From assembly GCA_027077795.1 (NCBI GenBank), contig JALWTT010000009.1, forward strand, positions 1 through 64,000: 64,000 nt of DNA, written 5' to 3'. Below, piece after piece: positions 1 to 64,000 of the stretch; position 1 is the stretch's first letter; each line of letters starts with the position of its first letter. Made by a program: the position numbers and the translations under genes. Under the pieces are notes generated by a model. That model worked only from the letters and a program-made list of their open reading frames with translations, was not told the DNA's origin and made no database searches. The DNA comes from Thermotogaceae bacterium (lineage in GTDB: Bacteria > Thermotogota > Thermotogae > Thermotogales > Thermotogaceae).

Positions 1-237
1 AAGGTCTTCTCCTTTGTCTTTTACCGCTAAGATCACTTTGGCATTCGCTGGAAGCTCATTACCAGCGTCGTCTTTTAGCTTCATGAATAGCGTCGGCTCG
101 CTCTGAATTATCGCCGCCATCCTCTTTTCCGGAGTTATCTTCGCCACTTCTATCGGAATGTTCGGAGCAAGGCTTATCGTGCTGGAGAATGTGTCTACCC
201 ATTTGTCGTATTTGTTGAATGTCCTCTTGTTCGCCAT
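1..237 (-). CDS. hypothetical protein, partial (runs off left edge)
   Basis: ATG at 237-235 follows a good SD site (GAGGTGG, minus strand). The frame stays open for 79 codons to the window edge, so the C-terminus is missing. The visible part begins MANKRTFNKYDKW and is soluble-looking, with alternating short beta-type stretches (for example AAIIQSEPTLFMKLKDD and AKVILAVKDKG) as in a beta-sandwich or structural protein. It starts 10 nt after the stop of a 40-residue membrane protein, so the two are probably co-transcribed. I do not recognise the family. A viral or plasmid structural protein is possible but unproven. Confidence 0.6.
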   Translation of the reverse strand, partial: MANKRTFNKYDKWVDTFSSTISLAPNIPIEVAKITPEKRMAAIIQSEPTLFMKLKDDAGNELPANAKVILAVKDKGEDL

Positions 238-247
238 ACCTACCACC

Positions 248-370
248 TCACTTCTTTATCTTCCCCATGAATTTGAGTACAAGGAAGGTTATGGCTGCTC
301 CCGCTCCAAGAAACACAGCCGCCGCCTCAAGTGGTTTCCCGGATATGAATGCCTTTACCTTATCAAGCAT
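248..370 (-). CDS. 40-residue single-span membrane protein
   Basis: ATG at 370-368 is preceded by a very strong SD (GAGGAGGTG, 7 nt spacing). The product has a short amphipathic N-terminus (MLDKVKAFISGKPLE), one hydrophobic helix at about residues 15-34 rich in Ala and Gly, and a basic tail ending KIKK. Its stop TGA contributes to the SD of the next gene. No family is recognised. Small single-span proteins like this occur in phage and plasmid modules and also as chromosomal peptides. Confidence 0.6.
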   Translation of the reverse strand: MLDKVKAFISGKPLEAAAVFLGAGAAITFLVLKFMGKIKK

Positions 371-445
371 GCTAAACACCTCCTCAGAGTTTTTCACGAG
401 GAGGCTATAACCATGAAAGGTATTAAGGGAAGAGTTTAGAGGGGC

Positions 446-775
446 TTAGAAGGTTTGACCTTGGCTGAATGAAATGGATTGATGTGTATATGCTCGGCAT
501 TTGCCTAGCGTTATAAGAAGGATTACTTTCTCGGTGTGATATAGATAGGCGTGGTATTCCCTACCAGAGAGGTCTATGCCGTCAAAGCTTCTGTATGGCT
601 TTGGAAATGCTATGCTTTTGCAGCCATATAATAGTATCGTTATGTGGTCGTATTCCCCTTCCTCTGGAAGGATTATTACTATTCCAGAGGCTTCATAGTG
701 GGCAAAGTAACCAAGTTCTGTGTGTACTGGGTGGATCATGAGTAAACTTAAGAATGTTAGTATGAGGATTTTCAT
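446..775 (-). CDS. small secreted hypothetical protein (109 aa)
   Basis: The start is the ATG at 775-773, behind AGGTGAT with 3-5 nt spacing; a GTG nine bases upstream lies inside that SD and is less likely. The N-terminus MKILILTFLSLLMIHPVHT is a typical signal peptide with probable cleavage near residue 19. The mature part is short, has two cysteines (in LYGCKS and LGKCRA) that could form a disulfide, and is rich in Tyr and Ile. It may head the same minus-strand unit as the two genes to its left, with a 75-nt gap. It begins only about 30 nt past the IS110 end, so its native promoter may have been replaced. No function can be assigned. Confidence 0.5.
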   Translation of the reverse strand: MKILILTFLSLLMIHPVHTELGYFAHYEASGIVIILPEEGEYDHITILLYGCKSIAFPKPYRSFDGIDLSGREYHAYLYHTEKVILLITLGKCRAYTHQSISFSQGQTF

Positions 776-806
776 GGTTATCACCTATATTAATATATTA
801 ATAAAT

Positions 807-874
807 GTGCGGGGCGTGCCTTATCGGGGAGCGCCTTTCTGGCGCCGTGCTTTCAGGTGGGCATCACCCCGCAC
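807..874. repeat. inverted repeat spanning transposase 3' end
   Basis: GTGCGGGG (807-814) is an exact inverted match to CCCCGCAC (867-874), and the pairing partly continues inwards (GCC with GGC). The structure straddles the last codons and stop of the transposase gene. It could be a 3' mRNA structure that shields or terminates the transposase transcript, or part of the element end. Confidence 0.5.
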
Positions 875-1972
875 TTCATATTTTACACCATCCTTTAGCT
901 TTGTGCGCTTCCTTTTATTCCTTATTACCATTTTGCTTGCAAGTTCATATACATCATCATCTATTTTGAGTTTTTCTGGATCATAAGGGCCGTTCCTCAA
1001 TACTCCATAGATTATGTTTACGAGTTTTGAAACTATTCTCCAGATGGCTTTTTTAGGAACGCTCGTTCTCGCAAGTTGAACGACATAGTAACGCTCCCAT
1101 TCCGGTGTCTTCCTTGCTAACATTCTCATCGCTACCATCCATAGGAGTTTTCTAAATGTTTTGTGGCTTTTTGCGTTTTTGTATTTGTCTTTGCTTATCC
1201 CTGACTGCTCTTTCTTCCTTCCTACTCCTACAAATGCCCTAAATGAGCGTTTATTAAAGCGCGTGATGTCTACTACTTGCATCGCTATAAAGTACGCTGT
1301 GGTAAAGCCAAGGTTTGGTATGGTTTTAAGGCGGTCAATCATTTTCTTCATCTCTGGTAGTGTTTCTACAAGGTTTTCCATCCTTGCTGTCAACTTGTCC
1401 ATCTCAAAGAGAAGCTGGGTTATACGCTCCGCTCGCCCTTTTATTGCTTCATCTTGATGGTCAAGTGCTGCGTTGAGCATTTTTCGCCTCGTCAGTTTGC
1501 CAAGTGATGGGTGAATTTGATATAGCTGCTCTCTGAGCCTGTTTTCTTCCGCGTTGATAAGTTTCTGGAGTGCTTCTCTTTCTTTCCAGAGTTTCCACAT
1601 CTCTCTGGATTCGATATATGCGCCGTTTACCTCGAAGAGTATCAGCCCTCTTTCTCCTTGCTGATACAATTTGCCATATTCTGCAAGTAAATAGGCGTCT
1701 CGTCTGTCGTCTTTTACATTGCTCCTTGACGCTGCGAATCTTCTGAATCTTGTGGTGTGCACTAAGTATACTTTGACGCCGTGCTCATGCAAAAAGCGAA
1801 TGAGTGGTATGCTCCAGCTTCCAGTAGGTTCAAGTACTGCGCCATCAAGATTGTCTTGTCTGAGGATTTCCAGAACTTTCTCCATCTTCTCGGCTGGTAT
1901 CTTGTGGAATTTCTCAGTTCTTGGTGAATAAAGCACATGGAAGGCTGCTCCTACATCCAATCCTGAAAGCAC
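821..1972 (-). CDS. IS110-family DEDD transposase/recombinase
   Basis: The 383-residue product matches the IS110/IS116/IS902 layout. An N-terminal RuvC-like domain carries the first acidic residue in SGLDVG, then the LEPTGSW glutamate and the VKDDRRDAYLLAEYG aspartates. A long coiled-coil linker with KxREALQKL-type heptads follows. The C-terminal Tnp_20 domain (IPNLGFTTAYFIA ... FRAFVGVGRKKEQSG) contains the serine proposed as nucleophile in this family. The start is the GTG at 1972-1970 because AAAGGAGGGG sits 5 nt upstream; an in-frame ATG at 2020 would put that SD inside the gene. No frameshift or internal stop is seen, so the enzyme looks active. The family is guided by an RNA made from the element's own noncoding end. 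Confidence 0.92.
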   Translation of the reverse strand: MLSGLDVGAAFHVLYSPRTEKFHKIPAEKMEKVLEILRQDNLDGAVLEPTGSWSIPLIRFLHEHGVKVYLVHTTRFRRFAASRSNVKDDRRDAYLLAEYGKLYQQGERGLILFEVNGAYIESREMWKLWKEREALQKLINAEENRLREQLYQIHPSLGKLTRRKMLNAALDHQDEAIKGRAERITQLLFEMDKLTARMENLVETLPEMKKMIDRLKTIPNLGFTTAYFIAMQVVDITRFNKRSFRAFVGVGRKKEQSGISKDKYKNAKSHKTFRKLLWMVAMRMLARKTPEWERYYVVQLARTSVPKKAIWRIVSKLVNIIYGVLRNGPYDPEKLKIDDDVYELASKMVIRNKRKRTKLKDGVKYEVRGDAHLKARRQKGAPR

Positions 1973-2021
1973 TTTAACCCCTCCTTTCTTATTTTCCCCC
2001 TTCCTGCTCTCTGGACTCAAT

Positions 2022-2160
2022 AAGGTTTGTGATCTCCCGTTGGGATAAATATGTCATAGCGGTCTCAGAGAGCTAAGGGTGTTCTTTTTATCCCCTGCGG
2101 AGCTTAATGCACTCGGAGCTTTTAAGCTCTTTATACTACCCGCTCTCACAGGGGACATTG
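2022..2160 (-). ncRNA. candidate IS110 bridge RNA region
   Basis: The segment directly upstream of the transposase is noncoding and structured on the minus strand. CCCCTG (2149-2154 read on minus) pairs with CAGGGG (2092-2097 on minus), enclosing an internal hairpin GAGCTT-AA-AAGCTC at 2129-2116. More unpaired and loop-forming sequence follows toward the transposase start. IS110-subgroup elements encode their bridge RNA at this position (5' of the recombinase gene). Placement and structure agree, but guide loops were not matched to donor or target sequence, so the call is inferred. Confidence 0.5.
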
Positions 2161-2174
2161 ATATTCTATAATAT

Positions 2175-2204
2175 TTGACTGACACCAGTATTCTATGACA
2201 TAAT
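2175..2204 (+). promoter_or_regulatory. promoter for gcvH-gcvPA-gcvPB
   Basis: TTGACT (2175-2180) and CATAAT (2199-2204) are separated by 18 nt, matching the main sigma factor consensus. They lie about 35 nt upstream of the gcvH start, between the IS110 end and the gene, so the operon has its own promoter independent of the element. Confidence 0.6.
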
Positions 2205-2238
2205 GCACCCAGAAAAATTTCCATAGGAGGAGGGATAA

Positions 2239-2616
2239 ATGATGAAGAAGTATACGAAGACTCACGAATGGGTTGAAGTTATCGAGGAGAGTAGAGCGAG
2301 GATGGGAATAAGTGATCACGCTCAGGACCAACTCGGAGACATAGTTTACCTTGATCTTCCAGAAGTGGGTTCCGAGTTCAAAAAGGGTGAGGTCCTCACC
2401 ACCATAGAATCCGTTAAGTCTGCTGAAGATATCTACGCTCCGATTTCTGGAAAGGTAACGGCCGTCAACGAGGATCTCTCGGATCACCCCGAACTCATCA
2501 ACCAAGATGCTGAGGGGAAAGGTTGGATAGCCGAGATGGAGATGGTCGATCCTTCGGAAATGGACGATCTCTTGACCGAAGAGGAGTACAAGAAGTTCGT
2601 GGAGGAGGAAGGATGA
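2239..2616 (+). CDS. gcvH: glycine cleavage system H protein
   Basis: GcvH carries the aminomethyl group on a lipoyl-lysine between the P, T and L proteins of the glycine cleavage complex in the cytoplasm. The 125-residue length is normal for the family. The lipoylation site is K60 in TIESVKSAED, within the expected lipoyl fold (GDIVYLDLPEVG ... YAPISGKV). Two ATGs stand in tandem (2239 and 2242) behind GGAGGAGGG, and either could be used. The stop lies one base before gcvPA, giving an operon H-PA-PB. The aminomethyltransferase gene gcvT is not present upstream, where an IS110 element lies instead. Confidence 0.97.
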   Translation: MMKKYTKTHEWVEVIEESRARMGISDHAQDQLGDIVYLDLPEVGSEFKKGEVLTTIESVKSAEDIYAPISGKVTAVNEDLSDHPELINQDAEGKGWIAEMEMVDPSEMDDLLTEEEYKKFVEEEG

Positions 2617-2617
2617 T

Positions 2618-3955
2618 ATGAAGAGATATCCGTACATCCCTCATACTGAGGAGGATATAAAAGAGATGCTTTCCACCATAGGTGTGGAAAGTATAGATGA
2701 TTTGTTCGTAGATGTTCCAAAAACGATATCACCAGAGGATTTGAAAATACCGGAGTCTAAAGACGAGCTCACGGTAAGATCGATCGTCGAAAGCCTTGCA
2801 AAGAAGAACACATTCCTCAACGACATGAGGGTTTTCATGGGTGCTGGAATATACTATAGGTACATCCCATCGGTCGTTTATCACATGGCATCCAAACCGA
2901 ATTTCGTGACCGCCTACACACCTTATCAGGCGGAAGTCTCTCAAGGAACTTTGCAAGCCCTCTTTGAATATCAAACCATGATAAGCGAGCTCACAGGGAT
3001 GGAAGTGACAAACGCTTCGATGTACGATGGTGCATCCGCTTTGGCGGAAGGTATGCTTATGGCTGTTAGACTTTCGAAGAAGAAAAAGATTCTGATAGCT
3101 TCTAACGTTCATCCGGAGTACGTAAGAGCCACGAAGACTTATGTTACACCGCAGGGAATAGAGGTTGTGATGGTCGCGTATGATAGGGAGACAGGTCAGA
3201 TAGATCTTGATGATCTTAGAAAGAGCATGGATGACACGGTTGGAGGAGTTGCGGTTCAGTACCCGAATTTCTTCGGAATAGTTGAAGATCTCAAAGCTAT
3301 AAGAGAAGTCGTTCCTGAGAATATACCACTGGTGGTTTCTGCAGATCCGATAGCCCTTGCTCTGTTGAAGCCACCGGGAAGCCTCGGGGCTGATATAGTT
3401 GTCGGAGAAGGGCAGGCCCTTGGAAACTTTCCATCACTTGGAGGTCCGGGCTTTGGATTCTTCTCGACTAAGATGAAATATGTGAGGATGATGCCTGGGA
3501 GACTGATAGGTCAAACAAAGGATGTAGATGGAAAGACCGGATATGTGATGATCCTCCAAACAAGAGAGCAGCATATAAGAAGAAGCAAAGCCACGAGCAA
3601 TATATGTTCCAATCACGCCCACAACGCCGTTATGGCAGCTATATACATGAGTACTATGGGGAAAGAGGGAATATTTGAGGTGGCTAAGAGATCTGCGAAC
3701 ACCGCACATTATCTCGCGAAAAATCTGGAGGAAAGGGGATTTAAGTTATCGTTTAAAGGGCCGTTCCTGTTTGAGTTTGTTTTCAACGCGGGAGAGGATT
3801 ATGAGAAAAGGTGGAAAGGAATGGTGAAGAAGGGAATACTCGGTCCACTTCCCATGGGAAGATTCTTCAGTGATATGAATGATAGGGCCTTAGCTGCCAC
3901 AACTGAGATGGTCAAGAAAGAGGATATAGAAGCTCTCTTGGAGGCGATAATATGA
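2618..3955 (+). CDS. gcvPA: glycine dehydrogenase (decarboxylating) subunit 1
   Basis: This is the N-terminal half of the two-subunit P protein, the PLP-dependent glycine decarboxylase typical of thermophiles and Gram-positives. The 445 residues match the family. Visible features include the conserved start region RYIPHT-like ([15 protein letters not shown]), [28 protein letters not shown] and the glycine-rich GGPGFGFF segment. It lacks the PLP lysine, which lies in GcvPB. It starts one base after the gcvH stop and overlaps gcvPB by 4 nt, so synthesis is probably coupled to give equal subunits. Confidence 0.97.
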
Positions 3956-5397
3956 CAATATTCGATAGGTCTAAAAAAGGAAGAAGGGCTTATACACTTC
4001 CAGAATATGATGTGCCGGAGGTAGATCTGGGAATACCAGAACACCTTCTTAGAGAGGAAAGACCGGAACTTCCAGAAGTTTACGAAGTTGATGTTGTCAG
4101 ACACTATGCAGATCTTGAGGCGAAGAATTACTCTGTGGATAGAGGATTCTATCCTCTTGGTTCGTGTACTATGAAATACAACCCCAAGCTGAACGAGGAT
4201 ATGGCTGCGCTTTTCAGATGGCTACATCCATATCAACCTATCGAGACTATACAGGGAGCACTTCAGCTCATGTACGAGCTCAAGGAAATGCTCATGGAAA
4301 TCACGGGAACGGATGACATGACACTCACGCCTTCAGCAGGTGCCCATGGGGAGCTCACTGGCATGCTCATAATAAGAGCCTATCACCTAGATAAAGGGGA
4401 CGTGAAGAGAACAAAGGTCATTGTTCCAGACTCAGCTCATGGAACGAACCCTGCCTCCGCAACCATGGCAGGTTTCAAAGTTATAGAGATAAAGTCAAGT
4501 GATGAAGGTCTCGTAGACCTCAAGGAGTTGGAGAAGGAATTGGATGACACCACTGCTGCTATAATGCTCACAAACCCGAACACTCTTGGTTACTTCGAAA
4601 GGGATATAGTCAAAATATCTGAAATGGCTCACGAAGCGGGAGCTCTTCTTTACTACGATGGAGCAAATTTGAACGCCATAATAGGAAGGGCTAGGCCTGG
4701 AGATATGGGGTTTGATGTCGTCCACTTGAACCTTCACAAGACCTTCTCCACACCCCACGGTATGGGTGGACCTGGATCAGGGCCTATAGGTGTTAAAAAT
4801 TTCTTGAGGGATTTCTTGCCAGTGCCGGTTGTAAGAAGGGAAAAGGGGGATTATTACCTGGACTACAATTTGCCAAAGTCCATAGGAATGGTGAGATCTT
4901 TCTACGGCAATTTTGGGGTTTTGGTTAAAGCGTACACCTACATTCTCACAATGGGAAAAGACGGTCTGAGGATGGCGAGCGATATGGCCGTGCTGAATGC
5001 AAACTACCTGAAAAAGCTCATCGGTGAATTCTATCCAGTAGCTTATGATAAAGATGAGAAACGTCCTTGCATGCACGAATTCGTTGCGGATGGTACGAAA
5101 CTTCTGAAGGAAACGGGAGTCAAAACCCTGGATGTTGCAAAGGCTTTACTGGATCGTGGGTTCCACGCACCAACTATATACTTTCCGCTCATCGTTCACG
5201 AGGCTTTGATGATAGAACCAACTGAAACCGAAACCAAGGAGACACTGGAAGCCTTTGCGAATGCCATGAAAGAGATTGTTGAGGAAGCGAGAAGAAATCC
5301 GGAAAAACTCAAGGAAGCTCCTGTCAACACTCCTGTTAGGAGGTTGGATGAAGCGACTGCCTCAAGGAAGCCTATTGTCAAATGGCCCAAAGGGTGA
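3952..5397 (+). CDS. gcvPB: glycine dehydrogenase (decarboxylating) subunit 2
   Basis: This is the PLP-binding half of the P protein, 481 residues. The Schiff-base lysine is K263 in [13 protein letters not shown], and the downstream glycine-rich loop [10 protein letters not shown] is intact. The N-terminal [13 protein letters not shown] motif and [10 protein letters not shown] phosphate-binding region are also conserved. With GcvPA it releases CO2 from glycine and passes the aminomethyl group to GcvH. The ATG overlaps the gcvPA stop by 4 nt, and a strong hairpin closes the operon. Confidence 0.97.
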
Positions 5398-5421
5398 GAA
5401 AGCCGCTGTGTGGCGGCTTTC
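5398..5421. terminator. bidirectional intrinsic terminator
   Basis: GAAAGCCGC (5398-5406) pairs with GCGGCTTTC (5413-5421) around a 6-nt loop, giving a 9-bp stem. It starts right after the gcvPB stop and ends 2 nt from the stop of the convergent ATP-grasp gene, so it can serve both transcripts. Confidence 0.75.
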
Positions 5422-5422
5422 T

Positions 5423-6370
5423 TCACAGATCAAACCTTCTGCGAGCCGCGTTTACTATGGTTAAAATCATGCCTTTGTATGTCCCTCCAGTCTTCTCGAC
5501 AATCATTGGAATGTTGGAGTAGTCAGGAACGAGCATGGGAAGGGAGTTCACCTCTAGAATGTAATATCTTCCGTTCTTTATTCTCATGTCTATTCTTCCA
5601 TAACCCCTAAGTTCCAACACTTTGAAAGCCTTTCTCGAGGTTTCTTCCACACCTTTTAGAAAAGCTTTCTCAAGTCTAGCTGGTACATAGTAATCTATGT
5701 ACTGGTCGTATTCTCCAGAATTTTTTACTCTGTCAGAAAAGAACTTCTCGATCCTTTCTGGAAGCCTGGAGAAGTCTATCTCCATTGGGGGAAGAACATT
5801 AGTGCCATTTTCATCTTCTAGGAAGGCTATCGTCAGTTCCATTCCATCTATGTATTCCTCAACGAGGACGGGTTCTTTGTAGTTTTCAAAAGCCCACTCA
5901 ACGTTTCTCACAAGCTCATAGTAATCGTGAGCAATGGATTCCTTTCTCAACCCTCTTGAACTTCCTTGGCGTGAGAGCTTCACTATCAGTGGATACTTCA
6001 AACCATGCTCTCTTGGAACACCCTCTCCGGGTTTCACCACAAAGTAGTTTGGTGTATCCAATCCCTCCTGCTTGACGATGGCTTTTGTGACGGATTTGTC
6101 TATACAGAGAGCATGTGTAATAGGGGGAGAACCGGTGTATGGTATACCTATGAGGTCCAGAACTGACGCCACATGAAGTTGCCTGGCTTCCTTTCCTCCA
6201 CCAGTTGCCACATTGAAAGCTAGATCAAATTTCCTGATCTCTTTCATGAAATTCTCGTCAAAGGGAATCACTTTGTGTTCGTGGATTCCATCGAGCGACT
6301 CTTGGATAGCTTTCAGCATCTTTTTCTTGTGCTTGTCCAGAGTTTTGTCAACAACTATCGCTATTTTCAC
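5423..6370 (-). CDS. ATP-grasp ligase, D-alanine--D-alanine ligase-like
   Basis: The 315-residue protein has the Ddl-type layout: an N-terminal domain (MKIAIVVDKTLDK), then FNVATGGGKEARQLHVASVLD and IPYTGSPPITHALCIDKS where Ddl proteins have the peptide-ligase substrate loops. The ATP-grasp core includes KYPLIVKLSRQGSSRG, VEEYIDGMELTIA, GRIDMR and ILEVNSLPML, the last two holding the Mg2+ ligands. The start is GTG 6370 with AGGATG upstream, overlapping the stop region of the permease 7 nt away. Being last in an ABC-importer operon is unusual for a cell-wall Ddl. The substrate may differ from D-Ala, so I keep the family-level name. Confidence 0.8.
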   Translation of the reverse strand: MKIAIVVDKTLDKHKKKMLKAIQESLDGIHEHKVIPFDENFMKEIRKFDLAFNVATGGGKEARQLHVASVLDLIGIPYTGSPPITHALCIDKSVTKAIVKQEGLDTPNYFVVKPGEGVPREHGLKYPLIVKLSRQGSSRGLRKESIAHDYYELVRNVEWAFENYKEPVLVEEYIDGMELTIAFLEDENGTNVLPPMEIDFSRLPERIEKFFSDRVKNSGEYDQYIDYYVPARLEKAFLKGVEETSRKAFKVLELRGYGRIDMRIKNGRYYILEVNSLPMLVPDYSNIPMIVEKTGGTYKGMILTIVNAARRRFDL

Positions 6371-6377
6371 GCTTCTG

Positions 6378-7217
6378 TCATCCTTTCATACCACTTCTGA
6401 CCAGGCTTCTGACAAACAGATTCTGGAGTAACAGGAACACTGCAACCGTTGGAATGAGTACAACGATTGTTCCTGCCATTATCACACCCCAGTTATTCGC
6501 AGATTCAGATGATATGAGCATCCTGACACCTATTTGAACGGTCTTCATCTTGTCCTCCATTGTGACTATGAGTGGCCACAGATACATGTTCCACGCGTAA
6601 ACAAAGTTTATTATTGCAGCTCCTCCTATCATCGCTTTCGAGAGTGGTAACAGAATTTTAGAGAAATATTGCATTGGGGTTGCGCCGTCTATTCTAGCTG
6701 CGTCTTCCAGCTCTTTGGGAATGGATCTGAAATGTTGTCTGAATAAGAAGGTATTCGTCGCGCTCGCCATAAACGGAATGGTCAGAGCCCAGTATGTGTT
6801 TATCCATCCGAATTTCTTCATTATCAAAAATAATGGAACTATCATGACAGTTTCGGCAGGTAGAAACAAAGTTGCAAATAGAAGAGCGAACGATACTTCT
6901 CTTCCCTTAAACCTGAAATTTGCATAGGCATATCCAGATAGGAGTCCTGTTGTAAGTTTACCAGCGGTTATTGCGATTGCCATTATTGTACTGTTGAGTA
7001 TGAGCCTTGCGAGTGGGACCAGGTTAAACGCATCGACATAATTTTTCAGGTACAAACCTTTGGGAAGTATCTTTGGAGGGTAAGAGAAAACCTCCTCTGG
7101 TGATTGAAAGCTTATGGATACCGCCAAGAAAAGTGGAAGAGAAACTATCAGAGCTATCGTTATGAGAATCACTTCTGCTACAATCGTGTTGATCAGCTTT
7201 CTTGTGGACTTCTTCAT
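6378..7217 (-). CDS. carbohydrate ABC transporter permease (MalG/UgpE type)
   Basis: This 279-residue inner-membrane protein has six predicted helices and the cytoplasmic EAA loop that docks the ATPase (ELEDAARIDGATPMQYFSKILLPLSK). The start is ATG 7217 behind GTGAGGTG; an in-frame ATG at 7271 would overlap the upstream permease by 44 nt and has no SD. It lies 10 nt after the partner permease and belongs to the operon SBP-permease-permease-ligase. No ATPase gene is in the unit, so it must share a MalK-type ATPase encoded elsewhere, perhaps the one at 37475-38611. Confidence 0.93.
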   Translation of the reverse strand: MKKSTRKLINTIVAEVILITIALIVSLPLFLAVSISFQSPEEVFSYPPKILPKGLYLKNYVDAFNLVPLARLILNSTIMAIAITAGKLTTGLLSGYAYANFRFKGREVSFALLFATLFLPAETVMIVPLFLIMKKFGWINTYWALTIPFMASATNTFLFRQHFRSIPKELEDAARIDGATPMQYFSKILLPLSKAMIGGAAIINFVYAWNMYLWPLIVTMEDKMKTVQIGVRMLISSESANNWGVIMAGTIVVLIPTVAVFLLLQNLFVRSLVRSGMKG

Positions 7218-7227
7218 CTCCAACACC

Positions 7228-8109
7228 TCACTGATAGTGAACTTTTCTCTCTCCGAAGTAGAAGTACACAAAGGTGACTACTGCCATTATCCCAAATAGG
7301 ATCACACTCTCTGCAGAGGCGATTCCAGTTTTTTGGAATGAAAAAGCATCCAGATAGAGTCTGTATATCATCGTTGTTGTATAATCCCCTGGTCCCCCAC
7401 TCGTCATAACGTCAATTATGGCGAATGAAGAGAACATGAAGGAGATTATGTTCATTATAACCAGATAGAAGGTAATGGGTGAAAGCAGAGGGAAAACTAT
7501 TCTCCACGTCTTCGTCCAAGATGATGCTCCATCCAGCGTGGCAGCTTCTAAAAGGTCGTCAGGTACATCTTGAATACCTGCCAGATAAAAAATCGTATCG
7601 AAGGGAACAACCTTCCACACGGAGGCCAGTATCAAGGCATAAAGAGCATAAGGTTTTGATGTTAGCCAATCCACACTTATTCCAAAGGTTTTTGAGAGAA
7701 AGTAATTTACATGCCCTACCACCGGGTTGAGCAAGAAAGTCCAAAGAGTTCCAGAGATTGCTGGAGAAATTGCGTATGGAATGAATATGAGAGCTTTATA
7801 TACAGGAGTGCCAGGAACTTTCAAGTTTAGCAGTAGAGCGATAAAGAATGCGGTGAATACCGTTAGAAGAACGCTGAATCCAACATATATGGCGGTAACC
7901 TTTATTGAATGTATATATTCTGAACTTTGAAAGAGCCTCCCAAAGTTTCTTAGGCCTGTATAAATCATTCTATTTCCAAAAGGTGATATCCTGTAGAAAG
8001 ACATCTTGAACGAATAAACTGCCGGCCAGTATATGAAGATCACTATTATGGCAAATGTGGGAACCAAGAGAACATACGGTATCACCTTTCTGCTCATCCT
8101 CTTTTTCAC
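7228..8109 (-). CDS. carbohydrate ABC transporter permease (MalF/UgpA type)
   Basis: The 293-residue product has six membrane spans and an EAA loop (DDLLEAATLDGASSWTKTWR), plus the MTSGGPGDYTTTM segment typical of UgpA-like permeases. GTG 8109 gives the longest reading. ATG 8097 (fifth codon) is equally plausible because GGGGTGA lies about 10 nt before it. It pairs with the downstream MalG-type permease to form the channel for an oligosaccharide or glycerol-phosphate-like substrate delivered by the upstream binding protein. Confidence 0.93.
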   Translation of the reverse strand: MKKRMSRKVIPYVLLVPTFAIIVIFIYWPAVYSFKMSFYRISPFGNRMIYTGLRNFGRLFQSSEYIHSIKVTAIYVGFSVLLTVFTAFFIALLLNLKVPGTPVYKALIFIPYAISPAISGTLWTFLLNPVVGHVNYFLSKTFGISVDWLTSKPYALYALILASVWKVVPFDTIFYLAGIQDVPDDLLEAATLDGASSWTKTWRIVFPLLSPITFYLVIMNIISFMFSSFAIIDVMTSGGPGDYTTTMIYRLYLDAFSFQKTGIASAESVILFGIMAVVTFVYFYFGERKVHYQ

Positions 8110-8129
8110 CCCTGTTGTTTTGCTTTTAT

Positions 8130-8154
8130 AAGGAGGGGGAACTTCCCCCTCCTT
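8130..8154 (-). terminator. intercistronic hairpin between binding protein and permease
   Basis: AAGGAGGGGGAA (8130-8141) and TTCCCCCTCCTT (8143-8154) can form a very stable stem. On the minus strand it is followed by TTATAAAA, not a full T-run. Such hairpins between a binding-protein gene and its permeases commonly stabilise the upstream mRNA or partly terminate it, giving excess binding protein. That role is inferred. Confidence 0.6.
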
Positions 8155-8180
8155 TGAACCTTCTGCCGATCATCTCAACA

Positions 8181-9494
8181 TTAATGAGCGTAGAGCTCGT
8201 TGTAATCCTGAATAGCTTTCGTTGCCTGCGCTTGCGCCCAAGCCAAGGCATCATCGGGTGTCATCTCGCCGTTGAGCATCTTTTCGACAGCTGTTTCTAC
8301 TATCTGTCTTACCTCCGGGAATGCACCTATTATAGCACCACGGGTGTTGTATGTCTGCTCAGATAGAAGAAGTTGCAGGAGTGCTGTCAGATGATGTGGA
8401 TACTTCGCGTAGTACCCTTGATTCATCAGCATCTCAACGGCATCTTTTCTAATCGGGAAATATCCAGTTCCCTCATGCCATTTTATCTGTTGCTCAGGAG
8501 ATGCCATGAACTTGACAAACTCCCATGCGGCTTCTGTTTCTTCCTTCGGATGCCCAGCTATTATCCATAAGCTTCCTCCGCCTATTGCAACTCCGCCTCT
8601 TTTCGCACCCTCTGGCCTTGGCAAAAAGGCTGTCCCAAGTTCAAATCCGTTTTCCTTTGCGAGCTTCATCATGAGAGCAACATCCGAAGTTGAACTTATG
8701 AGCATCGCTACTTTCTGGGAACCGAACAGTTGCCTTGCGCCGGTCCAATCTTCCCTCTTGGTGTTTATCATCCATCCATTCTTGCTGAGCTCATACCAGA
8801 GTCTGAAGAATCTCCTTCCGGCTTCATTGTCAAACACTGCTTTTGTTGGTCTCCCAGTTCTTCCGTTGTTGTTGTCAACGAGTGGAGCATTCTGCACAGC
8901 CATGAACTGTTCAAAGAACCACGAGTGGAGTGGCCAAGTTATACCAGCTTGAACTATGTTACCATCCTTGTCCTTTATTGTGAGTTTCTTTGCGTATTCG
9001 AGTAACTCTTTGAATGTCCTCGGTGGATGGTTTGGATCAAGCCCGGCTTTCTTGAACAAAGTTTTGTTGTAGTAAAGGATTGGGTTGGAGGAGTTGAACG
9101 GCATGGAGTAAAGTTTTCCGTTGACACGATAATAGTTGAGAACTTGGTCCAAAAAGTTTCCGATATCGAAACTCTTGTCCTTATCGATGAGGTCCTGTAT
9201 GGGAACAGCTATTCCTCCATCGATCATAACTTGAGTTCCAATATCGTATATCTGAACGACGTCTGGAGGGTTTCCCGCTTTAACCGCCGCGATCAGTTTG
9301 TTGAGTGTATCGTGATACGATCCCGTGTACTGGACATCCACCTCTATATCAGGATGGAGCTTCATGAACTCGTTGGCCATGCTCTTGAGAAGGTCTATCC
9401 TCCATCCACCCATAGCATGCCAGAACTGGATCTTCACCTTAGCCATGGATAGGATGGCTAGGGTAACCATGAGAATTACCAAAAGTTTCTTCAC
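8181..9494 (-). CDS. carbohydrate ABC transporter substrate-binding protein (UgpB-like)
   Basis: The 437-residue protein is of solute-binding family 1. A signal peptide (about residues 1-17, MKKLLVILMVTLAILSMA) precedes KIQFWHAMGGW. The GNPPDVVQIYDIG and ALAWAQAQATKAIQDY segments are typical of UgpB-type proteins. The start is GTG 9494 behind AAGGGGGG; earlier in-frame codons lie upstream of that SD. It heads the operon and is separated from the permeases by a strong hairpin. Substrate is uncertain: sn-glycerol-3-phosphate or an oligosaccharide. Confidence 0.93.
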   Translation of the reverse strand: MKKLLVILMVTLAILSMAKVKIQFWHAMGGWRIDLLKSMANEFMKLHPDIEVDVQYTGSYHDTLNKLIAAVKAGNPPDVVQIYDIGTQVMIDGGIAVPIQDLIDKDKSFDIGNFLDQVLNYYRVNGKLYSMPFNSSNPILYYNKTLFKKAGLDPNHPPRTFKELLEYAKKLTIKDKDGNIVQAGITWPLHSWFFEQFMAVQNAPLVDNNNGRTGRPTKAVFDNEAGRRFFRLWYELSKNGWMINTKREDWTGARQLFGSQKVAMLISSTSDVALMMKLAKENGFELGTAFLPRPEGAKRGGVAIGGGSLWIIAGHPKEETEAAWEFVKFMASPEQQIKWHEGTGYFPIRKDAVEMLMNQGYYAKYPHHLTALLQLLLSEQTYNTRGAIIGAFPEVRQIVETAVEKMLNGEMTPDDALAWAQAQATKAIQDYNELYAH

Positions 9495-9538
9495 AACACA
9501 TCCCCCCTTAAAGTGTTTTTGAAACATTGGCAACCCAG

Positions 9539-9566
9539 ATTATATCACCGGGCGTTTTCTAAGCAA
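9539..9566 (-). promoter_or_regulatory. promoter for the UgpB-like ABC operon
   Basis: On the minus strand, TTGCTT (9566-9561) is followed after 16 nt by TATAAT (9544-9539), preceded by TG as in an extended -10. It drives leftward transcription of the binding-protein gene and sits back-to-back with the glyS promoter. Confidence 0.6.
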
Positions 9567-9576
9567 AATGTGGCAC

Positions 9577-9604
9577 TTTACCTGACGAAATTTAGAGTTA
9601 TAAT
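9577..9604 (+). promoter_or_regulatory. promoter for the glyS-flagellar operon
   Basis: TTTACC (9577-9582) and TATAAT (9599-9604) are 16 nt apart, about 30 nt before the glyS start. No comparable gap occurs for 20 kb downstream, so this may serve a very long transcript. Confidence 0.55.
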
Positions 9605-9634
9605 CCGCCTTGTGAAAAGTCGGAGGTGATAGGA

Positions 9635-11650
9635 GTGGATGCACTTTTAGAGATATACCTTGAAGATCTTCCACCTAGTGAGTTTCCCTCCCTTTTGTTG
9701 TTGATGGAAGAAAACATGAAGACCCTTCTTGAAAAGGAGGGAATTCCTTATGGATCTATTGGAAGTGGAATGACAGTCAGAAGACTCTACATAGTAGTGG
9801 AAGGTCTTCCGGAAAAACCACCGCCCAAAGTCGAGGAGAGAAAAGGACCCCCATTCAATGTCGCCTATGTTGATGGAAAACCAACAAGGGCTTTAGAAGG
9901 TTTCTTAAGGAAATTTGGCGTATCGCTTGAAAATGTACAGGTCAAAGATGGCTATGTCTATGCAAAAAAAGTTGTAGAAAGTGAGGAAACCAGGAAAATC
10001 CTGGCGAGGCTCTTTCCGGAGTTCATAAGGAGTCTCAGATTCAAAAGGCCCATGAAGTGGGGAACTGGGGAATATGAATTTGTGAGGCCCGTTCATGGAA
10101 TAACAGCTCTTTTGAATGATCAGGTAGTTGAGTTTGAAATATTTGGTCTGAAAAGCGGAAGAGAAACACTTGGACATAGGTTTTTTGGGAAAAGGCTTGA
10201 GATTCAAAGACCCGAAAACTATGAGGAAGCTTTGAAAGAGCAATACGTTATAGTGGACATCAGGGAAAGGAAGAGGTTTGTGAGAGAACAGTTGAAAGTT
10301 GATGGTGTGAGGATCGATGAGGATGAAAATTTGATAGAGGAGGTAGTTTACCTCACCGAATATCCGAAAGCAGTCGTTGGGAATTTCGAAAATAGGTATC
10401 TGAGTCTCCCTGAGGAAGTTATAATAACAACTGTTAAACATCACGAGAGGACTTTTGCCACCTTTGAGAATGGAAAGGTAACGACCACGTTCATCGGGTT
10501 TCAAGACGGGCCACAGAGTAGTGAAAATATAAGGAAGGGATTTGAGAGGGTCATAAACGCCAGATTGGAGGATGCCAGGTACTACTACGAAGAGGATCTG
10601 AAATCTTCCTTTGAGAGGTGGAACGAGCAACTCAAAGAGATGATATTCCAGGAAAAATTGGGTACTCTTCACGACAAGGTCCAGAGAATAAAAGAGCTTT
10701 CAGCCCATATAGCTAAGGAAATCAGCTATCCTGATGTTATTCGGGTGGAACGAGCAGCCTCCATAAGCAAAGCTGATATCTCATCAAAGGTGGTCTACGA
10801 GTTTCCGGAACTTCAGGGGGTCATGGGAAGGATATACGCGTTGAAGTGGGGAGAGGATTATGAAGTAGCTTGGTCCATTCAGGATCAGTACAGTGAGAAT
10901 CCCAAAACAGAGATAGGAGGAATAATAGGGGTAGCCGATAGAGTGGATACCATAGTTGGAAATTTCCTCATAGGGAACGTTCCCTCCGGGTCGAAGGATC
11001 CGTATGGTTTGAGAGCAAAAGCCGATGCCGTGTACTCAATCATCAGGAAATTCAGATGGGACTTTGAAATCGGTTCTCTGCTTGAAAAAGCAGCTGAGCT
11101 TATGAAAATGAAAGGGGACGTGAAAAAAGTCGAAGAGTTTATGAAGTCACGTTTCAGGGCTTTTCTAGAATCCAGAGGGATATTGTGGGACGTTGCTAGG
11201 GCAGTTGAGCACCTGTGGGCTACCCCTTTGAGGGGTACTCTCTCAGCTGAGGCTCTCAACGAGGTCGTGGATTCTCCGGAAGTTGCGGCTCTTAGAGTGG
11301 GATTTGAAAGGGTTCACAACATGACGGCAAAGCACGAAAGTAGGGAATATGATGGTGCTCTTTTAAAAGAAGAGGCTGAGGTTGAGCTGATGAACGAATT
11401 TCTCAGAGTGAAGACCGAGGTAGAAAGCGCTGTTGAGAACCTCGATTACGATTCTGCTTACAGGGCTCTCATTGAGCTTAAACCGTATATCGATAGGTAT
11501 TTCGACGAGGTTTTCGTCATGGTCGGAAGGGAAGATCTCAGAAGAAGTCGGCTGGGCTTCTTGAAAAACATCGACGATTTATTCATGTCTCTTGCAAACT
11601 TAGCTGAAATAAGCAAAAACAGGCTATTTGAAGGGAGGATCCAAAGTTGA
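9635..11650 (+). CDS. glyS: glycyl-tRNA synthetase beta subunit
   Basis: The beta subunit of the bacterial alpha2-beta2 glycyl-tRNA synthetase binds and orients tRNA-Gly in the cytoplasm. The 671 residues and the start VDALLEIYLEDLPPSEFP are typical, as are RPMKWGTGEYEFVRPVHG and the KHHERTF region. The C-terminal helical part (residues about 560-670) fits the anticodon-binding DALR-like domain. The start is GTG 9635, 4-5 nt after GGAGGTGAT; the GTG at 9626 is inside that SD. The catalytic alpha subunit glyQ, usually adjacent, is absent here and must be elsewhere. The gene overlaps the next by 4 nt. Confidence 0.96.
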   Translation: MDALLEIYLEDLPPSEFPSLLLLMEENMKTLLEKEGIPYGSIGSGMTVRRLYIVVEGLPEKPPPKVEERKGPPFNVAYVDGKPTRALEGFLRKFGVSLENVQVKDGYVYAKKVVESEETRKILARLFPEFIRSLRFKRPMKWGTGEYEFVRPVHGITALLNDQVVEFEIFGLKSGRETLGHRFFGKRLEIQRPENYEEALKEQYVIVDIRERKRFVREQLKVDGVRIDEDENLIEEVVYLTEYPKAVVGNFENRYLSLPEEVIITTVKHHERTFATFENGKVTTTFIGFQDGPQSSENIRKGFERVINARLEDARYYYEEDLKSSFERWNEQLKEMIFQEKLGTLHDKVQRIKELSAHIAKEISYPDVIRVERAASISKADISSKVVYEFPELQGVMGRIYALKWGEDYEVAWSIQDQYSENPKTEIGGIIGVADRVDTIVGNFLIGNVPSGSKDPYGLRAKADAVYSIIRKFRWDFEIGSLLEKAAELMKMKGDVKKVEEFMKSRFRAFLESRGILWDVARAVEHLWATPLRGTLSAEALNEVVDSPEVAALRVGFERVHNMTAKHESREYDGALLKEEAEVELMNEFLRVKTEVESAVENLDYDSAYRALIELKPYIDRYFDEVFVMVGREDLRRSRLGFLKNIDDLFMSLANLAEISKNRLFEGRIQS

Positions 11651-12927
11651 GCATGCTGCTGGCACTCATCTTGGCCGTTCTCGCTTACTATTTCATAATT
11701 TTCGTAAAAGATATGGAGAATTCGATAACAACACTTTTCTTCGCGATAATAATCATGTTGCTGAAACTCAAGAGTCCAGGATTCGCCGAAATGAACATGA
11801 AGAATCTGGGATACATCGTTGATTTCAATACGATAGGGATTCTCCTTGGCATGATGATAGTCGTTGGATTTTTGAAAAAATCCGGTTTTTTCCAATACGC
11901 CATAATAAACATTCTCAGGTTCACGAGGGGAAATTTCAACTTGATGCTTCTAATGCTCATGGCGATAGTAGCTGTCACCTCTGCATTTTTGGATAATGTT
12001 GTAACCATATTGATGACACTCCCAATGATATTTCTCATAGCTGACACTATGGAGATAGATCCCACACCTTTGGTACTGCTAACAATCTTTGAAGATAACG
12101 TTGGAGGAATGGCTACGCTCATAGGGAGCCCACTGAACCTCGTGCTGGGATCGGAGAGTGGAAAAAGCTTCAACGATTTTCTAACTCATACGGGGGTTTT
12201 CGCGATCATAGCATTTTTGGTCGTATATTACATATCCAGGCGATGGGTTAAGGTTGGAAAAGAAGAGGTAGAAAAGTTGAGAGAACTCTCGGACATAGAG
12301 CCAGAGAAAGCTGTAGAGGATGAGAGGATGATGAAGGTTTCCGTCACCGTTTTCGGATTTATAATCGTAGGGTTCATGCTCCATTCGTTGATGAAGATAG
12401 AACTATCATATATAGCACTTTTGGGCGCTCTTACACTTCTCATAATTTTCAGAGGAAGCTTTGAAAAGGTCAGCAAGGATATAGATTGGGACACGCTGTT
12501 TTTCTACATGGGACTTTACACAATTTCTTATTCGCTTGAAGTTGTGGGAGTTTTGCAGAAACTCGCCCAGGTTTTAATGCCCCTTAAGGGAAACTTTGTC
12601 GTGTACTCCATGGTTATAATGTGGGGATCAGCTTTCATAATACCATTTTTGAGCGCTGTTCCTGGAACTCTGATTCTTGCACCCGTCTTGAAGTTTCTGA
12701 TGAGGGCTGGGTTTTCAAAGAATATATGGTGGGCGTATGCTTTTGGCGCGAATTTGGGAACAAATTTCACACCGCTGGGAGCGGTTGAGAACCTCATAGG
12801 TGTGGCGATGCTCGAGAAGCAGACGGGTAGAAAAATAGGGTTTGGGGAGTTCATGAAATACGGTGTGAAATCGACTGTTCCGGCCATTGTACTAGCTTCA
12901 GTCTGGTTGCTCGCGCTCTACAGGTAA
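11647..12927 (+). CDS. ArsB/NhaD-type ion permease
   Basis: The 426-residue integral membrane protein of the ion transporter superfamily has about 11-12 spans. Conserved segments include LDNVVTILMTLPM, FEDNVGGMATLIGSPLNLVLG in the first half and a pseudo-repeat GANLGTNFTPLGAVENLIG in the second, the two re-entrant substrate loops of ArsB/NhaD/DASS transporters. Substrate (arsenite, Na+/H+ exchange, or an organic anion) cannot be told. The start is TTG 11647, 8 nt after GGGAGG and overlapping the glyS stop as TTGA. ATG 11653 is possible but spaced too far from the SD. Confidence 0.88.
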   Translation: MSMLLALILAVLAYYFIIFVKDMENSITTLFFAIIIMLLKLKSPGFAEMNMKNLGYIVDFNTIGILLGMMIVVGFLKKSGFFQYAIINILRFTRGNFNLMLLMLMAIVAVTSAFLDNVVTILMTLPMIFLIADTMEIDPTPLVLLTIFEDNVGGMATLIGSPLNLVLGSESGKSFNDFLTHTGVFAIIAFLVVYYISRRWVKVGKEEVEKLRELSDIEPEKAVEDERMMKVSVTVFGFIIVGFMLHSLMKIELSYIALLGALTLLIIFRGSFEKVSKDIDWDTLFFYMGLYTISYSLEVVGVLQKLAQVLMPLKGNFVVYSMVIMWGSAFIIPFLSAVPGTLILAPVLKFLMRAGFSKNIWWAYAFGANLGTNFTPLGAVENLIGVAMLEKQTGRKIGFGEFMKYGVKSTVPAIVLASVWLLALYR

Positions 12928-12933
12928 TATAAT
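12928..12933 (+). promoter_or_regulatory. possible -10 element directly before fliR
   Basis: A perfect TATAAT begins one base after the permease stop and ends 6 nt before the fliR ATG. A transcript from it would start at or next to the ATG, giving a leaderless mRNA. fliR also lacks a recognisable SD. The -35 is weak (TTGCTC with 15-nt spacing), so this is tentative. Confidence 0.3.
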
Positions 12934-12939
12934 CAATTC

Positions 12940-13707
12940 ATGGAGATATTTATTTTTCTGGAGAACAAGTTTTATGTGTGGGCACTGATTCTGTCGAGAA
13001 TAGCGGGTATGATGCTCGCAACTCCTTTTTATTCAGGGTGGTTTATACCACTTAGAGTTAAGGTGTGGTTATCTGTATTTTTAAGCTGGCTCATCGTATA
13101 CACTACTAGCTACAGTGTTCCTCTCACGACCCCTGTTTTCAGCATAACTTTGGGATTGCTGAACAACTTCATAATAGGAGCTCTCATAGGTTTCATAGCT
13201 TACGTCTTGATATCCTCGGTCATGAGTGCTTCTGGAGTCTTCTCAGTTCAGATGGGATTCATGATAGCGTCCAGTTTTGATCCTTCTGCACCTGATGTCC
13301 CACTCCTTGGAAACATCGTGTATCTCTTGGCAATGTATGTTTTCGTTTCGTTGAAAGGGCATCTCATTTTCTATCAAATAGTGGCAGAGTCGTTCAAAGA
13401 ATTTCCACCCATGCTGTACGGAGTGGATTTCGATGTGATAAAGTTTCTGATGGATAAATCTGGGGAGATGTTTGTGATAGCCCTTCAACTTGGAATGACC
13501 ATAATAGCTTTCATGCTGGTTGTCACTGTTCTGCTGGGGATAATATCGAGGTTGATGCCACAACTCAATGTTTTCATGGTCGGGATACCACTTAAGATAC
13601 TTATAGGGTTGATCCTTTTCATGGGGATGATACCGATATGGGCGGAAGCTTTCGAATACCTTGTTATGAAGATGATAAACTACGCGAGGTTCGTTGCCTT
13701 GAGATAG
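12940..13707 (+). CDS. fliR: flagellar type III export protein FliR
   Basis: FliR is a subunit of the export gate inside the flagellar basal body. The 255-residue hydrophobic protein has the family pattern of about six helices and the conserved [28 protein letters not shown] and [11 protein letters not shown] segments. No SD is visible before ATG 12940; the nearest AGG is 13 nt away, and a TATAAT lies just upstream. It overlaps the longest flhB reading by 70 nt. Confidence 0.95.
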
Positions 13708-14771
13708 ACCTACAGTTATTTGCCGATCCAGACAGAACGGAGAAGCCCACTCCAAGGAGAAGGCAGAGAGCTCGTCAAGAGGGAAATGTTGCAACATCAA
13801 GGGAGCTCAACATGGCTGTTGCCTTTCTCTTCATGAGCGTCGCATTGATGATATTCGGGAAGACCCTCATTGGGGCTATAGAAGTGGCGTGGGAGACCTT
13901 CTTCTCTTTGGATGACTTTGATGACGTGACATACACGTCGCTCTTCTCAAAAACTCTCGGTAGCTTCAAAGACACGGCAATGCTCGTAGGAGGAGTGATC
14001 CTAGGGGCTATGGGGGTTGGGATACTCGTCGGAGCTTTCCAAACAAGATTCTTGATATCGTTCAAAGCTATAAGGTTCGACTTGAACAGGATAAACCCAG
14101 TTCAAGGTTTCAAGAGGCTCTTCTCGATGCGCTCGTTTTTCGAGCTGGTGAAGGCGTTGATAAAGGTTGTGATAGTTGGATATGTGGGTTACAGTGCTTT
14201 CAGGGATAAATGGAAAGAGATGCTTGAATATCCCATGATGTTTCCACAAGATGCTGCGGCTCACATGGTCGGTGTGTTGTTTAACATAATCATAAGGGCT
14301 GGTATAGCACTATTAGCTCTTGCGGTGTTTGACTACTTCTTTCAGAGATGGGAGTACGAGAAAAGCCTCAGAATGACGAAACAAGAGGTGAAGGAGGAGA
14401 TGAAAGACATAGAGGGGAATCCTGAGATCAAGAGACGTCAGCGTCAGATGATGGTGGAAATCCTCAGGAGCAGGATGATGCAGGAGGTTCCAAAGGCGAC
14501 TGTTGTTATAACGAACCCAACCCATGTTGCCGTTGCCATCAGGTACAACAGGGAAGAAGACGAGGTTCCCACAGTGGTTGCGAAAGGGAGAGACAGAATA
14601 GCCGAGAAGATAAAACAAATAGCGAGGGAGTATAATATTCCAATAGTTAGGAATCCACCGTTAGCTTGGGAACTTTACGATAGAGTAGAACTTGGGGAGG
14701 AGATACCGCCAGATCTCTACAGAGCCGTGGCAGAAGTACTTGTTTACGTATATTCGTTGAAAGAGGTGTGA
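13638..14771 (+). CDS. flhB: flagellar export switch protein FlhB (start unusual)
   Basis: FlhB controls the switch from rod/hook to filament export. It has four membrane helices (about residues 55-240 of this reading) and a cytoplasmic domain with the self-cleaving NPTH motif in [16 protein letters not shown]. Family members begin near [18 protein letters not shown], but no ATG, GTG or TTG lies close to that point in frame. The only canonical start upstream is ATG 13638, behind GGGGATGAT. It gives a 22-residue N-terminal extension read in another frame across the fliR end. Alternatives are an ATA start at 13704 or frameshift fusion with FliR. The function call is secure; the start is not. 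Confidence 0.93.
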
Positions 14772-14774
14772 GCG

Positions 14775-16823
14775 ATGAGGCATTACGATGTCGGGGTATC
14801 GCTTTTGATCGTTGCAATCGTGCTTTTGATGATTATACCGATCCCCGACTGGGCGCTTGATTTGTTCCAGATCCTGAATTTGTCACTTTCAATGGTCCTG
14901 ATGTTCTCAACTCTTTATATAAGAAATGCGTTGGAGATCTCTTCCTTCCCAACGCTTCTACTCATAATGACGCTCTTCAGATTAGCACTTAATATAACTT
15001 CAACAAGGCTCATACTTCTAGAAGGGCCGAAGTTCGGGGGAAAAGTCATAAGGACGTTTGGAGAATTCGTCGTTGGGGGGAATTATATTGTTGGGCTGAT
15101 AATCTTCACAATAATAGTCATAGTCCAGTTCATAGTGATAACTCGTGGTGCGGAAAGGATATCGGAGGTTGCGGCCAGGTTCACACTCGATGCGATGCCT
15201 GGAAAGCAGATGAGTGTGGATGCGGATCTCAACGCGGGGCTCATAACCGAGGAGGAAGCCAGGCAACGTAGGGATGACATAAGGAGAGAGGCAGATTTCT
15301 ACGGAGCTATGGATGGAGCCAGCAAGTTCGTCAGAGGAGACGCCATAGCCAGTATAATAATAACGTTTGTCAACATAATAGCTGGACTTGTTATAGGGAT
15401 AGTTCAGCACAGATTGACAGTTTCTCAAGCTGCGCAGGTTTACACGCTCCTCACGGTAGGAGATGGTTTAGTCAGCCAGATACCAGCTCTGATGGTTTCT
15501 ACAGCCACTGGAATAATAGTTTCGAGAGCTGCTTCTAAGGACAACTTTGGGAAAGAAATGGTAAGCGAGCTTGGGAAGGAAACCAAAGTTCTCTACCTCA
15601 CAGGTGGAGTTCTGATGATCTTGGGCTTTCTGACTCCACTTCCCATGACTACCGCAGTGGTGGGAAGCCTTTTCATACTCGCGGCGTGGTATGCGTCCAG
15701 AGGTGTTCCTCAAGGAGCTTTAGCGGGAGCACCGGGAGTTGAGGAAGAAATACCAGCTCCCAGTGGGCCGGTGCTTTCAACACCGGAGGAAGTAGCCGAG
15801 GTGATAGAAGCTGACACAGTAGAAGTGGAAATAGGGTATGGACTCATCCCTCTAGCCGATCCGTCACAAGGTGGCGATCTTTTAGAGAGGATAACCATGG
15901 TTAGAAAACAATTGGCTTTTGAGATGGGGTTAGTGGTTTCCCCCATAAGGATACGGGACAGCATACTCCTCAAACCAAATGAGTATATCATAAAAATACG
16001 GGGCGCAGAGGTAGCCAGGTACGAACTCATTCCGAACAGGCTTTTGGCCATAAATCCAGGGGTGGTCAGCGGAAAGATAGCTGGAATACCCACGAAAGAG
16101 CCGGCTTTTGGACTGGAAGCGTATTGGGTTGATGAAAGTCTGAAGGAAGAAGCTCAGAAGCTTGGTTACACTGTAGTTGACCCCCCAACGGTCTTCGCCA
16201 CACATCTTACGGAGATTCTCAAGCGGCATGCTCATGAACTTCTAGGATCCCGGGAATTCGAGCTCTTAGTCGATGGGTTGAGGCAAAAGATGCCAAAGCT
16301 GGTTGATGATCTGATGCCAAATGTTCTGAAAGAATCCGAGGTGCGAAAGGTTCTCCAGAATCTACTGAGAGAGGGAATATCCATCAGGAGTCTACCTCTC
16401 ATATTTGAAACACTTCTCGAATATGGAGAGGGAGTTAAAGACGTAGATTATCTCACAGAGCAAGTGAGAAGAGCTTTGAAAAGGCAGATAATAGGTCAAT
16501 TCATTGCTGATGATGGAAAGGTTCATGCTGTGGCAATAGATTCAGATCTTGAAAAACAACTTTCTGAGTCGATCACAGGGGAAGGTGAAGGAAGAACTAT
16601 AGCAATGAATCCGGACATTTTGAGGGAATTTGTGGATAAGATGTCCTCAGAACTTGAAGGTATGATGAAGAGCGGGTTTTCACCACTGATAGTGACATCT
16701 GGTACGATAAGACCATATTTGTCAAGGCTCATATATAGGTTCGTCCCAAATGTCCCTGTGATAGCCTATGAGGAGATACCTGATGAAGTCCCCCTTCAAG
16801 TTGAAGGTGTGGTGAGATTATGA
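14775..16823 (+). CDS. flhA: flagellar export gate protein FlhA
   Basis: The 682-residue protein forms the nonameric ring of the flagellar export apparatus. The N-terminal half has about eight membrane helices. It carries the FHIPEP signature in RFTLDAMPGKQMSVDADLNAG with GLITEEEARQRR. The C-terminal half (from about residue 330) is the cytoplasmic domain that docks chaperone-substrate complexes. It begins 3 nt after flhB and overlaps flhF by 4 nt. Confidence 0.97.
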   Translation: MRHYDVGVSLLIVAIVLLMIIPIPDWALDLFQILNLSLSMVLMFSTLYIRNALEISSFPTLLLIMTLFRLALNITSTRLILLEGPKFGGKVIRTFGEFVVGGNYIVGLIIFTIIVIVQFIVITRGAERISEVAARFTLDAMPGKQMSVDADLNAGLITEEEARQRRDDIRREADFYGAMDGASKFVRGDAIASIIITFVNIIAGLVIGIVQHRLTVSQAAQVYTLLTVGDGLVSQIPALMVSTATGIIVSRAASKDNFGKEMVSELGKETKVLYLTGGVLMILGFLTPLPMTTAVVGSLFILAAWYASRGVPQGALAGAPGVEEEIPAPSGPVLSTPEEVAEVIEADTVEVEIGYGLIPLADPSQGGDLLERITMVRKQLAFEMGLVVSPIRIRDSILLKPNEYIIKIRGAEVARYELIPNRLLAINPGVVSGKIAGIPTKEPAFGLEAYWVDESLKEEAQKLGYTVVDPPTVFATHLTEILKRHAHELLGSREFELLVDGLRQKMPKLVDDLMPNVLKESEVRKVLQNLLREGISIRSLPLIFETLLEYGEGVKDVDYLTEQVRRALKRQIIGQFIADDGKVHAVAIDSDLEKQLSESITGEGEGRTIAMNPDILREFVDKMSSELEGMMKSGFSPLIVTSGTIRPYLSRLIYRFVPNVPVIAYEEIPDEVPLQVEGVVRL

Positions 16824-18001
16824 AGGTGAAGAAATACCTGGTGAAAGATGTCAGAGAAGCCATGAGAATGATAAAAGAAGAGCTGGGAGATGATGCCTTC
16901 ATATTGAATACGAGGAGAGTTAAAAAGGGGGGTTTTTTTGGATTAGGAGCTAAGACTTACTTTGAAGTAACAGCCGTAGTCGAAGAGGGTAACAAGGAGA
17001 GAAAGGTGGATACGCAGACTGGTTCGGTAGCGAGGGACGACATATACAAGCTTCAAGAGATACTCATGAAGAACAGGGCGATTCGTTCTGGGCAGTCTCG
17101 GCCACCTTTCGAAAATGATTCTCAAATGCCAGCTTCTGGGAGCGTAGAAGAAGAGCTTGAAAAGATAAAGGATATGATATCTGAATTGAAAGGGATGGTT
17201 GTTTCCGGGAAAAACGAGATACCGCCAGGGGTGAGAACAGTTATGAGCGGCATGAAAAGGCAGGAGATTGATGGCGAGGTTATCACCAAGGTGGTCGAGT
17301 ACTTGAGGATAACTTACGGTGATGTGGATCCCGAGTCGAAGGAGTTCAGACACAAGCTGGCGGAATATTTCGTTCCGTTCATAAAGACAGAAGAGGTGGA
17401 CCTTACTGGTAGAATCCTTTTCGTTGGCCCAACGGGTGTTGGAAAAACCACCACTCTCGCGAAAATAGCCGCTAGGCTCAAGTTGAAGATGAAAAGGAGG
17501 GTGGCAATTCTCACGTTTGACACCTATAGAATAGCTGCTGCAGATCAGCTCAAAACCTATGCGTCGATAATGGATATTCCAATAAGGGTGGCTTACACTC
17601 CACAGGAGGCGAGTATGGCTTTGAATGCCATGGTGGACTATGAAGTAATCCTCATGGACACTGCTGGAAGGAGTCAGAAGAATGACATTCAAATGGGAGA
17701 ATTGAAAGTCATAGCGAATATGGTGAAACCCGATAGAGTTTTCCTAATTCTGGGAATGAACTATCGTCTGTTGGATGTCAAGGAGATCATAAGGAGGTTC
17801 AAGATGGTTAGTCCAACTCATGTAGTTTTAACTAAGATGGATGAGACTTCATCTTATGGTCACTTCGTTAACGTTCCACTTCATTCGAATTTACCGATAG
17901 TGTACGTCACAAATGGGCAAAGGGTGCCAGAGGATATGTTCGAAGCAAATTCAGTTGAGCTATCGAGAATATTGGCAAGCGGGGTGCTTGAGAATGTCTG
18001 A
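16820..18001 (+). CDS. flhF: SRP-type GTPase FlhF
   Basis: FlhF positions flagella and helps assemble the basal body at the membrane. The 393 residues contain a basic N-terminal B domain (MKVKKYLVKDVREAM) and a linker. The NG GTPase domain follows: P-loop FVGPTGVGKTTTLAK at about 200-214, FDTYRIAAADQL, then DTAGRS and TKMDET. The ATG overlaps the flhA stop by 4 nt, and its own stop overlaps the flhG start by 8 nt. Confidence 0.96.
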   Translation: MKVKKYLVKDVREAMRMIKEELGDDAFILNTRRVKKGGFFGLGAKTYFEVTAVVEEGNKERKVDTQTGSVARDDIYKLQEILMKNRAIRSGQSRPPFENDSQMPASGSVEEELEKIKDMISELKGMVVSGKNEIPPGVRTVMSGMKRQEIDGEVITKVVEYLRITYGDVDPESKEFRHKLAEYFVPFIKTEEVDLTGRILFVGPTGVGKTTTLAKIAARLKLKMKRRVAILTFDTYRIAAADQLKTYASIMDIPIRVAYTPQEASMALNAMVDYEVILMDTAGRSQKNDIQMGELKVIANMVKPDRVFLILGMNYRLLDVKEIIRRFKMVSPTHVVLTKMDETSSYGHFVNVPLHSNLPIVYVTNGQRVPEDMFEANSVELSRILASGVLENV

Positions 18002-18821
18002 TCAGGCCAGTGGCTTGGTAAAAGAACCAAAGATAATAAATGTGGTTAGTGGAAAAGGGGGAGTGGGAAAATCCCTTTTATCCGTCAACTTGGCCATCGC
18101 CCTAGGAGAAAGAGGGAAAAAGATCCTGCTATTTGATGCGGATATAGGCTTTGGAAGTGTGGAAATTCTTTTGGGATCGACTACCAAGAAAACGCTCAAG
18201 GATTACTTCAGGAAGAAGGCTCCCATAGAGGATATACTGGCGCGGACGGAATATGGCATCGATATACTCTCCAGCGGGCTCGATGTTGAAGATCTGGTTT
18301 ATTTCAACGTGAGTGATAAGTCCCAGCTTTATCGTGATTTCATGAGTCTTACTAGGAGATATGACTACATAATACTCGATTTTCCCCCGGGTTACAGTGA
18401 GAACCTTGAGAACTTCTACGAGGCGTCCGATTTCTTGATAGTTGTTACCACTCCCGAACCAACATCGTTGATAAACACCTATACTTTCATAAAGATCATG
18501 GCAATTAAAGGAGTTGATCCCAGGGAGATTCACCTTGTCATGAACATGGTGAAAGATCTGAAAGAAGGCAGGAGGACTATAGACAAACTCGTTGGAGTTG
18601 TCGAGCGTTTCATAGGGCTTTCCATAACGGCGACGCATATCATGAGATATGACAATTTGGTTAAAAAGAGTGTGGTTCAGCAGAAACCGTTTGTGATACA
18701 CAAGAAAACCGCGCAGCCTTCGTTGGCAATCTACAGGGTATCAAACATGATCCTGAAGGAGAAGAGGAAAAAGAAGGTCTCTTTCTTCGACAAAATCAAG
18801 GAATTCCTGGGTATAGGGTGA
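17994..18821 (+). CDS. flhG: MinD-like ATPase FlhG (FleN/YlxH)
   Basis: FlhG is a ParA/MinD-family ATPase that limits flagellar number and partners with FlhF. The deviant Walker A GKGGVGKS is at residues 20-27, followed by LLFDADIGFG and LDFPPGYS. ATG 17994 was chosen because it gives the normal MinD-type N-terminus; a longer in-frame reading would overlap flhF by 88 nt. Length is 275 residues. The C-terminus KIKEFLGIG fits an amphipathic membrane-targeting helix, as in MinD. Confidence 0.95.
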   Translation: MSDQASGLVKEPKIINVVSGKGGVGKSLLSVNLAIALGERGKKILLFDADIGFGSVEILLGSTTKKTLKDYFRKKAPIEDILARTEYGIDILSSGLDVEDLVYFNVSDKSQLYRDFMSLTRRYDYIILDFPPGYSENLENFYEASDFLIVVTTPEPTSLINTYTFIKIMAIKGVDPREIHLVMNMVKDLKEGRRTIDKLVGVVERFIGLSITATHIMRYDNLVKKSVVQQKPFVIHKKTAQPSLAIYRVSNMILKEKRKKKVSFFDKIKEFLGIG

Positions 18822-18830
18822 GGTGGAACG

Positions 18831-19394
18831 TTGAAACTAGCTGACTTGCTGAAGGACAAGCTTATGGGAACGTACATAGATGTCATAAGGGGAAAAGAGG
18901 TTATAAAGAGCCTTTACAGTGGAATGGAGGGAAAGGCATTTCTCATAGAAACAGATGAAGATTTGAATGAGGGAGAGAAAATAACCCTGAGACTTTCCTT
19001 TGGAGGATGGAACTTTCTTTTCCCATGTGAAGTTGCCAGCAAGGCACCTGGTATGTATGTTTTGGTTCCATCCGGTAAGGTCAAGATAACCGAGAAGAGA
19101 AGGGAGAAGAGAATACCCACTGTGGTAGAATGCACACTGGAAAAGGAGAGGGGTACAATTTTGGATGTCTCTTATCACGGTACAAGAGTTCTCACGCTGA
19201 ACCCTCCCGAAATGGGTAGAAAGGCAACTTTGAGTATAGCTGGAAGAGAATTGGTTGGCACGGTGAGGTGGATGAAAAAGGAGGAAGTGGACCTGAGGAG
19301 CGTGGGACTCCTGATAGACGATCCTCCGGAATGGTGGATGAAGCTGGTTAAGTACCATATTTCTCTTTACATGAGGGCTTTGAGGAGGTTATAA
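18831..19394 (+). CDS. PilZ-domain protein
   Basis: The 187-residue cytoplasmic protein has a PilZ domain, a c-di-GMP receptor: the RxxxR part is in KRREKRIPT (about residues 88-96) and the DxSxxG part in DVSYHGTR (about 111-118). The start is TTG 18831 behind GAGGTGG. It lies between flhG and a second PilZ gene, which points to c-di-GMP control of motility. The N-terminal part resembles a YcgR-N beta-barrel only loosely. Confidence 0.85.
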   Translation: MKLADLLKDKLMGTYIDVIRGKEVIKSLYSGMEGKAFLIETDEDLNEGEKITLRLSFGGWNFLFPCEVASKAPGMYVLVPSGKVKITEKRREKRIPTVVECTLEKERGTILDVSYHGTRVLTLNPPEMGRKATLSIAGRELVGTVRWMKKEEVDLRSVGLLIDDPPEWWMKLVKYHISLYMRALRRL

Positions 19395-19395
19395 G

Positions 19396-20082
19396 ATGCC
19401 CCTATCCGAGCTTTACGGGTTTGAGAGTGTCGTTAGGCCAGGAATGCCTGTTATATTGGATGTGAGCAGTCCCGAGGAATTGGAAGGGGAGTACAAAAGC
19501 CAGGTGTATGATTATTCCATGAGGACCAAAAGAATGCGGGTCGCCATGCCTTCACATAAGGGAAGACTAGTTCCCCTTCCCGAGGGTTCAAGGGTTTACG
19601 TAAAGATAATAGATAGGGGTTCTCTCTACGTCTTTCAAGGTTCCGTCGTTTGGAGTGGAAAGTCCAAGCAAGATGGATTGCCATCAACGATAGTGACGAT
19701 ACCGGAGAAGGTAAGAAGGGTTCAGAGAAGGAGGTTCAACAGGATCCCTTTGAAGGTTGTTGGAAAGTATAGAAGAGAGGATAAGGATTATAAAACATTC
19801 TCTTCTCTGGATTTCAGTGCTGGAGGGATGCTCATAATCATCACCGAGGAGCTGGAAGTTGGCGAAAAGATACTCGTAACTGTTAGACTGAAACCCGATC
19901 TAGAGCTCACCGATCATCCATCGCTAGTTCGAAGGGATGGGGGAACCAAGAACGTGGATGGCCAGATTTTGAGGCTATATGGGATAGAGTTTCTTTCGGT
20001 TGATTTGCCTTTGGAGAAAAAACTCGTTAGGTTTGTGATGGAAAAAGAGATAGAATATCGTAAAAAGGGCATTCTCATATAG
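19396..20082 (+). CDS. YcgR-like flagellar brake protein (PilZ)
   Basis: The 228-residue protein has a YcgR-type N-terminal beta domain (residues about 15-105) and a PilZ domain with RRxxxR in QRRRFNRIPL and the D/NxSxxG motif as DFSAGGM. YcgR-type proteins bind c-di-GMP and slow or bias the flagellar motor. It starts one base after the preceding PilZ gene. Two consecutive PilZ proteins suggest different affinities or partners. Confidence 0.9.
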   Translation: MPLSELYGFESVVRPGMPVILDVSSPEELEGEYKSQVYDYSMRTKRMRVAMPSHKGRLVPLPEGSRVYVKIIDRGSLYVFQGSVVWSGKSKQDGLPSTIVTIPEKVRRVQRRRFNRIPLKVVGKYRREDKDYKTFSSLDFSAGGMLIIITEELEVGEKILVTVRLKPDLELTDHPSLVRRDGGTKNVDGQILRLYGIEFLSVDLPLEKKLVRFVMEKEIEYRKKGILI

Positions 20083-20092
20083 GGGTGATAAG

Positions 20093-20713
20093 ATGGGATC
20101 GGTTTACGACAAGATGGACGATAGGCACCTAGATTTTCTCAAGGAGATAGGAAACGTTGGAGCGGGAAACGCCGCAACGGCACTTTCGATGATGATTGAC
20201 AAAAAGGTCGAGATAGATGTCCCAGATGTTAAAATCGTTCCTATATCGAAGGTTCCGTTTATCCTTCCAAATCCTGAGGAACTCGTTGTGGGTGTAGAGA
20301 TGGATATCAAGGGAGACGCTGAGCTTGAAACCCTTTTGATATTTGACGCCGGTGGGGCAAAGCAACTCCTTAAGCTTCTTTTGTTCGGTATGGAGGTAAA
20401 GGACTTGACACAACTCGACGAGATGTCGGTATCGGCACTCAAAGAGGTTGGGAACATCATATGCGGCTCGTACATAACGGCTCTGGCGAATTTCACAGGG
20501 CTTTATTTAGATCCACTCCCTCCGGAAGTCAGTGTGGATATGATAAGTGCGATAATATCAGAAGCTTCCCTTGAGGTTGCTTACACGGAGGATAAAATTA
20601 TATTCATAGAGACTCTCCTTAACATTCAGGATGTTAGTGTTACCGGTTATATATTTATGATTCCTAAAGGTAAAGGGCTGATGAGGATATTCCAGAGCAT
20701 GGGGTTGATGTGA
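20093..20713 (+). CDS. cheC: CheY-P phosphatase CheC
   Basis: CheC removes phosphate from CheY-P and partners with CheD in adaptation. The 206 residues hold both phosphatase motifs (D/S-x3-E-x2-N): FLKEIGNVGAGNA near residue 15 and ALKEVGNIICGS near 115. It is followed immediately by cheD, its known partner, with one base between them. SD: GGGGTGAT. Confidence 0.96.
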   Translation: MGSVYDKMDDRHLDFLKEIGNVGAGNAATALSMMIDKKVEIDVPDVKIVPISKVPFILPNPEELVVGVEMDIKGDAELETLLIFDAGGAKQLLKLLLFGMEVKDLTQLDEMSVSALKEVGNIICGSYITALANFTGLYLDPLPPEVSVDMISAIISEASLEVAYTEDKIIFIETLLNIQDVSVTGYIFMIPKGKGLMRIFQSMGLM

Positions 20714-20714
20714 T

Positions 20715-21197
20715 ATGAAAAAGAAGGTAATAATCGGTATAGGAGAATATGCTGCCGAGAAGCCTCCCGCCGTTGTAGTAACACTGGGGTTGGGATCCTG
20801 TGTTGGTGTTTGTATAAGAGATCCCCATTCAAAGGTCGGGGGAATGGTTCATGTGATGTTGCCAGATAGTGGCGGAAAGCCACCGAGCATGCCGGGAAAG
20901 TTCGCAGACACGGGCATTCAGGCTCTGATAAAGGAAATAGAGAAAAAGGGTGGAAGCACCAAGAAGCTTGAGGCGAAAATAGCAGGTGGGGCTTCGATGT
21001 TTGGGGGAAAAGGGATCAACGTTGGAGAGAGAAATGTTCAAGCTGTGAAGAAGTGGCTCAAACACTTTGGTGTGAGAATAGTCGCGGAAGATACAGGTGG
21101 AGGCAGGGCTAGGAGTATAGAATATGACCTGGACACGGGAAAGCTTCTCATAAGAAAGGTTGGAGGCGGAGAAAGGGTAGAAATGAAGGAGATATGA
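20715..21197 (+). CDS. cheD: chemoreceptor glutamine deamidase CheD
   Basis: CheD deamidates receptor glutamines and stimulates CheC. The 160-residue product shows the catalytic Cys in LGLGSCVGVCI, the His in GGMVHVMLPDS, and the family segment KIAGGASMF. The stop overlaps the fliA start. Its likely substrate in this window is the chemoreceptor at 34031-36109, which has glutamines near the methylation helices. Confidence 0.96.
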   Translation: MKKKVIIGIGEYAAEKPPAVVVTLGLGSCVGVCIRDPHSKVGGMVHVMLPDSGGKPPSMPGKFADTGIQALIKEIEKKGGSTKKLEAKIAGGASMFGGKGINVGERNVQAVKKWLKHFGVRIVAEDTGGGRARSIEYDLDTGKLLIRKVGGGERVEMKEI

Positions 21198-21883
21198 TGT
21201 ACATAGACAAGGAGAAAGTGGTCAGAGAATATCTCCCCGTTATAAAGAGAGTGGCCCTCGATTTGAAGCAGAGCTTACCACCGAATGTGGAGGTTGATGA
21301 CTTGATACAGGAGGGTGTTTTAGCCCTCCTTTCTTCTCTAGAGAGGTACGATCCGAAAAAGGGGTCCCTTCACAACTACGTGATGATAAGGATAAGAGGA
21401 GCGATGTTCGATTACCTCAGAAAGCTCGATTGGCTTCCGAGAAATCTCAGAAGGCACATGAAGGACGTAGAAGAGGCGATGCTGGAAATGGAAGGTGAGG
21501 GAATCGAAATCAGCGATGAGGAAATATCGGAGAGAACTGGACTGGATGTCAAAACCGTGAGGGCCGTGAGAAATGAGATGGTTAGAAAGCAAATTTTGAT
21601 GCTGGATTCCTACCTTTTTGAGACTGACGAAGCTTACCTTGAAACAATCCCCTCGGAGTCAAACCCGGAAGAGGAAATAATGAGAGAAGAGCTAATAAAC
21701 ATCGTGAAAGAGGCGATAAGTAGACTGAGAGATAGGGAAAAACTCGTCCTTTCCCTCAGGTTTGAGAAGGAACTTTCGTTGAAAGAGATAGGGTCGATTT
21801 TGGGGGTGAGTGAATCACGGGTGTCTCAGATTGTGTCCATTGCACTTGCAAAGATCAAGAGGTATATCAAGGAGATGGTTTGA
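21197..21883 (+). CDS. fliA: flagellar sigma factor sigma-28 (FliA/SigD)
   Basis: The 228-residue sigma-70-family factor for late flagellar and chemotaxis genes has region 2 (VDDLIQEGVLALLSSLERYDP), region 3 with ISDEEISERTGL, and region 4 with the helix-turn-helix SLKEIGSILGVSESRVSQI. Two ATGs stand in tandem. The second (21197) is 5 nt from AAGGAG and is preferred; the first is only 2 nt away. Being the last recognisable flagellar gene of the run fits T. maritima-type order. Confidence 0.95.
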   Translation: MYIDKEKVVREYLPVIKRVALDLKQSLPPNVEVDDLIQEGVLALLSSLERYDPKKGSLHNYVMIRIRGAMFDYLRKLDWLPRNLRRHMKDVEEAMLEMEGEGIEISDEEISERTGLDVKTVRAVRNEMVRKQILMLDSYLFETDEAYLETIPSESNPEEEIMREELINIVKEAISRLRDREKLVLSLRFEKELSLKEIGSILGVSESRVSQIVSIALAKIKRYIKEMV

Positions 21884-22195
21884 ATGGTTGATCCTGTGGA
21901 TGTTCAGGCTTTGGTGGTTAGAGCTGTGGATGCGTCTCAGAATATCAATCAAGTTCAAAATGCCCCTCTCGCAGCTCAGCATGTTGGACAGATGATGGAG
22001 GTACAGAGGATGGAGCATGAGAGAAACATGGTCACTCGGGCGAATCCCTCAGAGGAAAAGAATGTTCAGAACTCTCTCGAAGGTGAAAACAGGGGATTCT
22101 ACGCTCCTGGAAGAAGGGGATATAGTCGTCCAAAGGCGGAGAGACATCTTGTGAGGGACGACAAAAGAGGTCTGATATTGGACGTGAAATTGTGA
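21884..22195 (+). CDS. conserved hypothetical following fliA (103 aa)
   Basis: ATG follows the fliA stop directly. The product is polar and has no signal or membrane segment. The N-terminal 45 residues (MVDPVDVQALVVRAVDAS) are predicted helical with QxxHVGQMMEVQRMEH heptads. The C-terminal third is basic and probably disordered (RRGYSRPKAERH). Its place after fliA suggests a flagellar or regulatory accessory role, but no family is recognised. Confidence 0.75.
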   Translation: MVDPVDVQALVVRAVDASQNINQVQNAPLAAQHVGQMMEVQRMEHERNMVTRANPSEEKNVQNSLEGENRGFYAPGRRGYSRPKAERHLVRDDKRGLILDVKL

Positions 22196-22665
22196 TAGGT
22201 TACTTGAGTATTGATGTCGAAAGTGAAAAGCATCTCGGCGGGATCATAGTTGTAGACGATAGAGGTGTTCCTGTGGAATTCAAGTACACGAAACCTGTTC
22301 AGCCCACGCAATTACAGAGGATAATATACGGGAAGGCCCTTGAAGATTACCTGCATGTGGAAATAATAGCCAAAGCCCTTCTCTCAAAACTTGAGAGTAA
22401 ACCTCAAGTTGTACTCACCGATGATGTGAAGCTCATAGAGTCGGAAAAAGGGGTGTTCTATATCGCAAGAACCACAGAAGGGGCTTCTTCTGGAGAGGGT
22501 GAGTACGTGCTGATTACTCCGGGAATGAAATACAGACTCGTTGGAAATGGGGAGGTTTCTCAGGAAACCTTGGAAGAATTGAAAAGCTTGGCGGAGAGAT
22601 CGGATATTCTAGAACCGTTCCAGCGCCTTCATAGGGCGCTTGAATATGTATGCTCAAGTATGTGA
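22192..22665 (+). CDS. hypothetical protein (157 aa) in flagellar operon
   Basis: GTG 22192 overlaps the previous stop by 4 nt, indicating coupling. The protein looks like a soluble alpha/beta fold: MIGYLSIDVESEK resembles the first strand of an RNase H-like or actin-like fold, and LLSKLESKPQVVLTDD a later strand. No catalytic signature is clear, and no known domain is recognised. Confidence 0.75.
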   Translation: MIGYLSIDVESEKHLGGIIVVDDRGVPVEFKYTKPVQPTQLQRIIYGKALEDYLHVEIIAKALLSKLESKPQVVLTDDVKLIESEKGVFYIARTTEGASSGEGEYVLITPGMKYRLVGNGEVSQETLEELKSLAERSDILEPFQRLHRALEYVCSSM

Positions 22666-23345
22666 AGGATTTTTTCAAGACTCTTTCCATGGAGCTTGGT
22701 GGTATCAGGGTCAGCTCTGCAGATTTATCCTTGAATGTAGTTGATTCAAAAGGGGACATCCGTATGGATTTTCCGCAAGTTGACGGGATTTCAACTTGTG
22801 TAGATGTCCTTGGTGAAAACGTTCAAACGTCCTCTAGAATAGTGTCCGCTGATTTCAAACCCACTAATTTGGAGGTTATCGACCTGGGTTTTCATGAGGG
22901 AACAACCAGGGTCTTTGAAGCAGCGGAGAGATTAAACGTTCAAGTTTTCGGGGAAAAGCTCTTAAATGGTACGGAACTACTCAGAAAAGGATGTGAAATT
23001 CTTAAAGTGGCTCTTGATGAATCCGATTTGAAGTTAAGCTTGACTGTGAGAAACGGCATAGATGTTCCAGTGATATGGAATGTGAGTTACAGGAAGAGCA
23101 TGTCTGTTAAAAAGGATATGATACTGGAAGCGCTCTCTAGACTTTTAAGGAGATATGGGGGAAATCCAGAGGAGATGGAGTTTCTCGGTTACTTCAGGAA
23201 AATACCTTTGGGTATGGCGGAAGCGGTGATAGTGGAAAAGGGGAGGCTGGTTTTAAGGATATCTAGGAAAGCTAAGAAGCCCATCACCGTTGATCTGGTC
23301 GCTGTGAAAACCCCAAAAGGAGTTATGGTGGAGGTGATCCGTTAA
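22650..23345 (+). CDS. hypothetical protein (231 aa) in flagellar operon
   Basis: ATG 22650 lies inside the end of the preceding gene (16-nt overlap). The product is soluble, of mixed alpha/beta composition, with no signal peptide or membrane span. It ends in repeated beta-like stretches (KPITVDLVAVKTPKGVMVEVIR). The last base is shared with the next start, so the operon continues. I do not recognise the family. Confidence 0.75.
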   Translation: MLKYVKDFFKTLSMELGGIRVSSADLSLNVVDSKGDIRMDFPQVDGISTCVDVLGENVQTSSRIVSADFKPTNLEVIDLGFHEGTTRVFEAAERLNVQVFGEKLLNGTELLRKGCEILKVALDESDLKLSLTVRNGIDVPVIWNVSYRKSMSVKKDMILEALSRLLRRYGGNPEEMEFLGYFRKIPLGMAEAVIVEKGRLVLRISRKAKKPITVDLVAVKTPKGVMVEVIR

Positions 23346-24016
23346 TGCTCGAGGTGATCGTTGATGGAATAGTTGGCGTGGGCAAAACCACCCTCGTTGG
23401 GATACTTCAGAGCGAACTGAGACTGACGCCGTTTTACGAAGTCAGTGGTGAGAGGGTGGAAGACCTTTTGAGAAACTTTTACTTCGATGGAAAGAGGTGG
23501 AGCTTTACCCTCCAGGTTTATTTCCTCAACAAGCGCTTTTATCAGATGAAGATGGCGGAGAAAGACGGAAAGTACGTTATGGATAGATCAATATATGGAG
23601 ATTTTCTCTTTGCAAAAGCTCAGCATGAAATGGGTATGATGAGTGATCTGGAATGGGAAGTTTACCGTGAGATGTACGATAACCTGGTGGAACACGTCGT
23701 CCCACCTAGGTTGATGATCTATCTAAGATGCTCAGTTGATACAGCTGTGAAAAGGCTTAAAAAGCGTGGGAGGGATTATGAGCAGAATGTGGATCTGATG
23801 TACTGGGAAATGATTCGAAACCTCTATGAGGAGATGTTCGCCGCTTACAGAGAAAGCATGCTATTGGTTGTGGATGCTGACAAAATAGATTTCGTGGAGA
23901 GGGAAAAAGACAAGAAAAACATCCTCGAGGTTATTTCAGATCTTCTCAGTTCTCACAGAGGTGTGTTTTCATTTGATGGCGAGAATCTGAGGAGGGCCGA
24001 AAATTGGCGAGGTTGA
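23345..24016 (+). CDS. deoxynucleoside kinase (dGK/dCK family)
   Basis: This cytoplasmic salvage enzyme phosphorylates deoxynucleosides. The 223 residues contain the P-loop GIVGVGKTT (8-16), the DRS motif (YVMDRSIYGD) with the substrate-binding arginine, a helical region KAQHEMGMMSDLEW, and a lid with RCSVDTAVKRLKKRGRDYE. It overlaps the preceding gene by one base. Its C-terminal codons overlap the start of the decayed membrane-protein gene that follows. Confidence 0.9.
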   Translation: MLEVIVDGIVGVGKTTLVGILQSELRLTPFYEVSGERVEDLLRNFYFDGKRWSFTLQVYFLNKRFYQMKMAEKDGKYVMDRSIYGDFLFAKAQHEMGMMSDLEWEVYREMYDNLVEHVVPPRLMIYLRCSVDTAVKRLKKRGRDYEQNVDLMYWEMIRNLYEEMFAAYRESMLLVVDADKIDFVEREKDKKNILEVISDLLSSHRGVFSFDGENLRRAENWRG

Positions 24017-24341
24017 TAGGAGCCTTTGTTCAGTTCCCAGGGATTGTAATCGGCATCCTGGTGATTCTCTTTTTCATCAGAAAAGGGTGGAGTTATTTTT
24101 TTCATATTTGGCAACTTCCAAATTCTTTCTACTACTAGTTCAAAAGGCACATCAGCTCAAGGCTGATCGGTGAAAGTGCATTGGTTTTAGCCAGAGGCAT
24201 TTTGAACACTCTATATGGGCATGAACCATCCAGGGCAACCCTTGAAAAAAGCTTATGAGATTTGGTAGGTTCAGCTTGTTTCCTAGTGGAGTCTCTCATG
24301 AGATAATTGGTATCGTGTACTACAGTTTGGGAGGGATCTGA
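24004..24341 (+). pseudogene. decayed small membrane protein gene
   Basis: The stretch between the kinase and the next gene reads as one protein of about 112 residues if two lesions are repaired. From TTG 24004 it encodes a hydrophobic N-terminus (LARLIGAFVQFPGIVIGILV). A TAG interrupts at 24136-24138. The same frame then gives FKRHISSRLIGESALVLARG until TGA at 24256. Shifting by one base (a missing A after TTA) continues as MRFGRFSLFPSGVSHEIIG, ending at TGA 24339, exactly where the next gene's SD and ATG begin. The fit to the operon's tight spacing is the main evidence that this was a real gene. Recoding or sequencing error are alternatives. Confidence 0.6.
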
Positions 24342-24572
24342 ATGGAATCTATAGAAGTTTTAAAAGGGAAATTGAATCCAGAGGCAATTTATCTGATGAA
24401 GAATGGGCCTTTCGGTGACAACACGCTTCTCGTTGTAGTAAATGAGGAACCAGAGGATCTGGAAAAAATCCTGGATGAAATCGAGTTGGATTACGATTTT
24501 GCCATAGTTACAAAGGAGGAATTTGAAAGTATAAGAGAAGTCGTGGAAGAAAGTGGTGAGAAACTTTGGTGA
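24342..24572 (+). CDS. hypothetical protein (76 aa)
   Basis: ATG 24342 follows GGAGGG at good spacing. The acidic 76-residue product has a short alpha/beta pattern (TLLVVVNEEPEDLEKIL, DYDFAIVTKEEFE) reminiscent of a small nucleotidyltransferase-fold fragment but without catalytic residues. It overlaps coaE by 4 nt. No family is recognised. Confidence 0.7.
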   Translation: MESIEVLKGKLNPEAIYLMKNGPFGDNTLLVVVNEEPEDLEKILDEIELDYDFAIVTKEEFESIREVVEESGEKLW

Positions 24573-25111
24573 TATGCGTAACTGGGAAGATAGGTAGTGG
24601 GAAAAGCACTGTATCTAAGATCATCTCTGAGATGACCGGTTATGAAATCATAGATGTTGACAAAATAGGGCATGAGGTTTTGGAGATGAAAGATGTGAAA
24701 ACCGAGGTTTTAAAAGCCTTTGGAAAAAAGATACTCTCCGGTGGGAATGTGGACAGAAAGAAATTGGCAAAGGTTGCTTTCAGCAACGGCTCTGAGTTGG
24801 AAAAGCTGGAGTCGATACTCCATCCGATCATGAGAGCTCTCGTCGTTGAGAGAGTTCGCGATGGGAATGCTGTCATCGATTGCGCGCTGCTGAAGAGGAT
24901 GAAACTTCTTGGGATTTGTGATGTCGTAATAACGGTGATTAGTAACTTTGAGAACTCCAGAAATCGGAAGCAGAATCTAACCGATGAGGAATTTGAAAAG
25001 ATCTGGGGTTTCCAAGAAGATGTGGATATGATCGGGATAGTTTTAGAGAACGACAGCAGTCTGGAGGATTTGAGAAGGAAAGTTAGAGATGTTCTGGAGA
25101 TGATCTCATGA
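24569..25111 (+). CDS. coaE: dephospho-CoA kinase
   Basis: CoaE phosphorylates the 3' hydroxyl of dephospho-CoA, the last step of CoA synthesis. From GTG 24569 the protein has 180 residues with P-loop GKIGSGKST (residues 6-14), the IIDVDKIGHEVL motif holding the CoA-site aspartate, and LESILHPIMR. TTG 24566, one codon earlier, is also possible; SD GGTGAG is 5-8 nt upstream. It overlaps its neighbours on both sides, giving a compact unit. Confidence 0.92.
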   Translation: MICVTGKIGSGKSTVSKIISEMTGYEIIDVDKIGHEVLEMKDVKTEVLKAFGKKILSGGNVDRKKLAKVAFSNGSELEKLESILHPIMRALVVERVRDGNAVIDCALLKRMKLLGICDVVITVISNFENSRNRKQNLTDEEFEKIWGFQEDVDMIGIVLENDSSLEDLRRKVRDVLEMIS

Positions 25112-25572
25112 GAAGTGTGATTGAAAATCACGTGGAGGATTTTTTGAGGATACTTTCTTACGATAAGTCAGAGTGGAAGGAATTTTGGAAAAAGATGAAG
25201 AGGAGATTTCATCCTCTCCTTGATGAATATGAAAGAGAGCTTGGTGTGAGCGGGGGAGAATGCTTGAAATCCATCAGGAGAATGGATCTGGACAGGTTCA
25301 GAAGGGAGTGGCCAGATTCGAAGAGGGATTTGAAAAAGAGAATAGGGTACGAACTTAGATCCAAATCCGAAGAGGTCAAGTTGAATTTGGAAGATTTCGT
25401 GGTCTTCCTGTTTTCAGGAATGGGGAAGAGGGATTATGTGATCGTTCGTGGAAAGAAGGAGAATGTCTTCATGTTCGATGCGTTCAAATTCTGGATGAAT
25501 GGGAGATTAGAAGAGCTCCCCAGCAGTATTCTAGATGCTATTAGAGATTTTAGAGAATCCGGGAGGTGGTGA
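25108..25572 (+). CDS. hypothetical protein (154 aa)
   Basis: ATG 25108 overlaps the coaE stop by 4 nt. The protein is highly charged, helical in its first 100 residues (DFLRILSYDKSEWKEFWKKM) and more beta-like at the end (RDYVIVRGKKENVFMFDAF). No membrane span or known motif is visible. Its position between coaE and argF gives no clear hint of role. Confidence 0.75.
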   Translation: MRSVIENHVEDFLRILSYDKSEWKEFWKKMKRRFHPLLDEYERELGVSGGECLKSIRRMDLDRFRREWPDSKRDLKKRIGYELRSKSEEVKLNLEDFVVFLFSGMGKRDYVIVRGKKENVFMFDAFKFWMNGRLEELPSSILDAIRDFRESGRW

Positions 25573-25576
25573 ATAA

Positions 25577-26518
25577 ATGGGTGTCAATTTAAAAGGAAGA
25601 TCATTCATCAGCCTTCTTGACTATACGCCTGAGGAGATAAGATATCTCCTTGATGTATCTCACCAGGTGAAGGCGGAATCGAGGGCGAGAGAAAGACACA
25701 GACGTTTTGAGGGAATGACACTTGCGATGCTCTTTGAGAAGAGATCTACGAGAACGAGACTGGCATTTGAAAGTGCTTTCACAGAGGAAGGGGGACACGC
25801 TATATTCCTCTCAAAGAACGATATACAGCTGGGGGCTAAGGAATCCGTTGAGGATACCGCAAGGGTTCTAGGCAGGATGGTGGATGCTGTGATGTTCCGA
25901 GGATTCGAACAAAAGCACGTGGAGATTCTGGCGAACTATTCGGGTGTTCCGGTGTACAACGGTCTAACAGATCTTTGTCATCCAACCCAAGTCTTAGCAG
26001 ATCTCATGACTATAGAGGAAAACTTCAGAAGGCTGAGAGGGGTGAGACTCGTATTCATGGGTGATGGACGGAACAACATGGCCAGATCCCTGATGATAGG
26101 CGCTGCTAAAATGGGGATGGAATACGTGGTGGTTTCTCCTGAGCAGCTCAGACCAGATGAAAGTTTTGTGAACAAGGCTTTTGAGATATCAAGGGAAACG
26201 GGAGCGAAGATAGAATTCACAGAAGTGGTGGAAGAGGGAGTTAAGGGAGCCGATGTCATATACACAGATGTATGGGCGTCGATGGGTGAAGAGGACAAGC
26301 TTCAAGATAGGATAAAAATGCTGAGCCCTTTTCAAGTTAACGAGAAAATCATGGAAATGACCGGTAAAGACGAGACGATATTCATGCACTGCTTACCAGC
26401 TGTGAAAGGGCAAGAAGTAACATACGATGTCATAGAAGGGAAGAGAAGCAAGGTATGGGAAGAGGCGGAGAACAGAAAGCACACTATAAAGGCCCTGATG
26501 ATAGCCACTCTCCTTTGA
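25577..26518 (+). CDS. argF: ornithine carbamoyltransferase
   Basis: ArgF joins carbamoyl phosphate and ornithine to citrulline in arginine synthesis or catabolism. The 313-residue cytoplasmic enzyme shows the carbamoyl-phosphate site EKRSTRTRLAFE (STRTR), HPTQVLAD, the ornithine-side segment DVWASMGEE and the HCLPA motif near the C-terminus. The SD is GGGAGGTGG. No other arginine gene lies nearby, so it has been recruited into this mixed operon. Confidence 0.97.
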   Translation: MGVNLKGRSFISLLDYTPEEIRYLLDVSHQVKAESRARERHRRFEGMTLAMLFEKRSTRTRLAFESAFTEEGGHAIFLSKNDIQLGAKESVEDTARVLGRMVDAVMFRGFEQKHVEILANYSGVPVYNGLTDLCHPTQVLADLMTIEENFRRLRGVRLVFMGDGRNNMARSLMIGAAKMGMEYVVVSPEQLRPDESFVNKAFEISRETGAKIEFTEVVEEGVKGADVIYTDVWASMGEEDKLQDRIKMLSPFQVNEKIMEMTGKDETIFMHCLPAVKGQEVTYDVIEGKRSKVWEEAENRKHTIKALMIATLL

Positions 26519-27171
26519 AAAAGGTCATAAAAGTTACCGGTTTGATATTCGATTCCCTGGTTTTTCTGACCATAGGAGCCATTGTCGGGATGCTCTTCTT
26601 CTATGTGTACATGGAGACATCCCATTCTCTCCTCAGGGATGTAAAAGTGCCAAACTTGCGGGGAGCTTCAATCTTGGAAGCTCTGAAAAGTTTGAAAAGT
26701 CTTGGACTCGTTCCAGTTGTGAAAGATAAATCGTGCGAAAAAGTGATAGGAACGTATCCGAGTGCAGGTTCAGAAGTGAGAAGGGGTAGGAGCGTGGAGA
26801 TTTATTGCCTTGAGACTTCGATGGATGAGCTGGCGAATATGCTAAGTGGCATACCTCTCAAATATGCAGTTGAAACTCTGAAAAACCTAGGCTTGAAATA
26901 CGATATTTCGAAGATTCCCTATCCCGGGAGTGATGGAAAGGTTTTGGGGGCGATTTACAGCAAGGGGAAGATGTTCCTTCTAGTTGATGAAGGAGAGCCA
27001 AAGAGGTTTTTCATTGTGGGAGATTACAGGGGGAAGCTCCTGAAGGACACAGAGAGGATACTTAAAAGTGAAAGGATACCGTTCAGAGTTGAAGGAAGTG
27101 GGGAGAAAGTTGTAGACCAGTTTCCACAACCGGGAAGCATCTGGAATTCCGTGGTTCTGATAGCTGAGTGA
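26455..27171 (+). CDS. membrane protein with PASTA domains
   Basis: A short cytoplasmic N-terminus and one membrane span (about residues 26-50, GLIFDSLVFLTIGAIVG) are followed by three consecutive PASTA-like repeats outside the membrane: VPNLRGASILEALKSLKSLG, then a repeat around IPLKYAVETLKNLGLKY, then GDYRGKLLKDTERILKSERI. PASTA modules sense muropeptides or unlinked peptidoglycan, usually on Ser/Thr kinases or PBPs; here neither catalytic domain is present. ATG 26455 overlaps argF by 64 nt. TTG 26515, overlapping the argF stop by 3-4 nt, is an alternative but lacks an SD. Confidence 0.85.
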   Translation: MGRGGEQKAHYKGPDDSHSPLKKVIKVTGLIFDSLVFLTIGAIVGMLFFYVYMETSHSLLRDVKVPNLRGASILEALKSLKSLGLVPVVKDKSCEKVIGTYPSAGSEVRRGRSVEIYCLETSMDELANMLSGIPLKYAVETLKNLGLKYDISKIPYPGSDGKVLGAIYSKGKMFLLVDEGEPKRFFIVGDYRGKLLKDTERILKSERIPFRVEGSGEKVVDQFPQPGSIWNSVVLIAE

Positions 27172-27194
27172 TAAAATCTCATGGGAGGGCAAGT

Positions 27195-28697
27195 ATGGCA
27201 AATGCCTCTGAGAATAAGATCATAACGTTGTTTTCAGGGTTTATAATGGAGCTCAACAACGCTAAGAGCGCTGATGAGATCCTCGATGCGCTTCTGCGGA
27301 TAATACGAAAAGTGGTTAGCTTCAAGTGGATCACGATAATAGATGAAAACAAATCCGTTGTCAAAGAGCATCCGAAGGATTTTGAAGCCAACGTGGGGAG
27401 ATTCAACGAGCTGATCGAGTGGGCATTTTCAAACAGAACGCATTCATTTTATCCCGTGGGTGATGAGATAATCGGGTTTCTTCCAATGATAAAAGGCGAT
27501 CAAGTGCTGGGAATGATTCTCGTTGGGTTGGAAGAAGAGCCAAAAGTTGAGGAAATAGATGCGATGAGAGTTTTTTCTTTTCTCTCGGCGACTGTCGCTG
27601 AAAACGTCAGGCTCCTCGAAGAAGTTGTGAGTAAGAACAGGCTGATAGAAGAGACGATGAATTACCTTCACAGTATACTCGATACCTTCCCGGAAATGGT
27701 TATAGTCGTTTCGGAGGAGGGGGAAATAGTTTATATGAATCGTCGATTCGTTGAGGGGGAAAACGTAGAGGGGTTGAGGGAGAGAGCCTTGGAAATCGCC
27801 AGCCAGGTGATTGAGGCCAAAGTTCGAAGAGTTGGGGAGTACGAATCAGATGGGCAATTTTTCTCCATAGTTGCTGAGCCTCTTAAGTACAGAAACACCT
27901 ATCAATCGGTTACAACCATAATGAACGTGACCTCCACCAAAGAACTGGAGAGACTGAAGGAAATAGACAGGATGAAGACTGAGTTCGTTGCGAACATCTC
28001 CCATGAACTTAGAACGCCTCTGGCAGCTATAAAGGCATATGCGGAAACCGTGCTGGACAGCTTGGAGATGCTAGATCAGAGCACTTTGAAAGATTTCATG
28101 GACACAATTCACAAGCAGAGTATTCAGCTGGAAAACTTGTTAAACGAGCTTTTGGATTTCTCCAGGCTTGAGCAGAAAGCGTTGAAGTTAGAAAGAGAGG
28201 AAGTGAACATCATTGAAGTGGTCGAAGACGCGGTTGAAGGGCTGAGAGAGAAGGCTGAGAATAACGGTATCCGCCTGTATTTCAGCTCGTCTGATGATGA
28301 AGTAAGAGCTTTTGTGGATCCGAAGAGGATCCGTCAAGTGTTGACAAACCTTATAGACAACGGCATAAGGTTTTCAAAAAGAGATTCGGAGGACAGATAT
28401 GTGAAAGTTGAGGTTAAGAAAGAGGAAGACACTGTTTTGATAGCTGTAAAAGACAACGGAGTGGGAATACCGAAGGACAAATTCGATAGGATATTCGACA
28501 AGTTTTACAGAGTGGATCAATCCTTGACTTATGAGGTTTCCGGTACAGGACTGGGTTTGACCATTGCGAAAGAGATAGTGGAACTCCACGGTGGAAGGAT
28601 ATGGGTTGAAAGCGAGGAAGGAGTTGGATCTACATTCTACATAGAACTTCCCCTGAGAGGAGAAGGTCAACGTGGTAACGATAGACAAGCTGGTTGA
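27195..28697 (+). CDS. soluble sensor histidine kinase (GAF-PAS-HisKA-HATPase)
   Basis: The 500-residue protein has a GAF-like N-terminal domain (about 1-145), a PAS domain (about 155-250), HisKA with phospho-acceptor H270 in VANISHELRTPLAAIK, and a HATPase domain with DNGIRFS, DNGVGIPKDKF and GTGLGLTIAKEIV. No membrane span is present, so it senses something inside the cell. ATG 27195 was chosen because GGGAGGG lies just upstream. No response regulator is adjacent; its partner is encoded elsewhere. The last 26 nt overlap the HDOD gene. Confidence 0.93.
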   Translation: MANASENKIITLFSGFIMELNNAKSADEILDALLRIIRKVVSFKWITIIDENKSVVKEHPKDFEANVGRFNELIEWAFSNRTHSFYPVGDEIIGFLPMIKGDQVLGMILVGLEEEPKVEEIDAMRVFSFLSATVAENVRLLEEVVSKNRLIEETMNYLHSILDTFPEMVIVVSEEGEIVYMNRRFVEGENVEGLRERALEIASQVIEAKVRRVGEYESDGQFFSIVAEPLKYRNTYQSVTTIMNVTSTKELERLKEIDRMKTEFVANISHELRTPLAAIKAYAETVLDSLEMLDQSTLKDFMDTIHKQSIQLENLLNELLDFSRLEQKALKLEREEVNIIEVVEDAVEGLREKAENNGIRLYFSSSDDEVRAFVDPKRIRQVLTNLIDNGIRFSKRDSEDRYVKVEVKKEEDTVLIAVKDNGVGIPKDKFDRIFDKFYRVDQSLTYEVSGTGLGLTIAKEIVELHGGRIWVESEEGVGSTFYIELPLRGEGQRGNDRQAG

Positions 28698-29523
28698 GAA
28701 GATTGAGGAGCTACCAACACCGGATTTCATAGTTCAGAAGATAATGAATGTGGCGTCAGATCCTAACGCTTCGGCTAAGGAGTTAGCCGAAGTTATTATG
28801 ATGGATGCGAGTTTGAGCTCTAAAGTTCTGAAATTGGCGAATTCAGCTTATTATGGAATACCTAGGAAAATAACCGTTTTGAATGAAGCGATCATGATAC
28901 TCGGCTTCAAAACCGTCAGAAACTTGGCTATGAGTGTGTTCACCTACAGTTCTTTGTTCTCCGGGAGAAGCGATGGGAAAGTTGACAGAAAAAAGCTTTG
29001 GAGGCATTTCATATACGTTGCCGTTGGTAGCGAGTCCTTGGGGGAGATCCTAGGTTATCCAGTTAAAGAAGAACTATTCATAAACGGCCTTTTGCATGAT
29101 ATAGGAAAAATAGCTCTTGATGTCATGAGCCCAGAAATCGTGGAGGCTGTGTATGATATAACTCGTGAGAAAAACCTGACGTTTTCGAAGGCGGAAGAGC
29201 TCTTGGATATCCCACCGCACACGTTGATAGGTGGGAAGATATCGGAAAAGTGGGGACTCCCAGATATGATAACTCAGACGATTGAAGGGCATCATAATCC
29301 CAGTATGTTTATCGATTCCTTGAATGCCGAAGTAGTCGCAACAGTTCATATTGCCGATGTGATCAGCAACATTATGTTTCCTGGAGATTCTCTGTCTTTT
29401 GGGAAACCCAAGCTCTCTCCAGATGCTTTAAATATACTGTCCATACGACCTGGCATGATGAAGAGGTTCGTGGAGAAGCTCAGGAAGAAGATGAAAAAAG
29501 CCGAAGAGTTCTTGGAGATGTGA
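28672..29523 (+). CDS. HDOD-domain signalling protein
   Basis: The 283-residue cytoplasmic protein is covered by an HDOD domain: LPTPDFIVQKIMNVASDP at the start, ANSAYYGIPRKITVLNEAI, and LLHDIGKIALD where HD phosphohydrolases have catalytic residues. HDOD proteins are regulators linked to two-component or c-di-GMP signalling. It overlaps the histidine kinase gene by 26 nt, so the two probably act together. GTG start, SD AGGAG. Confidence 0.9.
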   Translation: MVTIDKLVEKIEELPTPDFIVQKIMNVASDPNASAKELAEVIMMDASLSSKVLKLANSAYYGIPRKITVLNEAIMILGFKTVRNLAMSVFTYSSLFSGRSDGKVDRKKLWRHFIYVAVGSESLGEILGYPVKEELFINGLLHDIGKIALDVMSPEIVEAVYDITREKNLTFSKAEELLDIPPHTLIGGKISEKWGLPDMITQTIEGHHNPSMFIDSLNAEVVATVHIADVISNIMFPGDSLSFGKPKLSPDALNILSIRPGMMKRFVEKLRKKMKKAEEFLEM

Positions 29524-29532
29524 GGTGGTTTC

Positions 29533-30153
29533 GTGAAAAGGGTTCTGCCACTCTTTTTGATACCGACTGTTGCGTTTTCTGGATATTTCATGGGCTTTGG
29601 AAGCGACATAGGTCTGAGTGTGGGATACTCCGAGAGCTGGTTTTCAGTCTGGGCGGGGTATCCGTATTCGGGTTTTCAGGTTGAGCAAACATGGGAGAAC
29701 TTTAGATTCATCGGGAAGTTGTCATCTAGAGTTTTTGAATCGAACTTACCTGGGTTCGGAGAACTGGATGTCGAGACACAGATAGAGAAAGCCGAGGGTG
29801 GTCTATACCTTGGATTCTCCACAGAGGATGCTACAACCGTTGGGGATTCCGAAATGGTTGGAGCCATGTTCTTTGGGGTAAAATTGAAAATTGGTGATGA
29901 TACGTACGCCTTTTTTAAGCTGTCCACTACCTTCCTTGGTTTGTACAGAAAAAGTGGCAGACTCTATTTTGGGTTTGCACCGGTTGATGAGCTTCTGATG
30001 TTCCCTTATTCGGTGACAGTTGGAGTTGGAAAAGCCACGGGGAACGCGAACCTCGTGGTTGGATATAGCTTCAGAAGCGGCGTTGTAGCTGGTGTGCCAA
30101 CACCGGTTATAGATGTCGGTGGACTCTTTCTGAGGTTCAGAGTAGGGAAATAA
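29533..30153 (+). CDS. secreted hypothetical protein, beta-rich
   Basis: GTG 29533 follows GAGGTGG. The N-terminus MKRVLPLFLIPTVAFSG is a signal peptide. The remaining 190 residues alternate Gly and aromatic residues in short beta-strands (GYSESWFSVWAGYPYSG, GGLYLGFST, NLVVGYSFRSG) and end in a strand with a charged tail, as in small outer-membrane or toga-associated beta-barrels. It ends the 20-kb plus-strand run and overlaps the convergent DUF212 gene by 17 nt. The barrel assignment is inference. Confidence 0.7.
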   Translation: MKRVLPLFLIPTVAFSGYFMGFGSDIGLSVGYSESWFSVWAGYPYSGFQVEQTWENFRFIGKLSSRVFESNLPGFGELDVETQIEKAEGGLYLGFSTEDATTVGDSEMVGAMFFGVKLKIGDDTYAFFKLSTTFLGLYRKSGRLYFGFAPVDELLMFPYSVTVGVGKATGNANLVVGYSFRSGVVAGVPTPVIDVGGLFLRFRVGK

Positions 30154-30484
30154 CCACGGCCCAGAAAGTTCCGATGATTCCTCCCACGATCATGTCCAGG
30201 GGAGTGTGAACGATCTCCTTTGATATTTTCGGTCTAACTCTCAGTATATCCGATAGGAGTATCAGAGACACCGCCACGGCAAAACCAAAACACGGTGAAG
30301 AAAATCCATCTTCAAGCCCTAGGGATAGAGTTGCTCCAACGATCAAGGCCGTGTGACTGCTCGGCATTCCACCGTAACTCTTAAGAGCTTTGAGATCTCT
30401 CGCCATTATGACTTTCACCGTTTGACTTGTAACAAAAGAAAGGACAGTCGTCCAGATAACCGCGTTTTTAAGCAGATCTGTCAT
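30137..30484 (-). CDS. DUF212 (divergent PAP2) membrane protein
   Basis: The 115-residue membrane protein matches the divergent PAP2 (DUF212) family: SYGGMPSSHTALIVGAT carries the PSSH motif, and SDILRVRPKISKEIVHTP resembles the family's conserved C-terminal HTPxD-type segment (HTPLDMIVGGI). Family members resemble acid phosphatase/phospholipid phosphatases. It overlaps the upstream pseudouridine synthase by 17 nt and ends the lysine-importer operon. Confidence 0.88.
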   Translation of the reverse strand: MTDLLKNAVIWTTVLSFVTSQTVKVIMARDLKALKSYGGMPSSHTALIVGATLSLGLEDGFSSPCFGFAVAVSLILLSDILRVRPKISKEIVHTPLDMIVGGIIGTFWAVVISLL

Positions 30485-31163
30485 GCCCGCTCAGAATCTT
30501 CTTCAAATCCTCCTTTGTGAGTTCTCTCCACTTTCCTTCTTCGACATCCAATGTTAGCCCTCCTATTCTGATTCTCTTAAGCTCTTTAACTTTCAGCCCA
30601 ACTGCTGCCATCATTCTCTTGATTTGATGGTACTTTCCCTCAGTTACGACTATTCTAACAGTTTTTCCATCCAATATTTCAACTCTTGTAGCTTTTGTGA
30701 GATACCCGTCTCTGAGTTTTATCCCGTTTAAAAGCTTCATCGCATTTTCACTTCTACCGTCGATGACAACCTCGTACTCCTTTTCGACGTGTTTCTTTGG
30801 TGAAGTGACAAGATGAGCAAAATTCCCATCATTTGTCAATATGATGAGTCCTTTCGCATCTTTATCAAGTCTCCCCGCCGGGAAAAGCTCTTTGTTTCTC
30901 GGGTGATCCACGAGGTCTAAAACAGTTGGCTGGTCACCTCTTGTGCTTGACACGAATCCTGAAGGTTTGTTGAGCATTATGTAGATCTTATCCCTAGGCT
31001 TCTCTATGACCTTGCCATCTAGTTGCACCGACCCTTCAACCTTTTTGGAGGGATCTCTGACGATCTTTCCATTCACCCGTACCCTTCCTGATAACACCAA
31101 CCTTTTGGAATCCTTTCGTGAAATCCCGAGGGATTTTGAAAGATACTTGTCGAGCCTCGTCAT
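30468..31163 (-). CDS. RsuA/RluB-family pseudouridine synthase
   Basis: The enzyme isomerises uridine in rRNA. The 231-residue product has an N-terminal S4 RNA-binding domain (LDKYLSKSLGISRKDSKRLV) and the catalytic domain with GRLDKDAKGLIILTNDG, whose aspartate is the nucleophile, then VTEGKYHQIKRMMAAVG. Target site (16S U516-type or 23S) cannot be told from sequence. The ATG overlaps the ABC ATPase stop by 4 nt. Confidence 0.93.
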   Translation of the reverse strand: MTRLDKYLSKSLGISRKDSKRLVLSGRVRVNGKIVRDPSKKVEGSVQLDGKVIEKPRDKIYIMLNKPSGFVSSTRGDQPTVLDLVDHPRNKELFPAGRLDKDAKGLIILTNDGNFAHLVTSPKKHVEKEYEVVIDGRSENAMKLLNGIKLRDGYLTKATRVEILDGKTVRIVVTEGKYHQIKRMMAAVGLKVKELKRIRIGGLTLDVEEGKWRELTKEDLKKILSGHDRSA

Positions 31164-31903
31164 ACCATCCTCTCGAGTATCGCTCCCACAAACCGCTTGG
31201 CCATTTCACTTCTTGGAGACGAGAAGAACTCCTCCGGAGAAGCTTCTTCCACTATGACCCCATCCTCCATGTAAGCTATCCTGCTCGCAACGTGTTTTGC
31301 AAATCCCATCTCATGTGTCACCACAACCATCGTTCTTCCCTCGACAGCGAGCTTTTTCATGACCTCCAGAACTTCTCCAACAAGAGATGGGTCCAAAGCC
31401 GAAGTTGGTTCATCGAACAGTATGAGCTCCGGTTCCATAGCGAGTGCTCTCGCTATAGCCACCCTCTGTTTTTGCCCTCCAGAAAGTTTTTGAGGGAATA
31501 CCTTTGCTTTGTCAGATAACCCTACTTTTGCCAAGTACATCTTGGCGATTTCCCTAGCCTGTTTCCAGTCCATCTTCTTGACCTTCACGAGTCCCACGGC
31601 TACGTTGTCAAGCGCGTTCATGTTGCTGAAAAGGTTGAAATGTTGAAAGACAAATCCTATCCTAGATCTCGCCTTTTTTATCAGGCGTTTGTTCTTCGGG
31701 TCCAGCTCTCTTCCCAGGAAGATGACTCTCCCTTCATCCGGAGGCTCAAGCATGTTCATCACCCTGAGCAGAGTTGATTTCCCCGCTCCAGAAGGTCCGA
31801 GGATGACCAGAATCTCTCCTTTGTTTATCTCAAGTTCGATACCCTTGAGAACTCGTAAGTCCCCAAAGCTCTTGTGTATGTTCTCCAGTTTCAAGACGTT
31901 CAT
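31160..31903 (-). CDS. amino-acid ABC transporter ATPase (probably lysine)
   Basis: The 247-residue GlnQ/HisP-type ATPase has Walker A GPSGAGKSTLLR, Q-loop FVFQHFNLF, signature LSGGQKQRVAIARA, Walker B ILFDEPTSALDP and H-loop VVTHEMGFA. It powers the permease encoded just upstream (ATGA overlap). The substrate inference comes from the lysine riboswitch at the head of the operon. Confidence 0.95.
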   Translation of the reverse strand: MNVLKLENIHKSFGDLRVLKGIELEINKGEILVILGPSGAGKSTLLRVMNMLEPPDEGRVIFLGRELDPKNKRLIKKARSRIGFVFQHFNLFSNMNALDNVAVGLVKVKKMDWKQAREIAKMYLAKVGLSDKAKVFPQKLSGGQKQRVAIARALAMEPELILFDEPTSALDPSLVGEVLEVMKKLAVEGRTMVVVTHEMGFAKHVASRIAYMEDGVIVEEASPEEFFSSPRSEMAKRFVGAILERMV

Positions 31904-32628
31904 GACAAGCTCAACCTCCTTTCGATAATCCTCCCCCCGACGGATATGACAGAAGTGATCAAAATATAGAGGAAAGCAACGGTTATATAGCTCTCGAAGC
32001 TTGCCAGAGTTCTGGTGCCAACTTGCCTCCCCATCATGGTGAGCTCTTGCAAGGCTATGACAGATGCCAGGGAGCTGTCTTTTATCAAGCTGACCATTTG
32101 ACCTATAAGAGGAGGTAGGGATATTTTCATGGCTTGGGGAAATATTACCGTTGAGAATATCTGAAATTCGCTCATTCCAAGGGATTTGGCGGCTTCGATT
32201 TCTCCAGGATTTACCGCCTCTATTCCCGCTCTTATTATCTCTGTCATGTAAGCACCTTCAAACATCGAGAGGGCCAGGGCCGCTGCCCAAAACCTGTTCA
32301 TGTTCGTTATGGTTCCCACACCGTAATACGTCAGGAGTATGATCACAAGGAGAGGAGTGTTTCTGAAGAACCACACGTACAGACCTGCTATATCCTTAAA
32401 AAAATCGACCTTGCTCACCCTGAATATGGCGAAGATCAGTCCGAGCATGAAGGATATGACAACCGAGACCCCGCTGACCTTGAGGGTGACTATGAATCCC
32501 TCCCAGAAGAGTTTTTTATACCTCAGTACGATACTCCAATTGAATGGGTAAACTCTGGCCAGCATGGCATACATGACCGCGGCGAGGGCGATAACCCCGC
32601 CGACGGCCAGTATCTTGGATAACTTCAT
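31900..32628 (-). CDS. amino-acid ABC transporter permease (probably lysine)
   Basis: The 242-residue HisM/GlnP-type permease has about five spans, with the EAA loop GEIEAAKSLGMSEFQIFSTVIFPQA. The start is ATG 32628, overlapping the binding-protein stop as ATGA, with GGGGGG as SD; the longer in-frame reading starts inside the upstream gene. It probably works as a homodimer with the downstream ATPase. Confidence 0.94.
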   Translation of the reverse strand: MKLSKILAVGGVIALAAVMYAMLARVYPFNWSIVLRYKKLFWEGFIVTLKVSGVSVVISFMLGLIFAIFRVSKVDFFKDIAGLYVWFFRNTPLLVIILLTYYGVGTITNMNRFWAAALALSMFEGAYMTEIIRAGIEAVNPGEIEAAKSLGMSEFQIFSTVIFPQAMKISLPPLIGQMVSLIKDSSLASVIALQELTMMGRQVGTRTLASFESYITVAFLYILITSVISVGGRIIERRLSLS

Positions 32629-33389
32629 TCTGCGTTGACCCCCCACTTCTCCTTGAGCTCTTCTATGAGGCCACTGGTTCTAGCCCAGTTGATAAATGTG
32701 TTAATCCAATGCAGAAATTCCAAATTCCCTTTTCTAACGGCTATTCCGAGATTCTCCCTGGTGAGAAGCTCTCCCGTTACCCCAACCTGAGAGTATTTCT
32801 GTGCCACGTAGTTTGCGTATATGGAATCGACAACCATTATGTCAACCCTTCCAGAGGCCACTTGATACGCCGCTTCGTCCATCGAGTCAAAGGCCAAAAC
32901 TTGTGCGTGTGGGAAAAGCCTTCTAGCTGCGAACTCCCCTGTTGTTCCAAGTTGCACGGATATCGAAAGATTTTTCATCTGTTTAAGCTGAGCATAGGTT
33001 GGAGGATTGGAGAACTTCTTCCTGTTGTAAACCACCGTTTGGCCAACTGTTAAGTAAGGAACTGAAAAGTCAACTCTTAGAGCCCTCTCCGGGGTTATAG
33101 TCATGCCGGACATGATTATATCGAACTTGCCAGCCATGAGAGCTGGTATTATACCGTCCCAGTTGACTATCACGAATTGAACCTTGACCCCGAGGATGCT
33201 GGCCATCTTTTTGAGAAGATCAACTTCAAGTCCTATCCTGTTTCCGTTTTCGTCAGTCCCGTACAGTGGCATGTACCCCTGATCTTGGCCAACTCTGAGC
33301 ACCCCCCGCTTTTGGATATCCTCCATCAAACCTGCAAAGGAAAAGGTGATAAGTGATAAAATGAGAACTGCCACGAGCAAACGCCTCAT
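32625..33389 (-). CDS. amino-acid ABC transporter substrate-binding protein (probably lysine)
   Basis: The 254-residue solute-binding family 3 protein has a signal peptide (residues about 1-19, MRRLLVAVLILSLITFSFA). RVGQDQGYMPLYGTDENG and the domain-swap hinge typical of LAO/HisJ proteins follow, with DIIMSGMTITPERALRVDFS forming the ligand site. It is the first gene after the lysine riboswitch, so lysine is the most likely ligand, although close relatives bind arginine. SD: AGGAGGTG. Confidence 0.93.
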   Translation of the reverse strand: MRRLLVAVLILSLITFSFAGLMEDIQKRGVLRVGQDQGYMPLYGTDENGNRIGLEVDLLKKMASILGVKVQFVIVNWDGIIPALMAGKFDIIMSGMTITPERALRVDFSVPYLTVGQTVVYNRKKFSNPPTYAQLKQMKNLSISVQLGTTGEFAARRLFPHAQVLAFDSMDEAAYQVASGRVDIMVVDSIYANYVAQKYSQVGVTGELLTRENLGIAVRKGNLEFLHWINTFINWARTSGLIEELKEKWGVNAE

Positions 33390-33417
33390 ACCTGTAACAC
33401 CTCCTGTAAAAAGATTT

Positions 33418-33448
33418 CGGGGCGCTTCCCTTCATGGAAAGCGCCCCG
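33418..33448 (-). terminator. riboswitch expression-platform terminator
   Basis: On the minus strand CGGGGCGCTTTCC pairs with GGGAAGCGCCCCG around a short loop, followed by AAATCTTTTT. This terminator lies between the lysine aptamer and the binding-protein gene. A smaller hairpin at 33450-33469 (GCTGGTT with AATCAGC) may form part of the competing arrangement. Confidence 0.8.
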
Positions 33449-33473
33449 AGCTGATTCTTCTCAACCAGCCCCG

Positions 33474-33648
33474 GACGGCTCTCCACGGAAAAGGGAAGTA
33501 CTTTTCCGTGACAGTGATGTGGGTGTTCCCCACATCCCCAGGTGTACAGGATAGGGGGGTTTCCTGCACCCTTCGGCTCCCTCGCCTTTCATCCCGTCCC
33601 AATTCCCCCGTGAGGAACAGGATTACTCATCTCAGGAGCGCCTCCGCC
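33474..33648 (-). promoter_or_regulatory. lysine riboswitch aptamer
   Basis: The minus strand shows the conserved lysine-aptamer elements in order: GGCGGAGGCGC, GATGAGTA, GGGACGGG, TGAAAGGCGAGGG, GCCGAAGGGTGC, CCTGGGGATGTGGGG, then CACTGTCACGG and GTGGAGAGCCGTC. GGCGG (33648-33644) closes P1 with CCGTC (33478-33474). With the terminator that follows, lysine binding should stop transcription of the ABC importer. This identifies the transporter's substrate as lysine by inference. Confidence 0.93.
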
Positions 33649-33669
33649 GGGTTTTCAATGTTGTGAAAT

Positions 33670-33697
33670 ATGTTAGCACACATTTTTCCTTTGTCAA
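33670..33697 (-). promoter_or_regulatory. promoter for lysine-riboswitch operon
   Basis: On the minus strand TTGACA (33697-33692) is a perfect -35. TAACAT (33675-33670) follows after 16 nt as the -10. Transcription would begin about 15 nt before the aptamer's P1 helix. Confidence 0.7.
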
Positions 33698-33840
33698 CTG
33701 GATCCGAGTGTGCTCGAAAAATCGTTCAAGCCGCTCCGCTAAGATGAAAATCCCATGATAAGCACAGGTAAAAAGTGTCGTCGCTCAGCCTTCCCAGTCA
33801 AAAGCGAGCCTAGCTCGCCTTCTCTTTTTCGTCTTTTGCG

Positions 33841-33849
33841 TGATATAAT
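33841..33849 (+). promoter_or_regulatory. extended -10 promoter for chemoreceptor gene
   Basis: TG-A-TATAAT (33841-33849) is an extended -10 element. No good -35 is seen 16-18 nt upstream, as is common for this promoter class. The leader would be about 175 nt and would contain the (AC)13 tract. A small hairpin (GCGAGC-CTA-GCTCGC, 33804-33818) with a T-rich tail lies just upstream. Nothing further was recognised between 33698 and 33803. Confidence 0.5.
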
Positions 33850-33933
33850 CAAAAGCAAGTCAAGTGTTTTTGCAAAACAAACTAACATTCTGATCTTGGA
33901 GATCTTTGTGGTGAAGCTTCATTTAAAAATTCG

Positions 33934-33959
33934 ACACACACACACACACACACACACAC
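33934..33959 (+). repeat. (AC)13 dinucleotide microsatellite
   Basis: Thirteen uninterrupted AC units (GT on the other strand) lie in the predicted leader, about 70 nt before the chemoreceptor start. Tracts this long are rare in bacterial genomes and tend to change length by slippage. Confidence 0.97.
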
Positions 33960-34030
33960 CTTGAAAAGTTCCTTCCATCGCCACTTCTGGCGAAGATTTT
34001 TGCTGTGAAAAATCCGGGGGAGGTGATATT

Positions 34031-36109
34031 GTGAAAATTTCAACCAAGCTCCTTCTTGGCTTCGCGTTGGTTTCTGCAGTAGTTTTGGTCATAGGAATCA
34101 TAGGCGTTATAAGCGTTGAAAAGCTATCGAGGTTCAGCAAAAGCTTGGCGGATGAGGAGATGGGAAAGCTTCGGGCAAACGCGGTCATCTCGAGAAACAT
34201 AGCCGATATAAACGCCGATGCCAACTACCTCGCTTACAGCGTGAAAGAGAAGGCAAGGGAGGATGCGTATGGCTCTATAAACGAGAACATGGAGCGGGTG
34301 AAGGAGAAGTTCAAGGAGCTCGATTCAATGGATATGTCCCAGAAGGAAAAAGAGGTGTGGAACTCTCTACAACCAATGATCGAGGATTGGATGGGAAAGC
34401 TCAAGGTTTATCTTGATAAGATGAAAGAATTCGATAAGATGAAGATATTGGATCCAGATGATCTTTTGGAGAAGGCTTACAAATACGAAAAAGATAACCT
34501 CAACTACGCTCACGACCTTCTGAAGTACATAGACGGCACAACGAAAGAGTTCACAGGTCAGCTCGATCCCACGAAGTGTTCCCTTGGAAAGTGGATGGCT
34601 TCTTACAAGCCACAAAATGAAAAGATCAAAGAGCTCTTTTCTCAGATAGACGAGCCTAACAGGAAACTCTATGAAGGTGCTCAAGAAATAGTGAAGCTCG
34701 TTGAAAGTGGGGATAGGGAAGATGCGAAGAAGATCTACTACAATGCAGTAATGCCAAATCTTGAAAAGGTCAACGAGATACTCTTAGAGATGAGGGATAT
34801 AGCAATCCAAGCAGATGAGAAAAAAAGTGTCGCAATCAAAGTTCTCTCAGATCTTGACGACATGAAGGACTCCATAAAGAAACTCTCAAGGACTTTTGGA
34901 AAGCTCATAGACGAGGGATCATCGAAAGAAGCTAAGGACCTTGTTGATAGCTCCAGGTCTTCTTCTGTGACTATGATCGTCGGGATGGCGGTTGGGATCG
35001 CGATAGCGGTGATCCTTGGAATCCTCATAAGCAGATCGGTGACAAGGAGGATAAACTCCACCCTCAAGGTTATAGAGCTCTTCTCCAAGGGGGATCTGAC
35101 AGTACAATTTGACGTCTCTGGAAATGACGAGGTAGGCGCCATGGGAAAAGCTCTGGCTGAGATGGCCAAGGTGCTGAGGGAAGATATGAAAGGTATACAG
35201 GATATGAGCCTGGAGCTCTCAGACTTCTCAAAGGCCCTTGATGATTTCACGACAAGGCAGGCTGAGAACATAAACGATATGGCACAGAGCGTTGAAAGGG
35301 TATCTCAGAGCGCCCAAAGCACGTCAGCCGCGGTTGAAGAGGTCACCTCTGGAGTTGAGGAGGTCGCATCGAGCGCTCAGAACCTCTCCAACATGGGTCA
35401 GCAGCTCACGGAGACAACATCCGATATGAACAGATCGGCGGATGAAGGCAAGGCCGCGATGGAGAATGTCATAAAGCTAATAATGGGAGTTGCAGAGCAA
35501 GCGGATAGTACCTCAAAGATGGTGGACTACGTGGCAAAGGAGAGCCAGAACATAGGTGAGATAGTCGGGACGATAAACTCGATAGCAGAACAGACGAACC
35601 TCCTTGCTCTCAACGCGGCGATAGAAGCGGCAAGAGCTGGGGAAGCGGGCAAGGGATTCGCAGTCGTTGCGGATGAGATAAGAAAATTAGCGGAGGAGAG
35701 CAGGAGGGCGACCGAGGACATAGACAAGATCCTCACGGAGATCCAGGAAGGTGTTATGAGAGCCCAGAGTGCCATGAAAGAAATGGTCGAATCGGTGGAT
35801 GAAACAAGCGAGAGGGCTAAGGGGGCGATGGAGAAGTTTGAAAAGATACTTGAAAAGATCAAAGATGTCATGACGATGACCGAGAGCCTTGCGGCAACTG
35901 CACAAGAACAAGGTGCAGCGAGCGAGGAGATGGCTTCAGCGATGAGCAGCGCCTCTGAGGCCGTGATGGAGATAACGGACAGGATAGGTAGGATGGAGGA
36001 AAGGATGAAGGAGCTTTCGGATCAATCAGAAGATTTGAGCAAGAGAGGGAGCAGACTGAGGGAGATGGCCCAGAAGCTCACCGACCTAGTGAGAAAGTTC
36101 GAAGTATGA
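34031..36109 (+). CDS. methyl-accepting chemotaxis protein
   Basis: The 692-residue transmembrane chemoreceptor has a first span at about 6-28, an extracellular helical sensor domain (about 30-312), a second span (about 313-335) and HAMP (about 336-390). The signalling coiled coil carries the tip [21 protein letters not shown] and [18 protein letters not shown]. The sensor contains H161 (YAHDLLKY) and C183-W188 (CSLGKWM), resembling part of a CZB zinc-binding motif, but further ligands are not obvious. The start is GTG 34031 behind GGGGGAGGTGAT. It is likely modified by CheC/CheD from 20093-21197. Confidence 0.95.
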
Positions 36110-36208
36110 ATATTTGTCCCATTTCTTTCTCAATGAAATATCAGTGGGGGTGAAAATGAAATGTAGCATGTTGATTGAGCGTGTGGATAAGGTGAGTTTT
36201 TAACATGA

Positions 36209-36237
36209 TTGAGCATATTTGAGTGATGTGATATAGT
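36209..36237 (+). promoter_or_regulatory. promoter for glycosyltransferase gene
   Basis: TTGAGC (36209-36214) and TATAGT (36232-36237) are 17 nt apart, about 33 nt upstream of the start codon. The rest of the 160-nt gap after the chemoreceptor holds only a 15-codon reading frame with a partial SD at 36156-36203, not called as a gene. Confidence 0.6.
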
Positions 36238-36270
36238 CGCTCAGGAGTGGATGCATTTGGAGGTGACGGC

Positions 36271-37458
36271 ATGAAGATAGCATTGGTTCACTACAGGGCA
36301 GGGCTCATGGATGGGGTTTCACTCGAGATGGAGAAATGGAAGAAAACTCTGGAGAGTATGGGAAACGAGGTGAAAATAGTCGCTGGTAACGAATCTTCGA
36401 AAGTAGACATCATGCTCCCATTTCTGTCACTTGAAAGTGAAGAAGATGACACAGACATGATTAAAAGGTCCTTGGAAAAAGCTCTGAGGAATTTTGACAT
36501 TGTGGTGGTCGAGAATATCTGGTCGATTGGAGCAAGAATCCCTGTGGGGATTGCATTTGAGGCATTCGCTGAAGGATCCGAGGTGAACTTCATAGGGCAT
36601 CATCACGATTTCTGGTGGGAGAGGGGGAAAAAGGGGGAGGTCTACGAGAGACATCTACCTCCAGATCTCCCGAACATAAAGCACGTGGTGATAAATACGA
36701 TAGCTCAGAGGGAGCTGAAGTCTCGCAAGGGAATAGACAGTGTTGTGGTTCCGAATGTAATAGATCTCGAGGTATTTGAGAACTTAAAGCAAGGTCTCAG
36801 AGAAAAGCTGGATATCGTAGAAGGTGACCTCGTCTTCCTTCAGGCTACCAGGGTTGTCAGGAGAAAAGCCATAGAGCTGGCGATTGACCTCGTCTCAAGG
36901 GTTGTGGAGAAATCGAAAAAAATTGTGGGAAATAGACTTTACAACGGAAAGAGGTTCAGTGGGAGGGTTATTCTCGCACTCGGAGGAATGGTTGAAGATT
37001 GGGACTACATGGAATCTCTCAAAGACTACGCCGAAAAGTTAGGGGTTGACATGAGGTATGTGTATCCCGAGTTGAAAGATGAATACACGTTTTGGGATGT
37101 TTACACGATTGGTGATTTTATAACGTACCCTTCTATACTCGAGGGTTGGGGCAATCAGCTTCTCGAGGCTCTAGCTGCTAAAAAGCCGATAGTTCTCTTC
37201 GAGTATGACGTCTTCAGAAGTGATATCAAGGGTAGCGGAATTGAGTATGTGAGCTTGGGAGAAAAGTACACCAGAGATGGCTGGAGGGTAGTTGTGAGGG
37301 ATGAAATCTTGGATAGAGCCACGGATGAGATTCTGAAGATAGTTTTTGACAAGAATGAGTATCACCGCATCGTAGAGCATAATTACAGGGTGATCAAAGG
37401 TGCGTACAGCCTTTCCTCCCTTCAAAAGATACTGGAAAAGATGCTTCCCAGAATTTGA
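36271..37458 (+). CDS. glycosyltransferase family 4 protein
   Basis: The 395-residue protein has a GT-B layout: N-terminal Rossmann half starting MKIALVHYRAGLMDGVS, a GIDSVVVPNVID linker, and the nucleotide-sugar half with YPSILEGWGNQLLEALAAKKPIV (the E-x7-E motif). The acceptor and sugar cannot be told. The start is ATG 36271 behind GGAGGTGA. It is a single gene between its own promoter and a convergent ABC operon. Confidence 0.88.
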   Translation: MKIALVHYRAGLMDGVSLEMEKWKKTLESMGNEVKIVAGNESSKVDIMLPFLSLESEEDDTDMIKRSLEKALRNFDIVVVENIWSIGARIPVGIAFEAFAEGSEVNFIGHHHDFWWERGKKGEVYERHLPPDLPNIKHVVINTIAQRELKSRKGIDSVVVPNVIDLEVFENLKQGLREKLDIVEGDLVFLQATRVVRRKAIELAIDLVSRVVEKSKKIVGNRLYNGKRFSGRVILALGGMVEDWDYMESLKDYAEKLGVDMRYVYPELKDEYTFWDVYTIGDFITYPSILEGWGNQLLEALAAKKPIVLFEYDVFRSDIKGSGIEYVSLGEKYTRDGWRVVVRDEILDRATDEILKIVFDKNEYHRIVEHNYRVIKGAYSLSSLQKILEKMLPRI

Positions 37459-37474
37459 TAATTGTGACTTTACC

Positions 37475-38611
37475 TTATTCTTGTTTCTTGAAATCTTCAG
37501 AATCTAGCCCGAGATCTTTGAACGGGTTCAGTCTCTTTTCGGTTTCTATATCGAAGAGCATGAGCCGTTTCAGATCAAACGATATGTGAATGGTTTCCCC
37601 GGAAGAGTACCTGGGAAATGAGGGAGCAACTATCTTAATTATCTTTCCTTCGATCTCTATAGCTATTATCTGATGAGACCCCTGAGGTTCGACAACAAGG
37701 ACTTCCTCGGAAAGGGTTGCATCGTCCTTCTTGACTATTTTCATGTTTTCAGGCCTAACGCCGAGAATCAGCTTGTCTTTGTTGTAGCCGTTGAGTGGTA
37801 AAGCTAGTTCATTGGAAAGTTCTATTTTGAAATGTGGGTGAACGAGCAGGAGCTTCCCTTTCTCCCTTTTCAGCTCGACGGTCAGGAAGTTCGTCGGAGG
37901 GGTTCCTATGAATCCCGCTACGAAGACGTTTGCGCTGTTGTGGTATACCTCATCCGGAGTCCCTATCTGCTCAATCCTGCCGGCTCTCATGACTACTATT
38001 CTATCTGCCATGCTCATAGCTTCTGACTGATCATGCGTCACGAATATGGTAGTTGCTTCTGTCTTGTGATGGATCGCTTTAAGTTCCGTCCTCATCCTGA
38101 CTCTCAACTTCGCGTCCAAATTGGACAGAGGTTCATCCATCAAGAATATCTTCGGCTTGACAGCTATGGCTCTCGCAAGGGCCACTCTTTGCCTTTGACC
38201 TCCAGAAAGCTGTCTGGGATATCTCTCGATATATTCGTGAATGTTCACCAACTTGGTTACTTCTCTTACGATCTTGTCTATTTCATCTTTTGGAATTTTC
38301 TTCATCCTCAGAGGAAAAGCTATGTTGTCATAGACGGTCATATGTGGCCAGACTGCATAACTCTGGAAAACCATGCTCACATCTCTAAACCTGGGAGGAA
38401 GATAGGTTATGTCCTTTCCGTCCAGCAATACCTTTCCCTCGGTGACTTCTTCCAGTCCTGCTATCATTCGAAGAGTGGTTGTCTTTCCACATCCAGATGG
38501 TCCCAGGAAAACGATGAATTCCTTGTCATTAACTTTCAGATTTATATCACGTGCTCCCCAAACCTTCTTTCCATATCTCTTCGACAAGCCTATTAGTTCG
38601 AGTTCGGCCAT
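37475..38611 (-). CDS. carbohydrate ABC transporter ATPase (MalK/UgpC type)
   Basis: The 378-residue ATPase has Walker A GPSGCGKTTTLR, signature LSGGQRQRVALARA, Walker B FLMDEPLSNLDAK, H-loop VTHDQSEAMS and the C-terminal MalK-type beta-barrel regulatory domain (residues about 240-375, ending in ETEKRLNPF). The start is ATG 38611 behind AAGGAGAG. It is the last gene of the operon SBP-permease-permease-ATPase. MalK-type ATPases often serve several permease pairs, so it may also energise the ATPase-less system at 6378-9494. Confidence 0.95.
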   Translation of the reverse strand: MAELELIGLSKRYGKKVWGARDINLKVNDKEFIVFLGPSGCGKTTTLRMIAGLEEVTEGKVLLDGKDITYLPPRFRDVSMVFQSYAVWPHMTVYDNIAFPLRMKKIPKDEIDKIVREVTKLVNIHEYIERYPRQLSGGQRQRVALARAIAVKPKIFLMDEPLSNLDAKLRVRMRTELKAIHHKTEATTIFVTHDQSEAMSMADRIVVMRAGRIEQIGTPDEVYHNSANVFVAGFIGTPPTNFLTVELKREKGKLLLVHPHFKIELSNELALPLNGYNKDKLILGVRPENMKIVKKDDATLSEEVLVVEPQGSHQIIAIEIEGKIIKIVAPSFPRYSSGETIHISFDLKRLMLFDIETEKRLNPFKDLGLDSEDFKKQE

Positions 38612-38628
38612 CTTCTCTAACTCTCCTT

Positions 38629-39957
38629 TCAGACAGTTATTCCTCCCCACATCTGCAGGATGTAGCGTCTTATTATAAGCGTGAACACAATCGCGGGAAC
38701 CGCCATGGTTACGCCACCGGCGGCTACTAGATTGATCAGTCCTTTAGCTCCAACAAGCGTTTCGTAAACTACCACCGGGAATGTTGGATTGAACTGGGTC
38801 AGTATTATGGCCTGAGCAGTTTCTGACCAGCTCCCTATAAACGCGTACATCGCACTCGCCGCGAGACCAGGGAGAGCCAACGGAAGCGTCACGTGGAAAA
38901 AAGCCCCCCATTTTGAACAACCAAATATCTGAGCGGCTTCCTCCAATTCCACTGGAACACCCATGAATATGCTCGCGGTTATCCAAGTTGTCATACCTAT
39001 CTGTCCGATTGAGTAGACTAGGGAAAGCCCAAGGGGCTTATCGTAAAACCCCATTCGCGCGAGTATTATCACCATTGGCATAGCTATTGAAACTCCTGGA
39101 AACATCCTGACGAAGAGTACACTGAGCTTCAGCATGTTTTTTCCCTTGAAATAATACCTCGCGAATGCGTAGCCGGCGAGCCCACCTATACTCAAGGATA
39201 TAGCTATTGTGAGCAATGCCACCTGAACGCTCCTGGTAAGTGCCGGGAGGGCATCGTTTGTCACTCTGAAAAACATAGTATAGTTCGCAAATAGGTTTTT
39301 TGGAACGGTGAACTCGATGGAACTCAGTGGCACGAGTTTTGCCCTCAGGTGCCTAACTTCATTCTGCACTTCTTCAAGCTTCGACTTGTAAAGCTCGAAT
39401 TTTTCCTTTAGCGTCTTCAGCTGTCCTTCTATCACTTCGACTATGTCCTTCATTCCGGCGTTCTTCGCTAGCTCTAACTTTTCATTTAGCTTGTTGATGT
39501 CGGAAAGTGTCCTTGAGATGTCGTGATTTAACTTGCTTATCCTGTCCTCGTAGGGTTTCATTGATCTCTTCAACTCGTCTATCTTTTTCTTGTTCTCCTG
39601 CAGCTTACCTTCGAGTTCCTTGATTCTTTTTTCCAACAGGTTCATCGAGATAGTACTGTTGGTTTTGAGTTCAACCCTATCGATCATCTCTCTGAGATTT
39701 TTTGTCTCGATGATTGGAACAAACTCGTCTTTGGACTTACTGTAGACGGATATCAAGTAACCTCTCTCAGATTTCTGAATGGCAAAGCGATTTGCAAAGG
39801 AGGGGGCCATGGTTATGGGCCAATCGTACGCCTCTTGATCTGACATGAAAGAGATTATGAACAGAAAGTACATGGGCAGAGCTATTACAATGGCTATGCC
39901 AGCTACAACCAGATAAAATAGAGTAGTGGTTACGCCTTTCTTGAACTTTCTATTCAT
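38629..39957 (-). CDS. ABC permease (MalG type) with large coiled-coil insert
   Basis: The 442-residue permease has a first span (about residues 10-34), an insert of roughly 160 residues (about 57-219), and then the usual five-helix MalG core from NLFANYTMFFRVT, with EAA loop VELEEAAQIFGCSKWGAFFHVTLP. The insert contains a predicted antiparallel coiled coil (about 105-207, KRIKELEGKLQENKKKIDEL and further heptads) and would face outwards between helices 1 and 2, where other MalG proteins have about 20 residues. SD GGAGGGGTGA precedes ATG 39957, 3 nt after the partner permease. Confidence 0.93.
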   Translation of the reverse strand: MNRKFKKGVTTTLFYLVVAGIAIVIALPMYFLFIISFMSDQEAYDWPITMAPSFANRFAIQKSERGYLISVYSKSKDEFVPIIETKNLREMIDRVELKTNSTISMNLLEKRIKELEGKLQENKKKIDELKRSMKPYEDRISKLNHDISRTLSDINKLNEKLELAKNAGMKDIVEVIEGQLKTLKEKFELYKSKLEEVQNEVRHLRAKLVPLSSIEFTVPKNLFANYTMFFRVTNDALPALTRSVQVALLTIAISLSIGGLAGYAFARYYFKGKNMLKLSVLFVRMFPGVSIAMPMVIILARMGFYDKPLGLSLVYSIGQIGMTTWITASIFMGVPVELEEAAQIFGCSKWGAFFHVTLPLALPGLAASAMYAFIGSWSETAQAIILTQFNPTFPVVVYETLVGAKGLINLVAAGGVTMAVPAIVFTLIIRRYILQMWGGITV

Positions 39958-39960
39958 TTT

Positions 39961-40836
39961 TCACCCCTCCGAGCTCTCAAATGCTCCGGAAACTTTCAAG
40001 TATATTATGGCTACTATGGATACTATGATCGACACTATCACAGAATATGCGAGAGCCACCCTGTAAAATCCGAGGACTATCTCGTTGTAGTAGACCACCT
40101 CTTCAACCAGAACGGGGATTCTTCTGTATCCGTATATCATCACTATTATCAGCCACACTTGAAGTGCAGCGATTATTCTCAGTATCAACGCAGTTTGTAT
40201 ACTCGGTTTCATCATAGGCATGGTTATCTTTCTCAGGACGGTGAACTTGTCCGCTCCGAATATGTAACCTGCCTCGATGCTTTCTTTTGGAAGGTTTTGA
40301 AGCCCCGCAAGGAGTATAACCATCATGAATGGAATCACTTGCCATGCATCTATCAGGATTATCAGCATTAGAGACTGCATCTCCGTGCCGGCTAGGAACG
40401 GGATCTTTCCGTCTGCTGTTATAAGCCCTAATCTATAGAGCAGGCTGTTAAGCCAGCCGTTTTGTGCAAACGCACTAGACCACATGGCACCAACGGCAAC
40501 GGGTGGAAGGGCCATTGGAATCAGTGCAAGGGATAGGAGAGCCCCGGCTCCTTTGAATTTCTTGTTTATGAGCAGCGCCAATGCAAACGCTATGATGAAT
40601 TCAAGGGTTACAGATATCGCAACGAAAATACCCGTGTTGATAATTGCCTCTATGAAGTGTGGATCTCTGAAGATGTACTTGTAATACCCCAATGTGAACT
40701 GACCTTTATCAGTTCTAAAACTCTCTATGTAGGCCGTTAAAACTGGCCCTAGCCAGAATACCGCATAGTAAACAATAGTCGGTGCTATCAGGAAATACGG
40801 AGTGGCTTTTCGCCAGAAACTCTTTCTATTCGAAAT
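39961..40836 (-). CDS. ABC permease (MalF/UgpA type), apparent ATT start
   Basis: The partner permease has 291 residues when read from an ATT codon at 40836-40834, which lies 5 nt after AGAGGTGAT. The first residues SNRKSFWRKATPYFLIAPT then give the expected cytoplasmic tail and first span. The only canonical start (TTG 40692) would delete this span and lack an SD. The EAA loop is PKESIEAGYIFGADKFTVLRK. An in-frame TGA lies just upstream of the SD, so no longer reading exists. Confidence 0.85.
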   Translation of the reverse strand: MSNRKSFWRKATPYFLIAPTIVYYAVFWLGPVLTAYIESFRTDKGQFTLGYYKYIFRDPHFIEAIINTGIFVAISVTLEFIIAFALALLINKKFKGAGALLSLALIPMALPPVAVGAMWSSAFAQNGWLNSLLYRLGLITADGKIPFLAGTEMQSLMLIILIDAWQVIPFMMVILLAGLQNLPKESIEAGYIFGADKFTVLRKITMPMMKPSIQTALILRIIAALQVWLIIVMIYGYRRIPVLVEEVVYYNEIVLGFYRVALAYSVIVSIIVSIVAIIYLKVSGAFESSEG

Positions 40837-40872
40837 GGAGAATCACCTCTGAAACACGAGAATCTTGAATAA

Positions 40873-40896
40873 ATGTAGGGGGGAGACCCCCTACAT
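40873..40896 (-). terminator. intercistronic hairpin after binding-protein gene
   Basis: ATGTAGGGGG (40873-40882) pairs perfectly with CCCCCTACAT (40887-40896) around a GAGA-type tetraloop. It overlaps the binding-protein stop and is followed on the minus strand by TTATT. It probably stabilises the upstream mRNA or partly terminates it, as at 8130-8154. Confidence 0.6.
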
Positions 40897-42110
40897 CATT
40901 TCCTCTGCAGGTCTATCTTGAGCTGCATCAGCTCAAGGTAATCAGGATCGAGCTGTCCTTTCTTCATTATCATGTTCTTGAATATCTCGTCATAAACGAG
41001 CTTGACCTGTCCCCAGTCCTTCCAAATTGGTTCTATGTATGCGAGAACGCCGTTCTGGAGAACCCTTATGGCTTTTTCGATGACTTCATCCTCTGGTGAT
41101 TTTCCAAGGTAGTTGATGGCCTCGTCAACTGTTGGTATGAATCCTCCTGCGCCTTTGCTGACCTTGAGCATGATGTCAGGCCTGGTGATGTACTCGAGGA
41201 ACTTGAGGGCAAGATCGAAGTGCTTCGTTCCCTTGACTATTGCGAGACCACTGGTTCCAGCCACAGATCCCCTTCCAGCTGGCCCTTTGGGAACAGGAGC
41301 TACTATGAACTGAGCGGGATTGCTCTTGTAAACTTCTCCAACTCTGGCACAGTGGGCTACTGTCATCCACGTTTCCTCTCTTTTCATCGGTGGTCTTGTG
41401 TCGTCGTAACTCATGACACCTGGTGCGAAGGCTTTCTTCATCTTGGCCAGGAGGTAGAACCCAGCCATCGCTCCGGGATTATCAAGATTTGGCCAGTGCC
41501 CGCCATAAGAAAGTATGACAGCTCCGGCCTGATATATGAAGGATTTCATCGGTACACCGGTAACGGCGAATTTACCTTCACCTTCACCTTCAGCAACTGC
41601 GAGTGCCCATTTCTGGAGATCTTCCCATGTGAGGTTCTGAACATCCACTCCCTCTGGTTTGTATTTCAGAGCCTTTTTGTTGATGAGTGTCAGATACACA
41701 TCAGCTCCTATCGGCAGAAAGTACCTCTTACCGTTGAAAACCGTCATGCTGTCGAATCCCTTTGAAAATGTTCTATCGGTCCACTTGGAAACATAGGGGG
41801 TTAGATCCACAACGTACCCCTTCTGTACCCATTCTGGCATGTTCGCTGCGTACACGATCACAACGTCTGTTGTTACATTCCCGGTTTTTTCCTGAAGCTC
41901 TACCTGCTTGAGAATTGTCTCGTCATCCATGGTCTTGAAGACGACGTTGCAACCGTACTGCTGCTCGAATGGTTTGATTATCTCGTTGATGACGAACTCC
42001 TTCTCTGTTGGTGGTGTCCAAAGTCTGGATACCACCACTAGAGTGGGTTTTTCAGCTGCTACCAAGGTGAACACGAAGGCAAACAGCAAAAGAACTAGCA
42101 ACTTTTTCAT
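40896..42110 (-). CDS. carbohydrate ABC transporter substrate-binding protein
   Basis: The 404-residue protein of solute-binding family 1 has a signal peptide (residues 1-19, MKKLLVLLLFAFVFTLVAA) and then KPTLVVVSRLWTPPTEKEF. NVTTDVVIVYAANMPEWVQ and the DLALKFLEYITRPDIMLK region are typical of sugar-binding proteins. The ligand is unknown. It is the first gene of the importer whose permease has the coiled-coil insert. SD: GGGGGAGGG. Confidence 0.92.
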   Translation of the reverse strand: MKKLLVLLLFAFVFTLVAAEKPTLVVVSRLWTPPTEKEFVINEIIKPFEQQYGCNVVFKTMDDETILKQVELQEKTGNVTTDVVIVYAANMPEWVQKGYVVDLTPYVSKWTDRTFSKGFDSMTVFNGKRYFLPIGADVYLTLINKKALKYKPEGVDVQNLTWEDLQKWALAVAEGEGEGKFAVTGVPMKSFIYQAGAVILSYGGHWPNLDNPGAMAGFYLLAKMKKAFAPGVMSYDDTRPPMKREETWMTVAHCARVGEVYKSNPAQFIVAPVPKGPAGRGSVAGTSGLAIVKGTKHFDLALKFLEYITRPDIMLKVSKGAGGFIPTVDEAINYLGKSPEDEVIEKAIRVLQNGVLAYIEPIWKDWGQVKLVYDEIFKNMIMKKGQLDPDYLELMQLKIDLQRK

Positions 42111-42147
42111 GCTTCTCCCTCCCCCTTATTTAGATTCTGCGACTTCG

Positions 42148-42177
42148 ATTATATCAAGATAAAGCTCTATTTTCCAA
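42148..42177 (-). promoter_or_regulatory. promoter for second sugar ABC operon
   Basis: On the minus strand TTGGAA (42177-42172) and TATAAT (42153-42148) are separated by 18 nt, about 38 nt upstream of the start codon. Between 42178 and 42377 I see no further gene. A weak TATATT at about 42338 could serve the divergent kinase-like gene. Confidence 0.6.
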
Positions 42178-42377
42178 AAATGAAAGTTGAAAAGTTCCAT
42201 CGCTTCAACAATGAGAAAAAGATTCAGAAAGTTCATCTCAAATGTGGTGATTTCGTATATCCTGTGGGGAAAACACCTAGTTTGTAAGTGACGTCCTCTG
42301 GAGTACTGAAAAAACTTCGACTATGGAGGACAAATGTTGTATATTATCCTTGTTCAACTCCTGAAGGGGGGAACAGT

Positions 42378-44054
42378 ATGGAAAAGATAAAGCTAATCTT
42401 TGAGGATGATGGAAAAGAGGTGGAGGTCAGCAGAGGTACAAATCTTCTCGAGTTTGTCAAGAGCTATGAGAAGTTTCATAAGGCTCCAATTGTGGCAGCT
42501 CGCCTTGATAATTTGATAGTGGAGCTCAGCAAGCCCCTCGATAGAAGTGGAAGGGTTAGATTTGTAGATCTCACGTCTTCAGATGGAATAAGGATATATC
42601 AGAGGGGACTTCTGTTCATCCTGGCTGTAGCCGTTAGGGAGGTCTTCCCCGGATACAAGCTCAAAGTCCTGCATTCTCTCGGAAACTCGCTTTACTGCGA
42701 ACTTTTCGACAAAGATGAAAAAATTTACACACCAGATGAGGAAGACTTGAAAAAGCTGACTAGCGAGATGAAAAAGATAGTGAAAAGAAATGAATTCTTC
42801 AAGAAACTAGCCCTGTATAAAGGTGATGTGAAAAAGCTTTTCGAGGAATTGGGATTCGATGCAAAGGTGAAACTCCTGAAGTACAGAAAAAAGAAGACGA
42901 TAAAAGTGTACAGCTGCTGTGATTACTACAACTACTTCTATGGATACATGCCCCCAAGCACTGGAATAATGAAGATTTTTGATCTCAAGCCCTATCCACC
43001 TGGATTCAGGCTTCTTCATCCAACCACAGCTAGTCCAAATGAGATACCGGAGTACAAAGAGATGAGAAAATTCAACACGATCTTTCTGGAATACGCCAGA
43101 TGGCTCAGGATAATGGAAATAGAACATGTGGGAGATCTCAACAGGATAATAGCCAAGGGAGAGAGGGCTGTCGCAGATCTCATACTCTTAGCGGAGGCCC
43201 TGCATGAGAAGAGAATTTCGCAGATTTCTGATGAGTTCAGGTCCAAAAGGACTGCCAGGCTTATATTGATAGCTGGTCCTTCATCTTCTGGAAAGACCAC
43301 ATTTGCGAAGAGACTTTCCGTTCAACTAAAAGCAAACGGTTTCCGACCAGTGGCGATATCCCTTGATGATTATTTCGTGGACAGGGAAAAAACCCCGCGT
43401 GATGAGAACGGAAACTACGATTTCGAAGCACTCGAAGCTATAGACATAGAACTTTTCAACAGAAACCTCCTAGATCTGTTCGATGGAAAAGAGGTGGAGC
43501 TTCCTAAGTATGACTTCAAAGCTGGCAAGAGAAGATTGGGAAGAAGGTTGAGGATAAACAAGGATCAGATAATAATCGTGGAGGGGATACACGGACTGAA
43601 TCCACGCCTCACCCCTCATATACCGGAAGATCTCAAGTTCAGGATCTACGTCAGCGCTTTGACACAGATAAACTTTGACGACATGAACAGGATGTCCACA
43701 ACTGACACGAGGCTGATCCGAAGAATGGTGAGAGATTACAAATTCAGAGGTCACAGCGCTCTTGACACCTTAAGGATGTGGCCAAATGTTAGAAGAGGTG
43801 AGGAGAAGAACATCTTCCCATTTCAAGAGGAATCGGATGTCATGTTCAATTCGGCTTTGATATACGAGATACCGGTTCTTAAGATATTCGCGGAATCACT
43901 CCTCGCACAGGTTCCAGAGAATGTGGATGAGTATCCAGAGGCTTTGAGACTTCTAAAGGTGCTGGATTACTTCCTGCCCATAACCAATCTGGAGGACATA
44001 CCTCGCAACTCCATCTTGAGGGAGTTCATAGGGAGGAGTATATTTAAGTATTGA
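42378..44054 (+). CDS. uridine kinase-like protein with TGS and ThrRS-like domains
   Basis: The 558-residue protein fuses a TGS domain (about 1-65, MEKIKLIFEDDGKEVEV), a second domain like that after TGS in threonyl-tRNA synthetase (about 70-210), and a C-terminal uridine/phosphoribulokinase domain. The kinase part has P-loop AGPSSSGKTTFAKR, SLDDYFVDREKTPRDENG and VEGIHGLNP. Fusions of this type are found in Thermotogota and Clostridia; their physiological substrate is not settled. The start is ATG 42378 behind GAAGGGGGG. An in-frame ATG at 42288 would add 30 residues unlike the family. Confidence 0.92.
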   Translation: MEKIKLIFEDDGKEVEVSRGTNLLEFVKSYEKFHKAPIVAARLDNLIVELSKPLDRSGRVRFVDLTSSDGIRIYQRGLLFILAVAVREVFPGYKLKVLHSLGNSLYCELFDKDEKIYTPDEEDLKKLTSEMKKIVKRNEFFKKLALYKGDVKKLFEELGFDAKVKLLKYRKKKTIKVYSCCDYYNYFYGYMPPSTGIMKIFDLKPYPPGFRLLHPTTASPNEIPEYKEMRKFNTIFLEYARWLRIMEIEHVGDLNRIIAKGERAVADLILLAEALHEKRISQISDEFRSKRTARLILIAGPSSSGKTTFAKRLSVQLKANGFRPVAISLDDYFVDREKTPRDENGNYDFEALEAIDIELFNRNLLDLFDGKEVELPKYDFKAGKRRLGRRLRINKDQIIIVEGIHGLNPRLTPHIPEDLKFRIYVSALTQINFDDMNRMSTTDTRLIRRMVRDYKFRGHSALDTLRMWPNVRRGEEKNIFPFQEESDVMFNSALIYEIPVLKIFAESLLAQVPENVDEYPEALRLLKVLDYFLPITNLEDIPRNSILREFIGRSIFKY

Positions 44055-45013
44055 TGAGGTTCTTTGCTGTTTTGCTGATTTCAACTGTGGCTCTTTCCAC
44101 ATCTCTATGGCTGGGAAGAGATCTCCTCTTTGAAGGGGAGAGTATGGCTTTTCAAGATATAGTGAACGTTTCTTATTTCATAGCTGACGCTTTGGAATAT
44201 GATGAGCCGGTTTTGACGGAAAACGCCACGTTTACACTCTTTCATTTCAACGAGAGGGCGATCTTGGAAATCGGTGGAAAAATGGCACTTGGGAACGGTA
44301 CACCGTCTGTGGAGAAAGTGAATGTAAGGAATTTTCTCAGCTTTTTCGACATCCCGTACACCGAAAATGGCTCTTCTACAATCATACCCGAGTGCATAAT
44401 CAAAGGGGTGAAGTTCAGGGGGGGCAATCTGTTCGTGGAGTACTATGGAAACCCCGCTTTTGATTATTCAACTGGATCTGGGTTTTTAGACGTTGAATCT
44501 TTAGGGTATGTCCTCTACGCCGGAAAGATTTACAAACCTGGGGAGAGGATCATGAGACTTGAGGTTGGGAACGTTCGAGCTTTTCTTGGAGGAGAGGCTA
44601 AAGGAAGAGATATCGTGATTTTGGAAAAGCCCGGTGAGGAGAGGAAAATATTAGTGGTGGCAGCTGGAAGTGGAATGATGAAGCCGCTTCCGTCGAGCAG
44701 TTTTGGCCTTATTCTCGCCAGGGGAAATGGTATAGTCATAGTCAGGCCTGTTTCCCCCGACCTTGAAGGTTTGGACAAAAAAGCCTTTAACATAGCTTCT
44801 GATATGGCCACTGTTATTTCGAGAGATCTAGGCTACAGGATAGAATACTTTCCAATGGTGGATATTCCACCCGGCACCCCAGCTGTTGTTGTCCTTTTGA
44901 GGAGCAGAGAAGATCTGATGAGAGTTTTGGACATAGTTAGGAGGATGACCGGAATTGAGAAAATCGTTAACAGTGCTCCTGATTTTTCTGAGCTTCCAGA
45001 TTTGGGCAGTTGA
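44054..45013 (+). CDS. secreted hypothetical protein (319 aa)
   Basis: The ATG shares one base with the preceding stop. A signal peptide (MRFFAVLLISTVALSTSLW) is followed by about 165 residues that weakly resemble a beta-rich surface domain (GGKMALGNGTPSVEKVNVR). A C-terminal part contains ERKILVVAAGSGMMKPLPS and PGTPAVVVLLRSRE, suggestive of an amidase-like alpha/beta fold but without catalytic residues I can confirm. It overlaps the GerMN gene by 59 nt, so the two secreted products may cooperate at the cell wall. Confidence 0.7.
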   Translation: MRFFAVLLISTVALSTSLWLGRDLLFEGESMAFQDIVNVSYFIADALEYDEPVLTENATFTLFHFNERAILEIGGKMALGNGTPSVEKVNVRNFLSFFDIPYTENGSSTIIPECIIKGVKFRGGNLFVEYYGNPAFDYSTGSGFLDVESLGYVLYAGKIYKPGERIMRLEVGNVRAFLGGEAKGRDIVILEKPGEERKILVVAAGSGMMKPLPSSSFGLILARGNGIVIVRPVSPDLEGLDKKAFNIASDMATVISRDLGYRIEYFPMVDIPPGTPAVVVLLRSREDLMRVLDIVRRMTGIEKIVNSAPDFSELPDLGS

Positions 45014-45407
45014 GATACAGGTGGTCTTTGTGGATTACAACAGAGATATAGGTGTCGTGAAGCACTTTCAGGTGGATAGAACTATCCCGATAGTTTTTTC
45101 CCTCTTCCAGCAGCTGTACGATCCTCCACCGGGTCTGAGGAGCTTTGTTCCACCTGAATGTCTGAGAGCAGCTTTTATGTTGGAGGATGCCATGGTTTTA
45201 GATTTCTATTCAGACCGCTTGGAAGGCCTAACTTTCTACGCCGAAAGGATGGCCCTCTACCAGATACTCCTTTCCGTTTTCAGAACGTTTGATGTGAGTA
45301 AGGTTTATATGATAAAGGATGGAAAACCGGCGAAGGTCTTCTCAAAATACGCCGATATATCTCTGGCCTTTGGTAGAGAGGAGTGGACGGAGTGGCCCAT
45401 CCATTAA
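44955..45407 (+). CDS. secreted GerMN-domain protein
   Basis: The 150-residue protein has a signal peptide (MRKSLTVLLIFLSFQIWA) and a GerMN domain: VFSLFQQLYDPPPGLRSFVP, AFMLEDAMVLDFYSDRLEG and FDVSKVYMIKDGKPAKVF match the family's order of conserved turns. GerMN is known from spore germination protein GerM and from cell-wall proteins with amidase or AMIN domains; this organism group does not sporulate. The start is TTG 44955 behind AGGAGG. It may overlap TrmI by 16 nt. Confidence 0.8.
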   Translation: MRKSLTVLLIFLSFQIWAVEIQVVFVDYNRDIGVVKHFQVDRTIPIVFSLFQQLYDPPPGLRSFVPPECLRAAFMLEDAMVLDFYSDRLEGLTFYAERMALYQILLSVFRTFDVSKVYMIKDGKPAKVFSKYADISLAFGREEWTEWPIH

Positions 45408-46189
45408 TAGAAGAAGGGGATCGTGTTTTCCTTGTAAGCGACGATGGTGAAGAATTTCTCACCGTGGTGAGAATTGGTGGAAAATTCGGGACTCACCTTG
45501 GCGTAGTAGATTTCAACGATCTGATAGGTAAGCCCTACGGAACTCCGGTGAAGACCAGCAAGGGGAAGACTCTATACGCCGTGGATCCGGGATACGTGGA
45601 AGACATGTTTCACATGAAAAGAAAAACTCAAGTGGTTTATCCCAAAGATTCCGGCTTCATATTGATGAAGCTCAACGTTCACGAAGGAAGCAGAGTCGTC
45701 GATGTTGGAGTAGGGAGCGGTGCCATGAGCTATCTTTTCGCGAAGGCCGTTGGTGATTCTGGAAAGGTGTACGCTTACGAAAGAAGGGAAGACTTCTACA
45801 AGCTTGCATTTGAGAACCTTTCAGAATGGGGCGTGATGAGCAAGGTGGAGCTAAAGCTCAAGGATATATCATACGGAATAGACGAGATGAACGTGGATGC
45901 ATTTTTTCTAGATGTTCCATATCCCTGGGAATACACGGACGAAGTTTGGAAAGTTTTAAGAGGCGGTGGAAGGTTCTGCACCATAGTTCCAACCACAAAT
46001 CAAGTTCAAGAGATTCTAAAGAAATTGCAGAAGCTCCCATTCACCATGATAGAGGTTTGGGAAAGTTTTTTCAGGGAGTACAAACCTGTTCCGGAACGGT
46101 TAAGGCCGTATGACAGAATGGTAGCTCATACAACGTATATGATCTTCGCGACAAAAGTTTTGAGGGGTGATTGCCATGGATCTGGATAG
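45392..46189 (+). CDS. trmI: tRNA (adenine-58-N1) methyltransferase TrmI
   Basis: TrmI uses SAM to methylate A58 in the tRNA T-loop, stabilising tRNA in thermophiles. The 265-residue product has an N-terminal beta domain, QVVYPKDSGFILMKL, the SAM-binding VVDVGVGSGAMSY and the catalytic-region LDVPYPWEY. The start is GTG 45392, 8-9 nt after AGAGAGGAG; GTG 45383 abuts the SD and is rejected. It overlaps the M20 peptidase gene by 14 nt. Confidence 0.95.
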   Translation: MAHPLIEEGDRVFLVSDDGEEFLTVVRIGGKFGTHLGVVDFNDLIGKPYGTPVKTSKGKTLYAVDPGYVEDMFHMKRKTQVVYPKDSGFILMKLNVHEGSRVVDVGVGSGAMSYLFAKAVGDSGKVYAYERREDFYKLAFENLSEWGVMSKVELKLKDISYGIDEMNVDAFFLDVPYPWEYTDEVWKVLRGGGRFCTIVPTTNQVQEILKKLQKLPFTMIEVWESFFREYKPVPERLRPYDRMVAHTTYMIFATKVLRGDCHGSG

Positions 46190-47324
46190 GGTGAAAAGCC
46201 TCCTCCCAGAGGTGGTAAACCACAGAAGGGAGCTTCATAGAATACCAGAGATAGGGCTAGATCTTCCAAAAACCGTGGAATATGTTGAGAGGCAGCTAAA
46301 AGCGCTTGGACTTTCACCCAGAAGAGCCGGTGGTGGCTTAATATGTGATATAGGGGAAGCCCCGTTCGTGGCAGTCAGGGCGGATATGGACGCTCTGCCA
46401 ATAGAGGAGGAAAATGATCTTCCTTACAAAAGTACCCACGAGGGAAGGATGCACGCCTGCGGACATGATGCACACACGGCAGTTCTTTTGGGTCTGGCGG
46501 AGTACTTCTCAAGAGATCTTCCTCCAATGGGTGTGAGGCTGATTTTTCAAGCTGGCGAGGAGGGATATTTCGGGGCTGTTGAGATGATAAAAGAGGGTGC
46601 ACTGGAGAACGTGGAACTCATCCTTGGTGAGCATGTGGGGAACTTCGCGGAGGCACCTGAAGGTGGAATAATAACGAAAAAAGAGGTGTTTATGGCCTCT
46701 GCTGATGCCTTTAGCGTCAAATTCATGGGGAAGGGAGGACACGGATCCACCCCGCATGAAACTATCGACCCAATAGCTGTTGCGGCTCAATTTGTGTTGG
46801 CCACATATTCCTTCAGGAGTAGGGAGATAAATCAGACGCACCCGTTTGTCAGCACGATAACGAAGCTGGTTTCCGGAACGACTTTCAACGTCATTCCAGA
46901 GACTGCTGAAATATCTGGAACCGTTAGAACTATAGATGAAAACGATAGGAAAAGAGCTGCAAAGAGGCTCGAGGAAATAGCCCGAGGTATAGCTCAGGCT
47001 AATAACATAGAAGTGGAATTCACATATCACTGGATGTACAGAACTCTTGTAAACACAAATTGGGTTGTCAACATGTTGGTGAACACCGCGGGCAATTTGG
47101 GGATCCCAGTCATTGAGCTTGAAACTCCTATAATGGGGGGGGAGGATTTCTCATATTACTTGGAGAAAGTACCCGGTGTGTTCTTCTTCGTGAACACTGC
47201 CAACGTCGAGAAAGGAATCGTTTACCCAAATCACAGCCCACACTTTAACATAGACGAAGAGAAGCTCTGGATTCCCATGGCCATTTTTGTGAGAATGGTA
47301 GAGGAGTACTCATCCACAAAATGA
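46176..47324 (+). CDS. M20-family amidohydrolase/aminoacylase-type peptidase
   Basis: The 382-residue metallohydrolase has HRIPEIGLDLPKT at the start, the metal-binding ACGHDAHTAVLLG motif, EEGYFGAVEMI, GEHVGN, the GKGGHGSTPHETIDP dimerisation-domain motif and GGEDFSYYL. These are the signatures of the amidohydrolase/IAA-amino-acid-hydrolase group that cleaves N-acyl amino acids. The start is ATG 46176 after GAGGGGTGAT. It overlaps ispF by 4 nt. The natural substrate is unknown. Confidence 0.94.
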   Translation: MDLDRVKSLLPEVVNHRRELHRIPEIGLDLPKTVEYVERQLKALGLSPRRAGGGLICDIGEAPFVAVRADMDALPIEEENDLPYKSTHEGRMHACGHDAHTAVLLGLAEYFSRDLPPMGVRLIFQAGEEGYFGAVEMIKEGALENVELILGEHVGNFAEAPEGGIITKKEVFMASADAFSVKFMGKGGHGSTPHETIDPIAVAAQFVLATYSFRSREINQTHPFVSTITKLVSGTTFNVIPETAEISGTVRTIDENDRKRAAKRLEEIARGIAQANNIEVEFTYHWMYRTLVNTNWVVNMLVNTAGNLGIPVIELETPIMGGEDFSYYLEKVPGVFFFVNTANVEKGIVYPNHSPHFNIDEEKLWIPMAIFVRMVEEYSSTK

Positions 47325-47800
47325 GGGTAGGAATAGGATGGGATGTTCATAGAGTTGAGGAAGGGTGCTGCCTTGTCGTGGGTGGAGTGATAGTATCGAG
47401 TTCCATCAGGTTTGTTGCACATTCCGATGGAGACGTTTTGACCCATGCAGTTATAGATGCCATATTGGGAGCAGCTGCCTTAGGAGATATAGGATCATTC
47501 TATCCGGAAAGTGATAGTACGAAGAACATGCGAAGCTTCGATGCGCTAAAAGAAGTGGTGTCCATCGTTGAAAAACTTGGATACAGAGTAATCAACCTCG
47601 ATAGCACGGTTATCGCTTCAAAAGTAAGACTTTCCCCATTCAGGGACCAAATAGTTGGGAATTTCCAGACTGTTCTCGGGTGTGACGTTTCAGTGAAATT
47701 CAAGAGTGGGAATGGAGTGGGAGAAGTTGGAAGAGGAGGGGCGATGGAAGCGATGGCAGTTGTTCTGCTAGACGAGGGTATCCAGGAGAGATCCGATTAG
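47321..47800 (+). CDS. ispF: 2-C-methyl-D-erythritol 2,4-cyclodiphosphate synthase
   Basis: IspF forms the cyclodiphosphate of the non-mevalonate isoprenoid pathway. The 159-residue protein has GIGWDVHRVEEG (zinc ligands D8 and H10), AHSDGDVLTHAVIDAILGA with the third ligand, LGDIGSFYPESD and the C-terminal GNGVGEVGRGGAMEAMAV. The ATG overlaps the peptidase stop by 4 nt. Its last 33 nt overlap a convergent gene. Confidence 0.96.
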   Translation: MRVGIGWDVHRVEEGCCLVVGGVIVSSSIRFVAHSDGDVLTHAVIDAILGAAALGDIGSFYPESDSTKNMRSFDALKEVVSIVEKLGYRVINLDSTVIASKVRLSPFRDQIVGNFQTVLGCDVSVKFKSGNGVGEVGRGGAMEAMAVVLLDEGIQERSD

Positions 47801-48271
47801 GAACTGAGGAAGCATCAAGGCTGCTTTGAACGAGTTCAGGGCGAGTTCTAGCATCTCTATCTCTCTACTGAGCTTTTCTCTCTCAAGGGGATCAGTCGCG
47901 GTTTCCATTTTAATCCGAAGATTCTCTATCTCTTTTTTTATTTGAGCCTTCATGTTCGTTTCGTCGATGTCGGTGCTTCCTTTGATTCTCCCCGCTCTCT
48001 TATCACCGGGTATGTACATCCAGACCTTTGTCTTTCCAGCCACAGCCGCCAGAAATCCCCCACGCCTTTGAAGGTCCAAAAATATCCCGCCGCTTATTAT
48101 GAAACCACCTTTTTCCATTGCCTTTTTCTTGAAAGCCATGTAGTTTGAAATCTCTTGGTTCAGAACGCGTAGGATACTCATGCTGGCCGGTGCTGAGTGC
48201 GCCAACCCAGGCTCCCCTGGATCGAGTTTGTATCCCAAAATCGGGTTAAAAGTCGCGGGATCTATCCTCAT
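47768..48271 (-). CDS. hypothetical protein (167 aa)
   Basis: The frame is intact, with ATG at 48271 (AGGTTTGACAT-type context, no strong SD). The N-terminal part (FNPILGYKLDPGEPGLAHS) is followed by a helical, charged middle (KKEIENLRIKMETATDPLEREKL) that looks like a coiled coil. It shows no signal peptide or known catalytic motif. It converges on ispF with a 33-nt overlap. I do not recognise it. Confidence 0.6.
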   Translation of the reverse strand: MRIDPATFNPILGYKLDPGEPGLAHSAPASMSILRVLNQEISNYMAFKKKAMEKGGFIISGGIFLDLQRRGGFLAAVAGKTKVWMYIPGDKRAGRIKGSTDIDETNMKAQIKKEIENLRIKMETATDPLEREKLSREIEMLELALNSFKAALMLPQFLIGSLLDTLV

Positions 48272-48300
48272 GTCAAATCACCAAATCTATTTTAAAACAT

Positions 48301-48329
48301 TTGCAACGGAACAGCAAAGTTGATAAACT
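48301..48329 (+). promoter_or_regulatory. promoter for HAD phosphatase gene
   Basis: TTGCAA (48301-48306) and TAAACT (48324-48329) are 17 nt apart, about 32 nt upstream of the start codon, between divergent genes. Confidence 0.5.
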
Positions 48330-48360
48330 GTTTCGGTGCATCACTTCAAGGGGTGATTCC

Positions 48361-49137
48361 ATGCTGAAGAACATCAGGCTTTTTGTTTTGGATATGGATG
48401 GAACTATATACATAGACGACAGTTTGTTTCCGTGGACTCTCCCATTTCTGGATACGGTCAGGGAGAGTGGCAAAAGGTATGTGTTCCTGACAAACAACTC
48501 TTCCAAGGGTCCAGAGGACTATGAGGAGAAACTCAAGAAGCTGGGAATTCCCAATCCGACGGTTTTCACATCCGGTGAAGCCACGGCATCTTTCATATTG
48601 AAGAAGTTTGGAAAGGTGCGGGTATACATTTTTGGAACGGACAGTCTGAAGAAGGTTTTCAGAAAGGCGGGACTTAATGTGGTCGAAGACGATCCAGAGG
48701 TTCTGATTTTAGGGTACGATACACAAGTCACCTATGAGAAAGTGAAGAAATTCGCGGTATTTTTGAGGAGGGACCTTCCATACGTAGCCACTCACCCGGA
48801 TATAAACTGTCCTTCGAAAGATGGGCTGATCCCAGATGCGGGAAGTTTCATGGCGCTCTTTGAAACTTCTACAGGAAGAGCGCCGGATTTCGTCGTTGGA
48901 AAGCCAAATCCTCAGATGCTTTATACCTTGGTACAGAAGTTTGGTTTGAAACCTCACCAAGTGGCGGTCGTGGGAGATAGACTCTACACGGACATGAAAC
49001 TGGCAAAGAATTCTGGAGCCGTGGCAGTCCTAGTTCTCAGCGGGGAAACGACAAAACGGGATTTGGAAAGATCGGATGTCAAGCCGGATTTCGTGGTGGA
49101 AAACCTTGGAGAGCTGACTGAGATGCTTCATTCTTGA
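48361..49137 (+). CDS. HAD-superfamily phosphatase, NagD/IIA type
   Basis: The 258-residue enzyme has HAD motif I (FVLDMDGTIYIDD), motif II in FLTNNSSKGPEDY, the IIA cap after it (KFGKVRVYIFGTDSLKK), the motif III lysine in VVGKPNPQMLYTL and motif IV VVGDRLYTDMKLAKNSG. NagD-like HADs hydrolyse small sugar or nucleotide phosphates; the substrate is unknown. The start is ATG 48361 after AAGGGGTGAT. Its stop overlaps the -35 of the rplJ promoter. Confidence 0.93.
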   Translation: MLKNIRLFVLDMDGTIYIDDSLFPWTLPFLDTVRESGKRYVFLTNNSSKGPEDYEEKLKKLGIPNPTVFTSGEATASFILKKFGKVRVYIFGTDSLKKVFRKAGLNVVEDDPEVLILGYDTQVTYEKVKKFAVFLRRDLPYVATHPDINCPSKDGLIPDAGSFMALFETSTGRAPDFVVGKPNPQMLYTLVQKFGLKPHQVAVVGDRLYTDMKLAKNSGAVAVLVLSGETTKRDLERSDVKPDFVVENLGELTEMLHS

Positions 49138-49162
49138 CCAGTGTTCTTTTTATTGATATATT
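49134..49162 (+). promoter_or_regulatory. strong promoter for rplJ-rplL
   Basis: TTGACC (49134-49139) and TATATT (49157-49162) are spaced by exactly 17 nt. The -35 overlaps the last codons of the upstream HAD gene. Transcription should begin near 49169, just before the L10 leader structure. Confidence 0.75.
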
Positions 49163-49172
49163 ACTAGCCAGC

Positions 49173-49230
49173 GAGAGCCGAAGACGGTAGGTACGAATAA
49201 AGGGCGACAGCCGCCTACCTGAGGCTCCCC
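49173..49230 (+). promoter_or_regulatory. ribosomal protein L10 leader
   Basis: The 5' leader of rplJ folds as the known L10 leader: an outer helix GAGCC (49175-49179) with GGCTC (49223-49227) and an inner helix GGTAGG (49186-49191) with CCTACC (49214-49219), enclosing the bulged kink-turn-like ACGAATAAAG region. L10, as the L10-L12 complex, binds this structure to repress its own operon. Confidence 0.8.
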
Positions 49231-49248
49231 AAGCGTTTGCTTGTGGTG

Positions 49249-49276
49249 GGCCTCTTCGAGAGGCCTTTTCTTTTTT
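49249..49276 (+). terminator. attenuator terminator in rplJ leader
   Basis: GGCCTCT pairs with AGAGGCC around TCG (49249-49265), followed by TTTTCTTTTTT. It sits between the L10-binding structure and the SD, so L10 binding can control read-through into rplJ-rplL, as in Bacillus-type attenuation. Confidence 0.75.
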
Positions 49277-49296
49277 CAGAGAGGAGGTGTGATGAC

Positions 49297-49839
49297 TTGA
49301 TAACCAGGGAGAAGAAAGCGCAGATACTGGAGTTTTTAGAAGAGGTTTTGCCGAAGACCTCGCTCATCCTCTTGACCGATTTCACCGGTATGACTGTTGA
49401 TCACATGAAAGGCCTGAGAGAAAGCCTGAGGGAGAAATTCTCAGATGGGGCTAGATATATGGTAGTAAAAAACACCCTTCTCAGGATTTCCTTTGAGAGA
49501 ACGGGCTTTGATGTCTCCGAAGTCGGAGAGGATCTCAACGGGCCAACAGCTATCTTGTACGTCACAGAAGGAGATCCGATAGAAGCCATAAAGATCATCT
49601 ATAACTACGTGAGAGACAACAAGATAGAGACCGTCAAATTCAAAGGAGGATTCTTGGACGGTAAGTATTTCAATGGTGAACAGGTGGAAGAACTCTCCAA
49701 GCTTCCATCAAAGCAAGAACTTTACTCGATGCTCGTTGGAGCAGTTCAGGGACCTATCAGAGGACTCGTGTACGCTCTGTCTGGTGTCACGAGGAACCTC
49801 GTTTATGTCCTGAGTGCTATAAAGGAGAAGAAAGAGTGA
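49297..49839 (+). CDS. rplJ: 50S ribosomal protein L10
   Basis: L10 anchors L7/L12 dimers in the ribosomal stalk. The 180-residue protein begins [16 protein letters not shown] and has [27 protein letters not shown] and a C-terminal helix (VRG-type [23 protein letters not shown]) that binds L12. The start is TTG 49297, 7 nt after GAGGAGGTG; earlier in-frame codons lie within the leader terminator. rplL follows after 13 nt. Confidence 0.97.
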
Positions 49840-49852
49840 GGAGGTGTGTGGC

Positions 49853-50242
49853 ATGACGATCGATGAAATCGTGCAGGCTATCAAGGAGATGACGGTTGCA
49901 GAGCTCGCAGATCTAGTTAAAAGACTTGAGGATGAATTCGGAGTCAGTGCATCTGCTCCAGTCATGGCTGCTGTTCCAGTGGCAGGTGCGGCGGGTGCTG
50001 CTGGAGGACAGGCTGAGGAAAAGACGGAGTTTGATGTCGCTCTCAAGAGCTTCGGTTCCCAGAAGATCAAGGTTATCAAGGTTGTTAGGGAGATCACCGG
50101 CCTTGGACTCAAAGAGGCGAAGGATCTCGTCGAGAAGGCCGGGACTCCAGATGCAGTTGTCAAAAGTGGTGTGACAAAAGAGGAGGCAGAAGAGCTCAAG
50201 AAAAAACTCGAGGAAGTTGGAGCAGAAGTGGAGATCAAGTGA
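49853..50242 (+). CDS. rplL: 50S ribosomal protein L7/L12
   Basis: L12 recruits translation factors to the ribosome. The 129-residue protein has the N-terminal dimerisation domain ([17 protein letters not shown]), an Ala/Gly hinge (about 40-58, [12 protein letters not shown]) and the C-terminal domain with [18 protein letters not shown] and LVEKAG. The start is ATG 49853 after GAGGAGGTG; another ATG three codons earlier overlaps the SD. Confidence 0.97.
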
Positions 50243-50250
50243 TTATCAAA

Positions 50251-50281
50251 AAAACGCCCACCTAAATTGGTGGGCGTTTTT
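50251..50281. terminator. intrinsic terminator after rplL (bidirectional)
   Basis: AAAACGCCCACC (50251-50262) and GGTGGGCGTTTT (50269-50280) form a 12-bp stem with a 6-nt loop, flanked by A- and T-runs. It can end rplJ-rplL on the plus strand and the S1-domain gene on the minus strand. Confidence 0.92.
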
Positions 50282-50295
50282 CACTCAATTTTTCA

Positions 50296-50673
50296 TCACC
50301 AGCGACTCCTTCTACCCTTTTTCTCCATCCTCTTTCTGTACTCTGAAAATTTTGCATCACTCTCTCTGAGAAACCTTTTCAGCTTCTTCTCGAAATCCTG
50401 CTTTCTTCTGTCTTCTTCATTCGTTTCCCCTTTAACCTGAGGCTCCAGGTTCATGTTTCTCAGGGTTACTTCCCATTTTCCATCCTTGGTCCTCCCTATG
50501 ATCTTTCCCTCTATTTCTTGACCTTCTTTGAGAAAATCATCGACCTTTTCTACATACCCTTTCGCTATCTTGGAGATGTGCACGAATCCCTTTTCCCCTC
50601 CTTCGAACTCTAGAATAGCGCCATACTTCAACGTTTTAACGACCTTACCTTTCACGCGATCTCCGACTTTCAC
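50296..50673 (-). CDS. S1 RNA-binding domain protein (YugI/GSP13-like)
   Basis: The 125-residue protein has a single S1 domain at about residues 1-75 (VGDRVKGKVVKTLKYGAILEF, GFVHISKIAKGYV, GKIIGRTKDGKWEVTLR) followed by a basic helical tail (KKLKRFLRESDAKFSEYRKR). Such proteins bind RNA or ribosomes in the general stress-protein-13 group. GTG start after GGGAGG. It follows rpmE in the same unit by 28 nt. Confidence 0.92.
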   Translation of the reverse strand: MKVGDRVKGKVVKTLKYGAILEFEGGEKGFVHISKIAKGYVEKVDDFLKEGQEIEGKIIGRTKDGKWEVTLRNMNLEPQVKGETNEEDRRKQDFEKKLKRFLRESDAKFSEYRKRMEKKGRRSRW

Positions 50674-50701
50674 CCTGCCAACCTCCCACAGAACAGATTG
50701 C

Positions 50702-50926
50702 TCATGCTTTCAGATAAGACTCTCCGAACTTCTTTCTGAATTTCTCTATTCTCCCTTCCGTGTCAACGATAACAGCTCCTGCGCCTTTACCCTGGTAGAA
50801 TGGATGACAATTCGAGCAAACATCAATTTTGATGTTCTCTCGGGTCGTCCAAAACGTGTGCTCTGCACCGCAAGAAGCACATTTCACCGTAACGAGTTTC
50901 ATCTCTGGGTGAATACCCTTCTTCAA
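50702..50926 (-). CDS. rpmE: 50S ribosomal protein L31 (zinc-binding form)
   Basis: The 74-residue L31 has four cysteines (C16 and C19 in CASCG, C37 and C40 in CSNCHPF), so it is the zinc-containing C+ form. [15 protein letters not shown] and [21 protein letters not shown] are typical. TTG start, 7-8 nt after GAGGTG. Confidence 0.97.
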
Positions 50927-50964
50927 CCTTCACTCACCTCCCACAGATTTCTCAAACACGCTTG

Positions 50965-50994
50965 AATTTACATCATAGCATCCCGATTTGTCAA
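50965..50994 (-). promoter_or_regulatory. promoter for rpmE-S1 unit
   Basis: On the minus strand a perfect TTGACA (50994-50989) and TAAATT (50970-50965) are 18 nt apart, about 38 nt upstream of the rpmE start. Confidence 0.65.
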
Positions 50995-51017
50995 GTTTTT
51001 TCAAGGCTTCACCTTCA

Positions 51018-52298
51018 TTACATTGGGTAATATCCTCTTCTCCTAACAGCCATCGCCACTCTGTCTATAGCCACTATGTAAGCAGCTGTTCTCATGTCTG
51101 TGTTGTACTTCTCCTTCATCTTGTAGACCTCCCCAAATTGTCTGACCATTACCCGTTTGAGCTTTTTTCTTATGTCATCTATATCCCAGAAAAAGCTCTG
51201 AAGATCTTGAACCCATTCGAAATAAGATACGGTAACCCCTCCGGCATTTGCTAAAATATCCGGGACTATGAAGACTCCCTTCTCAAGCAGTATCTTCTCT
51301 GCTTCTTCCATCGTCGGTCCGTTCGCACCTTCAACTATTATCTTTGCTCTGACATCTTTGGCTATATCAGCAGTTATCGCGTTTTCAAGAGCAGCTGGGA
51401 TGAGTATGTCCACATCGAGCGTTAAGAGGTCTCTGTTACTTATTGGTTCGCCCTTGGGGTAACCCTTTATGATCCCTCCATTTTCATCTCTGTACCTTAT
51501 CAGATCGTCTATGTTTATTCCTTCCTCGTTGTAAATTCCTCCGCTTATATCTGAAACAGCGATCACTCTGGCGCCATATTCGCTTGATATTATCCTAGCT
51601 GTGTGAGAACCAACGTTACCAAACCCCTGTATAGCTACAGTTGCGTTTTTTATATCCATTCCAAGGGCATCGGCTGCCTCACTTGCTACTATTGAGACCC
51701 CCCTTCCTGTGGCCTCTGATCTTCCCTCAGAGCCTCCAAGATCGACGGGTTTCCCCGTGACAACGCCGAGAACGGTGGCTCCAACATTCATGCTGTAGGT
51801 GTCCATGTACCAGGCCATTATCTGCTCGTTTGTGTTCACATCCGGGGCTGGTATATCCCTGTTTGGACCTATCATAATCTGTATTTCGGAAAAGAATCTC
51901 CTTGAAAGCCTCTCCATTTCCCTTATAGATAGGTCTTTTGGATTGACCCTGACTCCTCCTTTTCCTCCTCCATACGGAAGGTTCATAACCGCACATTTCC
52001 AGGTCATCCAAAATGCCAAGGAGGCTACTTCATCAAGGCTGACGTTCTGGTGATACCTTATTCCCCCCTTAGCAGGTCCTCTCGCGGTGTTGTGCTGAAC
52101 TCTGTACCCCACAAAAATTTGTACCTCTCCGTTGTCTTTCATCACCGGAAAGTGAACCGTCAAAATGCGTTGTGGCCACAGCAAAAACCTCTTGATGTTT
52201 TCGTCTAAGTTTATGAGTTTGGCGGCTTTCAGAAACTGGTGTTGCGCCATCTCGTAAAGCGGACCTGGTGGTTGAAGAAATGCCGTTTCTCCGTTCAT
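51018..52298 (-). CDS. gdhA: glutamate dehydrogenase
   Basis: The 426-residue enzyme interconverts glutamate and 2-oxoglutarate. It has the catalytic lysine region NLPYGGGKGGVRVNP, the substrate motif RGPAKGGIRYH, and the coenzyme fold VAIQGFGNVGSHTA with VSDISGGIY after it. Coenzyme preference cannot be decided. The start is ATG 52298 after GAGGAGG. It follows the feo genes on the same strand after a 46-nt gap that holds a possible TATACT element. Confidence 0.96.
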   Translation of the reverse strand: MNGETAFLQPPGPLYEMAQHQFLKAAKLINLDENIKRFLLWPQRILTVHFPVMKDNGEVQIFVGYRVQHNTARGPAKGGIRYHQNVSLDEVASLAFWMTWKCAVMNLPYGGGKGGVRVNPKDLSIREMERLSRRFFSEIQIMIGPNRDIPAPDVNTNEQIMAWYMDTYSMNVGATVLGVVTGKPVDLGGSEGRSEATGRGVSIVASEAADALGMDIKNATVAIQGFGNVGSHTARIISSEYGARVIAVSDISGGIYNEEGINIDDLIRYRDENGGIIKGYPKGEPISNRDLLTLDVDILIPAALENAITADIAKDVRAKIIVEGANGPTMEEAEKILLEKGVFIVPDILANAGGVTVSYFEWVQDLQSFFWDIDDIRKKLKRVMVRQFGEVYKMKEKYNTDMRTAAYIVAIDRVAMAVRRRGYYPM

Positions 52299-52344
52299 TT
52301 TAAAACCTCCTCCTCGGTGATTTTTCAAAGAAGAGTATAACATT

Positions 52345-52686
52345 TCAGCCTTCGAATTCCCTCACAAATCTCAAGCTGATGAGAAATGCCACTAAACTCG
52401 TTATTATCAGAAATATGTCAGGCTTTGTGAATTTCTCGGGTTCTGAAAGAAATGACATGAGCTTTTCCAATACTAAAAATCCACTGAGCAATATTGAAAA
52501 AATCCCTCCGGCCAATATGTGCGCGGCTGGATGCCAGCTGCTTTCCCCATACACCGGTTCAAGACCAAATATGTACACCAACGCGACAATTTCTACCAGT
52601 AATCCCCAAAGTACCTCTCCATAAAATATGTAAGCCAGGCCTATCACCAAGAAGATAGCGAAAAATGCACTCAGAATCGCTCTCAT
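52345..52686 (-). CDS. small membrane protein downstream of feoB
   Basis: The 113-residue protein has about four hydrophobic segments (MRAILSAFFAIFLVIGLAY, GLLVEIVALVYIFGL, AAHILAGGIFSILLSG, IFLIITSLVAFLISL) and conserved-looking residues in EPVYGESSWHPAAH. The start is ATG 52686, overlapping the feoB stop as ATGA. A longer in-frame reading inside feoB has no SD. Co-translation with feoB suggests a role in iron uptake, but the family is unknown to me. Confidence 0.75.
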   Translation of the reverse strand: MRAILSAFFAIFLVIGLAYIFYGEVLWGLLVEIVALVYIFGLEPVYGESSWHPAAHILAGGIFSILLSGFLVLEKLMSFLSEPEKFTKPDIFLIITSLVAFLISLRFVREFEG

Positions 52687-54614
52687 AATATCGCGCCCCC
52701 TACGACGCTTATCAGAAGGGATACTGTGTAAGCGATGAACAGACTGTACATTACGGAAAAGAGGGCCCATTTCCATCCTCCGGTTTCTGTTTTAATAACC
52801 GCTATCGTTGCGAAGCATGGGATGTACGCCATGACGAAGAACATGAAAGAGAGTGCAACTGGTGGGGTTATCAGGTGTGGAAGTACTGAAGATGGATCTC
52901 CATACATCATTTGAAATGTCGATACGACGACTTCCTTTGCCGCGGTTCCGAAAATAAGCGCTGTGACCATCCTCCAATCATACCCTAGGGGTCTGAAAAG
53001 GGGTTCGAAGAACTTCCCAAGGTCGGCCGCAAAGCTCTTGTCTGCTGGAGCGGGATAGCTTCCAAGGAACCATATGGCAATGGAGGATATGAGAATGATG
53101 GTTCCAGCTTTTTCTAGGAAGTGCTTTCCCCTTTCCCAAACATACAGCCAGAGGTTTTTTGCGCTTGGTAATCTGTACCTTGGAAGTTCCATAACAAGAG
53201 GAATAGGCTGGCCTTTGAAAAGGATCTTGTTCAGAAGAGTTGCAGATATGGCTGTCAAAACGATACTGGATATATAAATGGTGAATATAACGGCAGCTTC
53301 CTGCCCTTTGAAAAATATCCCGGCGAGCAAAATGTAGATCGGCAGGCGAGCCGAGCATGTTATAAAAGGTGCTACCAGTATAGTGATGAGCCTTTCCCTT
53401 GGATCTGCTATTCCCCTCGTGGACATCACAGCTGGAACATTACATCCAAAACCAAGAATGAGAGACATGAAGGATCTCCCGGAGAGCTTGAGTTTGTACA
53501 TAAGCTTGTCTATGACAAATGCCGCTCTCGGAAGGTATCCCACCTCCTCCATGAATCCAAGGGCCAAAAACATGCCGAAGATGTTCGGCACGAACACCAG
53601 CACCGCTCCGACGCCACTCACCACGCCGTCAACAACAAGCGATGTGACCCAGCCGTTCCCCATAACTCCTCTAAGCCACTCTCCAAGGCTTGAAATGCCG
53701 GTGTCTATGAGATCCGAGAGAGGAGACATCACATCAAATGTGAATGTGAACGCCAAATACATCATTGCGAGAAATATCGGTATTCCCAAAAATCTGTGTG
53801 TTACAACATGGTCGAATGCCTCGGAAACGGATAATTTTTGGTCAAAGCTCGTGGTGGCTTCTCTGAGTACAGAATCTATGTATTGGTATCTCCTTTGAGC
53901 TATCATCTCCTTGTATTTTTTGTTTTCTTCACCAGTTGGAACTGGTATTTCAAACTCCTCCAGAAGTTCTAGCACCTCCGGATCCCCTTCCAGTGCCTTC
54001 AGTGCTAGCCAACGTGGCTTGTAAGATCTGAGTCTCTTGGCATTTTGAATTCTTTCTTCAATTTTCCTAACCTTTTCCTCTATTTCTTTCTGATAGGTGA
54101 GCTCCACGAACGAATGGACATCCTTTGTGGTTATTATGTGTAATGCCCTGTCGAGAAGCTCATCTATCCCTTCTCCTGTCACAGCTGACGTGAAAACAAC
54201 GTGGACCCCAAAATGCTTCTCAAGTTCGTATCTGTTTATTTTCATACCACGCTTCTTGGCTTCATCGATCGCGTTCACGACTAGCATAACGTTTTCTCTC
54301 ATTTCCAAAACTTCTATGAGGAGGTAAAGTCCTTGCTCCATGTTGAGAGCATCTACAATGACAACAACTACATCTGGCGCTTCTCTTAATAGGTAGTCTC
54401 TCGTTATCTTTTCATCTATTGATATGGCGCCAAGGGAGTAGATTCCTGGAAGATCTACGAGCTTTATCTCTCTGCCTCTCCAACGCCGTATACCTTCTTT
54501 CCTTGAAACCGTCACCCCTGGCCAATTTGCAACATACTGACGAGCTCCCGTTATGGTGTTGAAGAGTGAGCTTTTCCCGACGTTCGGATTTCCAACGAGA
54601 GCCACTGTGTTCAC
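52683..54614 (-). CDS. feoB: ferrous iron transport protein B
   Basis: FeoB is the Fe2+ permease of the cytoplasmic membrane. The 643-residue protein has an N-terminal GTPase domain: G1 GNPNVGKSS (8-16), VTVSRKEG, G3 DLPGIYS and G4 NAIDEA. A GDI-like helical linker and a membrane part with two Gate motifs (LILGFGCNVPAVMSTRGI and FMAYIPCFATIAVIK) follow. Cysteines in both gate regions are conserved. It starts one base after feoA. Confidence 0.97.
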   Translation of the reverse strand: MNTVALVGNPNVGKSSLFNTITGARQYVANWPGVTVSRKEGIRRWRGREIKLVDLPGIYSLGAISIDEKITRDYLLREAPDVVVVIVDALNMEQGLYLLIEVLEMRENVMLVVNAIDEAKKRGMKINRYELEKHFGVHVVFTSAVTGEGIDELLDRALHIITTKDVHSFVELTYQKEIEEKVRKIEERIQNAKRLRSYKPRWLALKALEGDPEVLELLEEFEIPVPTGEENKKYKEMIAQRRYQYIDSVLREATTSFDQKLSVSEAFDHVVTHRFLGIPIFLAMMYLAFTFTFDVMSPLSDLIDTGISSLGEWLRGVMGNGWVTSLVVDGVVSGVGAVLVFVPNIFGMFLALGFMEEVGYLPRAAFVIDKLMYKLKLSGRSFMSLILGFGCNVPAVMSTRGIADPRERLITILVAPFITCSARLPIYILLAGIFFKGQEAAVIFTIYISSIVLTAISATLLNKILFKGQPIPLVMELPRYRLPSAKNLWLYVWERGKHFLEKAGTIILISSIAIWFLGSYPAPADKSFAADLGKFFEPLFRPLGYDWRMVTALIFGTAAKEVVVSTFQMMYGDPSSVLPHLITPPVALSFMFFVMAYIPCFATIAVIKTETGGWKWALFSVMYSLFIAYTVSLLISVVGGAIL

Positions 54615-54615
54615 C

Positions 54616-55059
54616 TTAGATCTCCTCCACTATTATCTTTTCAGCCATTCCCATGCCTATTCTCACGGGTTTTCCGTTTATAGTGATGGATATCGGAAAC
54701 TTTGAAGCCACCATTATCTTGCTACCGACATTTATTCCTAGGGACCTCATTTTAGACATGAAAAACGGTCCTCCGAGGAAGGCCTTCACGATGTAGTGCT
54801 TTCCCACTTCAGCCATCGAGAGAGGGAAATTCTTGCTCACAGGCTCAACTTCTATCAAATCCGCTTCACTGTTTCTCAGTGTGATCATTTTTCCATGAAC
54901 CGTGTAAACCCGTGGATCTCCAAAAGGGGCTTCCCTGACGACCTCAACAATCGAGCCTGGAACGAATCCAAGTCCAAGGATCCTCCCTTGGAGCTCTGGT
55001 GGAAAATCCACAGATACGATTTTAACCTTTGTACCAACAACAGCTTCGGACAGTTTCAC
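54616..55059 (-). CDS. feoA: FeoA protein with two tandem FeoA domains
   Basis: The small SH3-like regulator of FeoB is present as a duplicated protein of 147 residues: domain one ends near LRNSEADLIEVEP and domain two runs from PLSMAEVGKHYIVK to EKIIVEEI. Both have the RxxxLGxxxGSxxxV type signature (LGLGFVPGSIVEVV; SLGINVGSKIMVAS). GTG start after GGAGGAGAG. A dimer-like single chain could bind FeoB differently from single-domain FeoA. Confidence 0.95.
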   Translation of the reverse strand: MKLSEAVVGTKVKIVSVDFPPELQGRILGLGFVPGSIVEVVREAPFGDPRVYTVHGKMITLRNSEADLIEVEPVSKNFPLSMAEVGKHYIVKAFLGGPFFMSKMRSLGINVGSKIMVASKFPISITINGKPVRIGMGMAEKIIVEEI

Positions 55060-55096
55060 ATTCTCTCCTCCAAATCTACTTCTTTTAAACCGTGTT

Positions 55097-55125
55097 AGAA
55101 TATATCATAGTTAATTCTATTTCAA
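55097..55125 (-). promoter_or_regulatory. promoter for feo operon
   Basis: On the minus strand TTGAAA (55125-55120) and TATTCT (55102-55097) have a 17-nt spacer. The element overlaps the region needed for the divergent lipoprotein gene (possible CATAGT at 55106-55111). The two operons could therefore interfere. No Fur box could be confirmed. Confidence 0.5.
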
Positions 55126-55137
55126 GGAGGTGTGGAA

Positions 55138-56820
55138 ATGAAGAGATACTTCTGGGTGCTTGCACTTTTAGTTTTGGCATTGCTTCTGTCTCTCACCAGC
55201 TGTAGCCAGCCACAGCCTTACGGAACTATCAAAGGGGTCCAGGAGATTTATACACTCGGGAGCACCGTTACTGTTGAGTGGTATACGGTTAACTACGAGA
55301 AAGCCAACCTTCCATATGAAATCGTCATAGATACACCTGATGGCAGCGAGATAACAGTTCCAGCTACTGAAGAAAGCTATTCTTTCGTCCCTGAGAAGGT
55401 TGGAAAGTACACCGTTTCCCTGTACGGAGGAGAGAAAGACAACAGAACTCTTCTTGACAGCGTCAATTTCTTCGTCACCAGTTTGGAATTCGTCGGGCCA
55501 AGCGACGGTGAAATCATAGGAGGGCCCACTTGGGACGGAACTGTAACGGTTTCTTGGAAGGAGCTGTCCGGTGCCCCAGTTGAATACCAGTACTCACTCG
55601 ATGGAGTAAATTGGACTGAAGTGGACTCAACAAGTGTGAAACTCATGAGTCTGCCAGACGGTAACTATACATTCTACCTAAAGATCAAAGGGATCGACAT
55701 GCCACCGCTCACAAGGAGTTTCAAGGTGGATACAACACCGCCTCAGCTTGATTTCATTGGTGGTAGTAGAGAGCATCAGTACCTTTGGAATGGAGATTTC
55801 GATCCAAATGGAAGATATGAGGAGTTTGAGTGGAGCTCTAACGAAGATTTGAGCTATCTGCTTGTCAGGTTCTATCTGTTTGACACAAAGCTGGGTATGA
55901 GGGTAGGTAGGATAAACCTAGTTGACAGCGATGGAGATGGAATTTACGATGATCTGGAAGTTCTTCCAATGGCTAGCAGCGCTGAGCACAAGTGGTATCA
56001 TATCGTCACCAATCCAAAATACTGGGTGATGATCATCTCTGACAAAGAGATGTACATTCCTGGATACGATGTCGATGAAACAGGAGCATCAACGTTTATA
56101 GGATGGACAAAGGTTGGATTTTCCATGTCTAGTGAGTACAAATTGTTCGTTGGTTTCGAAGCGTATGACAAAGTCATGAACTCAACTGATCCTTATTTGA
56201 CAGCATACCAGTTCGTTAACCTGAATGAGAGATATGAATTTTCAAATGAGCCAACGATAAAAATAGACGAAAATTCCGCAGAACTCGATCCGGAATCCAG
56301 CAAGTTGTACCTCGCCATAACGGCGAAAAACCTCAAGTCATACTTATCAAAAGAAGAGCACTACAGCAGCGAAACGGATAAGGACACGACCTTCTCTTCT
56401 GGGCTTCTTTACATGCAAATTCCGGTTGTTTACTCCACAAACCTGACGCTCTCAAATGTTGAGTGGAGCAACTTCTGGAAAGAGAAGAAGGAGCTCAACT
56501 ATTACAAGGTGGATGACAGCGCTTCTGTTGTCGAGTACACCGGCGGAGATGTTGTTTATCTGTACAAGGGATTCGTGAATGGAGAAGATGAATCAGAGCC
56601 CGTTGAAGATACGATTTTAGCTACTCTTGTCTTTGATATAAACGATTCTTCAAGTTCTGTAGCCAGCGCACAGATATGGTATGAAGGAGATTTCACCAAG
56701 TACCAAAACTTCAAGGATGTTCCAAACGTCATCATAACGGACAACCTTGGAAGACAAATAGACGGGGTGATTGTAGACAACACCACTGTTTTGGTTCCTC
56801 TTGAAGGGGGTGAGAAGTGA
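55138..56820 (+). CDS. surface lipoprotein with cohesin-like C-terminal domain
   Basis: ATG 55138 follows AAGGAGGTG. A signal peptide ends in the lipobox L19-T20-S21-C22, so the 560-residue protein should be lipid-anchored outside the cell. Beta-sandwich, Ig-like repeats follow (about 30-115, 116-200 ending FKVDTTPPQ). Next comes a domain with a Ca2+-loop DSDGDGIYDD (263-272). A C-terminal domain (about 372-540) has the strand order and Asn/Asp-rich spacing of cohesins (GLLYMQIPVVYSTNLTLSNVE, TILATLVFDIN, VIITDNLGRQI). The cohesin call is structural inference. Its stop shares one base with the dockerin protease gene, which supports a binding-partner role. Confidence 0.7.
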   Translation: MKRYFWVLALLVLALLLSLTSCSQPQPYGTIKGVQEIYTLGSTVTVEWYTVNYEKANLPYEIVIDTPDGSEITVPATEESYSFVPEKVGKYTVSLYGGEKDNRTLLDSVNFFVTSLEFVGPSDGEIIGGPTWDGTVTVSWKELSGAPVEYQYSLDGVNWTEVDSTSVKLMSLPDGNYTFYLKIKGIDMPPLTRSFKVDTTPPQLDFIGGSREHQYLWNGDFDPNGRYEEFEWSSNEDLSYLLVRFYLFDTKLGMRVGRINLVDSDGDGIYDDLEVLPMASSAEHKWYHIVTNPKYWVMIISDKEMYIPGYDVDETGASTFIGWTKVGFSMSSEYKLFVGFEAYDKVMNSTDPYLTAYQFVNLNERYEFSNEPTIKIDENSAELDPESSKLYLAITAKNLKSYLSKEEHYSSETDKDTTFSSGLLYMQIPVVYSTNLTLSNVEWSNFWKEKKELNYYKVDDSASVVEYTGGDVVYLYKGFVNGEDESEPVEDTILATLVFDINDSSSSVASAQIWYEGDFTKYQNFKDVPNVIITDNLGRQIDGVIVDNTTVLVPLEGGEK

Positions 56821-58196
56821 TGAAAAGGATCGTAGCAATTCTCCTGATCGCACTCGCGATATTCTCATTCGCATCTCTCAAAGATGAATGGATGAGAGGA
56901 GTCCAGAAGATAAACTCCATTCCAGGCCTGTCGTGGAGAGCAGGATATTTCAAAGGACTTGATAGGTACGAAGGGCTCGCCTCAAATCTTGACGAACTCT
57001 TCAAGAAATGGGCGGGAACAAGAGAACTTCCAAAGGAGATCAAAAACAGATTTATAAGGTTCTTAAAAACCTCAAAACTCACCAGCACAGATGATATGTT
57101 CATGGCCAGCAAGTTCCTTTACACGTATCAAGGAGAAGAGCTCCCTTCTTACTTCATACAAGTTCACACTCCCGTTAGAGATCAGGCGTATCACGGAACA
57201 TGCTGGGCCTTCTCAACAACGGCGGTAATGGAGAGTGCGTATCTCGTTCAAGTTCTTAAGGACAATGGGGAATCTTCTATCTCTCCCGTTGAGCTTCAAA
57301 AATCGGATGTTGATTTTTCAGAGCAATTTGTAGGGTATCACGATATAGATTGGGATCTTGCTCGTTATGAAGGTTACTATGTGATACAAGATTCAAATTA
57401 CGATGGGGGAGGGAATCCGTATTTTGCAACTTACAACCTCATCAGGTATGGCATACCAAGCGAAGATACGTTCCCGTACATCGGATACGATAAATCGCCA
57501 TGGATAAAATGGAATCCCAAAGGAGATTGGAAAAAGACTTTGGAATTTTCCAACAAAACGGCTGTAATTCTGAGCTATGACGATATGAAAGATGCTTTCA
57601 ACATGAGCTATGAGGGCTACATAAACACGATAAAAGAAGCTATAGAAAAATATGGAGCTCTGTCTGTTATGTACCAGATTCCAAGTGATTTTTACTACTA
57701 CATTTCAGGTGTTTACACACCTGCAACAGATACCACTGTTGGCGGACATGCCGTAACGCTTGTTGGGTGGTTAGATGTTGAGGCACTCAAAGAGCTAGGA
57801 TGGCTGGATGAAAGTGCAACTTCTTTGATATATAAGGATCCTTTCACAGGCAAAACAAACGAAGCGACGCTCTTTTGGGTCATAAAGAACTCCTGGGGCT
57901 CATCTTGGGGATGGGATGGATACTACGTGGTGCCGGCTATAACGAAGGAGCAGTATGAAAATGGTGAAGTTGCTAGGTGGCAAATAGAGTACTACTGGAT
58001 GTACGTACCGATAATTGGAGCACCCGAGTGGTCAAAAGCTGACTTCGACAACGATGGAGATGTGGATGAAGACGATTGGAACGCACTGAAAAGCGCACTT
58101 TGGAGCAATGATAAGAAATACGACCTGAACGGAGACGGAAAAGTGAACGGAAACGATCTGGAGATCTTCATGAGACTTTGGAACGCGAGTAAATAA
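56820..58196 (+). CDS. secreted papain-family (C1A) protease with C-terminal dockerin
   Basis: The 458-residue protein has a signal peptide (MKRIVAILLIALAIFSFAS) and a pro-region to about residue 110. The peptidase domain has Q122 and catalytic C128 in VRDQAYHGTCWAFST, H310 in VGGHAVTLVGW and N357 in IKNSWGSSWGWDGYY. A type I dockerin (407-458) carries two Ca2+ loops: D408-D410-D412-D414-D419 (DFDNDGDVDEDDW) and D435-N437-D439-N443-D446 (DLNGDGKVNGNDL). All catalytic and calcium positions are intact. The start is ATG 56820 after GGGGGTGAG; a GTG one codon earlier is less likely. An intrinsic terminator follows. Confidence 0.92.
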   Translation: MKRIVAILLIALAIFSFASLKDEWMRGVQKINSIPGLSWRAGYFKGLDRYEGLASNLDELFKKWAGTRELPKEIKNRFIRFLKTSKLTSTDDMFMASKFLYTYQGEELPSYFIQVHTPVRDQAYHGTCWAFSTTAVMESAYLVQVLKDNGESSISPVELQKSDVDFSEQFVGYHDIDWDLARYEGYYVIQDSNYDGGGNPYFATYNLIRYGIPSEDTFPYIGYDKSPWIKWNPKGDWKKTLEFSNKTAVILSYDDMKDAFNMSYEGYINTIKEAIEKYGALSVMYQIPSDFYYYISGVYTPATDTTVGGHAVTLVGWLDVEALKELGWLDESATSLIYKDPFTGKTNEATLFWVIKNSWGSSWGWDGYYVVPAITKEQYENGEVARWQIEYYWMYVPIIGAPEWSKADFDNDGDVDEDDWNALKSALWSNDKKYDLNGDGKVNGNDLEIFMRLWNASK

Positions 58197-58200
58197 CTCA

Positions 58201-58225
58201 AAAGCCCCCTCTTCGGGGGCTTTTT
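58201..58225 (+). terminator. intrinsic terminator of the lipoprotein-protease operon
   Basis: GCCCCC (58204-58209) pairs with GGGGGC (58215-58220) around TCTTC, with AAA before and TTTTT after, right behind the protease stop. Between 58226 and 58403 I see no gene or clear element. Confidence 0.9.
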
Positions 58226-58403
58226 CTTGCCACATGGATGTACCTAGGATTTTACCTGCTCGATAGCTTGTTATGATATGTAGCGGTATTTTAAACCACC
58301 TTTTCATCCTTTCTGGAAATGCTCCTGTTCCTCCTGGGATATTGTCTTATCCATTAGGTGACAAATATGTTCATATCTATCTGTGAAACACACTCTTTCA
58401 TAC

Positions 58404-58431
58404 TTGACAGTTTTTCTTCCGTGTGTAAAAT
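58404..58431 (+). promoter_or_regulatory. promoter for acidic-tail protein gene
   Basis: A perfect TTGACA (58404-58409) and TAAAAT (58426-58431) are 16 nt apart, 35 nt before the ATG. Confidence 0.65.
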
Positions 58432-58465
58432 AACGGCGACTTTCCAAAGGGAGGGAGGGAGGAAC

Positions 58466-58879
58466 ATGGGGTTCAAGTACACTCTCAGAATTTTCGTCGA
58501 TGAGCAGACCGCGAGGAGGGCCATTATTACTCCTGAAGTCGTTAGAAAGATGAGGAACACTGGAACGAGGATGGAGTACTCTTCAGGCGTTCTCAACGTT
58601 GAGTCCAAGGAAAACCATGATATAGATGAAGAGCTTCTGAAGGCCCTTGCCAGAGCCATAGGGAAACCCGTTGAAGCTGTCGCCGAGCTTGAAGTCAATG
58701 GAAGAGTCAAAGAAATTTTCAGAGGAAAGCTGGATCCGTTCAGACCCCTTGGAGTTTCCTCCGCGGAGGAGGTGGAAGAAGAGGAAGAGGAAGAAATGGA
58801 GGAAGATGAAGAGCTCTTTCTAGATGAAGAAGAACTGGAGGAAGAAATTTTCTACTATGACGATGACAACGAGTATTAG
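58466..58879 (+). CDS. hypothetical protein with polyglutamate/aspartate tail
   Basis: The 137-residue product starts at ATG 58466 behind a long GGGAGGGAGGGAGG SD; an earlier in-frame start is unlikely. Residues 1-95 form a compact alpha/beta domain (GFKYTLRIFVDEQTARRAI ... AVAELEVNGRVKEIF). The last 40 are almost entirely Glu, Asp and Tyr, so that part is disordered and strongly negative. Such tails occur in histone-like, RNA-polymerase-delta-like and chaperone proteins. The domain itself is not recognised. Confidence 0.75.
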   Translation: MGFKYTLRIFVDEQTARRAIITPEVVRKMRNTGTRMEYSSGVLNVESKENHDIDEELLKALARAIGKPVEAVAELEVNGRVKEIFRGKLDPFRPLGVSSAEEVEEEEEEEMEEDEELFLDEEELEEEIFYYDDDNEY

Positions 58880-59214
58880 TATCTCCAGCGATTCCTTCTC
58901 CAACCAAACCTTCCCCACCCTATCATGTAACCTATGCCGAGTTGAACGAGCCACGCTCCTGCAACAACACCAACAAACGCCCAGAATCCCAGCTCTATAG
59001 TTCCCAGAAGTTTCAGGACTAAAGCTAATCCTATCGTGAAGGACACTAGTCCTCGTGGGAAAAACCTAACCATGGCGAATATCCCGCTTAGTCCAAATCC
59101 AATGGCTATTATCCACAGGAACGCATCCCAGAATCCAACAGGTGCCGCTCCGAAAGATCCCAGAAGTACAAAAATCCCCAGGATAATGAGAATAGTGCCA
59201 AATAGCCAGCTCAC
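58876..59214 (-). CDS. small membrane protein with Gly/Trp/Arg tail
   Basis: The 112-residue protein is hydrophobic throughout residues 1-95 with about four spans (LFGTILIILGIFVLLGSFG, FLWIIAIGFGLSGIFAM, FTIGLALVLKLLG, FWAFVGVVAGAWL) and ends in a basic aromatic tail (GWRRNRWRY). It resembles the general DUF5668-like membrane proteins, but family membership is not certain. GTG 59214 overlaps the Sua5 stop by 4 nt, with GAGGTGAT as SD. Confidence 0.75.
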   Translation of the reverse strand: MSWLFGTILIILGIFVLLGSFGAAPVGFWDAFLWIIAIGFGLSGIFAMVRFFPRGLVSFTIGLALVLKLLGTIELGFWAFVGVVAGAWLVQLGIGYMIGWGRFGWRRNRWRY

Positions 59215-60221
59215 CTTATCACCTCACTCGCTGCTTTTCTGAGCCTGTTCATAACGGAGAATAAGATGCCTTTTTCCGGTAAACCTTCAACAATTATGAC
59301 ATCACCTTCTATTTTATCCGCTTCTCTGAGCTTTTTGAACAGTTCGTGTGCTATTGAATACTCATTTTCTAAACTTCCAAGTGTTAAAACTCTATTCTCC
59401 TTGTAATTCTCAGCGTGCTCCTTAGGGCATAGGATCACGGGATCAGAGAACCTTGAAACAATTTCTAGTATTTTCGATAAATCTTCAACCAATATCAGTT
59501 TTTTCGAGGGTGCGTAGTGACGATATTTCATTCCAGGTGAAAGGGGCCTGGCTTGGGAATATAAGCCTTTGGCTGTTTCATGGACCAAAACTTTGTGAAT
59601 ACTGGAGATTTGTTCTACCGTTAGGGGGCCTGGCCTAAGGAGAACAGGGGGTTCCTTGGTAACATCTATTATTGTTGATTCTAGCCCAAAGGGCGTTTCA
59701 CCGCCATCTATTATCATATCCACCCTCCCCATCATTTCTTCCCTGACATGATCAAAACTCGTTGGACTTGGACGTCCTGAGATATTCGCGCTGGGAGCAG
59801 CTATTGGAACACCTGAAAGTTCTATCAGCATTTTCGCTATAGGATGTGAAGGTGTCCTAACCGCAACTGTGTTCAAACCAGCTGTTACAACATCGGAGAT
59901 TTTTTCAGATCTCTCCATTATCAAGGTCAGTGGTCCTGGCCAAAGCTTCTCAATGAAGTTCCTGGCAACTTCTGGAATATCCCTAACGACATTTTTAAGC
60001 ATTTTTGAGGAGCTTATATGAACTATCAGCGGGTTATCCTGAGGCCTTCCCTTCGCCTTAAAAATCTTCTCACAGGCCTTTTCGTTGTAGGCATCTGCTC
60101 CCAAACCATAAACAGTTTCTGTGGGGAATGCAACAAGTCCTCCTTTTTTGATGATCTCAGCAGCCTTTTTCAGTAAGATCGCATCTGGGTTTTCCGGGTC
60201 GACTTTTACAACCTCAGTCAT
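59211..60221 (-). CDS. L-threonylcarbamoyladenylate synthase (Sua5 type)
   Basis: The enzyme makes threonylcarbamoyl-AMP for t6A37 modification of ANN-decoding tRNAs. The 336 residues include the TsaC/YrdC domain (GGLVAFPTETVYGLGADA, KGRPQDNPLIVHIS, WPGPLTLIM, APSANISGRPSPTS, LLRPGPLTVEQI) and a C-terminal Sua5 domain from about residue 220 (SPGMKYRHYAPSKKLILV). The start is ATG 60221, overlapping the MFS stop as ATGA. An in-frame ATG at 60377 would add a fragment reading through the MFS gene. Confidence 0.96.
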   Translation of the reverse strand: MTEVVKVDPENPDAILLKKAAEIIKKGGLVAFPTETVYGLGADAYNEKACEKIFKAKGRPQDNPLIVHISSSKMLKNVVRDIPEVARNFIEKLWPGPLTLIMERSEKISDVVTAGLNTVAVRTPSHPIAKMLIELSGVPIAAPSANISGRPSPTSFDHVREEMMGRVDMIIDGGETPFGLESTIIDVTKEPPVLLRPGPLTVEQISSIHKVLVHETAKGLYSQARPLSPGMKYRHYAPSKKLILVEDLSKILEIVSRFSDPVILCPKEHAENYKENRVLTLGSLENEYSIAHELFKKLREADKIEGDVIIVEGLPEKGILFSVMNRLRKAASEVIR

Positions 60222-61330
60222 TCTCTCACTCCCAAAGCCATTATAGCTCCCGAGAGAGCCATCAACCCTCCTATAACAAAAACCGTGCCATAGGAAAAAG
60301 CTCTCACCACTAAAACGGAAAGAGGGGGAAATATTATTCTGCTGAATATGTTCACCCCCTGAAAGAAGCCTTCCCATCTTCCAAGTTTTTCAGGCGCCGC
60401 TTGGAATTTCAACGTCTCTTTGGCTGGAAGCCACGTCAAAAACCCTGTTCCCACCAGTATATGTGAGAAGTAGAAGAACTTCAGATCTGGAACGGCTATC
60501 AGAAAGAAGTACCCACTCATGAGGAGAGCACCTACAAAGAACTTCCATTTCAGGGACATCTTCTCAGAAACTTTTCTGAAAACGAAGTATGAAGCTATTA
60601 CGGAGCCGGAAAAGAACATCTCGAAATAGAACATTTGAAGCTGATCACCCTTGAGCACTTCTTTGAGAAAATATGAAACAATCATCCAGCTGGCGAAGTT
60701 GAAAGACAAGAAAATGAAAAGTTGTGACATGTATATGTAAAGCAAACTACTCTTATCATGAGCTTTTGAGGCTCCTTCCATCCCCGTTTTTACCCTTGGG
60801 AGAAGCGACAAGAACGCCATGACATAAACTATTGCTCCCAAGAACATCGACAAAAACAATGCTCTATACGTACCCAGTCCCTTCAGGTATGTAAAGGCGA
60901 AAAAGATCAAGAAGAATATCTTAACGCCTTCGGCTGATACTACCATCTTTCGGTAAACATCTTCTCTGATGTCAGCTGGAATTATCGCTCTCTCGTAGAG
61001 TACCTGCGACGGGAAGAACACATCAGAAAAACCCGCTGCCACTTGGGCAGTCGCAAACCACTTCATTTGATATTTGAAAGCCAAAACAAGTGGTCCTAAG
61101 GAGTAGATGAGTTTTCCTAGAATCACTCCTATCCCCGGTGGGAACCTCTCAAAGATCCTGCCAACAGTGTAGCTCAAAATCGCCTGGAGAGCGTACACTA
61201 TGGTGAATATCCATCCAACTTCTGAAAGAGAGATTCCCACCTCCGACGCGTAAAGTGGAGAAATGAGTACGAAAAAGTAAAGAAATCCGGTGATTGAATT
61301 CACCAATATGTATCTGTTGTGAGCTCTCAT
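60218..61330 (-). CDS. MFS-family transporter
   Basis: The 370-residue integral membrane protein has about 11-12 spans. The loop 2-3 motif is degenerate (SYTVGRIFERFPPGIG in place of GxxxDRxGRR). No substrate-specific motif is seen, so the substrate is open. It overlaps mutL by 1 nt at the start and Sua5 by 4 nt at the end, inside a compact operon. Confidence 0.88.
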   Translation of the reverse strand: MRAHNRYILVNSITGFLYFFVLISPLYASEVGISLSEVGWIFTIVYALQAILSYTVGRIFERFPPGIGVILGKLIYSLGPLVLAFKYQMKWFATAQVAAGFSDVFFPSQVLYERAIIPADIREDVYRKMVVSAEGVKIFFLIFFAFTYLKGLGTYRALFLSMFLGAIVYVMAFLSLLPRVKTGMEGASKAHDKSSLLYIYMSQLFIFLSFNFASWMIVSYFLKEVLKGDQLQMFYFEMFFSGSVIASYFVFRKVSEKMSLKWKFFVGALLMSGYFFLIAVPDLKFFYFSHILVGTGFLTWLPAKETLKFQAAPEKLGRWEGFFQGVNIFSRIIFPPLSVLVVRAFSYGTVFVIGGLMALSGAIMALGVRE

Positions 61331-63006
61331 TATTCCCTCCCGAAGAATCTATCCAACTCCGAGAACTTTATCCTGAACACAAGGGGTCTCCCATGGGGGC
61401 ACGAGGTTATCCCTCTCTCTTCTATCATTTTAAGGAGCTCTAAAGAAGATGATGGATCTAACCTGTCTCCCGTTTTTACCGCGCTCTTGCAAGCCATATC
61501 AGCTAGGATCTTTTGGAGAGTTTTTCCCATGTCGGCTAGGTCAGAAAATCTAAGGGTTTCTAGGATTTCCCTGAATGACTCTTCTGCAGCGATTGCCGGA
61601 AGGACTGAAGGCAACGCTAGAAGAAGCACGTACCCCTCGTTTATCTCGAAATCGAATCCGAACTTCTTCAAAACATCCCTTTTCCCCCGAGCCACTTCCT
61701 CCAATACCCGTTCTAAATCCACTCTTATCGGCAACATAAGTCTCATAGAGCTCATTTTTCCGCTTGTAAAATCGCTCTTCAGTTTTTCATATATTAACCT
61801 CTCATGAGCTGCATGATAGTCAATTATCATCAGGGATTCATCATCCTCTGCCAATATATACCTATCTTTCAGGGTCATGAGGAATCGCCATTTGCCCTCT
61901 TGGAGAGGTTCCACTCTTGAAAAATCCCTCTCAAACCTCAAGAGTTCTAGCGGTTCTTTGAGAATCCTTGAAGGCTTCTCTGGTCTTTCATAACTGAATT
62001 TTCTTTCAATTTTCAAACTTCTCTCCCAACCCTTAGAAGCGGCCTTTTTAACGGCTTCATACACCACTCTTTCCACAAGATTTGGGTCGGAGAATTTGAC
62101 TTCAAGCTTCTGTGGATGAATGTTGACATCTATCTTTTCTGGGGGCGTTTCCACAAATATCACCCCAATAGGGTGCATTCCTTTCTGAAGAGCTTCCCCA
62201 TATCCTCTCTCAAAAGCCCGAGAGATCTCAGGACTGAGAACACTCCTGCCGTTGACGAATACGTACTGGCCACTTCTACTTTTTCGCCAGACTCCCGGCC
62301 TTGAGATAAGCCCCCGTATTTTCACCCAACTTGTGGAATCGTCTATCTCAAGCATTTCTCTAGCCCTTGCATCTGGCATGATCAGGGAAACGCGAGCTCT
62401 CAGATCAGATGGAGGAGCGTTGTAAACCACTGTGCCATCTTTCCTGAAGGTGAAATGGATATCTGGTCTGGAAAGAATGAATTTTTGAACAGTTTCGATG
62501 ACCATTCTTCCCTCAATAGACGCGGACTTTAAGAATTTTCTCCTCGCTGGCATGTTGAAGAACAAGTCTCTAATGATGACACTTGTTCCAAGATTCGATG
62601 AAACTCTTTCAACACTGAGGACTTCTCCTCCCTCGACGACCACCTTGCTACCGAGCTTTTCTCCTTTTCTTCTGCTCACAACAGTGGCTCTGCTGACCCT
62701 AACTATGGAGGAAAGTGCCTCACCTCGGAAACCATATGTGCTTATCCTGTACAGGTCCTCCAGGGAGTGCAACTTACTGGTCGTGTGAGGTTGAATGGCA
62801 AGCAATATCTCATCTTCACTCATACCAGTTCCATCGTCGGACACCTTTATATATCCCTTTCCACCCTTTGTTATCTCTATATCCACCCTTTTTGCAAGGG
62901 CATCAAGGGCATTTTCGACCAATTCTTTAACAACCGAAAAAGCGCCGACGACAACCTCGCCGGCGGCTATCTTCCTGACAACTTCGTCTGGCAACTTCTC
63001 TATCAT
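61330..63006 (-). CDS. mutL: DNA mismatch repair protein MutL
   Basis: The 558-residue mismatch-repair ATPase/endonuclease has the N-terminal GHKL motifs: ELVENALDALA, DDGTGMSEDEI and YGFRGEALSSI. The C-terminal domain has the zinc-binding CPHGRP motif and the nuclease-type motif written DYHAAHERLIYE, where most MutLs have DQHA. The ATG overlaps the stop of the upstream small gene as ATGA. No mutS is in the window. Confidence 0.96.
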   Translation of the reverse strand: MIEKLPDEVVRKIAAGEVVVGAFSVVKELVENALDALAKRVDIEITKGGKGYIKVSDDGTGMSEDEILLAIQPHTTSKLHSLEDLYRISTYGFRGEALSSIVRVSRATVVSRRKGEKLGSKVVVEGGEVLSVERVSSNLGTSVIIRDLFFNMPARRKFLKSASIEGRMVIETVQKFILSRPDIHFTFRKDGTVVYNAPPSDLRARVSLIMPDARAREMLEIDDSTSWVKIRGLISRPGVWRKSRSGQYVFVNGRSVLSPEISRAFERGYGEALQKGMHPIGVIFVETPPEKIDVNIHPQKLEVKFSDPNLVERVVYEAVKKAASKGWERSLKIERKFSYERPEKPSRILKEPLELLRFERDFSRVEPLQEGKWRFLMTLKDRYILAEDDESLMIIDYHAAHERLIYEKLKSDFTSGKMSSMRLMLPIRVDLERVLEEVARGKRDVLKKFGFDFEINEGYVLLLALPSVLPAIAAEESFREILETLRFSDLADMGKTLQKILADMACKSAVKTGDRLDPSSSLELLKMIEERGITSCPHGRPLVFRIKFSELDRFFGRE

Positions 63007-63215
63007 ATTCTCATCAGGTAACCGTGAGATTGTAAGATCTTCGCCATCATTTCCTTTGTCACCTTCTCATCTTCATATTCTACCTCCAAAGCTCTGGCAT
63101 CTAGATCTATCTCTACCTTCTCCACTCCGTCCATGCCAGCCAGAATTCCTCTGACCTTTTTGCCATCTTCTTCGCTTTCCATATTATCCACGGGGAAGTA
63201 CCTCAGTCTCTTCAA
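63003..63215 (-). CDS. HMA-fold protein lacking the metal-binding cysteines
   Basis: From TTG 63215 (5 nt after GGGAGGTGA) the protein has 70 residues; GTG 63224 lies within the SD. The sequence follows the HMA ferredoxin-like pattern: a first strand, a helix with GILAGMDGVEKVEIDL, ALEVEYEDEKVTKEMMAKIL and a last strand SHGYLMRI. The CxxC metal site is replaced (NMESEEDGKK) and no cysteine remains. It is translationally coupled to mutL and lies 5 nt after the pseudouridine synthase gene. Function unknown. Confidence 0.8.
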   Translation of the reverse strand: MKRLRYFPVDNMESEEDGKKVRGILAGMDGVEKVEIDLDARALEVEYEDEKVTKEMMAKILQSHGYLMRI

Positions 63216-63220
63216 AATCT

Positions 63221-64000
63221 TCACCTCCCGATCTTGAGTTTTGTTAGAACCATTCTCAAGTCCTCGGAAAGAGGAGCTTCCACTGTCAGTTTTTTTCCGG
63301 TGAGCGGATGAACGAATCCCAATTTAGTGCAGTGAAGAAACTGTCTCTTCAGACCATATCTCTTTGCGAAAATCCTGTTGAACGATTTTTCACCGTATTT
63401 GTTGTCACCAACGACATGATGCTTTATCATGGAAAAATGCCTTCTGATCTGATGCTTTCTCCCAGTTTCTATGGTCACTCTAACATAAGATACCTCGTTT
63501 CCCCTGTGAATCACCTCGTAACTGGTTACAGCCTCTTGTCCATCCAGGGGTATATCTATAACCCCACTTGGCTTTGTAGCTCCTCTAACGAGCGAAAGAT
63601 ACTCCTTTTTCACCAACCTCTTTTTGAAAAGTTCCGTTAAAATTCTAGCGGTGTCTTTGTCCTTGGCAACCATCAGAGCTCCTGATGTGTTCAAATCCAG
63701 TCTATGAACAAGGTGCGGTTCAAATCCCCTTTCATTTCCATAATACATCAATCCCTCTATCAACGTGGCGACATGTATATTCTTTCCAGGGTGAAGTGCA
63801 ACACCTGCAGGTTTGTTCAAGATCATTATCCTGTCATCCTCGTACAATATATTCAGTGGGATTTCTTGCGGCTCAAGGTTGTTCTCTTTCCGCCTTTCAA
63901 ACCTTTCAAGATCCACATAGCGTATCTCGACCACATCACCTTTTTCCAATCTGAAAGAATTCTCCCTCACCCTTTTCCCATTAACGTAAACCTTTCCCTT
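63221..64000 (-). CDS. RluA-family pseudouridine synthase (partial)
   Basis: The gene runs off the right edge; 259 residues are visible. The visible start of the S4 domain (KGKVYVNGKRV) is followed by the catalytic domain with ILNKPAGVALHPGKN, HRLDLNTSGALMVAKD (the nucleophilic aspartate) and VTIETGRKHQIRRH, as in RluA/RluD enzymes that modify rRNA or tRNA uridines. Its exact target cannot be decided. The remaining N-terminal part lies outside the window. Confidence 0.94.
   Translation of the reverse strand, partial: KGKVYVNGKRVRENSFRLEKGDVVEIRYVDLERFERRKENNLEPQEIPLNILYEDDRIMILNKPAGVALHPGKNIHVATLIEGLMYYGNERGFEPHLVHRLDLNTSGALMVAKDKDTARILTELFKKRLVKKEYLSLVRGATKPSGVIDIPLDGQEAVTSYEVIHRGNEVSYVRVTIETGRKHQIRRHFSMIKHHVVGDNKYGEKSFNRIFAKRYGLKRQFLHCTKLGFVHPLTGKKLTVEAPLSEDLRMVLTKLKIGR

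Follow-up and report, generated by a model that had tools for sequence, protein, structure and literature searches.

Two adjacent genes in the window, the 64,000-nucleotide stretch of DNA from a heat-loving Thermotogaceae bacterium analysed here, encode a lipoprotein and a secreted cysteine protease that ends in a dockerin. Cohesin-dockerin pairs are known mainly from multi-part complexes that degrade plant fibre. The locus therefore raises the question of whether the lipoprotein provides a cohesin for the dockerin and holds the protease at the cell envelope. The earlier note on this DNA had proposed such a minimal pair of one scaffold and one enzyme, and this remains the best-supported explanation, based on the similarity of orthologous lipoproteins to cohesins, the joint inheritance of the two genes, and the apparent replacement of a lipid anchor by the dockerin. 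We assign a probability of roughly three in four to the reading that the genes form a bicistronic cassette, in which a lipidated cohesin-like lipoprotein tethers the secreted protease to the envelope through its dockerin.

Organization of the locus and the dockerin-bearing protease

The positions of both reading frames (Table 1) and their one-base overlap, at position 56,820 within the sequence TGATG, agree with those given in the earlier note. FeoA- and FeoB-like genes, assigned from sequence, are located upstream of the pair in the opposite orientation, and the lipoprotein and protease genes therefore constitute a two-gene unit. Contamination as the source of the pair was ruled out, because in two sister genomes from this genus the lipoprotein gene is likewise located beside feoA/feoB-like genes, in divergent orientation.

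Table 1 Features of the lipoprotein-protease locus, in positions of the window
Feature	Position	Strand	Description
Cohesin-like lipoprotein gene, 560 aa	55138..56820	+	Signal peptide with lipobox LSLTSC; Ig-like/PKD/Y_Y_Y-type beta domains; middle conserved domain; C-terminal cohesin-like domain
Cohesin-like domain, lipoprotein residues 372-552	56251..56793	+	Homologous to regions of orthologues that match PF00963
Secreted papain-family (C1A) protease gene, 458 aa, C-terminal dockerin	56820..58196	+	Plain signal peptide without Cys
Peptidase_C1 catalytic domain, protease residues 117-372	57168..57935	+	C128, H310, N357
Type I dockerin of the protease	58038..58172	+	Two 12-residue calcium loops, DFDNDGDVDEDD and DLNGDGKVNGND
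Intrinsic-terminator-like hairpin	58200..58224	+	Closes the two-gene unit

The protease matches the Pfam profile Peptidase_C1 (2.4e-23, 83.8 bits, cut-off 20.7). The C1A triad described previously is intact, and its three residues are invariant among 26 orthologues, as is Q122, which corresponds by position to the glutamine of the oxyanion hole. Judged by the profile score above the cut-off and the Cys-His-Asn triad with the oxyanion glutamine, the protein is a papain-family C1A protease. Its signal peptide is followed by a pro-region, which in the family profile aligns to procathepsins, including pro-cathepsin H. The closest relatives with solved structures are of the cathepsin B and H types.

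The C-terminal residues 407-451 match Dockerin_1 (PF00404; 4.9e-5, 23.9 bits, cut-off 22.9). The scores of orthologous dockerins reach 36.9 bits, and several are under the Pfam cut-off. Inspected by eye, both calcium loops of the window protease are canonical, with Asp or Asn at positions 1, 3, 5, 9, and 12 as in an F-hand. Together with the Pfam score, the two loops corroborate the complete type I dockerin recognized earlier. Loop 2 has a two-residue insertion in most orthologues (DISxPKDGxIDGxD), which makes it an unusual calcium loop; it is canonical in the window protease and its sister. The symmetrical dockerins of clostridia have a dual binding mode. Because the two loops of the window dockerin differ by eye at positions 10-11 (ED versus GN), a single binding mode would be likelier here than a dual one.

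The lipoprotein and its C-terminal domain

Counted from the ATG at 55138, the lipidated cysteine of the lipoprotein would be Cys22, and the residues LTSC fit the pattern [LVI][ASTVI][GAS]C after the h-region of the signal peptide, in agreement with the lipid anchor postulated previously. All full-length orthologues that were examined have a lipobox, which was identified by regular expression or by visual inspection. In the orthologue from genome G028, it was missed by the regular expression and was seen by eye further inside the protein, because the start of that open reading frame is over-extended. The middle domain of the window lipoprotein contains a thrombospondin-3-like calcium motif (DSDGDGIYDDLEVLP, residues 264-278), which is retained in several orthologues.

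No cohesin match was found anywhere in the window lipoprotein in searches of Pfam, including PF00963, and NCBIfam, and the HHalign probability of the window and sister sequences against cohesins was below 1%. When the phylum was searched with PF00963, the matches in G013, G081, and G043 included the lipoprotein whose gene immediately precedes that of the protease. Among ten lipoprotein orthologues scanned against Pfam, Cohesin was found at the C-terminus of four. The match in G013 (6.7e-7, 30 bits) is above the Pfam cut-off, and those in G081 (5.7e-4), G043 (1.1e-3), and G100 (0.012) are below it. Alignments that span the entire window domain show 28-34% identity to the domains from G081, G043, and G100; the G013 domain is much more divergent from the window domain (12%).

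HHalign comparison with solved cohesins resulted in probabilities of 38% for the whole lipoprotein family and 68% for a compact subgroup, which changed to 58% and 70%, respectively, when Thermotogota cohesins were added. Control comparisons with reversed cohesins and with the lipoproteins' own Ig-like domains did not exceed 2%, and were 1% or less against the whole family. The probabilities of 38-70% are moderate. A search of the PDB with the family profile returned few matches, which included type II cohesins with a marginal E of 0.02 and an Ig-like tail protein with a similar score. AlphaFold models of the window C-terminus, for which there was no usable alignment, were too poor (pLDDT 41 from the single sequence and 36 with the sister), and a structure search of the PDB with the pLDDT 41 model, too poor to inform, returned no match.

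Judged through its orthologues, the C-terminal domain of the lipoprotein is probably a cohesin. The cohesin-like character attributed to it in the earlier note, which had suggested comparing it with HMMs, thus finds support in the orthologues, with matches at the same place and one of them above the cut-off, and in the HHalign comparisons of the family, but not in the window sequence alone. It is conceivable that the C-terminus is a different Ig-like or jelly-roll domain, and that the lipoprotein works specifically with the protease in another way, for example as an inhibitor, a chaperone, or a factor for substrate capture or maturation. The dockerin-like EF-hand pair would then bind the lipoprotein, or only calcium for stability. 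The unrecognized window domain and the score of the Ig-like tail protein are consistent with this possibility, whereas the Cohesin matches in the four orthologues and the preference of HHalign for cohesins over the Ig-like control argue against it.

Joint inheritance and apparent exchange of anchors

The pair is not unique to the bacterium of the window. The two genes are adjacent in 25 of 103 Thermotogota genomes (26 pairs), the lipoprotein gene is always first, and the spacing ranges from an overlap to 15 bases. The recurrence in 25 genomes indicates that the arrangement is far beyond chance. Contig breaks occur in the genomes with only one gene of the pair (G009, G018, G031, G099, and G100). 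Genome G029 contains a decayed cassette (L131, G029:C16), in which the lipoprotein is split into three frames and no protease is left, and G027 contains two pairs in tandem, which represent one joint duplication.

In the phylogenetic trees of both the lipoprotein and the protease, ten pairs (G006, G019, G025, G028, G030, G032, G043, G080, G081, and G100) form a group that has full support and is separate from the rest. The position of the window pair is poorly resolved and is not the same in the two trees. Genus g27 includes both types of the pair, one in three species and the other in at least four, and both genes switch together. In this genus, the site of the pair is the same for both types, adjacent to leuS and to a pyrophosphatase-like gene. 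The joint change of type at a single position indicates that the two genes travel as a cassette. When viral contigs were searched for further relatives, one distant match was found.

A search of the rest of the window's genome, which is 96% complete, for other dockerins, as proposed in the earlier note, found only that of the protease. The genome also encodes a single domain of the cohesin-like family of the lipoprotein. Dockerin matches across the phylum are mostly one per genome, and are located on this C1A protease. With one cohesin and one enzyme, the system is a tether and not a multi-enzyme scaffold, and its previous description as a proteolytic counterpart of a cellulosome was overstated. 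A true cellulosome, with a scaffoldin containing several cohesins and a CBM, and several enzymes with dockerins, was ruled out by the one dockerin and one cohesin-like domain in the genome.

Pairing of a dockerin with a cohesin is not readable from sequence, and further cohesin proteins exist in other Thermotogota. The dockerin could have a different cohesin partner, located elsewhere in the same cell or on a neighbouring one, in which case the lipoprotein could be a separate surface protein in a shared operon. However, Pfam detects no cohesin in the window's genome, in which the lipoprotein's cohesin-like domain is the only one of its family, and the two genes are inherited, duplicated, and lost jointly, which makes this arrangement highly unlikely. 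Surface proteins of Thermotogota with a cohesin adjoining a dockerin-like loop in one chain (LLGDFNKDKIVNV and similar; L091, L094, L097, and L101 from G006, G021, and G045) are further non-cellulosomal cohesin-dockerin proteins.

Among the 27 dockerin-bearing proteases, a lipobox is present in the second G027 copy and missing from the other 26. The family also includes seven proteases that have no dockerin, and six of them possess a lipobox of their own (two in G065 and one each in G008, G011, G013, and G102). The remaining one, G102 C170, is a distant paralogue that is built differently. None of the seven is encoded behind a cohesin lipoprotein gene. The dockerin and the cohesin lipoprotein thus appear to replace, in trans, the protease's own lipid anchor. 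The evidence is strong but circumstantial, and is not proof, because the cases are few and related to one another. Co-inheritance would suit any obligate partner of the protease, but the exchange of lipobox for dockerin indicates anchoring specifically, and a lipoprotein of another fold with a different role is improbable.

Two proteins from G065, L132 (G065:C40:1188-3914) and L133 (G065:C49:4158-6914), contain a lipobox, a C1A papain domain, and a full clostripain domain (Peptidase_C11, 1.4e-87), and thus combine two cysteine protease families within one lipoprotein chain. The dockerin-less C1A proteases with a lipobox L139, L140, L141, and L134 all follow another large lipoprotein-like protein, which ends with WPMFxxDxYHxG and is perhaps their beta-propeller partner.

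Proposed mechanism and comparison with known systems

In the tethering mechanism, the exported lipoprotein would receive a lipid on its N-terminal cysteine and would display its single C-terminal cohesin-like domain. The protease would be exported by Sec as a zymogen composed of the signal peptide, cathepsin-type pro-region, C1A domain, and dockerin. The dockerin is expected to bind the cohesin in a 1:1 ratio, probably with calcium. Because there is a likely cohesin socket and a matching dockerin plug, the protease is probably positioned on the cell envelope, where its capture would prevent it from diffusing away. The complex may be exposed to the medium, to the toga space, or to the periplasm, and the tethered enzyme would probably break down protein for peptide uptake or trim envelope proteins.

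A variant compatible with the main reading places the tether in the periplasm or at the inner membrane, where the protease would maintain the quality of envelope proteins or process proteins of the toga instead of digesting protein outside the cell. Lipoproteins can be retained in the inner membrane, and processing roles have been proposed for cellulosomal proteases (PMC12484212). However, there is no Asp after the lipid cysteine of the window protein (CSQPQ), although the +2 rule may not apply in Thermotogota, and the presence of the pair in 25 of 103 genomes is more consistent with an optional role in nutrition than with a housekeeping role. The periplasmic variant is therefore considered rather unlikely. 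We slightly favour the broader view that a one-to-one cohesin-dockerin tether evolved across the phylum apart from cellulosomes, with the dockerin and cohesin lipoprotein substituting in trans for the lipid anchor of the protease.

The best reading of the cassette is a non-cellulosomal cohesin-dockerin system with a protease as cargo and no carbohydrate enzyme involved. With a single socket, a single plug, and no cargo other than a protease, the conserved Thermotogota pair is a simple system in which to study the origin and purpose of the joint. The idea of dockerins as removable anchors can be examined in the clean natural experiment formed by enzymes that have their own lipobox and enzymes that instead have a dockerin and a lipoprotein encoded separately. 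If the interpretation is correct, the cohesin-dockerin joint would be present here in a minimal form, and the two domains would constitute a natural, orthogonal binding pair that is probably heat-stable. Such cassettes may yield heat-stable, specific binding pairs for engineering.

Cohesins and dockerins reportedly also occur outside cellulose degraders, with few modules per genome, according to a survey by Peer et al. from 2009 (cited in PMC8542988 and PMC2930009). The Thermotogota pair resembles those modules in both respects, and differs in that its genes are adjacent and conserved as a cassette, which combines a C1A protease with a lipoprotein as its probable anchor. In the literature that was searched, no description of cohesin-dockerin pairs native to Thermotogota was found. 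The window protease shares the triad and pro-region similarity with the cathepsin B and H types of papain family C1A, but it is bacterial and has a C-terminal dockerin added. Dockerin-bearing proteases have been described from cellulosome producers. In Clostridium thermocellum, an S8 protease with the double dockerin dDoc_0689 is thought to be surface-anchored via a scaffoldin cohesin (Chen et al. 2024, reviewed in PMC12484212). As in the tether proposed here, a protease would be kept at the surface through contact between a dockerin and an anchored cohesin, but the clostridial enzyme is a serine protease with two dockerins in a large cellulosome system. Ruminococcus flavefaciens RflaF_05439 has cysteine-peptidase-like modules and an X-dockerin that binds ScaE (PMC3573020). 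It is likewise a putative cysteine peptidase attached to the surface by a dockerin-cohesin contact; however, it has an NlpC/P60 fold, the sortase-anchored ScaE is common to the cellulosome, and the genome encodes more than 220 dockerins. The cellulosome-like complex of the cloacimonadotal 'Ca. Stygibacter' includes secreted S8 and C25 peptidases with C-terminal dockerins (PMC8542988), comparable to the secreted protease described here, but they belong to a system of several enzymes and a large multi-cohesin scaffoldin with CBMs.
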